Of a stretch of 35,951 nucleotides of DNA, positions 1 through 35,951 are shown piece by piece. Source of the stretch: Flavobacteriaceae bacterium (lineage in GTDB: Bacteria > Bacteroidota > Bacteroidia > Flavobacteriales > Flavobacteriaceae); the NCBI GenBank assembly GCA_013215105.1, contig JABSPL010000081.1:1-35951 (forward strand), written 5' to 3'. The notes beneath the pieces were generated by a model that saw only the letters and a list, made by a program, of their open reading frames with translations, was not told the origin of the DNA and searched no databases. Position 1 is the first letter of the stretch. Every line of letters begins with the position of its first letter. Both the position numbers and the translations under genes were made by a program.

Positions 1-83
1 AGTATAATTTATCATAATGCATGGTTATTTGCTGTAATATAGCAATAAACCTGCATTTGACCATATACAAATAAGTGTTTTAT

Positions 84-118
84 GTATTTATTTAACTAAG
101 TATTAGTTAAATAAATAC
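84..118. terminator. 15-bp perfect hairpin with T-tract
   Basis: Arms 84-98 and 104-118 are perfect reverse complements of 15 bp around a 5-nt loop (agtat). Five T follow on the + strand (119-123), so it looks like a terminator for + transcripts entering from before the window. The stop codon of the minus-strand lipoprotein remnant (107-109) lies inside the right arm, so the hairpin may also end that transcript. Positions 1-83 hold nothing else I can recognise. Confidence 0.6.
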
Positions 119-1032
119 TTTTTCAGCAGACCCTATATAACCTAGTATATCATTCCAACTAATTCTTGTTATAGGGAAGTTTTCTCCCTTGTAAGTATCA
201 GATACCTTACTTACCATAAGTAGCTCCCACTGTTTTTGAGTTATTTCGAATTTACCTATCTTGAAACTACTAAGTTTAACCGTCCTGGTCATATCGTTTT
301 CTATAAACATTTCGAATTCTCCTCCCTCAACGTCTATCATATCTATTTTATATGGATTTAAGGTAGTTAATGTCATTTGCTCTCCATACACTATATCATT
401 TTCGTATTTCACAAACGATTTTATATAATATACGGTCCCCATATCTAAGTTTATCAGGTTCAAGTCAAACTCTCCTTCGTATATATTAGTACTATCAACT
501 ATATTGCTACTGTCTATGTCTAGGTTGTTCTGATCAAGTCCATAAACTACACCTGCCGATATAACTCTAGTTGTTTCTATATTCGACACTTTTATTTTAC
601 AAACAGCCGACGAGTCCGAAATATCACTAAGCCCCATAGACTCTACAGAGATCATAGTTGTAGTAAAGAATGATTTTTGAATGTCATAATAAACCTCATC
701 TCCTTTTTTGATATAAGGTGTTATATAATATTTGGTAACATTCAGTAAGTCGGCAAGCTCCAGCTCTACTCTGTCTTCTGATACATTATTCAAAACAATT
801 GCTTCTCCTTCGGTTATATAGAATTTTCTATTGTATCAACAACTAAACCTAGCTCCAAATCACTTTCTATATTCTCTATATTTACAACAACTGTGACAGA
901 AGATGGACTTATACTATTAAATTCCATTACAGTTAACTTTACACTAACTATAGGCTCCTTGTCTATCTTTTTACTACACGATATAGATATAACTAATATT
1001 AAACCATACAATACCTTATTTAAATATTTCAT
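107..1032 (-). pseudogene. Broken lipoprotein with FGE/SUMF1-like C-terminal domain
   Basis: The start at 1032 gives a lipoprotein signal (KYLNKVLYGLILVISISC, Cys as lipidation site), followed by a beta-sandwich/fibronectin-like stretch of the kind common in Bacteroidota surface proteins. Translation stops at 814-816. The next frame, read to 107, continues the same protein: repeat-like text with YYITPYIKKGDEVYY, then a formylglycine-generating-enzyme-like opening (VEGGEFEMF, FKIGKFEITQKQWELL, FPITRISWND). Removing one TA unit from the (TA)3 tract at 815-820 joins the frames as ENSITEGEAI. The FGE-like domain then stops after about 80 residues, where the family normally has about 200 more. I therefore read it as frameshifted and 3'-truncated, with the frameshift possibly reversible. 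The family assignment is from motif memory only. Confidence 0.65.
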
Positions 1033-1162
1033 CTTTACTGTTTTTTGCCCTACAAATATACAATTAACCAATACAATACCTTGTCGTTCACAATAAACTA
1101 TTCATATTTATCATATATTAGATCCATTTTTTACACATTAAATTAACAGTACAAACTAGAGA

Positions 1163-1211
1163 AACAAAACAAAGCCCCTAGACTGTTTAATTCTAAGGGC
1201 TTTGTTTTGTT
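1163..1211 (-). terminator. Terminator after purF-like gene
   Basis: Arms 1163-1177 and 1197-1211 are perfect complements of 15 bp with a 19-nt loop. On the minus strand the descending arm is T-rich (gggctttgttttgtt). It lies 24 nt beyond the purF-like stop and separates that gene from the lipoprotein remnant. Confidence 0.85.
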
Positions 1212-1234
1212 GTTATACAATTATCTCTTCTTAC

Positions 1235-3130
1235 TTAATAAGCTCTACCGCTATTACCTTCGTAATAATTGATAAAAGCATCATTTACCACTCTGTTACC
1301 TCCTGGAGTAGGGTAATTTCCAGTAAAGTACCAATCACCTGGGTTGTCAGGGCAGGCTATATGTAGGTTTTCTACCGTCTGGTATACTACATCTATTTCG
1401 GCATTGATGCCTTTTGTTTTTAGCATTTGAGCTATTTTGTCAGATATTTGTTCGTCGGTAAACGGATTATATATGTCTTTTACATGGTTTATTATATCTA
1501 CATCGGGTAAGCCTTTTTGTGCTATAGCCTTGGTATAAACACCCTCTATTACACTTTGCTTACCTTGTTCTTTCAATAATTCTATAGCTGCTTTGAATGC
1601 TATAAAATCAGTTATCCTAGCCATATCTATACCGTAACAATCAGGGTATCTTATCTGCGGAGCCGACGAAACTACTACTATTCTCTTAGGTTTAAGTCTG
1701 TCAAGTATTTTGATAATGCTTTTCTTCAAAGTAGTACCTCTAACTATACTATCGTCTATCACCATTAGGTTGTCGGTAGGTTTTACCACTCCATAAGTAA
1801 TATCGTAAACGTGAGCTACCAAGTCGTCACGGTTAGCATCATCGGTTATAAACGTTCTTAGTTTAGCATCTTTTATGGCTATCTTCTCAACTCTTAGTCT
1901 TTTGGATAGTATTTTCTTGAGACTATCAGCATTTATATCTCCACCTTTAATTATTTCTTCTATCTTTTGCAGATTAAACACTTCGTCAGCAGCCTCGGTA
2001 ATACCATAAAACGATATTTCTGCCGTATTAGGGATAAACGAGAATACAGTGTTTTCTATATCGTTGTTTATTTTATCTAAGACCAAAGGCAGTACTAGTT
2101 CGCCTAGCTTCTTTCTCTCTTTGTATATAGAAGCATCATTCCCTCTTGAGAAATATATTCTTTCGAACGAGCAGGCTTTGTTTTCTTTCTTAGGAAGTAT
2201 AGAAACTATACTAATAGTTCCATCTTTTTTGGTAATGATAGCACTACCTCTTTCTAACTCTTTCACATCTTCCAAGGCAGCATTGAATACTGTTTGCAAA
2301 GCTGGTCTTTCCGAAGCTACAGCTATTACTTCTTCATCTTGGTAATAAAATACTGGTCTTATTCCCGAAGGGTCTCTTACTACAAAAGAATCTCCATGGC
2401 CTAGTATACCAGCCAAGGCATAACCACCATCGAAGTTTTTGGTAGCTTGTCTTAGTATATCGGCTATGTCTAACTGTTGCTCTATTATTTCACTTGCATT
2501 CTTTTTACCTCCAATATTGTCTTTTACAGACTGATATATATCAGCTACAGCATTGTCTATAAAATGGCCTATTTTCTCTAGTATTATTACAGTGTCTGCA
2601 TTTTCTTTAGGGTGTTGCCCTAGTTCTATTAAGTACTCTATTATTTCTTTAGAGTTAGTCAGGTTGAAGTTTCCTGCTAGCAAAAGGCTACGATGTTTCC
2701 AGTTGCTTTCTCTCAAGAAAGGATGAACAGTTTCTATAGTATTCTTCCCAAAAGTACCATACCGAACATGCCCTAAAAACACTTCCGACATAAAGGGAGC
2801 GTTTTGCTGCATCCAATCGAAGTCATCTTTTTTACTGGGATATAGACTTATAAGTTCATCTATACTTTTGTTTATTTGCGAAAATATACCTTTGATAGGC
2901 TGGTTTTGGTTCGATCGTTCACGGTGTATATATTCTTTACCGAAAGGAACATCTAGTTTTACACTAGTAATACCCGCACCGTCCTGTCCACGGTTATGTT
3001 GTTTCTCCATCATTAGGTACATCTTCTGCATACCATAAAACGAAGTTCCGTATTTGTCTTTATAATATTCCAACGGCTTCAAAAGCCTTACCATTGCTAT
3101 ACCGCACTCGTGTTTTAATGGATCACTCAT
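1235..3130 (-). CDS. purF: Amidophosphoribosyltransferase, long Bacteroidota form
   Basis: Class II (Ntn) glutamine amidotransferase fused to a phosphoribosyltransferase domain. By family it transfers the glutamine amide to PRPP, the first committed step of purine synthesis, in the cytoplasm. With the start at 3130 the protein is 631 residues and begins MSDPLKHECGIA, so the candidate nucleophile Cys sits at position 9 rather than directly after the Met as in short PurF. NRGQDGAG and GHVRYGT of the glutaminase domain are present, and the PRPP loop is MVIDDSIVRGTT. An upstream in-frame ATG at 3166 would add 12 residues, but it lies within the candidate -7 box (3164-3171), so 3130 is preferred. 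It stands alone between a terminator and a divergent ssb. Bacteroidota often carry this long form; whether it is the only PurF of the cell cannot be seen here. Confidence 0.85.
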   Translation of the reverse strand: MSDPLKHECGIAMVRLLKPLEYYKDKYGTSFYGMQKMYLMMEKQHNRGQDGAGITSVKLDVPFGKEYIHRERSNQNQPIKGIFSQINKSIDELISLYPSKKDDFDWMQQNAPFMSEVFLGHVRYGTFGKNTIETVHPFLRESNWKHRSLLLAGNFNLTNSKEIIEYLIELGQHPKENADTVIILEKIGHFIDNAVADIYQSVKDNIGGKKNASEIIEQQLDIADILRQATKNFDGGYALAGILGHGDSFVVRDPSGIRPVFYYQDEEVIAVASERPALQTVFNAALEDVKELERGSAIITKKDGTISIVSILPKKENKACSFERIYFSRGNDASIYKERKKLGELVLPLVLDKINNDIENTVFSFIPNTAEISFYGITEAADEVFNLQKIEEIIKGGDINADSLKKILSKRLRVEKIAIKDAKLRTFITDDANRDDLVAHVYDITYGVVKPTDNLMVIDDSIVRGTTLKKSIIKILDRLKPKRIVVVSSAPQIRYPDCYGIDMARITDFIAFKAAIELLKEQGKQSVIEGVYTKAIAQKGLPDVDIINHVKDIYNPFTDEQISDKIAQMLKTKGINAEIDVVYQTVENLHIACPDNPGDWYFTGNYPTPGGNRVVNDAFINYYEGNSGRAY

Positions 3131-3163
3131 AGTCTTGTTTGTTTTTAACCTAAAGATATAAGG

Positions 3164-3171
3164 CAAATCTA
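3164..3171 (-). promoter_or_regulatory. Candidate -7 box for purF-like gene
   Basis: Minus strand reads TAGATTTG, matching the Bacteroidota -7 consensus TAnnTTTG. It would start transcription about 25 nt before the ATG at 3130. A TTG lies about 16 nt upstream, a little closer than the usual -33 spacing. Confidence 0.5.
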
Positions 3172-3290
3172 ATCAAATCATACTACAATTATCTTTAGTC
3201 TATGTTAAGTTTAAAATATTCATTATTATATTTTCTTATTAAAGAGTAATTTATTAAATTGCAGTACATTAACTTTAAAAAACAATAATT

Positions 3291-3641
3291 ATGAGATCGA
3301 TGAAAAACAGTGTATCATTAATAGGACGTATAGGTAATCCTGCGGAAATAAAGAAGTTTCAAAAGGATAAAAAAGAAAACAAAGTTGCTAACTTCAGTGT
3401 AGCTACAAGTTACACTTATACCAATTCCGAAGGTGAAAAAATAGAGAATACTCAATGGCATAGGATAGTAGCTTGGGACAAACTAGCCGATATAGTAGAG
3501 AAATACACGGGAAAAGGATCAGAAATAGGTATAGAAGGGCAGTTGACACACCGAAGTTACGAAGACGAAGACGGAACAACCAAGTATATAACCGAGGTAA
3601 TAGCTAATGAAGTACTGCTCTTTGGAGGGAAGAAAGATTAA
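3291..3641 (+). CDS. ssb: Single-stranded DNA-binding protein, short form
   Basis: A 116-residue OB-fold SSB. The N-terminus MRSMKNSVSLIGRIG matches the usual M-x-x-hydrophobic-KN-V-LIG opening of small Bacteroidota SSBs, which supports the first ATG rather than the one nine bases later. FSVATS, ENTQWHRIVAWDKLADI and GIEGQLTHRSYED are typical OB-fold strands. The protein ends GGKKD and lacks the acidic DDDIPF-type tail that recruits partner proteins in canonical SSBs. It is transcribed alone, divergent from the purF-like gene, and ends in a very strong terminator. A second short SSB lies at 17329-17679, so the two are paralogues; neither looks like the main replicative SSB. Confidence 0.9.
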   Translation: MRSMKNSVSLIGRIGNPAEIKKFQKDKKENKVANFSVATSYTYTNSEGEKIENTQWHRIVAWDKLADIVEKYTGKGSEIGIEGQLTHRSYEDEDGTTKYITEVIANEVLLFGGKKD

Positions 3642-3642
3642 G

Positions 3643-3681
3643 AAAAAAGGGTTCTACTTAAGCGAAGTAGAACCCTTTTTT
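3643..3681 (+). terminator. Terminator of ssb
   Basis: Arms 3643-3659 and 3665-3681 are perfect complements of 17 bp with a 5-nt loop. The A-run at the start and T-run at the end make it suitable for both directions. It begins two bases after the ssb stop codon. Confidence 0.92.
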
Positions 3682-3707
3682 AACATTATATAACTATGTG
3701 TTTTGAA

Positions 3708-3731
3708 GTTCTACAGAAAACTTAGTAGAAC
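3708..3731 (-). terminator. Small hairpin after recQ
   Basis: Arms gttctac (3708-3714) and gtagaac (3725-3731) pair over 7 bp with a 10-nt loop, 14 nt past the recQ stop. It repeats the core of the ssb terminator (gttctac/gtagaaccc), as if one hairpin arose from the other. There is no good T-run, so termination is uncertain. Confidence 0.4.
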
Positions 3732-3744
3732 CCGTTTTACTAGT

Positions 3745-5949
3745 TTAGTTAGCCACTTCACTAATAAACTTTATACGCATTAACCTTAGTTCTTCGTCCT
3801 CGTAGTCACCGTCAAACTCCTGAGAAGCCTCGTCGATACTATCGGTTTCCGATTCCATAAAGTACTCCATTATTTCTTCTTGCTGCTCTTCGTCTAGTAT
3901 ATCGTTAAGATAATAGTTAACGTTTATCTTGGTACCAGAGAATACGATTTTTTCTATAGCAGTTATCAGCTCAGTAATACTTAAGCCTTTAGCTTTAGAA
4001 ATATCTTCAAGAGGAAGTTTACGATCGGTATTTTGTATTATATATAGTTTCAATCCTGATTTTTCACCAGTTGTCTTTACTATTATATCTTCAACTACAG
4101 TTATACCTTGTTTTTCGGTATATCCTTTTATTTCCTCAACAAATTCTTTACCGTATTTGTTAGCTTTACCCATGCCAACTCCTTGTATATTAGATAATTC
4201 TTCTAAACTAGTAGGGTATTTACCTGACATTTCTTGCAGAGATGTTTCTTGAAATATAACATAAGGAGGTACATTATGCTTTTTAGCTACCTTAAGCTGT
4301 AGTTTCTTAAGTACAGACATTAGGTCTTTATCGTAAGTTACTGCGGTTTTTACAGCAGCTACTCCGTTAGCTTTAGCAAGCATTTGATCATAACCACTGT
4401 CTTCAGTCATCATAAACGAGACTGGGTTGTCAATGAAATCTTGTCCTTTATCGGTTAGTTTTAACACACCGTATTGTTCTATTTCTTTTTTGGTATATCC
4501 TCCTATAAACGATTGTCTTATCAGAGATTTCCAGTAATCAGCTTCTTTATGCTTCCCTTTACCGAAAAAGTCTTGTTTATTCGTTTTGTGAGAAATCAAT
4601 AAGGCATTATTAACACCTGTAAGGGTCGCACATAAATCCTTCATTTTGTATTTTTGCTTGGTATGTACTACCGTATCTAATACTAGTTTAAAGTCTTCTT
4701 TAGCTTCTACTTTATTTTTAGGGAACTTCGTGTTATCGTCCATGTCGGCACCTAAGCCGTTTACTTCGTCAAAATACTCTCCAAAATAGTGAAGGATATA
4801 TTTCCTTCTACTTACTGAAGTTTCACAATAACCAACGACGTCTTGTATAAGAGCCATTCCTATTTCTTGTTCAGACACAGGTTTGTTAGCTATAAACTTC
4901 TCTAGTTTTTCTATATCTTTATAATTGTAGAAAGCCAGGCAATGACCTTCTCCTCCATCTCTACCTGCTCTACCAGTTTCTTGATAATAGCTTTCCAGAC
5001 TCTTAGGTATATCGTGATGTATTACAAAACGAACATTAGGTTTGTCTATACCCATACCAAAAGCTATGGTTGCTACCACTATATCAATATCTTCCATAAG
5101 GAACATATCCTGATGTCGAGCTCTGGTTTTAGGATCGAAACCTGCATGATAAGCCACGGCTTTTATACCGTTAACCTGTAGCGATTGGGTTATTTCTTCT
5201 ACTTTCTTACGGCTAAGACAGTATATGATACCCGATTTGCCTTTGTTCTGACGTATAAAAAGTATTATATCTTTTATGACATTTTCGGTTTTAGGCTCTA
5301 CCTGATAATATAAATTAGGTCTGTTAAATGATACTTGAAACATATTGGCGCCTACCATACCTAAGGTTTTCATTATGTCTTCTTGCACCTTAGGAGTAGC
5401 CGTAGCAGTAAGTCCTATTATAGCTACATCTTTTATTTCTGTAATTATATTCTTAAGGTTTCGGTATTCTGGTCTGAAGTCATGCCCCCATTCCGAGATA
5501 CAGTGAGCCTCGTCTATAGCGACAAAAGAAACGTTTTGCTTCTGAAGGAACTCTACGTATTCTTCTTTTATCAACGATTCTGGAGCCACATATATCATCT
5601 TAGTGACGCCACTCATTATATCGTCCTTCACCCTCTGAACATCTCCTTTGTTCAAAGAAGAGTTTAGCACGTGAGCTATCTTGTCGTTACCTGTGGCACT
5701 ACGAATAGCATCGACCTGATTTTTCATAAGGGCGATAAGGGGCGATACTATAATGGCGACACCATCGAGTATAAGAGCTGGCAACTGATAGCACATGGAT
5801 TTACCTCCACCAGTTGGCATTATTACAAAAGTATCATTACCTGTAATGATACTTTTTATTATTTCTTCTTGAACACCTCTAAACTTATCGAAACCGAAAT
5901 ATTTCTTTAAAGGATCGTGTAAATTAATTTCCTTGCTTTCCATCTTCAT
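3745..5949 (-). CDS. recQ: ATP-dependent DNA helicase RecQ
   Basis: Superfamily 2 helicase (3'-5' by family) for recombination and repair, 734 residues. Visible motifs are the Q-motif region around FRGVQEEII, Walker A MPTGGGKSMCYQ (about 44-55), DEAHCISEWGHDFRPEY (from 146), GLTATATP, VATIAFGMGIDKPNVR and YYQETGRAGRDG. A winged-helix region and an HRDC domain (roughly 540-620) follow, then an acidic tail. The cysteines that bind zinc in E. coli-type RecQ are missing: the segment reads YCETSVSRRKYILHYFGE with no CxxC after it, a state I associate with Bacteroidota RecQ. Two Mets stand near the start (5949 and 5943); both fit. It diverges from kdsD across 75 bp with overlapping promoters. Confidence 0.93.
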   Translation of the reverse strand: MKMESKEINLHDPLKKYFGFDKFRGVQEEIIKSIITGNDTFVIMPTGGGKSMCYQLPALILDGVAIIVSPLIALMKNQVDAIRSATGNDKIAHVLNSSLNKGDVQRVKDDIMSGVTKMIYVAPESLIKEEYVEFLQKQNVSFVAIDEAHCISEWGHDFRPEYRNLKNIITEIKDVAIIGLTATATPKVQEDIMKTLGMVGANMFQVSFNRPNLYYQVEPKTENVIKDIILFIRQNKGKSGIIYCLSRKKVEEITQSLQVNGIKAVAYHAGFDPKTRARHQDMFLMEDIDIVVATIAFGMGIDKPNVRFVIHHDIPKSLESYYQETGRAGRDGGEGHCLAFYNYKDIEKLEKFIANKPVSEQEIGMALIQDVVGYCETSVSRRKYILHYFGEYFDEVNGLGADMDDNTKFPKNKVEAKEDFKLVLDTVVHTKQKYKMKDLCATLTGVNNALLISHKTNKQDFFGKGKHKEADYWKSLIRQSFIGGYTKKEIEQYGVLKLTDKGQDFIDNPVSFMMTEDSGYDQMLAKANGVAAVKTAVTYDKDLMSVLKKLQLKVAKKHNVPPYVIFQETSLQEMSGKYPTSLEELSNIQGVGMGKANKYGKEFVEEIKGYTEKQGITVVEDIIVKTTGEKSGLKLYIIQNTDRKLPLEDISKAKGLSITELITAIEKIVFSGTKINVNYYLNDILDEEQQEEIMEYFMESETDSIDEASQEFDGDYEDEELRLMRIKFISEVAN

Positions 5950-5967
5950 TTTTACCTAAATATTAGA

Positions 5968-5986
5968 TACATTTGTAACAAATATA
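5968..5986. promoter_or_regulatory. Back-to-back -7 boxes for recQ and kdsD
   Basis: The + strand has TACATTTG at 5968-5975 (for kdsD) and the minus strand has TATATTTG at 5979-5986 (for recQ). Both match TAnnTTTG and only 3 bp separate them. The core atttg-taa-caaat is itself an inverted repeat. Expected starts leave leaders of about 40 nt (kdsD) and 25 nt (recQ). Confidence 0.6.
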
Positions 5987-6024
5987 ATATATTTTTTATC
6001 ATATAAAAAAAATACACCAAAAGA

Positions 6025-6984
6025 ATGAGTGAAATATTACAAATAGCCAGGCAAACCATTGAAGAAGAGGGTAATGCTATACTCAACCTAAGCAAATTAA
6101 TAGACTCCGATTTTGAAAAGGCAGTAGAATCTATTTACAATTCGAAAGGTAGAGTTATAATTACAGGTATAGGTAAAAGTGCAATAATTGCTAACAAAAT
6201 AGTTGCAACCATGAATTCCACTGGTACACCTGCTATATTTATGCACGCTGCCGATGCTATACATGGTGACTTAGGAAATATACAAACCGACGATGTGGTT
6301 ATATGTATATCTAAAAGTGGTAATACTCCTGAGATAAAAGTATTAGTTCCTCTTATTAATAACGCAGGAAACAAGGTAGTAGCTATTACTGGTAATATAG
6401 ATTCTTTTCTGGCCAAAAACTCTAATTTCGTGCTTAATTGCTATGTCGAAAAAGAAGCCTGTCCTAACAACTTAGCGCCTACTACTAGTACAACTGCTCA
6501 GTTAGTTATGGGTGATGCTATAGCTGTAGCTTTACTAAAAATGAAAGACTTTACTAGTAAAGATTTTGCCAAATATCACCCTGGAGGTGCCTTGGGTAAA
6601 AAGCTGTATTTACGAGTTCAAGACCTTATCAAAAACAGTACAGCTCCACAGGTAAACCTAGACAGTAGTATTAATAAAGTGATAATAGAAATATCAGAAA
6701 AGAGGCTTGGGGCAACTGCTGTGATAGACAATAATAGAATAGTAGGTATAATAACTGATGGTGATATAAGACGTATGTTAGAGAATAATATAGACTTTAG
6801 GAAACTTACAGCTAAAGATATTATGGGTGAAAAACCTAAAATAATGAAACCTACAGATATGGCTATTGATGCTTTAGATGTATTAGAGAATAATGGTATA
6901 TCACAAGTATTAGTAAGTGATAGTAATAATAAATACATAGGAGCAGTACATCTGCATGACTTAATAAGAGAAGGAATAATTTAA
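6025..6984 (+). CDS. kdsD: Arabinose-5-phosphate isomerase (KdsD/KpsF family)
   Basis: Converts ribulose-5-phosphate to arabinose-5-phosphate for Kdo, the core sugar of lipopolysaccharide, in the cytoplasm (family knowledge). The 319 residues comprise an N-terminal SIS domain (about 35-175) with GIGKSAIIANKI and ICISKSGNTPEI for sugar-phosphate binding, then AKYHPGGALGKKL at the junction, and two CBS domains (about 205-319; VIDNNRIVGIITDGDIRR and LVSDSNNKYIGAVHLHDLI). Length and order match the family. It is first in an operon: tatC starts 3 bases after its stop. The recQ/kdsD/tatC arrangement is, as I recall, common in flavobacteria. Confidence 0.92.
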   Translation: MSEILQIARQTIEEEGNAILNLSKLIDSDFEKAVESIYNSKGRVIITGIGKSAIIANKIVATMNSTGTPAIFMHAADAIHGDLGNIQTDDVVICISKSGNTPEIKVLVPLINNAGNKVVAITGNIDSFLAKNSNFVLNCYVEKEACPNNLAPTTSTTAQLVMGDAIAVALLKMKDFTSKDFAKYHPGGALGKKLYLRVQDLIKNSTAPQVNLDSSINKVIIEISEKRLGATAVIDNNRIVGIITDGDIRRMLENNIDFRKLTAKDIMGEKPKIMKPTDMAIDALDVLENNGISQVLVSDSNNKYIGAVHLHDLIREGII

Positions 6985-6987
6985 AAT

Positions 6988-7791
6988 ATGAAAGATAAAA
7001 ATAAGAACATGTCTTTTTTGGATCATCTGGAAGAGTTAAGGTGGCATTTGGTTAGGATATTTGCAGTTATTAGTGTAGTTGCTGTAGTTTTGTTTACATT
7101 TCAGACTCTTGTGTATGAAGAGTTTTTGTTAGCTCATTTGGATTCGGCTTTCGTATCTTATCATTGGTTTTGCGATTTATTTGCCTTTTTAGGTATGGAA
7201 AGTAACTTTTGTAATGTTTCTTTTCCTCAAAAACTACAGAGTTTAGAGTTGACTCAGCAATTAATGAACTCTATATGGACTTCTTTTATCCTTGGTGTGA
7301 TAATTAGTTTCCCTTATATATTACTGGAAGTATGGAAATTCATAAGCCCTGGGCTTAGTAAGAATGAAAAGAAAAGATCGAAAGGATTCATATTTATATG
7401 TTCTATTTTGTTTTTTATAGGGGCGTTGTTTAGTTATTTTGTAATTTTGCCGATGTCAGTTTATTTCTTCTTTAACTACCAGATAAGTGAAATGATAGTA
7501 AATAACTTTCAGATGCAGTCGTATATAAGTATGATTACTAATACTATACTAGGTATATCTATAGTATTCGAACTACCTGTAATTATATACTTCTTAACCA
7601 AAATAGGACTTGTAAGCTCAAGTTTCTTAAAAAAATACCGAAAACACGCACTAGTATTGGTACTATTAGTGTCAGCAATAATAACACCTCCTGACGTGGC
7701 TAGTCAGATAATAGTATCTATACCAATACTTATATTGTATGAGATAGGTATAGTAATAGCCAAATTAATAGAGAAAAAACAAAAAGTATGA
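6988..7791 (+). CDS. tatC: Sec-independent translocase subunit TatC
   Basis: Inner-membrane core of the twin-arginine translocase, which recognises RR signal peptides and exports folded proteins. The 267 residues begin with the conserved amphipathic MSFLDHLEELRWHLVR (second Met, 7009; the upstream Met at 6988 adds only a charged heptapeptide). Six hydrophobic segments follow. Conserved family stretches include FPYILLEVWKFISPGL after the second helix region and ITPPDVASQ before the last. It has a 3-nt gap from kdsD and a 4-nt ATGA overlap with the next gene, so translation is probably coupled. No tatA/B gene is visible here. Confidence 0.93.
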   Translation: MKDKNKNMSFLDHLEELRWHLVRIFAVISVVAVVLFTFQTLVYEEFLLAHLDSAFVSYHWFCDLFAFLGMESNFCNVSFPQKLQSLELTQQLMNSIWTSFILGVIISFPYILLEVWKFISPGLSKNEKKRSKGFIFICSILFFIGALFSYFVILPMSVYFFFNYQISEMIVNNFQMQSYISMITNTILGISIVFELPVIIYFLTKIGLVSSSFLKKYRKHALVLVLLVSAIITPPDVASQIIVSIPILILYEIGIVIAKLIEKKQKV

Positions 7792-8300
7792 GTACAAAAC
7801 CTATGGTTCAGAGGATAATAGACCTCGAAGAAAGTTATAAAGAAAACCTAAAGGAGAACAAAAAGTATTTCCAACGATTAAAAAAACGACCTAACAAAAG
7901 ACTAGATCTAATAGTACAAGAATTACACGACAAAGAGTTTGCTAAAACAGATTGTTTGGACTGTGGTAACTGCTGTAAAACTACTAGTCCTATATTTACC
8001 GAAAAGGACATTACAAGAATATCTAAGCATCTTAAGATGAAAGAGAATATATTCATGAATGACTTTTTGGATAGAGACGACGACGATTATTATGTACTAA
8101 AAACAGCTCCTTGCTTCTTTTTGGATTCGGACAACTCATGTTCTATATACGATGTAAGGCCTAAAGCTTGTAAAGAATACCCACATACCAATAGGAGGAA
8201 GTTCCATCAATTAGGAGAGTTAACTATAGCTAACACAGCTATATGTCCTGCAACTCACAATATATTGGAGAACTTGAAAAAGATAAATCCTTTGTCTTAG
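7788..8300 (+). CDS. YkgJ-family cysteine-cluster protein
   Basis: A 170-residue soluble protein with the YkgJ/UPF0153 cysteine pattern: CLDCGNCCKTT near residue 60, then CFFLDSDNSCSIYDVRPKACKEYP, and a final Cys after the NTAICPA segment. The cluster is thought to bind zinc or an Fe-S centre; the true role is unknown. A charged, helical N-terminal 45 residues precede the cluster. It overlaps the end of tatC by 4 nt (ATGA) and is the last gene of the kdsD-tatC operon. The next gene begins about 100 nt on, behind its own structured leader. Confidence 0.85.
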   Translation: MSTKPMVQRIIDLEESYKENLKENKKYFQRLKKRPNKRLDLIVQELHDKEFAKTDCLDCGNCCKTTSPIFTEKDITRISKHLKMKENIFMNDFLDRDDDDYYVLKTAPCFFLDSDNSCSIYDVRPKACKEYPHTNRRKFHQLGELTIANTAICPATHNILENLKKINPLS

Positions 8301-8318
8301 TTGAAATAATAAAGTGAA

Positions 8319-8380
8319 AACACTAGTTAAGTGTTATTTTTAAACTGCTTTAGCGAAAAATAACACATATTAAGTGTGTT
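8319..8380 (+). promoter_or_regulatory. Chain of three mutually exclusive hairpins
   Basis: Hairpin A pairs aacact 8319-8324 with agtgtt 8330-8335. Hairpin B pairs 8331-8341 with 8356-8366 (11 bp, 14-nt loop). Hairpin C pairs aacaca 8362-8367 with tgtgtt 8375-8380. The right arm of A is the left arm of B, and the right arm of B is the left arm of C, so A+C and B are alternatives. The set ends 18 nt before the Bor-like start codon. B could also be the terminator of the preceding operon. Confidence 0.5.
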
Positions 8381-8398
8381 TAAAAAAAAACAAACAAA

Positions 8399-8695
8399 AT
8401 GATAAAAAAATCAACAAAATTAATGGGACTTGTGCTAGCGGGATCAATGCTATTAACTTCTTGTTACACTTACACTAGCGTAGTAGGTAAAGGTGCACAA
8501 GGAAACGTAAAAGTTACAGAATGGAATCATTACCTTATACAAGGTTTGGCTCCTGTGAAAATTTCTGATTCTAAACAAATGGCAGGAGGTGCAGAAAACT
8601 ACACTGTAACTACTAAATTATCATTTGTGAACGGTCTAGTTGCTGGTTTAACTTTCGGATTTTACACTCCAACAACCACAACAGTTACTAAGTAA
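8399..8695 (+). CDS. Bor-like small lipoprotein
   Basis: A 98-residue protein with a signal peptide and lipobox (GLVLAGSMLLTSC, Cys about 22). The mature part is about 76 residues, with NHYLIQGLAPVKISDSKQMA and a C-terminal FVNGLVAGLTFGFYTPTTT stretch. This resembles the Bor/TraT-region lipoprotein family of the outer membrane as found in Bacteroidota. In lambda, Bor is linked to serum resistance, but nothing here shows that role. It stands alone downstream of the hairpin chain and is followed by a hairpin (8702-8740). Confidence 0.75.
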   Translation: MIKKSTKLMGLVLAGSMLLTSCYTYTSVVGKGAQGNVKVTEWNHYLIQGLAPVKISDSKQMAGGAENYTVTTKLSFVNGLVAGLTFGFYTPTTTTVTK

Positions 8696-8701
8696 TAATT
8701 A

Positions 8702-8740
8702 TATAAAGGTTGGAGCTTGCTATAAGTTTCAGCCTTTATA
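8702..8740 (+). terminator. Hairpin after Bor-like gene
   Basis: tataaagg (8702-8709) pairs with cctttata (8733-8740), and the stem extends inward by about five more pairs including G-U pairs. It starts a few bases after the stop codon. There is no T-run, so it may stabilise RNA rather than terminate transcription. Confidence 0.45.
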
Positions 8741-8753
8741 AATAATATATCAT

Positions 8754-8951
8754 ATGAGGAAAACAATATTATATATCTCTATTTTTATATCATTAATACA
8801 ATTTATTAATATATTAAAAATAATATTAGTCGACTGGGAAAGACTTACTCAGTATGGATTCGGATATTTGTCCGGTAAAATAGTGATCTTAACTATACTT
8901 TTATTTATAATATACTTAACCAGTAAAAAGAAAACAATAAAACCCTCATAA
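8754..8951 (+). CDS. Small two-helix membrane protein, unknown
   Basis: A 65-residue ORF starting MRKTILYISIFISLIQF. There are two hydrophobic segments (about 5-27 and 41-59) joined by a short loop with WERLTQYGFGYLSGK, and a Lys-rich tail (SKKKTIKPS). It is preceded by a hairpin, and its stop lies inside a strong bidirectional terminator, which fits a real short transcript. I recognise no family. Being small and AT-rich, it could be spurious, but the paired helices, positive C-terminus and precise terminator placement argue for a gene. Confidence 0.55.
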   Translation: MRKTILYISIFISLIQFINILKIILVDWERLTQYGFGYLSGKIVILTILLFIIYLTSKKKTIKPS

Positions 8952-8977
8952 ATTAAATAATTCACTTTGAGGGTTTT
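8939..8977. terminator. Bidirectional terminator
   Basis: aaaaccctca (8939-8948) pairs perfectly with tgagggtttt (8968-8977). It lies between the convergent small membrane gene and the nitronate-monooxygenase-like gene and has A- and T-runs on its two sides, so it serves both. Confidence 0.8.
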
Positions 8978-8999
8978 ATAAACAACAATCTAAAAACAA

Positions 9000-9926
9000 C
9001 TATTTTTCAGTAACAGCCATAGCTTCTACTATGTCTTTTACTGTTTTTATTTCGTTTATTCTATCTATATTACCGCCTATATTATATATAAACCTGTGTT
9101 TATATATCTTAAGAGTTAATATAATTCTAAATATATGATATAGTATATATCCTGATTTATTAGGTAAATAGCCTGAAAAAAGCTTACTATATTTTATGTA
9201 TTTCTCCAATTTGGAGTTGTTAAGCATACTGTATATAGTCTCATTAATCTTTATATCTATTAATATATCGTTTTCGTTTTCGATACAGGTGTTTTTATAA
9301 TTATGTTCAGAGTCAGACTCTTCGCTATAAGTAAACACTGTACTAGCCGCAAAGCCATCATAGCCCAAATCTGAATAATAGCTTATATCTTCCGAGTCTA
9401 TAATGCCTCCTTTTATTATTTTAGGTAAGTCTTCTATGTCTTTTATATTGTTATACACCTCAGTACCTGACATATTAAGCTTATGAGAACTAGATTTATC
9501 ATTATTAACCATAATAGCATCTACACCCTGCTCTTTTAACTCTAACGAATGATTCAAATCATTAATATTACATATAACTTTAAAACCTTTGTCTTTGGGA
9601 ATATTCAAGACATCTGCAATATAAATATCAGAAGTAACTACAAAGTCTATATCTATTTTCTTAAGCAAATCAATATGATTATAGTAATTAACATTGAATT
9701 CGCCCGTGTCTAAACTAAGACTAATAGCTTCTTTACCTATTAACTTAAGCTTCTCTATGAGTTTTCTCAATTTGTATTCATGGTGGTAATTATCTATATT
9801 TACACATACAGCAAGTCCGTTTTCCAAACCTTGTTTTAGCATTTCATAACCAGCCATACCTTGGTGTTGCATCATTATTATTGGCTTGTCTATTTTTAGT
9901 AGCTCTGTTATGCTTTTGTTTCCCAT
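9000..9926 (-). CDS. Degenerate nitronate monooxygenase-like TIM barrel
   Basis: A 308-residue protein whose layout follows the FMN-dependent nitronate monooxygenase/2-nitropropane dioxygenase family: an opening strand KPIIMMQHQGMAGYEMLKQG (family PIIqapMagg), a middle with VICNINDLNHSLELKEQGVDAIMV, and LPKIIKGGIIDSEDISYYSDLGYDGFAASTVF near the end (family aaGGI...GadgvqmGTrF). The usual E-A-G-G-H signature reads DKSSSH, so only the His is kept and FMN binding may be altered. The C-terminal 90 residues look helical and unlike the family. It is transcribed alone and convergent with the small membrane gene. The likely role is an NMO relative with an unknown substrate; loss of catalysis is possible. 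Confidence 0.5.
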   Translation of the reverse strand: MGNKSITELLKIDKPIIMMQHQGMAGYEMLKQGLENGLAVCVNIDNYHHEYKLRKLIEKLKLIGKEAISLSLDTGEFNVNYYNHIDLLKKIDIDFVVTSDIYIADVLNIPKDKGFKVICNINDLNHSLELKEQGVDAIMVNNDKSSSHKLNMSGTEVYNNIKDIEDLPKIIKGGIIDSEDISYYSDLGYDGFAASTVFTYSEESDSEHNYKNTCIENENDILIDIKINETIYSMLNNSKLEKYIKYSKLFSGYLPNKSGYILYHIFRIILTLKIYKHRFIYNIGGNIDRINEIKTVKDIVEAMAVTEK

Positions 9927-10194
9927 ATTTTTTTTTTGATAAAATTAGTCTATATAGAAGTCGTAGTATTGTATATTCTGAACATTTTCATGTCCTTTGG
10001 GAAATATATTTCTTTTGTTGTATTTGGATAGTATACCACATAGTTTAAGTCTAAAATGCGATAAGACTTTCTTTATTAACTATATAAAGTGTGTAGAAAA
10101 AAATTAAAATAGCATTAATAATAATATAATGACATGAAACATCTGGTTCTGACTTTATTTTAACTATTTTTGAGTAACCATAATAATATAAAAT

Positions 10195-10698
10195 ATGTCA
10201 AAAATAACATTAAAAGGAAACGCTATAAACACTATAGGATCTTTACCAGAATTAAACACTATAGCTTCGGATTTCACGTTGATAAAAAACGATTTATCTC
10301 CAATTAGTTTATCTGACCTTAAAGGGAAAAGAGTGGTTTTAAATATATACCCTAGCATAGACACAGGGACTTGTGCTGCTTCTACCAGGAAATTTAACGA
10401 GCTAGCTTCAGGCTTAGACAACACAACAGTATTATGTGTATCTAGAGATTTGCCTTTTGCTCAAGCTAGGTTTTGCGGTAGCGAGGGAATAGAAAACGCA
10501 ATAACAGTATCTGACTTTGCTAACGGAGACTTCGGTAAAGCTTATGGCTTAACAATAATAGATGGGCCTTTGGCTAACTTGCACTCTAGAGCTATTGTAG
10601 TTCTTAACGAAAAACAAGAAGTTATATATACTCAGCAGGTATCTGAGATAGTTGATGAGCCTAATTATGACAAAGTAATTGATGTATTAAAGAAATAA
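10195..10698 (+). CDS. tpx: Thiol peroxidase Tpx
   Basis: An atypical 2-Cys peroxiredoxin that reduces hydrogen peroxide and lipid peroxides using thioredoxin; 167 residues, the normal length. The peroxidatic Cys is C60 in SIDTGTCAAST and the resolving Cys is C94 in AQARFCGSEG, matching the E. coli positions within one residue. LANLHSRAIVVL and a thioredoxin-fold core are intact. It is monocistronic. The 268-bp upstream region has no clear TAnnTTTG box or peroxide-regulator site that I can identify. The gene is closed by a 17-bp terminator shared with convergent sucB. Confidence 0.93.
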   Translation: MSKITLKGNAINTIGSLPELNTIASDFTLIKNDLSPISLSDLKGKRVVLNIYPSIDTGTCAASTRKFNELASGLDNTTVLCVSRDLPFAQARFCGSEGIENAITVSDFANGDFGKAYGLTIIDGPLANLHSRAIVVLNEKQEVIYTQQVSEIVDEPNYDKVIDVLKK

Positions 10699-10715
10699 TA
10701 CTATCCCTATTAAAC

Positions 10716-10753
10716 CAAAATATCCTCTTCTTAATAAAGAAGAGGATATTTTG
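10716..10753. terminator. Bidirectional terminator tpx/sucB
   Basis: Arms 10716-10732 and 10737-10753 are perfect complements of 17 bp with a 4-nt loop (aata). It sits between the tpx stop and the convergent sucB stop and has A/T runs on both sides. Confidence 0.9.
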
Positions 10754-10772
10754 ATAATATAGAATTCTATAC

Positions 10773-11972
10773 TTAAAGCTCCAAAGCTCTAAGTACCTCA
10801 TTGTCCATAAGTAATTCTGTTGGGTTTTCGAGTGCTTCTTTTACAGCTACTAGGAATCCTACAGATTCTTTACCGTCGACTATACGGTGATCGTACGAAA
10901 GTGCTACATACATAATAGGTTGTATTACCACCTGCCCGTTTACAGCCATAGGTCTTTCAACTATATTGTGCATCCCTAGTATCCCTGACTGTGGTGCATT
11001 TATAATAGGTGTCGACAACATAGAACCGAATACTCCTCCGTTGGTAATAGTAAAAGTACCACCAGTCATTTCGTCTATAGTTAACTTACCATCTCTTGCT
11101 TTTATTGCTAGTCTTTTTATTTCAGCTTCTATACCTCTAAAAGTTAAGTTTTCGGCATTTCTCATTACAGGTACCATTAGTCCTTTAGGTCCTGATACTG
11201 CTATAGAAATATCAACAAACTCAGGTACTACCATTTCCTTACCGTCTATCATAGAGTTAACGTCTGGGAAAAGTTTTAATGCTCTTATTACTGCCATAGA
11301 AAAGAAACTCATAAATCCAAGTCCTACTCCGTGCTTAGCTTTAAATTCTTCTTTATATTGTTTTCTAAGGTCAAATATTGGTTGCATATTCACTTCGTTA
11401 AAAGTAGTAAGCATAGCTGTTTCGTTCTTAACAGCTACCAATCTCTCGGCAACTTTTCTCCTAAGCATTGACATTTTTTTACGCCCAGTCGATCTGTTTC
11501 CACCAGTAGGAGTTCCCATAGAAGGCACAGCTTTTACAGCATCTTCTTTGGTTATACGTCCATCGACACCACTACCTTTTACTTCACTGGTTTTTATACC
11601 TTTTTCGTTAAGTATCTTGTTAGCAGCTGGCGAAGCAGTACCAGTAGCATAGCTATCTTTGGTTACTACTTTGACTTCTTCTTGTTTAGTTTCTTCTTTT
11701 ACGGGAGCTTTGGTTGCAGTACCTTCTGGTTTTGCAGCATCCATATCTATAAGACAAACTACAGCACCCACCTCAACAGCATCGCCTTCTTCGGCTTTTA
11801 ACGTAATAATTCCGCTTTCTTCTGCTGGCAATTCTAAAGTTGCTTTGTCAGAGTCTACTTCGGCTATAGGTTGGTCTTTTTCTACATAGTCACCATCTTC
11901 TACTAGCCAAGCTGCAATTTCTACTTCTGTTATTGATTCCCCTGGAGAGGGTACTTTCATTTCTAAAATCAT
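10773..11972 (-). CDS. sucB: 2-oxoglutarate dehydrogenase E2 (succinyltransferase)
   Basis: Dihydrolipoyl succinyltransferase, the core of the 2-oxoglutarate dehydrogenase complex of the TCA cycle; it moves the succinyl group from E1 to CoA. The 399 residues comprise an N-terminal lipoyl domain (1-75) with the lipoylated Lys K43 in [11 protein letters not shown], a linker rich in Lys, Glu and Thr, a peripheral-subunit-binding domain (about 108-148, [13 protein letters not shown]), and a catalytic domain ending with [10 protein letters not shown] (His about 362, Asp about 366). A single lipoyl domain is usual for OdhB/SucB. The gene follows sucA by 41 bp on the same strand, so E1 and E2 are co-expressed. 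The lipoamide dehydrogenase (E3) is not in this window. Confidence 0.95.
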
Positions 11973-12013
11973 CTTTGGTAATTTTAATTTATCTTTTTTT
12001 ATTATTTTTTATA

Positions 12014-14740
12014 TTAAATGCTAAACACTGCATCTATCACTCTTTTTTGTCTTTCTCTGAACCTAGCTCCAGACCCTGCTGCAGGTACGGCATAGTAAGG
12101 ACGAGAAGCTAATTTCAAGTTGACTATATCTTCCATTCTCTCTCTTATATGTGACCAAGCTCCCATGTTTCTAGGCTCTTCTTGTGCCCAAACAAAAGTC
12201 TCTGCATTAGTGTATTTACTAACTATTGCTGATGCTTGTTCTACGTGTAGAGGGAATATTTGCTCTAGTCTCACTATAGCAATATCGTTTCTTTCTAGTT
12301 TTTCTCTTTCTTCTAAAAGCTCGTAATACAACTTACCTGTACAGAAAACTACTTTCTTTATATCCTTAACTTTAGCTAAGCTATCGTCTATTATTTCTTG
12401 GAAACCTTTCTCTGCAAACTCAGTTATAGAAGATACTGCTTTAGGATGTCTCAATAAACTTTTGGGTGTAAAAACTACTAATGGTTTACGGTAATTTCTT
12501 TTCATCTGTCTTCTTAATAAATGATAGAAATTCGATGGTGTTGTACAGTTAGCAACAGTCATATTATCCTCGGCACATAGTTGTAAGAATCTCTCCATTC
12601 TTCCTGAAGAATGCTCAGAACCTTGTCCTTCGTAACCGTGAGGTAATAATATTACTATTCCGTTTTGCAATTTCCACTTATCTTCGGCAGCACTCATATA
12701 TTGGTCAAATATTATCTGAGCACCATTGCTAAAGTCACCAAACTGAGCCTCCCATATAGTAAGCGAGTTAGGGTTAGCCATAGCATGACCGTAGTCAAAA
12801 CCTAAAACTGCATATTCTGACAATGAAGAGTTATAAATACTCATCTTTCCTTTGTTGTCTTTGTTGGTATTCAGAAGATTTATTTTCTCCTCAGAGTTTT
12901 CGTCTTTCAATATAGCGTGACGATGCGAAAATGTTCCTCTTTCTACATCTTGCCCCGAGATACGAACATCGAAACCTTCTTCTAGCAAACTTCCGTAAGC
13001 TAAGGTTTCTGCCATTCCCCAGTCTATTTTATTTTCTTCTACCATCTTCATACGCCCTTGAAGTATTCTCTCTGCTTTACGCAAAAACTTTACATTCTCA
13101 GGAGTAGTAGATACTATTTTAGCTATATTCTTAAGTTTTTCTTCGCTATAAGTTGTGTCGGTAGCCTCAAGCATAGCTGGTAAAGATTCTCTTTTGTAAT
13201 CTTTCCAAGTATCCTTCATAAACGAGCGTATCTTAGACTTTTTGTCTTGCTTAGCTTCGTTAAAACCTATTTCTAACATATCTTTAAAAGCCTTAGTTTC
13301 CGAAGATATATAATCAGCATCTATAATTTCTTCGGCTATCAGTTTTTTTGCATATATCTCTTTCGGATTAGCATGCTTAGCTATAGCTTTATATAATTTT
13401 GGTTGAGTAAACCTAGGTTCATCACCTTCGTTATGGCCATATTTTCTGTAACCTAATAAGTCAATAAATACATCTTTTTTGAAACGCATTCTGAACTCTA
13501 AAGCCATTTCGGTAGCGTGAACTACAGCTTCGGCATCATCGGCATTTACGTGTAAAACTGGCGATAAAGTAACTTTAGCCAAATCGGTACAATAAGTACT
13601 AGAACGAGCATCTAAGTAATTAGTAGTAAAACCAACCTGATTGTTAACCACTATATGTATAGTTCCTCCTACAGAATAACCGTTTAGTTGGCTCATCTGT
13701 AGTAATTCGTAACCAATACCCTGCCCAGCTATAGCTGCATCACCATGTACTAGTATAGGAATTATCTTAGAAGTGTCACCATTATAGAATTTGTCGGCTT
13801 TAGAACGAGCTATACCGGTAGCTACAGGACCTACAGTCTCTAAGTGAGAAGGGTTAGGAACTAAGTTCATTTTGATAGATTTGCCATCTTTAAAGGTTTT
13901 ACTAAGAGTATAACCAAGGTGGTACTTTACGTCTCCATCTATATTTTCGTCTTCAAAATCTTTACCTTCAAACTCACTAAAAAGCTCTCTTACTGGTTTT
14001 CTGAAAATATTGGTAAGAGTGTTAAGTCTACCACGGTGTGCCATACCCAACACAAGTTCTTGTACGTCATAGTCTTTAGAAGCATTACGCAAAAGAACAC
14101 TAATAGCAGGTATAAGAGCTTCTCCTCCTTCAAGAGAAAAACGCTTTTGCCCTACGTACTTGGTTTGCAAAAAGTTTTCAAAACCTACAGCTTGGTTAAG
14201 CTTAGAATAAATATATTTCTTAGCTTCAGCATTATAATTAGGGTGGTTATCGTTTTTATTTAATTTATCCTGCATCCATTTGATAACCTCAGGCTCTCTT
14301 ATATACATATATTCTACTCCTATAGAATCGCAATATATGTTTTCTAAGTGCTTGATTATCTCTTGTAGGGTTACAGCTCCTAGCCCTAGGATGTCGCCTG
14401 CGTTAAACACAGCCGATAAGTCAGAAGCAGCTAAACCAAAGTTAGAATAGTCTAACGAAGGGTTGTATTGTCTTCTTTCTCTTACAGGGTTAGTTTTGGT
14501 AAACAGATGTCCCCTGGTGCGGTATCCGTTTATAAGTTCTATTACCTGAAATTCTTTCTGAACATGTACAGGTATTGTTATTTCATCTTCTTTAATATTA
14601 TAACCTTCGTTAGCAAGGTCGTAACCTTGAAACAAACTTCTCCAGCTAGGCTCTATGGCATCTGGATTGGTCAAATATTGCTCGTATAAGTCTCCTATGA
14701 ACCCAGCATGAACTGTGTTTAGGAACGAAAATCTATCCAT
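12014..14740 (-). CDS. sucA: 2-oxoglutarate dehydrogenase E1
   Basis: Thiamine-diphosphate-dependent decarboxylase of the 2-oxoglutarate dehydrogenase complex; 908 residues, a normal bacterial length. The N-terminal MDRFSFLNTVHAGFIGDLYEQYL is typical. The thiamine-diphosphate region contains VLGMAHRGRLNTL, LVHGDAAIAGQGI and HIVVNNQVGFTT, and YGHNEGDEPRFTQP follows. The pyrimidine-binding C-terminal half has FDYGHAMANPNSLTIWEAQFGDF and ILLPHGYEGQGSEHSSGRMERFL. It is the first gene of the sucA-sucB operon, with a candidate -7 box at 14779-14786 giving a leader of about 30 nt. Confidence 0.96.
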   Translation of the reverse strand: MDRFSFLNTVHAGFIGDLYEQYLTNPDAIEPSWRSLFQGYDLANEGYNIKEDEITIPVHVQKEFQVIELINGYRTRGHLFTKTNPVRERRQYNPSLDYSNFGLAASDLSAVFNAGDILGLGAVTLQEIIKHLENIYCDSIGVEYMYIREPEVIKWMQDKLNKNDNHPNYNAEAKKYIYSKLNQAVGFENFLQTKYVGQKRFSLEGGEALIPAISVLLRNASKDYDVQELVLGMAHRGRLNTLTNIFRKPVRELFSEFEGKDFEDENIDGDVKYHLGYTLSKTFKDGKSIKMNLVPNPSHLETVGPVATGIARSKADKFYNGDTSKIIPILVHGDAAIAGQGIGYELLQMSQLNGYSVGGTIHIVVNNQVGFTTNYLDARSSTYCTDLAKVTLSPVLHVNADDAEAVVHATEMALEFRMRFKKDVFIDLLGYRKYGHNEGDEPRFTQPKLYKAIAKHANPKEIYAKKLIAEEIIDADYISSETKAFKDMLEIGFNEAKQDKKSKIRSFMKDTWKDYKRESLPAMLEATDTTYSEEKLKNIAKIVSTTPENVKFLRKAERILQGRMKMVEENKIDWGMAETLAYGSLLEEGFDVRISGQDVERGTFSHRHAILKDENSEEKINLLNTNKDNKGKMSIYNSSLSEYAVLGFDYGHAMANPNSLTIWEAQFGDFSNGAQIIFDQYMSAAEDKWKLQNGIVILLPHGYEGQGSEHSSGRMERFLQLCAEDNMTVANCTTPSNFYHLLRRQMKRNYRKPLVVFTPKSLLRHPKAVSSITEFAEKGFQEIIDDSLAKVKDIKKVVFCTGKLYYELLEEREKLERNDIAIVRLEQIFPLHVEQASAIVSKYTNAETFVWAQEEPRNMGAWSHIRERMEDIVNLKLASRPYYAVPAAGSGARFRERQKRVIDAVFSI

Positions 14741-14778
14741 AATTTATATAGTAATCTCTGTTTTAGAATAACTAAGAG

Positions 14779-14786
14779 CAAAAATA
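14779..14786 (-). promoter_or_regulatory. Candidate -7 box for sucAB
   Basis: Minus strand reads TATTTTTG, matching TAnnTTTG, 38 bp before the sucA ATG. No clear -33 element is seen. Confidence 0.4.
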
Positions 14787-15419
14787 CACTTTTTAGTAAA
14801 ACGAGGTGTTTTTAATCGGTAATATTTTGAGCTTATTGAGTAGTTGTATTACAGAAACAGTTTGCGTACTTAAATAAAGCTACTTATATACATTCAAGAA
14901 CGTAATAATATTAATATGCATCTATATCTAAAACCCTATTAGTTCAGATGAAAATGGCTCAATTACATCTTCCTTATTCAGGAGATATGCAGTAGTGAGC
15001 TTTTAGAAAAAATGATTAGTTTGTGATTTTTGAAACCATTGCAATTAGGCGAAATTCTCTTTTATGGCACACATTTGAATTTTCCACACATATAAACATA
15101 TAGTAATTCACACGACTTCATTAATTAATAATAGTGTTGTAGTATAGTATTGAATAGATCTATTAAGGTATTAATAAATAGATATGTCAGTATCCATAAA
15201 AATGCTACTAGGAGATACTTACAAGGAAATAAAGAAATCATCTATCCGTGAAAGAGTCTATTGATTTCCTAAATTCATAGCATTAATATTATTTGTGAGA
15301 CTATTACTCTTATCTCCCTTTTTGTATCCTTTTCTATCTTTTCCGTTTTCACTTGTTCTTTGCTTTTTTTTGTAAATATACGACTATCTCAAGTCTTATA
15401 ATTGTATAAAACAGCACAA
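14787..15419. other. Gene-poor stretch with one nested inverted repeat
   Basis: About 630 bp with no convincing ORF, tRNA or IS. The only structure I see is 15201-15284. aatgcta (15201-15207) pairs with tagcatt (15278-15284). Inside it, ggaaat (15225-15230) or gaaatca (15234-15240) can pair with tgatttcc (15262-15269). This could be a small RNA, the hairpin of a decayed element, or chance in AT-rich DNA. Fragments such as 14948-14998 read like decayed coding sequence, but I cannot name a source. Confidence 0.35.
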
Positions 15420-15459
15420 ACCATCCCGTTTTGTTTTTTACATAAGGAAACGGAGTGGT
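15420..15459 (-). terminator. Terminator of ssb-gldE-gldD
   Basis: accatcccgttt (15420-15431) and aaacggagtggt (15448-15459) pair at 10 of 12 positions with a 16-nt loop. It directly follows the gldD stop on the minus strand, with T-rich sequence beyond. Confidence 0.55.
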
Positions 15460-16011
15460 CTACTCCCAGCTAAAAGTCTCCATTAACTTAATTATATCTT
15501 TTCTTATATAAGAAATAGCAGGTCTTATGGAGTCGTAATTGGGTTTTACCTCAAAGTACAAAGCTCCTACAAGGAAATGATTAGTGCTATCGGTAAGATG
15601 AAATTGTATTGCCGAAGCAGAGTTTCCTGTGATTTCATAAATAGACCCAAAAACTTTTTTGGCGAAATTTAAAAACTCTTTAGGAGCCTTTATTTCATCA
15701 GCTTTTATGGTGTGTCGGTAAGTCATCTTTTCAGTATCTAACAAAAGACCTCTTAAATTGTTTTTGATAGGTTTGTAAGTTATGTTTATTCTAGCTTTCA
15801 TTCTAGGGTAACTAATATTAAGTCCTTTGTTTTTGGTGCTTTTAGCTACTGATAAGCTAGAGTGTTCGAAGCTGAAAGGTAGTTCTGATTCTAGTTTTTT
15901 ATATGTGTTTTCAGGATATTCAAGACTCAAATAAGCATTAGGCTTAGGGTTGAATTCGTCACTACAAGAAGTTAAAAGCAGTATCATCAGAAAAGTAATT
16001 CTATAAATCAT
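15460..16011 (-). CDS. gldD: Gliding motility lipoprotein GldD
   Basis: A 183-residue lipoprotein (signal MIYRITFLMILLLTSC, Cys about 16) required in flavobacteria for gliding and linked to the type IX secretion machinery. PNAYLSLEYPENTYK shortly after the lipid Cys, FSFEHSS, LNISYPRMKARINITYK and the terminal ETFSWE-like end fit the GldD family. It lies 3 bp after gldE. The ssb-gldE-gldD order is a conserved block in Bacteroidota; mutY, which often precedes it, is absent here and an LD-carboxypeptidase gene diverges instead. Confidence 0.9.
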   Translation of the reverse strand: MIYRITFLMILLLTSCSDEFNPKPNAYLSLEYPENTYKKLESELPFSFEHSSLSVAKSTKNKGLNISYPRMKARINITYKPIKNNLRGLLLDTEKMTYRHTIKADEIKAPKEFLNFAKKVFGSIYEITGNSASAIQFHLTDSTNHFLVGALYFEVKPNYDSIRPAISYIRKDIIKLMETFSWE

Positions 16012-16014
16012 CTA

Positions 16015-17322
16015 TTATTTGTTTATTAAAACTTTTATTTGTTCTATTCTCTTTCTGTTTACTACTTCTATAGTGAACACGTATTTATCAAAAGTTATCA
16101 CCTCTTTGGCTTTAGGGTATCTTCCTGATATTTCTAGGACAAAGCCAGCTAAGGTTTCGGATTCTCCTTTTTTTTCTTCAAACACACTAGCTTCTATATC
16201 TGTTATTTTATAGAAGTCAATAAGAGCTGTTTTACCTTCAAAAACATAAGTATGATCATCTATTTTGGTGTATGCTACTCCGCTAACCTCATCATTGTCG
16301 TCTATATTTCCTACTATTTCTTTGAGTACATCGTCTAGGGTTACTATACCGCTAGTACCTCCATATTCGTCAACAACTATAGCTAGGTGGTTTTTCTTTT
16401 CTTTAAAATCGGTAAGTAAATCGTCTATTTTTTTGTTCTCAGGTACAAAAAAAGGTTTTCTGATAAGCTTTGTCCAGTTGTATTCTTCTTTGGATAAGTG
16501 TATAATAAGATCCTTGGCATATAATACTCCTATAATATCATCTATATTATCCTTGTAAACAGGATGTCTCGAGTGCCCGTTTTCGGCTATCTTTTTTATT
16601 ATATCTATATGTTTTTCTTTTTCTGAAAAAGCAATAACATCCATCCTGGGAGTCATTATCTGTATAGTTTCTATACTCCCGAAAGCAATTATATCCTCTA
16701 GCATTTTATGACTATTGCTTTGGTCACTTTCCTTGTCGGATAGCTCCAGTGCTTTTGATAGAGTTTCTATAGATATATTACCTTTTTTCTTGTTCAATCT
16801 TCTCTCGACTATATTGGTCATTTTAAGCAAAGGAATACTCAAAAACAACAATACACTATCTAGTACCGAGATTGGTGTCACTATCAGTTTAGAAAATTTC
16901 AATGAGTTTCTACTAGCATATATTTTGGGTAATACCTCTCCAAAAAGCAATATTAGAAAAGTTATAAGCCCTATTTCTATTATAAACCTCATGCCTAACT
17001 GATAGCCTAATAAATTGACAGTATAGTTTAAATCGGCAAAATATACATTACTATTGTACGCAAAAACTAAAACTATAAGTATATTTATGAAATTGTTAAC
17101 TATAAGTATGGTTGCTAATAGTTGCTTAGGCTTGCTTAGCAGAGCAGCTATACGTTTGCTAGTATTATCTTTTTCGTTACCTAACGATATTAAAGTAGTC
17201 TTAGATAAAGAGAAAAAAGAAACCTCTGCGCCCGATATAAGAGCTGATGATAGTAATAGTAATACGAGTATTAGTATATTTATATAAGGTAATATGATAG
17301 ATAATAAGGGGTCTACGTCCAA
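16015..17322 (-). CDS. gldE: Gliding-associated CNNM/CBS/CorC protein GldE
   Basis: A 435-residue membrane protein. It has three to four hydrophobic segments in an N-terminal CNNM/DUF21 domain (about 10-190, starting IILPYINILILVLLLLSSAL), a CBS pair (about 205-335; VIAFSEKEKHIDIIKKIAENG and LAIVVDEYGGTSGIVTLDDVL) and a C-terminal CorC/HlyC domain (about 350-435). GldE is a paralogue of hemolysin C/CorC-like proteins; it is proposed to support GldD function, and ion transport is unproven. It starts 6 bp after ssb and ends 3 bp before gldD, so the three genes form one operon. Confidence 0.9.
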   Translation of the reverse strand: MDVDPLLSIILPYINILILVLLLLSSALISGAEVSFFSLSKTTLISLGNEKDNTSKRIAALLSKPKQLLATILIVNNFINILIVLVFAYNSNVYFADLNYTVNLLGYQLGMRFIIEIGLITFLILLFGEVLPKIYASRNSLKFSKLIVTPISVLDSVLLFLSIPLLKMTNIVERRLNKKKGNISIETLSKALELSDKESDQSNSHKMLEDIIAFGSIETIQIMTPRMDVIAFSEKEKHIDIIKKIAENGHSRHPVYKDNIDDIIGVLYAKDLIIHLSKEEYNWTKLIRKPFFVPENKKIDDLLTDFKEKKNHLAIVVDEYGGTSGIVTLDDVLKEIVGNIDDNDEVSGVAYTKIDDHTYVFEGKTALIDFYKITDIEASVFEEKKGESETLAGFVLEISGRYPKAKEVITFDKYVFTIEVVNRKRIEQIKVLINK

Positions 17323-17328
17323 TTTATA

Positions 17329-17679
17329 TTAGTTTTTTGAGTTATCTTTTTTTGATAGAAATGTTATAGTTTTGGCTATTATTTCTACAGTTGTGCTCTC
17401 TACTGAGTTTTGTTCTTTGGTTTTTATACTCAGTTTGCCTTCACAATATATTTGATCGCCTTTGTTTAAATATTTCTCACACATTTCGGCTAAAGCATTA
17501 TTTACGGCTATGGTATACCACTGAGTGTTAGTTACTTTTTCTCCCGTTTTCTTCGAAATATACGACTCGTTAGTTGCCATGGAGAACCGCCCTACACACT
17601 TTCCTTTTTCGAAATAATGCAAATCAACTCCTTTACCTACATAACCTATTAGCATCACTTTGTTAAGAAAACCTGGCAT
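17329..17679 (-). CDS. ssb: Single-stranded DNA-binding protein, gldE-linked
   Basis: A 116-residue OB-fold protein: MPGFLNKVMLIGYVGKGVDLHYF, GRFSMATNESYISKKTGEKVTNTQWYTI, YCEGKLSIKTKEQ. It is the first gene of the ssb-gldE-gldD block, 6 bp before gldE. Like the SSB at 3291, it has no acidic C-terminal tail and ends in KKDNSKN. The two differ in most positions, so they are old paralogues rather than a recent copy. The candidate promoter is TACATTTG at 17705-17712. It is probably an accessory SSB; the link to gldE is positional and conserved, not known to be functional. Confidence 0.88.
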   Translation of the reverse strand: MPGFLNKVMLIGYVGKGVDLHYFEKGKCVGRFSMATNESYISKKTGEKVTNTQWYTIAVNNALAEMCEKYLNKGDQIYCEGKLSIKTKEQNSVESTTVEIIAKTITFLSKKDNSKN

Positions 17680-17704
17680 AAATGTATAAAAATTTATTAA
17701 ACTT

Positions 17705-17712
17705 CAAATGTA
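17705..17712 (-). promoter_or_regulatory. Candidate -7 box for ssb-gldE-gldD
   Basis: Minus strand reads TACATTTG (TAnnTTTG), 25 bp before the ssb start codon. Confidence 0.5.
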
Positions 17713-17791
17713 CAAAAATTAAAATCATATAATTTGGCTATTAACTACTAATTTAATTATTTTTATATCCATCAAAACAAAGCAATATATA

Positions 17792-18703
17792 ATGTCAACA
17801 ATAAAACCACCATTCCTCAAAAAAGGCGATAAAATAGCAATAGTAGCTCCTGCGGGAATCATCAAAAACAAACAAACTATAAACTATGCCGTAAGTATAG
17901 CTAAGCAATGGGGTTTAGAATGCGTCTTGGCAGAGCATCTATTTGATGATTATAATCACTTTTCGGCAACTGACCAAAACAGAGCCAAAGACCTACAAAG
18001 TGCGATAGATGACAATTCTATAAAGGCTATATGGTGCGCCAGAGGAGGATATGGTTCAGTGAGAATAATAGACGAAATAAACTTTTCGGGACTAAAAACA
18101 AACCCCAAATGGATAATAGGATTTTCGGATATAACCGTAATACACTCGGTATTGAATAATATGAATATAGAGTCAATACATGCTACAATGCCTGCTAACT
18201 TGGTTTCTGAAGATAGTAATAACAACCTAGATTCTCTCAGTAAATGTTTGTTTGGAGCTGAAATAAAACACGAAATAAAACCGAATAAATACAATGTAAA
18301 AGGAATCGCTAAAGCGAAAGTAGTAGGTGGTAACCTCAGCATGCTACACAGTACTATAGGGACTCGTACTAGCCTGTCGACAGACGATAAAATACTGTTT
18401 ATAGAAGAAATAGGAGAGTATATGTATGTAATAGATAGGATGTTGCAAAACCTTAAGCGTAATGGCTTTTTCGATAATATAAAAGGTCTAATAGTCGGTA
18501 CTTTCTCGGGAATACCTGACAACGATATAGATTTCGGAGAGACTATAGAACAAGTTATCTTGGAATATATACCTAATAATATACCTGTTTGTTTTGGTTT
18601 TGAAGCTGGGCATACTTCTGTTAATAATGCTTTTGTCTTAGGGAGAGAGTTAGCTATGGAGGTGATATGTGATGAAGAAGGATTATCTGAGTTACATTGT
18701 TAA
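17792..18703 (+). CDS. LD-carboxypeptidase (S66 family)
   Basis: A 303-residue serine peptidase of the LdcA/MccF family. By family it cleaves the L,D bond of murein tetrapeptides in peptidoglycan recycling, or a related amide. Catalytic residues by pattern are Ser112 in GFSDIT, Glu205 or Glu206 in FIEEIGEY, and His274 in FEAGHTSVN. CARGGYGSVRIID (from 82) and VVGGNLSMLHSTIGT (from about 177) are conserved. No signal peptide is seen, so it should be cytoplasmic. It is divergent from the ssb-gldE operon and monocistronic; there is no strong terminator, and the OmpA-like gene starts 97 bp on. Confidence 0.9.
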   Translation: MSTIKPPFLKKGDKIAIVAPAGIIKNKQTINYAVSIAKQWGLECVLAEHLFDDYNHFSATDQNRAKDLQSAIDDNSIKAIWCARGGYGSVRIIDEINFSGLKTNPKWIIGFSDITVIHSVLNNMNIESIHATMPANLVSEDSNNNLDSLSKCLFGAEIKHEIKPNKYNVKGIAKAKVVGGNLSMLHSTIGTRTSLSTDDKILFIEEIGEYMYVIDRMLQNLKRNGFFDNIKGLIVGTFSGIPDNDIDFGETIEQVILEYIPNNIPVCFGFEAGHTSVNNAFVLGRELAMEVICDEEGLSELHC

Positions 18704-18799
18704 GTAAGTGCAATTATTTGTTTTTCAGTAAATTAATTCTTAAGCTTGTTTGTTTTCTAAGGTAAAAACAATATCTTTACTAGTAAAAAAGACATTACT

Positions 18800-20419
18800 A
18801 TGAAAAAAGCAATAATATTAACCTTAATGATAGGGAATAGTTTGTTTTCACAGATAACAAACACAGGGGAATACACTATAAAAAATTTAAGTTTAAATAC
18901 GGTTAATTCTGATTTTGGAGCTACTTTCTATAAGAATGAATATATAATATATTCTTCGTTACAGAAGGTGGAAAAGAAATCGTATTTCGGGTTGAATATA
19001 GCTACTATAGAAGGAAGTGAGATTATAAAAACAAAACCCTTTAAAGCTAATTCTGAAAATAAACACCATGAGACTAATCTGGTTTATACCAAAGACGGTA
19101 AAACGGTTTACTTTACGTCTAATAATAGTATTGCTGAAAGGAAAAATACTTATAAAAAAATAAAAACACTGTATATCTATAGAGCGAATGTAACCAAAGA
19201 AGGTAAGCATATTAATGTAAAATCTTTACCGTTTTGTGATCCTAAATACTCGGTAGCACACCCTGCTCTGAACGAAGATAATACTAAAATGTACTTTTCG
19301 TCTAATATGCCAGGAGGTTTTGGTGATAACGATATTTATGTAGTAGATATGAATAAAGATGGTAGTTTTGGAGAGCCGGTTAACCTGGGGGAAAATATAA
19401 ATACCAGTAGTAAAGAAGCTTTTCCTTTCATAAGACATGATGATATTCTTTACTATGCTAGTAATAAGGGTGATGAAAAACGTCCGAACCTCGATATATA
19501 TATGAGCTCTAAATTAGAAAATGGTTTGTTCGAAAAAGGAACTATGTTAAAAGAACCTATAAACACTCAATACGACGATTTTGGGTATATAATAAACAAA
19601 AAAAATGAAGGTTATTTTTCATCTAACAGAAGTGGAGGTGTAGGGAAGGACGATATTTATTATTTTAAAGAAACTAAAAGGTATATACGAAAATGTAATG
19701 TCGACATAGTAATAAATGTAGTAGATAGCTTAAGTAATAAAGACTTTTTAGTGGCTGATGTTACCTTGTCTACAGAAGATAAAACTAATGTTTTGATTAT
19801 TAATCAAGGAATATACAAGTACAATACTCAAGAGAATTGTTATAATTATGATTATAAAATATCGGTATCCAAGCAAGGATATCATCCTTATTCTAATATT
19901 CTAAATATAGAGAAAGGATCTGAAAAGATAGAAGTAAATGTTAAGATTTTGAAAATAAGAGTTATCCCTAGAGTTGTAAATATATTTTGTAAGCTTCCTT
20001 ATTTTGAAAACATAGAAACTCTGGATAGAGGTCTTTCTGAAAAAAACTACACTTTAAAGATTACAATACCAAAACAAATAAAAATATACTATAAGTTTGG
20101 TTCTCATGTTATAGCTGATGAGTCTGTAAATAAAATGAGTCAACTGATAGAGTTTGTAAAAATAAATTCGAACTATAATATAAAAATAGAAAGCTATACC
20201 GACTACAAAGGGTCTAAAGAATACAACGAGAAATTATCTTATGAAAGAGCTAATACTATAAATAAAGCTATAATAAGTAAAGGTGTTAAAAAAGATAGAC
20301 TAACAATAATAAATCATGGAGAAATACCTAAGGATGCCAGATGTGAAACAGACAAAGTGTATGATTACAATCACCGTAAGATGAGTAGGAAAGTTGTACT
20401 ATCTATAGTTAAAATTTAA
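18800..20419 (+). CDS. OmpA-family protein with PD40 propeller repeats
   Basis: A 539-residue exported protein with a signal peptide (KKAIILTLMIGNSLFS, about 1-17). A beta-propeller with PD40-like repeats covers about 35-290; clear blades are LVYTKDGKTVYFTSNN, MYFSSNMPGGFGDNDIYVVD and GYFSSNRSGGVGKDDIYYF. A carboxypeptidase-regulatory-like sandwich follows (about 300-390), then a C-terminal OmpA peptidoglycan-binding domain (about 425-539; IKIESYTDYKGSKEYNEKLS, YERANTINKAIISKGV). The usual NRRTE end of OmpA domains reads HRKMSRKV. Such proteins sit at the outer membrane-peptidoglycan interface; some Bacteroidota relatives (PorE) serve the type IX secretion system, but I cannot assign that here. 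It abuts the convergent MFS gene with no gap. Confidence 0.82.
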   Translation: MKKAIILTLMIGNSLFSQITNTGEYTIKNLSLNTVNSDFGATFYKNEYIIYSSLQKVEKKSYFGLNIATIEGSEIIKTKPFKANSENKHHETNLVYTKDGKTVYFTSNNSIAERKNTYKKIKTLYIYRANVTKEGKHINVKSLPFCDPKYSVAHPALNEDNTKMYFSSNMPGGFGDNDIYVVDMNKDGSFGEPVNLGENINTSSKEAFPFIRHDDILYYASNKGDEKRPNLDIYMSSKLENGLFEKGTMLKEPINTQYDDFGYIINKKNEGYFSSNRSGGVGKDDIYYFKETKRYIRKCNVDIVINVVDSLSNKDFLVADVTLSTEDKTNVLIINQGIYKYNTQENCYNYDYKISVSKQGYHPYSNILNIEKGSEKIEVNVKILKIRVIPRVVNIFCKLPYFENIETLDRGLSEKNYTLKITIPKQIKIYYKFGSHVIADESVNKMSQLIEFVKINSNYNIKIESYTDYKGSKEYNEKLSYERANTINKAIISKGVKKDRLTIINHGEIPKDARCETDKVYDYNHRKMSRKVVLSIVKI

Positions 20420-21634
20420 CTATTTCATTCTTACTTTTATAATTACAGAAGATATCAAAGTAAGAATTCCTATGAACAGAATAGCTATGTTTATATTGTA
20501 ATAATCGGCTATTAGACCAGTTAGTATAGCTCCTATTGCGTAACCCATATCTCTCCATAGTCTGAATATCCCTATGCTTTTGGCTCTATCGGTAGGGTTA
20601 GTGTTTTCGGCTATAGATGCTAAGAAAGTAGGGTAAACCATAGCTGTACCCCAACCCAAAAAAGCAGATAAAACCACATATTGACTAAAACTATCGGCAT
20701 AAGCTAGCATAAACAAAGCTATAGCTTGCACTAACATACCGTAAAACATCATTTGCTTTTTAGGGTATTTATCAGCCATTTTACCAGTAAACAACTGACC
20801 TATTCCCCACACAGCAGGGTATATTGCTGTAATTATTCCTATTTCTTGTATCGTAAAGTATTTACTAGCTAGTAATATGGGAAATATACCCCAAACCATA
20901 CCGTCGTTAAGGTTGTTGACAAGCCCTGCTTGCGATACCGAACCTAAGTTTTTGTGTTTCCAGGTAGTATCCCAAAACACATTGTTAAGTAAAGGAACTT
21001 TGCTGAATTTTCCTTCTTTGGCTACATGTCCTCGGGTGTCTTTGACTAAGAAAACACTAGAGAGAAGACCAAATACTACCAAAACTACACCTATATAAAA
21101 AGGATAAGGTCTCAGCCCGTATTCACCAGCTATATAACCTGTCAAGAAAGCTACAGCTGCCACCGATATATAACCAGCAAACTCGTTAAGCCCCATTGCA
21201 AAACCCCTTTGCTTTTCGCCTACCAAATCTATTTTCATTACCACAGTACTACTCCATGCCAATCCCTGATTGATACCTAACAGTACATTTGCTACTATTA
21301 TCCAATTCCAATCGGGGGCATACATCAATACAAAAGGAATAGGGATACCAAATAACCAGCCGAGTATTAATAAGTTTTTCCTACCATATTTGTTAGCCAA
21401 AACACCGGCATAATAGTTTGTAATTGCCTTAGTAACTCCAAAAACTATTATAAACGATAGTATAACAGTCTTAACTGCTAAGCCAAATTCTTTTTCGGCT
21501 ATCTCTGGCAATATTGACCTTTCCAGACCTACCATTCCTCCTACAAAGGCGTTTACTATAACTAATATTGTAAATTGTTTCCAATTTTCTTTTAAGCCTA
21601 GCTTTATATCTTTGATAGGTTGTGTTTTGGGCAA
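20420..21634 (-). CDS. MFS transporter
   Basis: A 404-residue major facilitator protein with 12 predicted hydrophobic segments. The loop-2/3 motif is present as GVLANKYGRKNLL and a weaker copy as GKMADKYPKKQMM in the second half. NQGLAWSSTVVMKIDLVGEKQRGFAMGLNEFAGY is split around the fourth and fifth helices. The substrate is unknown; the overall layout resembles drug/metabolite efflux or uptake carriers of the inner membrane. Its stop codon directly abuts that of the convergent OmpA-like gene (20419/20420), so there is no room for a separate terminator. It is the last backbone gene before the accessory island. Confidence 0.85.
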   Translation of the reverse strand: MPKTQPIKDIKLGLKENWKQFTILVIVNAFVGGMVGLERSILPEIAEKEFGLAVKTVILSFIIVFGVTKAITNYYAGVLANKYGRKNLLILGWLFGIPIPFVLMYAPDWNWIIVANVLLGINQGLAWSSTVVMKIDLVGEKQRGFAMGLNEFAGYISVAAVAFLTGYIAGEYGLRPYPFYIGVVLVVFGLLSSVFLVKDTRGHVAKEGKFSKVPLLNNVFWDTTWKHKNLGSVSQAGLVNNLNDGMVWGIFPILLASKYFTIQEIGIITAIYPAVWGIGQLFTGKMADKYPKKQMMFYGMLVQAIALFMLAYADSFSQYVVLSAFLGWGTAMVYPTFLASIAENTNPTDRAKSIGIFRLWRDMGYAIGAILTGLIADYYNINIAILFIGILTLISSVIIKVRMK

Positions 21635-21698
21635 ACATAGTGAATGTTAATATGATAATATGTTACTAAAGTTACTTTTTGTGGGAGGGTTTGAATTA

Positions 21699-22019
21699 TT
21701 ACAGAATAATACTTGCATCTATATTCAAATCAATATGCAGTCTCTTTGCTATTTCTAAAGTTATTTGTCTTTTATCTTTTAAATATTCGCTTATTCTGGT
21801 AGTAGAAGTACCTAATAATTCTGCTAAGTCTTTTTGTTTAAGGTTAAGCTCTTCCATTCTTAATCTCACTACATCTATAAGCAAAGGTTTATCTATAGAC
21901 ATATATTTTTCTTCATAGTCAGCAACTTTATCCGATAGACTATCTAATAGTATAAAATCATCATCATTAACACTAGTATTATTATCTACTATTTTAAGTA
22001 ATACATCTATTTTTAAAAG
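21699..22019 (-). pseudogene. Truncated HigA-type antitoxin, no toxin partner
   Basis: From 22019 an open frame reads about 106 residues: LLKIDVLLKIVDNN, then DKVADYEEKYMSIDKPLLIDVVRLRMEELNLKQKDLAELLGTSTTRISEYLKDKRQITLEIAKRLHIDLNI in split form. This matches the HigA-type antitoxin layout: an acidic N-terminal region, an YEEKHYPI-like joint, and an XRE helix-turn-helix. The only ATG is at 21902, which keeps just the HTH half (67 residues). Upstream the frame runs straight into the resolvase remnant, so the native start has been lost. No HigB toxin is beside it. The 67-residue HTH could still be made as a solo repressor. Confidence 0.6.
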
Positions 22020-22145
22020 GCTTTCTTCCCAATAGCAACCCCTTCAAACTCCAAATACTTATAAAAAGTAGCTCTAGAAACCCCAACTTCTTTATATATC
22101 TGTTACGCTATTTCCTTTTTGCTGGTATATAAGTAGTTATCTAAA
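22013..22145 (-). pseudogene. Resolvase C-terminal scar (copy A)
   Basis: The minus strand encodes the C-terminal HTH of a serine resolvase: KEVGVSRATFYKYLEFEG, then VAIGKKAF and a stop. It is nearly identical over 120 bp to the corresponding end of the resolvase at 25438-25539, including an exact run of about 35 bp. Two bases are missing where the complete copy has the Cys codon, so the frame is broken (GNSVTDI in one frame, KEVGVS in another). The rest of the gene is absent. Its last codons overlap the open frame of the HigA remnant. Confidence 0.75.
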
Positions 22146-22329
22146 GTTTTTTAAGGGAGAAAATACTATTTAAGAGAAAGTCCAGATACCCTCGGATAAG
22201 CCTATAAAATGATTACTAAAGCTAATAATTATCATTTTACTGAATAACAATAGTATATGAAAATTTCTGAGGTAAATATTATTAATAAAACATCTATGAC
22301 ATAAACAATATTTGAAATATAATATTTAG

Positions 22330-23262
22330 TTAAAATAGTCTTTTATATCTTCTAATTACCAAATTCCAATAATCTACTTTCTTATTTTTACTCAAAAAAG
22401 AAATATTAATCAGGTCTTCTGCTATATTTTTATTTTTTAGAAGTCTTTTATAAACCGAATTTATCTGTTTGTCGTTTAGTCCCATATTTATAGCAAAGGA
22501 ATTAAAGTCTTGCTTATTCAAACGGTTTTTCTTTCCGTTTAGAGTAAGTGCTAATTCCTCTTTATCCTCTGGATTTATTATTGCTACATTTAATAAATCG
22601 TAAGCAGGAGATAAAGACCAACCCAATGGAGTTTCTATCATAGAAAAGTTTTTGAGGTGCATATCGTTATTACCAAACAAAAAACTAAACACTGTCAATT
22701 CAAAAAACTGAATTTTATCGAAAACAATATTAGTAGTATATGAGTTTAAAGCCTTAGATATTTTTTCCATTGAACTTTTATATTTATTAACGGCTTGTGT
22801 TATTTGAAACATATCTAACATATGTATTTTATCAGATTGTTCTGTTCGGTCTATCCGTTTGGTCAGATATGATAGCTCTCCTGATTTTAAACGTATCAGG
22901 GTAGGAACTGTCTTTATATCAAAAGCAGCGGCTATTTTCATAGTCAAATGCTCATTTTCGGGCATTTCAGGAAAGTTTACAGTAGGAGGTTTAAATATAT
23001 AATTACCACCCAAAGCACCAACTACAGTAAGTCTATTATCTTGTTTAGCGGACTTTTGATTTAACAAACTCATAGATAATTTGGCTTGTACACCTGGTAC
23101 CGATACGCTTCTTTCTACTATGTATTTAGCCAAATCATTCATTTGTTCCAAAGAGTAATCTAACTCAGGAGCTTGTTTGTTTCCAAAGAAACTCAAACTA
23201 CAGCCTTGATGATAATCACCTTTTTCTAATCGTTTATAGCAGTACAAACATTTATTTTTCAT
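22330..23262 (-). CDS. hipT: HipT-like Ser/Thr kinase toxin
   Basis: A 310-residue HipA-type kinase without the N-terminal HipA_N subdomain, which is a separate gene upstream. It begins with a zinc-like cluster (C5, C8, H18, C21), common in Bacteroidota HipA proteins. The kinase core has VPGVQAKLS (55-63, the Gly-rich/autophosphorylation loop region), YIFKPP (K91, ATP), FGNNDMHLKNF (catalytic D200) and SPAYDLLN (D222, metal). By family such kinases phosphorylate aminoacyl-tRNA synthetases and arrest translation. It is last in the hipB-hipS-hipT operon and overlaps hipS by 11 nt. All catalytic residues are present, so the toxin looks active. Confidence 0.85.
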   Translation of the reverse strand: MKNKCLYCYKRLEKGDYHQGCSLSFFGNKQAPELDYSLEQMNDLAKYIVERSVSVPGVQAKLSMSLLNQKSAKQDNRLTVVGALGGNYIFKPPTVNFPEMPENEHLTMKIAAAFDIKTVPTLIRLKSGELSYLTKRIDRTEQSDKIHMLDMFQITQAVNKYKSSMEKISKALNSYTTNIVFDKIQFFELTVFSFLFGNNDMHLKNFSMIETPLGWSLSPAYDLLNVAIINPEDKEELALTLNGKKNRLNKQDFNSFAINMGLNDKQINSVYKRLLKNKNIAEDLINISFLSKNKKVDYWNLVIRRYKRLF

Positions 23263-23587
23263 CTTTAATTTTTAAAGGTTTTACACTAACTGCTCCTATG
23301 CAATTGTTACAACAAGCAAGTAGAAGACCCATTCTATCAGAATTATCTATTTTCCAATTTTTAGTAGCTATATTTAGCAACCAACCTTCAGGAATCAATC
23401 CTTCAAAAAAAGGAAATAACCTGTCACTTGTATATATATTGTCGTTTACAGGCATAGAAAAACATATAAAATCATTGCTATGTTCTTTTATATATTCTGC
23501 TTGATAAACAAAGGAATATTCACCCAGATCAGACTCTTTTAATATCCCTGCAAGTTTGTCTTTATAAAATATTTCAGCTATTCTCAT
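23252..23587 (-). CDS. hipS: HipS-like subunit (HipA N-terminal domain)
   Basis: A 111-residue stand-alone HipA_N (couple_hipA) domain: AEIFYKDKLAGILKE, then FSMPVNDNIYTSDRLFPFFEGLIPEGWLL and DRMGLLLACCNNCIGAVSVKPL. In E. coli HipBST this small protein, not HipB, neutralises HipT; the same role is inferred here from gene order and domain split. It overlaps hipB by 14 nt and hipT by 11 nt, so the three are translationally coupled. A frameshifted full-length hipA is an alternative, but both halves have clean starts and overlaps, and the split matches the known tripartite system. Confidence 0.8.
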   Translation of the reverse strand: MRIAEIFYKDKLAGILKESDLGEYSFVYQAEYIKEHSNDFICFSMPVNDNIYTSDRLFPFFEGLIPEGWLLNIATKNWKIDNSDRMGLLLACCNNCIGAVSVKPLKIKDEK

Positions 23588-23801
23588 TGTCTATTTTTTC
23601 AAGTTCTCTTACCGATATAGGAGCTAATATTTGCCCAAACATAGCAAGTACTATATTAACCTTATCTAAGGATAGATTGGTTTTTCCTTGCTCTATTTTT
23701 CTGATAACCGTTAAGGCTACCCCTGCTCTATTTGCAAACTCTTCTTGAGTCAGCCCTATTGCTTTTCTTCTTTCTTTTACGAATGTAGATAAATCTTTCA
23801 T
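23574..23801 (-). CDS. hipB: HipB-like HTH repressor
   Basis: A 75-residue XRE-type DNA-binding protein: LSTFVKERRKAIGLTQEEFANRAGVALTVIRKIEQG, and a short C-terminal tail. It is the first gene of hipB-hipS-hipT. The region directly upstream has repeated TACGTATA motifs, including an 18-bp palindrome, consistent with autoregulation. In a HipBST system HipB mainly serves as DNA-binding repressor and augments HipS. Confidence 0.85.
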   Translation of the reverse strand: MKDLSTFVKERRKAIGLTQEEFANRAGVALTVIRKIEQGKTNLSLDKVNIVLAMFGQILAPISVRELEKIDNENS

Positions 23802-23901
23802 TATATGTTTTTACGTATAATACAATGCAAATATACAATATTATACGTAATTACGTATAGTTTGTATGGCTGAGTCGTTTTTATATGTTTTTACGTATAA
23901 T
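23801..23901 (-). promoter_or_regulatory. hipBST promoter and operator array
   Basis: TATATTTG on the minus strand at 23828-23835 is a good -7 box, giving a leader of about 20 nt. A perfect 18-bp palindrome, tatacgtaattacgtata (23842-23859), lies just upstream over the expected -33 region. An identical 21-bp repeat, holding ttacgtataat, occurs at 23801-23821 (over the start codon) and 23881-23901. Four copies of TACGTATA-type half-sites in 100 bp suggest cooperative HipB binding. Confidence 0.7.
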
Positions 23902-24214
23902 TTATGTGTATAATATTTTTATCTAATTATTAATTAATAATCCTTATAAGGTTTTTTCCCTAAGAGATGTGAATTAAAACAACTCACTTAACCCCTTCAA
24001 TAATATACAATAAGGAAAAACACACTCGCAAAAACAGGTAACAAGGCAGTTATTAGGTATAAGTATATTGGCTGATTAGTAAAACCTCATATAACTTTAA
24101 AATAAAACCAAAACATAATGTTTTTTTTAGTTTTTAATATTAATTTAGCTAATTAAAGCATAAAACAAAAAAACCTAAACATCAAAAGTACAAGGCTTTA
24201 TAATTAAAAAAAAC
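23902..24214. other. Intergenic region before LRR gene
   Basis: About 310 bp, strongly AT-rich, between the hip operators and the LRR lipoprotein start. No ORF, RNA gene or clear -7 box is seen. A segment at 24011-24035 partly resembles 31657-31680 past the ATPase gene, which is too weak to call. Confidence 0.5.
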
Positions 24215-25263
24215 ATGAAAACAATCAAATTGCTAGTATTATCACTGTTATTTATTCTTATCAGTTGTAACGATAAAGAAGAGACTGAAACACCTGAAAC
24301 TGAAAACCCACAAGGAACAGGAGAAACTGAAGGAGAAACTGATGTTACTTTTAGTTATGCTACTGACTATATGGTAATAAAAGACCTTATGGAAGGTGTT
24401 ACTTTAGGAGACGAGGAAATAAACAGTATAGAATGGAAAGACAATGTAGACGATATTACTCTAGCAGATATACATAAGTTGGTGGGCTTTATGAGTTATA
24501 GCAAAGATGTTTCTATATATACTTAAATAATAATAGAATATATTATTTAAGTATATCTGATACTTATGAAATAGTTGCACTTCCTAAAAGCATAGGTAAC
24601 CTTAGAGAACTTAGATCGCTAAGCTTAAGGAATTTAAACAGGTTTGAAAGTGTAATTTTAAGTAATCTTAGTTCTATTACTACATTTACCAGTTTATATA
24701 TAGAAGGTCTTAAAAACATAAGTTCTTTACCTGAAAGCATAGGTGACCTAACTGCTCTTACTGAATTACATATAGCAAACAATGATAAACTAACCTCTTT
24801 ACCTGAAAGCATAAGTAAGCTGACTGCTCTTACTAGTTTAAGTATATGGAATAATGATAAACTAACATCTCTATCACTAGACAATATGACTACCCTTACT
24901 AGTTTAGATATATCAGATAATGATGCCCTAATATCTATACCTGAAAGCATAAGTAATATAGCTAATCTTACTAGTTTATATATAAGAGATAATGACAAAC
25001 TAATATCTTTACCTGAAAGCATAGGTGACCTAACTGCTCTTACTAGTTTAAGTATAAGATATAATAACAACCTAACATCTTTACCTGAGAGCATAGGTAA
25101 GCTGACTGCTCTTATAGGTTTAGATATAAGCTATAATAATAGTCTTAAATGCCTACCTCAAAGCGTATGGGATTTATCTGACCAATGGGGCCAATGGGGT
25201 GGTTATTATACTGATGACTTCGAAACTACCCTAACCACAAACGATACAGACTGTTCACAATAA
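24215..25263 (+). pseudogene. Leucine-rich-repeat lipoprotein, frameshifted at (TA)4
   Basis: The first frame (24215-24526) has a lipoprotein signal (KLLVLSLLFILISC), an acidic Glu/Thr-rich linker and a compact domain ending SKDVSIYT-stop. A second frame, open from 24502 to 25263, carries on with YYLSISDTYEIVALPKSIG and about nine LRRs of 23-24 residues (consensus LTSLSI.NNDKLTSLPESIG), then a capped end with DTDCSQ. Removing one TA unit in 24514-24521 joins them as SIYLNNN, for 348 residues in total. The LRRs are similar at DNA level: 39 bp are identical at 24724-24762 and 25006-25044. The product would be a surface-exposed binding protein. It may be phase-variable or simply broken; an internal start at 24886 could give the last repeats alone. 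Confidence 0.75.
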
Positions 25264-25279
25264 AACATAATTACAAATA

Positions 25280-25376
25280 AACACACTATATTTGTAAAAC
25301 ACATAAAACCAAAGAGCCTTTTAAATTATAACGATTTAAAAGGCTTTTTGGCTCAAAACGTGTACTATAGTGTGTT
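25280..25376. repeat. Nested inverted repeat with terminator core
   Basis: Outer arms aacacactata (25280-25290) and tatagtgtgtt (25366-25376) are perfect 11-bp inverted repeats. Inside is a long hairpin, 25309-25326 with 25334-25351 (about 18 pairs with one G-U), followed by no long T-run but with T5 inside its arm. The inner hairpin is a good terminator for the LRR gene and, in reverse, for the resolvase transcript. The outer arms make the whole 97-bp unit look like a miniature element. Confidence 0.55.
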
Positions 25377-25437
25377 ATTAAAAACTAAACTACTTAAATA
25401 TATATAAATAAAAGGGTTATAAGCCAAGGTTTTGACC

Positions 25438-25539
25438 TTAAGAGGCTTTCTTCCCAATGCTAACTTTTTCAAACTCCAAATACTTATAAAAAGTAGCTCT
25501 AGAAACCTCAATTTCTTTGCATATATCAGTTACGCTATT
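25438..25539 (-). other. Unread resolvase HTH domain after premature TAA
   Basis: Immediately downstream of the resolvase stop (25540-25542) the same frame stays open to 25438 and encodes NSVTDICKEIEVSRATFYKY, then LEFEKVSIGKKAS and a stop. This is the normal C-terminal HTH of a small serine recombinase. The scar at 22013-22145 has GGA (Gly) where this copy has TAA, so the stop is a secondary mutation. Readthrough would give about 197 residues. Confidence 0.75.
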
Positions 25540-26034
25540 TTATTTTTGTTGATACATATAAGCTACTAATTTAGCTTTAACCTCTGCTTTTTTAGTAAGT
25601 CCTCCTGGTCTTCCTCCAACTCTACCTCTTAACTTAGCAGCTTCTAAACCTGCATTGGTTCGTTCTATTATTATATCTCTCTCTAATTGTGAAATAGCCG
25701 AAAACATAGTGAAGATGAATTTACCTTGAGAAGAACCAGTATCTAAGAAAGGTTCTTGTATGCTTTTAAAATCAATACCCTTAGTATTGAATTCTTCCAT
25801 CAATTGAGCTAGATGTATAGTACTCCTAGCTATTCTATCAATCTTCCATACGAGTAAGACATCTCCTTTTTTTAACCTAGTTAAAAGCTCGTCTAAACCT
25901 TTTCTCTTTTCTTTAGCTCCTGAAGATATATCTATATATATATTCTTTGGATCTATATTTTCTTTTTTAAAAGCATCTAACTGTAAATCGAAGTTTTGAG
26001 CTTCAGTGGAAATTCTTGCGTATGCGAATATCAT
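25540..26034 (-). CDS. Serine resolvase/invertase lacking its HTH domain
   Basis: A 164-residue catalytic domain of a small serine recombinase. YARISTEAQN carries the nucleophile S9; DVLLVWKIDRIARS and TMFSAISQLERDIIIERTNAGLEAAK hold the conserved Arg residues and the E helix. It ends at YMYQQK with an in-frame TAA, just before the DNA-binding HTH, which is still encoded downstream. As made, it could assemble but would bind its site poorly. It starts 6 bp after the abiEii stop on the same strand, so it is read with the AbiE operon and has no promoter of its own. Pieces of a second resolvase gene lie at 22013-22145 and 27821-27873. Confidence 0.85.
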   Translation of the reverse strand: MIFAYARISTEAQNFDLQLDAFKKENIDPKNIYIDISSGAKEKRKGLDELLTRLKKGDVLLVWKIDRIARSTIHLAQLMEEFNTKGIDFKSIQEPFLDTGSSQGKFIFTMFSAISQLERDIIIERTNAGLEAAKLRGRVGGRPGGLTKKAEVKAKLVAYMYQQK

Positions 26035-26040
26035 AGGTTA

Positions 26041-27024
26041 TTATTTTAGATTTTCAATATTCCATTTAATTTTTTTTAATCTATCGGATACTATATTTAA
26101 AGTACTTAACATTTTCTTGTCTTCAGGAAACTTACCGAAGACTAGGTCTTTAAATATAGTGTTATAAGTGTTTTCTAACTTAGCCCAAGTGTTTTCGGTT
26201 TCTGAAAATAATATAACTGTTGAAGGATGATTGTATAGCCATTTATTATTGTTTTTAAAACTATATACATCATCATTGGCTACTTTTATCAGCATGTCAT
26301 CAAAGTGTGAAGATTCAAAAAAAGAATTTAATTCTTGGTTTTCGAGTATCATATAGATATCGTAAATATGCCTTATTTTATTATTTAAGTCAGATATAGG
26401 ATTTTCTGTCTGAGAAAACCTAACTAAGCTCATTATTTTTTCACATAAAGTTCTTTTAGGGCTCAATAGTAAAACCTCAAAAGGTCTCATTTGGTACTTT
26501 TCAATAAGATTATCCTGGTTAGATAGTAACATCATTTCATAAATATAAGATGATGTTTCAGAACTTTCATAAGGCTCAAAATGACCTAACCAGGTTGATT
26601 CTACTATAATATTATCTCTAACTTGGTTAAAATCTCCATCAAAACATTTTTCATAGCTATGTGCTGTTTTACGTATCATACCTTTTTTATGAGTTATACC
26701 TTCTATATCTATTTCAGGGATAATCCCAGATATGTAATTAGAAATTTTCTTAATTTTAGTTTTAAGCTGATTATTGGTTTCACCTTCATTTCGTAATACA
26801 ACTAAATCGATATCTTCAGAAAAACGTTCTATTATATTATTGCATTTAGACAGTGCTGTACCTCCTTTAAAAACAACGTCCTTACTTAGTTCTCCCTTAT
26901 ATATTATGTTAAGTGCTAAAGTAACCCAGTAATCTTTTTCTATATAAATTTCAGGGATTCCTTTTTGTTGAGAAGTAGCAATTATGGCTTGCTTAAATAA
27001 TTCTGTGTTTTCGTGTAAATTCAT
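26041..27024 (-). CDS. AbiEii-type nucleotidyltransferase toxin
   Basis: A 327-residue toxin of the AbiEii/AbiGii family, a DNA polymerase beta-like nucleotidyltransferase. In characterised members it blocks translation by modifying tRNA ends; the system acts in phage abortive infection. The motifs VFKGGTALSK and RFSEDIDLVV (Ser-x-Asp-x-Asp metal ligands) are intact, and a conserved LLSPKRTLCEKIMSLVRFS follows in the middle. I chose the ATG at 27024 (MNLHENTELF), because it makes a 4-nt ATGA overlap with the antitoxin gene; an ATG at 27036 would add four residues. It is followed after 6 bp by the resolvase. Confidence 0.88.
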   Translation of the reverse strand: MNLHENTELFKQAIIATSQQKGIPEIYIEKDYWVTLALNIIYKGELSKDVVFKGGTALSKCNNIIERFSEDIDLVVLRNEGETNNQLKTKIKKISNYISGIIPEIDIEGITHKKGMIRKTAHSYEKCFDGDFNQVRDNIIVESTWLGHFEPYESSETSSYIYEMMLLSNQDNLIEKYQMRPFEVLLLSPKRTLCEKIMSLVRFSQTENPISDLNNKIRHIYDIYMILENQELNSFFESSHFDDMLIKVANDDVYSFKNNNKWLYNHPSTVILFSETENTWAKLENTYNTIFKDLVFGKFPEDKKMLSTLNIVSDRLKKIKWNIENLK

Positions 27025-27731
27025 ATAATGTTCCAATTATTAACGGTACTTAATAAGTCCTCTGATATAGTATAATTGTATTCAGAAAGAGGATTTAAAC
27101 TCTTTTTAATATTTATAGTTTCAATATCAAGAACTTCTAATAAAGCTCCCAAAAAAGCTCTAACTCTAGGAGGGTAAGACAAGGATGATTTTATTAATAA
27201 CTTGATTTCGTTAGTATCTAATCCTTTTAATATATTTGTAAGTATTATAATACCATCTTTTTTATCTAAATTAGGGATCTTTTTAAAATCTTTTAGAGCG
27301 TCTAAAAATCCTAATAAATGAAAGTTATTAGATGTGACATCTATATAGCTTTTGACAGGAGAACCTTTTATATTACCGATAGAAATAGTTATTCTTTTAT
27401 CTCTACAGGCTATTTTTATGCTTTTGGAAACCTGAGTAGTTAAGCCCATCTTATTGTATAATGATATGCCTGTAACATACGCTATTCTCTTATTGTTTTT
27501 AAAAAGATAAGATTTTAATAGTTCATCTTCATTAGGGATCAATTCTCCGAAAACTGTTTGTAGAGGTTTGTAAAACACACCTGTAGAAATACGCTTTATC
27601 ATCCCTTCCGATATAAACCTTTCAATAGCTTTAGTAGCAGCACCGTATTCATTTGGAGCAATAGATAGCTGTTGATACTTAAAAGTAGTACCAACTCTTA
27701 TTTTAATTAATTGTTTCTCTATTTTTCTCAT
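27021..27731 (-). CDS. AbiEi-like antitoxin (DUF6088-type wHTH)
   Basis: Cognate antitoxin of AbiEii by position. From the ATG at 27731 (MRKIEKQLIKIRVG) it is 236 residues; the more upstream ATG at 27743 is nearly at the expected transcription start, so 27731 is favoured. The N-terminal 60 residues look like a winged helix (YGAATKAIERFISEGMIKRISTGVFY is split around its recognition region), and AYVTGISLYNKMGLTTQV is typical of AbiEi/DUF6088 proteins. These antitoxins also repress their own promoter, and an inverted repeat lies just upstream (27772-27797). Confidence 0.8.
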   Translation of the reverse strand: MRKIEKQLIKIRVGTTFKYQQLSIAPNEYGAATKAIERFISEGMIKRISTGVFYKPLQTVFGELIPNEDELLKSYLFKNNKRIAYVTGISLYNKMGLTTQVSKSIKIACRDKRITISIGNIKGSPVKSYIDVTSNNFHLLGFLDALKDFKKIPNLDKKDGIIILTNILKGLDTNEIKLLIKSSLSYPPRVRAFLGALLEVLDIETINIKKSLNPLSEYNYTISEDLLSTVNNWNII

Positions 27732-27747
27732 TACGCTAACCATAATA

Positions 27748-27797
27748 CAAAGATAATGTTTTTATTTCAAATCAAGTAAACCAAACATTATACTTGA
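27748..27797 (-). promoter_or_regulatory. abiE promoter and candidate operator
   Basis: Minus strand has TATCTTTG (27748-27755), a good TAnnTTTG -7 box. Upstream, tcaagta (27772-27778) and tacttga (27791-27797) are inverted repeats with a 12-bp spacer that cover the -33 region. Characterised AbiEi proteins bind inverted repeats at this place. Confidence 0.5.
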
Positions 27798-27820
27798 CAA
27801 TATAAATTAGATAATCCAAA

Positions 27821-27873
27821 TTGTAAATCGAAGTTCTGTCCTTCGGTTGACACTCTAGCGTATGCGAATATCA
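27821..27873 (-). pseudogene. Resolvase N-terminal scar (copy A)
   Basis: Minus strand encodes MIFAYARVSTEGQNFDLQ and then leaves the resolvase sequence. The 60-bp segment 27821-27880 matches 25981-26040, the start of the intact resolvase, at 50 of 60 positions, with the last 22 bp before the final base identical. It lies 78 bp upstream of the abiE start, so the AbiE module is flanked by two copies of the resolvase 5' end in direct orientation. Confidence 0.8.
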
Positions 27874-27913
27874 TAGGTTTGGAGGTTTTTTTCAAATAAT
27901 AACAAACATACTC

Positions 27914-28048
27914 AATTAGTTCATTTAAACGTCCAAAAATAGACTAATTAAATGAACTAGTTTAATGAACTCTTAGTTGGTTGGTTTTAAAGGTAAAAGT
28001 GTTTTTAGTAAATAGTTCATTTAAACGATCGTTTAAATGAACTATTTA
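27914..28048. repeat. Palindromic half-site cluster, possible res site
   Basis: A perfect 40-bp palindrome covers 28009-28048, centred between 28028 and 28029, with the core gttcatttaaacgatcgttt. The half-site tagttcatttaa recurs at 27917-27928 (direct) and 27948-27959 (inverted, 19-bp spacer), and a shorter form (tttaatgaact) at 27961-27971. That makes five half-sites in 135 bp, beginning about 45 bp upstream of the resolvase N-terminal scar, where res sites usually lie. Alternatives are operators of a neighbouring repressor or a terminator for the antitoxin gene ending at 28084. Confidence 0.6.
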
Positions 28049-28083
28049 ATCATCAAACATCATTGGATTAGAAGCGTAAATTT

Positions 28084-28581
28084 CTATAGACCTAATGTCA
28101 TTATTCTAGTTGAAAGTTCTTCCTTTTTAAGGTTATCAATAGAATCACATACCTTAATATAATAAGATATAATATCTTTATTATTAATACTCATTTTAAT
28201 TAGCCTTCCACTAGTTAGAGATGTTACTCCATTATTTTCAATATTAGAAATTGTGTTTTTACTAAAACCTAATATGATACTTAATGTTGATGCCGCAATA
28301 TGGTATTTTTCTCTAAATTTAATAATTTCATTTGGAGCAGCTGCTCCTTTTGAAATAAGATAAGAGCTCTTTAGAGTTTTCATATTACGGCTAATTTGAC
28401 TTTTGGTATAATACTCAACTTTATTATGCTTATCAATCATACCTGTATCTTCATCCACATCATAGTCTAAATAATACACTTCTTTATATGACAATTTAAT
28501 GCCTTTGAATATTTTATTGACCTCTCTTTGTAACTCATCCGTAGGTTTATTGTCTCTTGTTAGTATTTTTTTTGTTCCCAT
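28084..28581 (-). CDS. MqsA-like HTH antitoxin
   Basis: A 165-residue protein. The N-terminal half is charged, without the zinc cysteines of E. coli MqsA. The C-terminal half is an XRE-like HTH: APNEIIKFREKYHIAASTLSIILGFSKNTISNIENNG. It follows the presumed toxin by 4 bp, giving the toxin-first order typical of MqsRA and HigBA. By family it would neutralise the toxin and repress the operon. Codon use is richer in ATT/AAT than the ATA-heavy backbone, which suggests transfer. The family call is moderate. Confidence 0.6.
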   Translation of the reverse strand: MGTKKILTRDNKPTDELQREVNKIFKGIKLSYKEVYYLDYDVDEDTGMIDKHNKVEYYTKSQISRNMKTLKSSYLISKGAAAPNEIIKFREKYHIAASTLSIILGFSKNTISNIENNGVTSLTSGRLIKMSINNKDIISYYIKVCDSIDNLKKEELSTRIMTLGL

Positions 28582-28585
28582 AACT

Positions 28586-28966
28586 TTAATTTTTAAAAGG
28601 TTGACTCATTGGAAAATTAGGTATATGATTGGAAAATATCAGTATTTGTAAACCATTAACTTCAAGTCCATATTTTAGATAAATTTCAACATCATCACTT
28701 CCTACAAACACACGAAAGGCACAAACATTAAAATCAGCTCCACCTGACGGATCAACTCCTCTATAATAGTTTTCAGGTGTTAAGTTTAGAATAGCATTTT
28801 CGATATCATTTTCATTAATATCATAACCAAGCATAATTTCTTCTAACTCTGAACTTGCTTTCCTTGTAAAAGTTATATCCACACCTTCAGAAATTCTTTT
28901 TTTTGTCTCTGTAAGAAATCCCTGTATTATGTTAAGGTTGTCAATTGTGTTAAGTAATTTTATCAT
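28586..28966 (-). CDS. MqsR-like toxin
   Basis: A 126-residue protein with the MqsR-like layout: DITFTRKASSELEEIMLGYD, then DIENAILNLTPENYYRG and a C-terminal beta part EIYLKYGLEVNGLQILIFSNH. In MqsR the matching parts are the helix before the 'sL...dFyks' segment and the final strand vlvvSFK. MqsR is a RelE-fold RNase that cuts mRNA at GCU; whether this protein does so is not visible. It is first in a two-gene operon with its own promoter and operator (28989-29030). A related RelE-fold toxin of another family is the main alternative. Confidence 0.55.
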   Translation of the reverse strand: MIKLLNTIDNLNIIQGFLTETKKRISEGVDITFTRKASSELEEIMLGYDINENDIENAILNLTPENYYRGVDPSGGADFNVCAFRVFVGSDDVEIYLKYGLEVNGLQILIFSNHIPNFPMSQPFKN

Positions 28967-28988
28967 ACATATTAATATATTGCTTATA

Positions 28989-29030
28989 CAAATATACGAA
29001 GAAATATTCTAAATTCCCAATCATTGGGAA
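28989..29030 (-). promoter_or_regulatory. Promoter and operator of MqsRA-like pair
   Basis: The -7 box TATATTTG (28989-28996, minus) lies 21 nt downstream of a TTG inside the 17-bp palindrome ttcccaat-c-attgggaa (29014-29030). The palindrome thus covers the -33 element, which is the expected place for a TA autorepressor. The leader is about 20 nt. Confidence 0.65.
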
Positions 29031-29070
29031 AAATCACAAGGGAATTAAATAATAATACTAAGATTTCTTT

Positions 29071-29180
29071 TGACAACTCTCCCACCTAAAGGAGGAAGAT
29101 TCTACCCCAAGCCTTAGGCTAATGCCTTTACTTTACTCCAAAGCTTCTCAGCCTAGTAATGTATCGTATTACTTTTTTTG
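29071..29180 (-). mobile_element. Relic resembling an IS200/IS605 right end
   Basis: On the minus strand this reads as a tnpB-like tail and ends with a short hairpin around cctcctttaggtgg and a terminal gttgtca, a pattern I associate with right ends of IS200/IS605-type elements. The hairpin (29079-29087 with 29090-29098) pairs at 7 of 9. No transposase ORF remains. On the + strand, agtaat/attact (29155-29160, 29168-29173) followed by T7 looks like a small terminator. The rest, 29181-29415, holds no gene or clear structure. The call is by resemblance only. Confidence 0.35.
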
Positions 29181-29415
29181 TGATCTCCTGTAGCTATTGC
29201 CTCTGAATTTTAAGGGAAAGAAAGATTTTAAGAGGATAGCTCAATAATGGTGATTTTATTGGACTGTTGTACGCTTGTGAAATGGGTTCGTTTATTCTAT
29301 CTACTGTAAACACTCTTAAATCACAGTTTGCTTGTTTTTAAGTGTATTCTTAAGTCTATACTTTATTTAAGTTTGGAATACTTTAAAATATTATACTATT
29401 GGTTAAATAAATACA

Positions 29416-29505
29416 TATATTTGTGACGTTATATTTTAAAAATATAACGAAGTACTATAAAGGTTGGATATACGATATTCGTATAACTGAACGTTAATTG
29501 CAATT
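29416..29505 (+). promoter_or_regulatory. Promoter and structured leader of ATPase-TOPRIM gene
   Basis: TATATTTG at 29416-29423 fits the -7 consensus, about 100 nt before the ATG. The predicted leader holds three inverted repeats in a row: 29427-29436 with 29440-29449 (10 bp, 3-nt loop), 29469-29475 with 29479-29485 (tatacga/tcgtata), and the 12-bp palindrome taattgcaatta (29494-29505). They could be operators or RNA structures. Confidence 0.5.
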
Positions 29506-29525
29506 ACCCAAAAGAAGAATAAAAT

Positions 29526-31481
29526 ATGTTAATAGGAATATTTGTAAGACACTATAAAGTTTATAAAGGCGCTAATTATATCCCATTTGGAATAAAAAGA
29601 TTAGAAAAATTTAATTTTTTTATAGGTCAAAATGGTGCTGGAAAAAGTTCCATTTTGGAAGCACTAGATACCTACTTTAATGCAAGAGAATTTATTCTTC
29701 ACTATAATGAGAAAAAAGAAGAGGGATTTATTGCTCCTACTTTCTTAATCCCTAAAGAAAATATTAATAAGTTTTCTAAAAATTGCAAAGAACTTTTACC
29801 AATAATAAGTGACTTTTTGTTTGAAGTAAATGAAAATTTACCAAACTATAAGAATTACAAATCTTTTTTCGAACAACGTGATAACTTAATAGAAAATAAA
29901 GAGACACATTATCTTCTTATTGCTGGAAATACTTTTTTATCACAATTTGAAACTACTTTCATTACTTTTAATGAAGCTATAAAGAAAAAAGTTGAATCGT
30001 CTGGATTTGAGATGAAACTTTATCAAAAGACATTAAACCAATTAAAAACAGATTTATTAAAAATCTACAATTATTTATACATTCCTGTTGAGACTTCAAT
30101 AGATGAATTTTTAACGCTTGAAGCAAAGGGAATGCAAGATTTAATGAGTCAAAGTATTAAAGATAAAATTGAAGAAACTTTAAATCATAAATATGAAACA
30201 AAATCAATTTTAAATAGAGATAAAAAAATTAATCCTCTACAAATAATGAATGAAGACCTTGAAATTTTCATTGAAGAAATTGAAAATAAAATACAAATAA
30301 TTGATTCTGATTATAATTTTCAAAAGGAATATCGAGCAAAAACAAAGCTTACAGCAAATCATCTAACTGACGTTATTATAGAATCATTTTTTTCTAAGCG
30401 TAAATTACGAAAAGGAGAACGAGCAATTAAAAATCTTTCAGCTGGAGAACGTAAAAAAACATTAATTGATATTGCTTATGCCTTCCTTACACAGGATACA
30501 AATAGAAGTAAAGAAATAATTCTTGCAATAGATGAACCTGAATCTTCTTTGCATATTTCAATGTGTTATGAACAGTTTGAAAGATTAGAAGAGTTATCGA
30601 GTAAATATGGTCATCAAATGTTTATAACAAGTCATTGGTATGGAGCTTTACCTATTATTGAAAATGGAAATCTTTACCACGTTGATGCTGAGAATGTAAA
30701 TACTCCAACCATATCAGAATTCTCGTTTAGAAATTATTTTGAAGAAAGAGGGGAGCATCCAGAAGATATTCAGTTTAAAAGTTTTTTCGACTTAGCATCT
30801 GCCATTATTAGTTCTATGAGACTTAATAACTATAATTGGATAATTGTAGAAAGTGAAGAAGATAAAAATTATTTATCTAACTATTTATCATCCACTAATA
30901 ATATTAGGATTTTACCTGTTGGTGGCTGTACAATAGTGAAAATTATCTATGAATACTTGTACTTACCTATTTCTCAAAAATCAGATAATAAAGCTTTCAA
31001 AGGAAAAATATTTTGCTTGATCGATACGGATAAGCAAGGAATAAGTCTTGATATACCGGAAAAAACGCAAAATGGTATTTTAAAAATTAGAAGACTACAA
31101 ATAGACAAAAATAACAAAGTAATCCTAGAAAAAATAAATTCCAATTTGAGATATCCAACGGAAATTGAAGAAGCTTTAAATTCAAAATCATTTTATGAAG
31201 CATTGGATAATACAATTGAAAACAATGGAGATGAGGAAATTAAAAAAGTTTGGGGTCTTTTTGAGTTTGATAAGGGAGTCAATTCTAGTTTTATAAAAGG
31301 AGATAATTCTATTTTAAATCAAACTCTTCAAAATGGAAAAACAACTCGTGAAAACAAAGAATTACTTAATATCTTTATAGATAAGAATAAGAAAAATATT
31401 TGTGCTAATTATTGCAATTTAGAATCCGAATCTCCTCCAAATTGGATAACTGAAATTGAAACATTTATGAATATAAAATAA
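29526..31481 (+). CDS. ABC ATPase-TOPRIM fusion, OLD/PARIS-like defence protein
   Basis: A 651-residue protein. The ABC/SMC-type ATPase has Walker A GQNGAGKSS (34-42), a long coiled insertion (about 60-290), signature NLSAGERKK (303-311), Walker B IILAIDEPESSLH (331-343) and the switch His in FITSH (370). A TOPRIM-like domain follows: WIIVESEEDKNYL (Glu442) and KIFCLIDTDKQG (Asp500, Asp502), with an alpha/beta tail to 651. This layout is that of OLD-family nucleases, or of PARIS AriA and AriB fused in one chain; both are anti-phage. All catalytic residues seem present. It stands alone with its own promoter. Codons favour ATT where the backbone favours ATA, so the gene was probably acquired. 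Confidence 0.8.
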   Translation: MLIGIFVRHYKVYKGANYIPFGIKRLEKFNFFIGQNGAGKSSILEALDTYFNAREFILHYNEKKEEGFIAPTFLIPKENINKFSKNCKELLPIISDFLFEVNENLPNYKNYKSFFEQRDNLIENKETHYLLIAGNTFLSQFETTFITFNEAIKKKVESSGFEMKLYQKTLNQLKTDLLKIYNYLYIPVETSIDEFLTLEAKGMQDLMSQSIKDKIEETLNHKYETKSILNRDKKINPLQIMNEDLEIFIEEIENKIQIIDSDYNFQKEYRAKTKLTANHLTDVIIESFFSKRKLRKGERAIKNLSAGERKKTLIDIAYAFLTQDTNRSKEIILAIDEPESSLHISMCYEQFERLEELSSKYGHQMFITSHWYGALPIIENGNLYHVDAENVNTPTISEFSFRNYFEERGEHPEDIQFKSFFDLASAIISSMRLNNYNWIIVESEEDKNYLSNYLSSTNNIRILPVGGCTIVKIIYEYLYLPISQKSDNKAFKGKIFCLIDTDKQGISLDIPEKTQNGILKIRRLQIDKNNKVILEKINSNLRYPTEIEEALNSKSFYEALDNTIENNGDEEIKKVWGLFEFDKGVNSSFIKGDNSILNQTLQNGKTTRENKELLNIFIDKNKKNICANYCNLESESPPNWITEIETFMNIK

Positions 31482-31888
31482 AAAAGCAGTTAACAAGACA
31501 TACACTAACCACTACACACCTCAATAAAAACCTAAAAAACATACATTGGAATAAATGTCATTATATCAAAACTCAGTACTTAATAAACACCTAAAGCAAC
31601 AAGATAAGGAAGTATTGCAAAGCCTATAAAAGGAAGATAATGAAATCTAATATATATAAGGAAAATACACTTACAAAAACTAGTTTGTATTGAGTGTTTT
31701 TCTTAATTTTGGGAGTTCCGATTGAGGGGGTAAATAGAATATTACTTTCTGATGAATAAAATACTCTCATAGAATAAAACTATTGAGTTTTAAGATGTTT
31801 TTGAGAGGTTTGGGGAGATGATTTAAAGGAGGGAAGTAAGCTGTAAAACTGATAGATAAGAAAAGGTAAACCCATAAAGAAAAAAACA
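31482..31888. other. Intergenic region, nothing recognised
   Basis: About 400 bp between the ATPase and restriction-modification genes. No ORF, terminator hairpin with a T-run, or clear -7 box is seen. The purine-rich last 60 bp precede the type IIG start. Confidence 0.6.
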
Positions 31889-34800
31889 ATGACTATAGAA
31901 GAGTATATAAGCAATATAAACCAACGATACTTATTAGGGAATGCAACAGAACATACTTTTAGAGGTGACCTTCAACAATTACTAGAAAGCCTAATACCAA
32001 CCGTAAGAGCCACCAACGAACCCAAAAGACAAGCCTGCGGTGCTCCCGATTATATATTGACCAAAAAAGATATTCCCGTTGGTTTTATTGAAGCCAAAGA
32101 TATTGGTGATAAAGACCTCGAAGGAAAAAAGAAGTCGGTTAACAAAGAACAGTTCGACCGATATAAAGCCTCGCTAGATAACCTGATATTTACCGACTAT
32201 ATTAACTTTCATTTTTATAAAGATGGTGAACTTATAACCAAAATAGCTATTGCTAAAGTAACCGAAAAAGGTATAGTAGCTATTCCCGAAAACTTTAGAA
32301 CATTCGAAGACCTTATGAAATCGTTCTGTGAACATATAGGTCAGAACATAAAAAGCTCTAAAAGACTTGCCGAAATGATGGCTGGTAAAGCTAGACTATT
32401 AAGCGATGTGATAGAAAAATCGCTTAATAGTGACCAAGACAATGAAGAAAATAGTACTCTGAAAGAACAAATGAACGCTTTCAAAGAGATACTAGTTCAC
32501 GATATTACGGCAAAAGGTTTTGCCGATGTTTATGCACAAACTATTGCTTATGGTATGTTTGCAGCAAGACTACACGACCCTACTATAGATACTTTTAGCA
32601 GACAAGAAGCTGCCGAACTAATACCTAAGTCTAATCCCTTTCTTAGGAAATTGTTTGGCTATATAGCAGGTCCTGATATTGACGACCGTATAAAATGGAT
32701 AGTCGACAACTTAACAGAAATATTCTTAGCTTGTAATGTAGAAGAAATTCTTAAAAACTATGGTAAGTCTACCAAAATGGAAGATCCTATTATACACTTT
32801 TACGAAAACTTCCTTGCCGAATATGACCCAAAACTAAGAAAAGCAAGAGGGGTATGGTACACACCTGCTCCCGTGGTTAACTTTATAGTAAGAGCAGTTG
32901 ACGATATACTAAAAACCGAATTTGACTTACCAAAAGGTTTAGCCGATAGTTCTAAAACAACTATAAAAGTAGATTATAAACAGATAGCTGACAAACGTAC
33001 TGCTACAGGATACAAACAAGTAGAAAAACAAGTACATAAAGTACAGATACTTGACCCTGCAACGGGTACAGGTACGTTTTTGGCAGAGGTAATAAAACAC
33101 GTGCATAAAAAGTTTAAAGGGCAGGAAGGTATTTGGAGCTCTTATGTAGAAAACGACCTTATACCTAGGCTAAACGGTTTTGAGTTATTGATGGCTAGTT
33201 ATGCTATGGCTCATTTGCAAATAGACTTATTACTAAAGAAAACAGGATTTAAACCTACCAAAACCCAAAGAACCAGAATATACCTTACCAATAGCCTAGA
33301 AGAAGCCCACCCCGATGCTGGTACTTTGTTTTCGAACTGGTTAAGTAAAGAAGCAAACGAAGCTAATAGTATAAAACGAGATTCTCCTGTTATGTGTATT
33401 ATGGGGAATCCTCCTTATGCTATTAGTAGTACTAATAAGAGTGATTGGATTATAAAATTACTAGAAGATTATAAAAAAGACCTAAAGGAAAAAAGTTACA
33501 ATTCATTATCTGATGATTATGTTAAATTTATAAGGTATGGTCAATATTTTGTAGATAAAAATGAAGAAGGAATATTAGCATATGTTTCTAATAATAGCTT
33601 TATTGACGGTATAGTATTTAGGCAAATGAGAAAGAGTTTATTAGAGAGCTTTGATAAGCTATATATTCTCGATTTACACGGAAACAGCAAGAAAAAAGAA
33701 GTATGCCTTGATGGCTCTGTAGACCAAAATGTATTTGATATAATGCAAGGAGTCTCTATTAATATATTTGTAAAAACAGGTAAGAAGAAAAAAGGCGAAT
33801 TAGGTAAAGTCTTTAATTATGACTTGTTTGGTAAAAGAGAAGTTAAATATGATTTTCTGAAGAATAATTCTTTAAAAAGTATAGAGTGGAATATAATTAA
33901 AAACAAAGAACCTGAATATTATATCATAAAAAAAGATTGGACTCTTTTCTCCGCATATGAAAAAGGTTTTTTAATTAATAAAGTTTTTATAGACGGGGCT
34001 AGTGGAGTGAAAACCGAAAGAGATAGCTTAGTAATACATAAAAAGAAAGACAGTTTAGAAAAAACTATTTATGATTTTAAAAATTTGGAAATAGAAGAAT
34101 TTAGGACTAAATATAATGAAAGACCTGATGGACGTGATTGGAAAATGAATCTAGCTAAAAAAGATTTGCTGACTAATAAAAATAAACTAATACAATATGG
34201 ATATAAACCCTTTGATACTAGATGGACTTGTTATACTGGTACTACAAAGGGATTCATGGCATATCCAAGACAACGTATAACAGAACAATTTATTGATAAA
34301 AATAATTATGCACTTGTTTCTATGAGGAAACTTGTTAACTCAGAATATTTAAGTTCAATTTTAATTACTAATACAACAATAGATTTGAACTTTTATGGAT
34401 TTCAAACTTACGCATTCCCTCTCTACCTCTACCCAGACACTACAGAAGACATAGGAATAGAAGGAGCTACAGAAAGAGTACCGAACTTAGATAAAGATAT
34501 AGTAGCGGATATAGCAAAGAAGATAGGTCTTGTTTATAGCCCTAATCCTAAAGAGGCATTTGTAACAGGTAAAGATATAATGCTTAAATCACAGCAAAAT
34601 AACCCTAACAACTCTATAGTTTCTAAAAAAAATCATTCTCTTTTGCATCCTATAGACATACTAGACTATATATATGCGGTGCTACACAGCCCAACATACA
34701 GAGAGAAATACAAAGAATTCTTAAAAATAGACTTCCCAAGAGTACCATACCCTAAAGATGTGACTACTTTCTGGGAATTGGTAAGTTTAGGTAAGCAAAT

Positions 34801-35152
34801 AAGAGAAATACACTTGTTAGAAAATGAAAAGGTAGAAGATTATATAACTAGCTACCCAATAGGAGGTAGCAATACTATAACCACCAAAGTAGGTAAAAAA
34901 GATTGGGAAATAACAGATACAGAGAATGGTTTAGGTAGAATATGGATAAACGAAGAGCAGTACTTTGACAATATACCATTAGTAGCTTGGGAGTTTTATA
35001 TAGGTGGCTACCAACCAGCACAAAAATGGTTAAAAGACCGTAAGCAACGAGAGTTAGATATTGACGATATAATGCATTATCAAAAAATAATAGTTGCACT
35101 AACAGAAACTGATAGGTTAATGAAAGAGATAAATAAGTTAGAAATAGAATAA
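31889..35152 (+). CDS. Single-chain type IIG/ISP restriction-modification enzyme
   Basis: A 1087-residue enzyme joining cleavage, N6-adenine methylation and target recognition. The N-terminal PD-(D/E)xK nuclease has APDYILTKK (D54) and GFIEAKD (E68, K70). A helical coupler spans about 140-310. The methyltransferase has GVWYTP (321-326), SAM motif I ILDPATGTGTFL (from 387) and catalytic GNPPY (506-510). The target-recognition region (about 680-1087) includes YKPFDTRWTCYT and HPIDILDYIYAVLHSPTYREKY, both typical of the type ISP family. With this layout one gene can both restrict and modify. Base composition is mosaic: 33301-33360 is 27/60 GC while 34321-34380 is 13/60. No separate specificity or methylase gene is nearby. 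Confidence 0.88.
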   Translation: MTIEEYISNINQRYLLGNATEHTFRGDLQQLLESLIPTVRATNEPKRQACGAPDYILTKKDIPVGFIEAKDIGDKDLEGKKKSVNKEQFDRYKASLDNLIFTDYINFHFYKDGELITKIAIAKVTEKGIVAIPENFRTFEDLMKSFCEHIGQNIKSSKRLAEMMAGKARLLSDVIEKSLNSDQDNEENSTLKEQMNAFKEILVHDITAKGFADVYAQTIAYGMFAARLHDPTIDTFSRQEAAELIPKSNPFLRKLFGYIAGPDIDDRIKWIVDNLTEIFLACNVEEILKNYGKSTKMEDPIIHFYENFLAEYDPKLRKARGVWYTPAPVVNFIVRAVDDILKTEFDLPKGLADSSKTTIKVDYKQIADKRTATGYKQVEKQVHKVQILDPATGTGTFLAEVIKHVHKKFKGQEGIWSSYVENDLIPRLNGFELLMASYAMAHLQIDLLLKKTGFKPTKTQRTRIYLTNSLEEAHPDAGTLFSNWLSKEANEANSIKRDSPVMCIMGNPPYAISSTNKSDWIIKLLEDYKKDLKEKSYNSLSDDYVKFIRYGQYFVDKNEEGILAYVSNNSFIDGIVFRQMRKSLLESFDKLYILDLHGNSKKKEVCLDGSVDQNVFDIMQGVSINIFVKTGKKKKGELGKVFNYDLFGKREVKYDFLKNNSLKSIEWNIIKNKEPEYYIIKKDWTLFSAYEKGFLINKVFIDGASGVKTERDSLVIHKKKDSLEKTIYDFKNLEIEEFRTKYNERPDGRDWKMNLAKKDLLTNKNKLIQYGYKPFDTRWTCYTGTTKGFMAYPRQRITEQFIDKNNYALVSMRKLVNSEYLSSILITNTTIDLNFYGFQTYAFPLYLYPDTTEDIGIEGATERVPNLDKDIVADIAKKIGLVYSPNPKEAFVTGKDIMLKSQQNNPNNSIVSKKNHSLLHPIDILDYIYAVLHSPTYREKYKEFLKIDFPRVPYPKDVTTFWELVSLGKQIREIHLLENEKVEDYITSYPIGGSNTITTKVGKKDWEITDTENGLGRIWINEEQYFDNIPLVAWEFYIGGYQPAQKWLKDRKQRELDIDDIMHYQKIIVALTETDRLMKEINKLEIE

Positions 35153-35180
35153 GTCAAAAACCAACAATAAAGTAAAACGA

Positions 35181-35948
35181 ATGATAAAGAAATTATTTTT
35201 AAGCCAAGTATTCATATTGGTATTAATACTACTTAACTCGGTAATAATATTTGCCATTGGCTTCGATATGTCTACGAGTAGTCGTTTTATGCTTTCTCTG
35301 GCTGACAATACAATAACGGGTTTGTTTGTAATAGAGATAATAGTAAAGTTAAGGGAGCAAGGTATTAGAAACTACTTTAAGTTCAATTGGAATGTTTTTG
35401 ATTTCGTACTAGTAGCAATATCCTTGCCTACACTTATAGCGTTTGTAGGTAATATAGAGGTAAGTAGTATGAGTTATTTGCTTGTATTTAGGGTTCTCAG
35501 GGTTTTCAAATCTTTTAGATTCTTGAAGTTTATCCCTGGCATTGATCATCTGATAAAAGGAGTGAGTAGAGCCTTAAAAGCTTCAGTAATAGTTTTATTA
35601 GGTTTTGTAATTTACATTTTTATAATAGGTATATTTTCATTCTATCTATTCAAGGAGCTATCTCCAGAGTACTTTGGTAATCCACTTAATTCGTTATATT
35701 CTACATTCAAGATATTCACTGTAGAGGGTTGGTACGATATACCTGAGAGTATAACTAAAGGTTTATCTTCGACTGTTTCATTTTTTATATATCTATATTT
35801 TGTATTTATAGTAATAACAGGAGGTGTGTTTGGTATGTCTCTGGTTAACTCTATATTCGTAGATGCAATGGTAAGCGACAATAACGATAATTTGGAGAGG
35901 AAGATAGAGGAGCTAAACAAAAAGATGGATAGGTTGTTAGATAAGTAG
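35181..35948 (+). CDS. BacNav-type voltage-gated cation channel, filter TVEGW
   Basis: A 255-residue six-helix channel subunit that would form tetramers in the inner membrane. S1-S3 span about 5-95. The voltage sensor S4 is VFRVLRVFKSFRFLKF, with basic residues every third position. S5 is about 130-155, a pore helix follows, and the filter is FTVEGWYD; S6 is about 197-228 and ends in a coiled coil (NLERKIEELNKKMDRLLDK) as in NaChBac-like channels. The NaChBac filter is TLESW; here Ser is Gly. It starts 28 bp after the type IIG gene on the same strand, so it may share its transcript. The stop codon is 3 bp from the window end, so the protein is complete. Confidence 0.88.
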   Translation: MIKKLFLSQVFILVLILLNSVIIFAIGFDMSTSSRFMLSLADNTITGLFVIEIIVKLREQGIRNYFKFNWNVFDFVLVAISLPTLIAFVGNIEVSSMSYLLVFRVLRVFKSFRFLKFIPGIDHLIKGVSRALKASVIVLLGFVIYIFIIGIFSFYLFKELSPEYFGNPLNSLYSTFKIFTVEGWYDIPESITKGLSSTVSFFIYLYFVFIVITGGVFGMSLVNSIFVDAMVSDNNDNLERKIEELNKKMDRLLDK

Positions 35949-35951
35949 TGG

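Follow-up and report, generated by a model that had tools for sequence, protein, structure and literature searches.

A 40-bp palindrome beside a truncated resolvase gene as the probable crossover site of a proposed integron-like gene-cassette system with a small serine recombinase

Integrons, the textbook example of gene collection, owe their definition to a single lineage of tyrosine integrases. Serine recombinases can also serve many sites or build up composite loci: the Mpi master invertase of Bacteroides acts on many dispersed sites, and in the SCC/Ccr system elements are stacked at one site. The prevalence of integrons varies widely in phyla including Bacteroidota, according to one report (PMC9668308); within Bacteroidetes proper, the complete integrons newly reported with IntegronFinder 2.0 are confined to Salinibacter (PMC9024848). 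A further report describes the rAID loci of Bacteroidales, in which a predicted tyrosine recombinase is combined with immunity genes, co-oriented short genes and conserved intergenic motifs (PMC12247911). Our literature search retrieved no account of serine-recombinase cassette arrays; bioRxiv preprints lay outside its scope, so that this absence is weak evidence. Here we analyse a locus that probably belongs to such a system, namely an integron-like gene-cassette system that uses a small serine recombinase and has a perfect palindrome as its site I.

The window, that is, the whole stretch of DNA analysed (35,951 nt), is the entire contig C205 of a draft genome of 3.05 Mb in 224 contigs (92% complete), whose gene content points to Bacteroidota, probably Flavobacteriaceae. 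Reading along the minus strand, one meets first the MqsA-like pair and the palindrome, then the half-site block and the 5' scar of a resolvase gene, and finally the AbiE-like pair and the resolvase ORF. The features are as follows:

25540 to 26034, minus strand: small serine recombinase with a whole catalytic domain and an in-frame stop before the helix-turn-helix; the frame stays open past the stop.
26041 to 27036, minus strand: AbiEii-like nucleotidyltransferase toxin (PF08843).
27021 to 27743, minus strand: AbiEi-like partner, a DUF6088 match (PF19570) named AbiEi by its position.
27819 to 27874, minus strand: 5' scar of a resolvase gene, 46 of 55 positions identical to the start of the ORF at 26034.
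27916 to 27990, no strand assigned: accessory-site block, with similar blocks in the own genome on contigs C195, C119 and C181.
27917 to 27931, minus strand: site III-like half-site, CGTTTAAATGAACTA on the minus strand, from the alignment with relatives.
27935 to 27974, minus strand: site II-like block with half-sites 27961-27972 and 27948-27959, aligned with the AGTTTAW...TTAATTAGT block of relatives.
28009 to 28048, no strand assigned: perfect palindrome, read as crossover site I plus cassette junction; core 28013-28044, TAGTTCATTTAAACG-AT-CGTTTAAATGAACTA.
28084 to 28581, minus strand: MqsA-like antitoxin reading towards the palindrome (TIGR03830, 33 bits against a cut-off of 62); with its partner a putative cassette.
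28586 to 28966, minus strand: ORF paired with the MqsA-like gene, without a match to any family.
29237 to 29266, minus strand: weak candidate for a second, decayed site beyond the MqsA-like pair (10 of 30 positions mismatched; supported by alignment with the C95 site only).

The palindrome is gapless, its two 20-nt arms being 100% complementary with 0 nt between them, and it has the AT centre that the first-pass annotation had described. That annotation also called a palindrome of this length rare by chance; in 200 first-order Markov simulations of the window the arms reached 12 nt at most, in two of the simulations, versus 20 observed. Exact copies of TAGTTCATTTAA lie at 27917 (+), 27948 (-), 28013 (+) and 28033 (-), and one copy with two mismatches at 27961 (-). 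The five half-sites in both orientations that had been claimed were thus recovered within 27917-28044, with those outside the palindrome spanning 27917-27972. Across the whole window, TAGTTCATTTAA at two mismatches is not enriched (9 found versus 17.9 expected); the excess resides in the exact clustered copies and the palindrome, not in the whole-window count. The half-site cluster had been placed about 45 bp upstream of an N-terminal resolvase scar, and this agrees with our measurement: the scar is real, comprises 55 nt ending near 27874 and lies 43 bp from the first half-site. Because only 46 of the 55 positions are alike, it does not represent a simple split of the resolvase ORF; within 26041-27874, the AbiE-like pair sits between this scar and a second, diverged resolvase ORF. 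The accessory block is 88% identical over 75 nt to C195, 91% over 54 nt to C119 and 75% over 117 nt to C181, where the match extends into site I. An Rfam scan of the window at gathering scores yielded zero matches, and positions 27500-29300 found no match among 72,556 plasmid records.

The recombinase of the window matches PF00239 (E 9.2e-40), and five relatives likewise contain a serine recombinase catalytic domain. The invariant residues of a 12-sequence alignment, the window ORF included, are present in the window protein, and the solved sequences nearest to its catalytic domain are a Gin-type invertase and the gamma-delta and Tn3 resolvases. An intact helix-turn-helix, visible by eye in the relatives, is absent from the window protein, as the stop precedes it. 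Six related resolvases of 219-224 residues (L153, L155, L156, L157, L162 and L163) carry a CxxCGxxFWD...CxxH-like C-terminal tail, which a structure model puts behind a three-helix unit (mean pLDDT 79.7, pTM 0.47); the tails of L156 and L162, the two scanned, gave no Pfam match.

Close homologues of the resolvase (E<=1e-40) occur in 15 of 397 same-family genomes, the own genome included; outside the own genome they amount to 19 loci in 14 genomes. As a check on the window site, a search for the same half-site beside homologous resolvases had been proposed. Here, CCGTTTWATTGAACTT with at most 4 mismatches stands at -103 to -109 from the start in 16 of the 19 (all except G411a, G411b and G134), versus 11 of 325 control stretches of 250 bp farther upstream. 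Eighteen upstream regions aligned with window 27914-28048 display site I, a spacer, the site II-like and the site III-like element in the same order, the spacer after site I being longer in the window. In G308, site I begins TAGTTCATTTAAACGACCG, the first 16 bases of which equal those of the window. The centre of site I in the 16 copies of relatives reads AC in 14 and GC in 2. At three loci (G210, G385 and G265) the sequence to the right of site I is nearly identical and that to the left differs between loci. One resolvase of G327 (L251) has CCGTTTTACGGGACA in the site I position at -104, with CCGTTTTA kept and a different outer half that perhaps reflects another specificity. The half-site GTGTCCCGTAAAACG of the G327 resolvase had hinted at another type of array; this idea was discarded, as the stretches at hand contain 3 forward, 5 reverse and 6 control copies. 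By eye, a segment with inverted ends GGCYGTTGCAGAA seems inserted at the site I centre in G118 (L159) and G345 (L167), possibly an insertion element aiming at res sites. Among GTDB r220 contigs, 16 resolvase homologue loci with 45-48% identity are titled Firmicutes, and a half-site with two mismatches lies at one fixed place before 14 of them and before none of the other two; these loci were set aside, as they do not constitute a test of the window site.

Behind the homologous resolvases, an 18-bp half-site, AAAGTTCAAATAAA[C/G]GAT, recurs as direct repeats and closely resembles the resolvase's own site I half. In the 19 resolvase loci AAAGTTCAAATAAACGAT (at most 3 mismatches) was counted 121 times in forward and 5 times in reverse orientation, and four of the five reverse copies are the site I half itself. 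It is lacking in G411a, G411b and G134, which have a resolvase and no array, and found once in G345b; with these four left out, 119 of 120 forward sites in 15 loci lie downstream of the resolvase. Adding 16 stretches that were picked for exact site matches and oriented by them brings the total to 35, with 256 forward and 6 reverse sites versus 3 and 3 for the reversed-pattern control. At least three sites are present in 25 of the 35 stretches, at a median spacing of 620 bp (200 spacings below 3 kb). Across 121 sites the 18 positions, which had been selected for, are conserved, and the flanks, which had not, are neither conserved nor mirrored; only one half is recognisable. The centre of the array site is AT, and in 83 of 256 sites an ATG is placed on it. 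Of the 92 intervals between sites that measure at most 3 kb, 21 lack an ORF of 60 aa or more; in 68 of the other 71 the longest ORF is co-directional with the array. A looser count, in which every non-overlapping ORF within the arrays is included, yields 207 forward and 69 reverse.

Comparison of 235 segments yielded 46 matching pairs, of which 37 are partial and nine alike from end to end (72-98% identity), with their ends at array sites. Six of the nine have unrelated sequence on either side over 100 bp. The other three also share the neighbouring cassette, and two of these represent a two-cassette block present twice in the G415 array (L222; 97-98% identity), in a genome with only distant serine recombinases. 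A cassette common to G385 and G210 agrees at 239 of 249 positions, with flanks at 13/42 and 14/60; a 321-bp cassette in two arrays of G296 agrees at 249/321, with flanks at 10/42 and 18/60; and G420 and G407, labelled as different genera, have a 600-bp cassette in common at 91.5%. Two of the six pairs displayed (G296b-G250 and G296b-G253) match only towards the 3' end. These end-to-end shared cassettes provide the strongest evidence that the 18-bp site acts as a recombination boundary; by such comparisons the mobility of the cassettes is shown and the arrays are well documented. The cargo is diverse: 137 of 169 listed proteins match 120 Pfam families, the commonest among the 25 top families being YhcG nuclease, ParE and outer-membrane barrels (4 each) and HTH proteins. 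PADLOC matches in the arrays include RmrA and PDC-S02, and ParD- and HipB-like antitoxins are present. Cargo variety of this sort is typical of integron arrays.

The genome of the window has no half-site array; array-type sites at two mismatches number 65 versus 47 in the control, which beyond the palindromes looks like chance. It does contain dispersed palindromes. The 32-bp palindrome with at most 3 mismatches occurs at five places versus none for the reversed-pattern control, and TAGTTCA..TGAACTA with 6-30 bases between at nine versus two; one of the nine, on C98, is unlike the rest of the family. The palindromes fall into two classes, of 32- and 28-bp type, TAGTTCATTTAAAC-SATS-GTTTAAATGAACTA and TAGTTCAACAAC-SATS-GTTGTTGAACTA. 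C111 is a hybrid with one half of each class that switches at the AT centre, and C95 a second, poorer hybrid. The left flank of C34a matches C112 (z 7.5; right 0.2) and its right flank C197 (z 24.3; left 3.1); judged from these flanks, C34a is a recombination mosaic at the palindrome site. Seven contigs of the own genome (C112, C34, C197, C146, C47, C111 and C51) match the window around the palindrome only, not in the accessory block, and the search for resolvase ORFs in this draft genome recovered a single one. By eye, a gene or ORF points at the palindrome in C34, C112, C197, C146, C51 and the window. Of the four site-facing genes scanned, that of C34 is an Abi_2 member (E 4.8e-55); the matches of the C112 gene to Mrr_cat and of the C51 gene to DUF4738 stayed below the cut-off, and the C197 gene has none. 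Elsewhere, 27 of 98 other genomes possess one or two TAGTTCA..TGAACTA places, none with an AACSATSGTT centre by eye, and the palindrome pattern found no match in GTDB r220 contigs or IMG/VR, a set to which the own genome possibly does not belong. A flank in the own genome, CCAACCTTAACAAATAC, is RYYYAAC-like by eye; it was dismissed as an integron attC site, as there is no partner box on the other side.

The window site had originally been read as a res site upstream of the resolvase gene. Its layout and placement stand, with the half-site at 16 of 19 homologues and sites I to III aligning, whereas the reading as a resolution site only is too narrow, because the palindromes are dispersed without a resolvase found near them and the half-site marks cassette boundaries in relatives. 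We propose instead that a small serine recombinase of the resolvase/invertase group uses the palindrome for crossover, as its site I, and that 27917-27972 would correspond to accessory sites II and III ahead of a now truncated resolvase gene. The same kind of 16-nt half-site plus the central AT would be the cassette boundary signal in this bacterial family, and a cassette would consist of one or few mostly co-directional genes with the half-site at the 3' end. Recombinase dimers may cut the central AT of two sites and rejoin new halves, so that cassettes leave, enter and re-order; exchange between two directly repeated sites would free a cassette circle, which the reverse reaction would insert. 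Relatives hold long arrays behind the resolvase, and the species of the window has scattered junctions in which both halves are complete. The 40-bp palindrome may then join the 3' half-site of the MqsA-like pair, as a putative cassette, to the resolvase's own half-site. Comparison establishes the similarity of the sites, the res layout, the orientation of the arrays, the exactness of the cassette boundaries and the mosaic flanks; we infer catalysis by the window resolvase, circular intermediates, the direction of capture and the cassette nature of the MqsA-like pair.

Two points of mechanism fit this proposal poorly. Resolvases normally require both half-sites, and the array sites are one-halved. 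In addition, the site I centres of relatives are AC or GC versus AT in the arrays, and exchange between array and site I would therefore create a mismatch there. Array-by-array exchange fits the overlap rule, since these centres are AT, and in the species of the window exchange with the res site would be allowed as well, because site I and the dispersed sites are both AT-centred. Further evidence against the proposal comes from the three homologues that lack the site I half, the looser ORF count, the G327 resolvases, which stand apart from array sites, and the shortened resolvase of G296b, from arrays with only distant serine recombinases or none and from a G327 array headed by a tyrosine recombinase. 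In the window's own genome, the missing array, the stop in the resolvase ORF and a palindrome family that gave no match in GTDB r220 contigs or IMG/VR weigh against it too.

Exact matches to the 17-mer AAGTTCAAATAAASGAT number 124 versus 4 for the reversed pattern and are spread over 33 of 397 family genomes, in 26 of 237 genera. In a class-wide draw of 295 genomes, among them the own genome and ten more from its family or order, it was found in one genome at one place. Six IMG/VR contigs contain the exact site, and the four inspected have 2-3 co-oriented sites each (at most 4 mismatches). At least three exact sites are present in 12 of the 397 genomes, and a close resolvase in 7 of these 12 versus 8 of the 385 others (Fisher p 1.6e-8). 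Eight further site-bearing genomes were searched by profile for a resolvase. G434 has a broken resolvase beside its array and G158 a resolvase remnant inside it; G327 encodes two resolvases with no array sites nearby; G342, G036 and G415 (27 array sites) gave only distant or partial serine recombinase matches; and G407 and G260 none by profile, G407 (10 sites) having none at E<=1e-10. Beside 13 array sites, the resolvase of G296b is cut short (166 aa). As several site-bearing genomes thus have no close resolvase, arrays can evidently survive where no cognate recombinase is recognisable. For tyrosine recombinases, a search by regular expression came back empty and is not used as evidence, since an HMM search of 10 chosen proteins near four site-found arrays then identified one, a Phage_integrase protein (L229:1176-1763) just before the first site of the G327c20 array that was not typed as IntI; the other 34 stretches contain five weak matches to it (E 0.002-0.008) and no strong homologue.

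This protein is pertinent to the view that the arrays are real but are moved by another enzyme, such as a tyrosine recombinase, or by homologous or illegitimate recombination at the 18-bp repeats, with the resolvase only sharing or borrowing the site. Its position directly ahead of an array, the one-halved array sites and the arrays that lack a close resolvase, as in G407 and G415, are compatible with this view. We nevertheless consider it unlikely: the lack of strong homologues in the other stretches, the close likeness of the array half-site to the site I half and the enrichment of the resolvase in array-rich genomes, together with the broken copy in G434 and the remnant in G158, two of the five array-rich genomes outside those seven, all argue for the resolvase, and 18 bp is short for homologous recombination. 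Alternatively, the window might harbour an ordinary transposon- or plasmid-type res site that resolves cointegrates, the dispersed palindromes being leftovers of past copies of the element. The classical res layout, the kinship to Gin-type, gamma-delta and Tn3 enzymes and the recurrence of the accessory block at three other own loci would suit such an origin. It is, however, very unlikely in our estimation, given seven contigs that match around the palindrome only and a single resolvase ORF from the ORF search, and it leaves the one-way arrays with exact cassette ends in relatives unexplained.

That the palindromes serve as regulator operators, terminators or REP-like repeats and take no part in recombination appears highly improbable. 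Several do lie downstream of genes and are perfect or near-perfect inverted repeats; but the flanks switch at the site, the two-class hybrid switches at the AT centre, and the half-site also precedes resolvases. The terminator or REP-like reading was discarded, since by eye there is neither a T-tract nor a G+C-rich stem and the flanks change at the palindrome; the GTAG mark of REP/RAYT hairpins was not seen by eye either. In our proposal, a serine recombinase is the likely engine of the cassette arrays.

Compared with the described systems, the locus and its relatives resemble integrons in their one-way, compact cassette arrays with a 3' recombination site, a recombinase often at the head, recombinase-less (CALIN-like) arrays and diverse cargo including toxin-antitoxin genes; the features of integron-like mobile cassettes, precise boundaries, a gene plus 3' site and one orientation, are all found. 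Unlike integrons, they employ a small serine resolvase and not IntI, and an 18-bp half-site without a mirrored flank. A serine resolvase stands ahead of the sites in 15 of 19 loci, which were themselves chosen by serine resolvase, and in 121 sites the 18-bp motif takes the place of the imperfect inverted repeats of about 50-150 nt that characterize attC. Because two defining features fail, as far as tested, we do not class the palindrome system as an integron; it looks like an independently evolved counterpart. With rAID it shares a recombinase with co-oriented short genes and conserved intergenic motifs, but in place of the predicted tyrosine recombinase and immunity genes described for rAID (PMC12247911), a serine resolvase heads many arrays (15 site-bearing loci) with diverse cargo (120 Pfam families among 137 array-region proteins). 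The catalytic domain, a promoter-side site I with a 2-bp centre and accessory sites II and III are those of Tn3/gamma-delta, Sin and Gin, from which the system differs in that the site I half recurs as array boundaries and one subgroup has the CxxC..CxxH tail. Mpi and SCC/Ccr provide parallels for a serine recombinase with many dispersed sites or stacking, with family matches below cut-off; the segments here are gene-sized (median spacing 620 bp), in contrast to tens of kilobases for SCC.

Overall, we lean towards a gene-capture platform unrelated to IntI, with a serine resolvase, 18-bp one-sided AT-centre sites and shuffled arrays, spread over many genera of one family, probably Flavobacteriaceae. 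If true, this would be a second, serine-resolvase solution, and cassette capture would have arisen on more than one occasion. Little-known accessory genes (toxin-antitoxin, defence-like and outer-membrane proteins) would become accessible from a new source, a recombination tool with short sites would be gained, and resolvase action on one-sided sites could be tested directly. Such a solution would sit in a phylum for which IntegronFinder 2.0 reported few complete integrons (PMC9024848).

Beyond the MqsA-like pair, positions 29131-29496 of the window form a dispersed repeat located before ATPase and restriction-type genes. Its part 29390-29496 shares 99% identity with the opening 107 bp of contig C34, and 29131-29491 shares 73% with C95 across 366 bp; more copies lie in C181 and C112. 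Ion-channel genes alike by eye occur in the window (35181-35948) and near the C112 palindrome (L021:11537-12310; Ion_trans in C112). A HipB/HipA-like gene trio was recognized by eye from the translations at 22330-23801.
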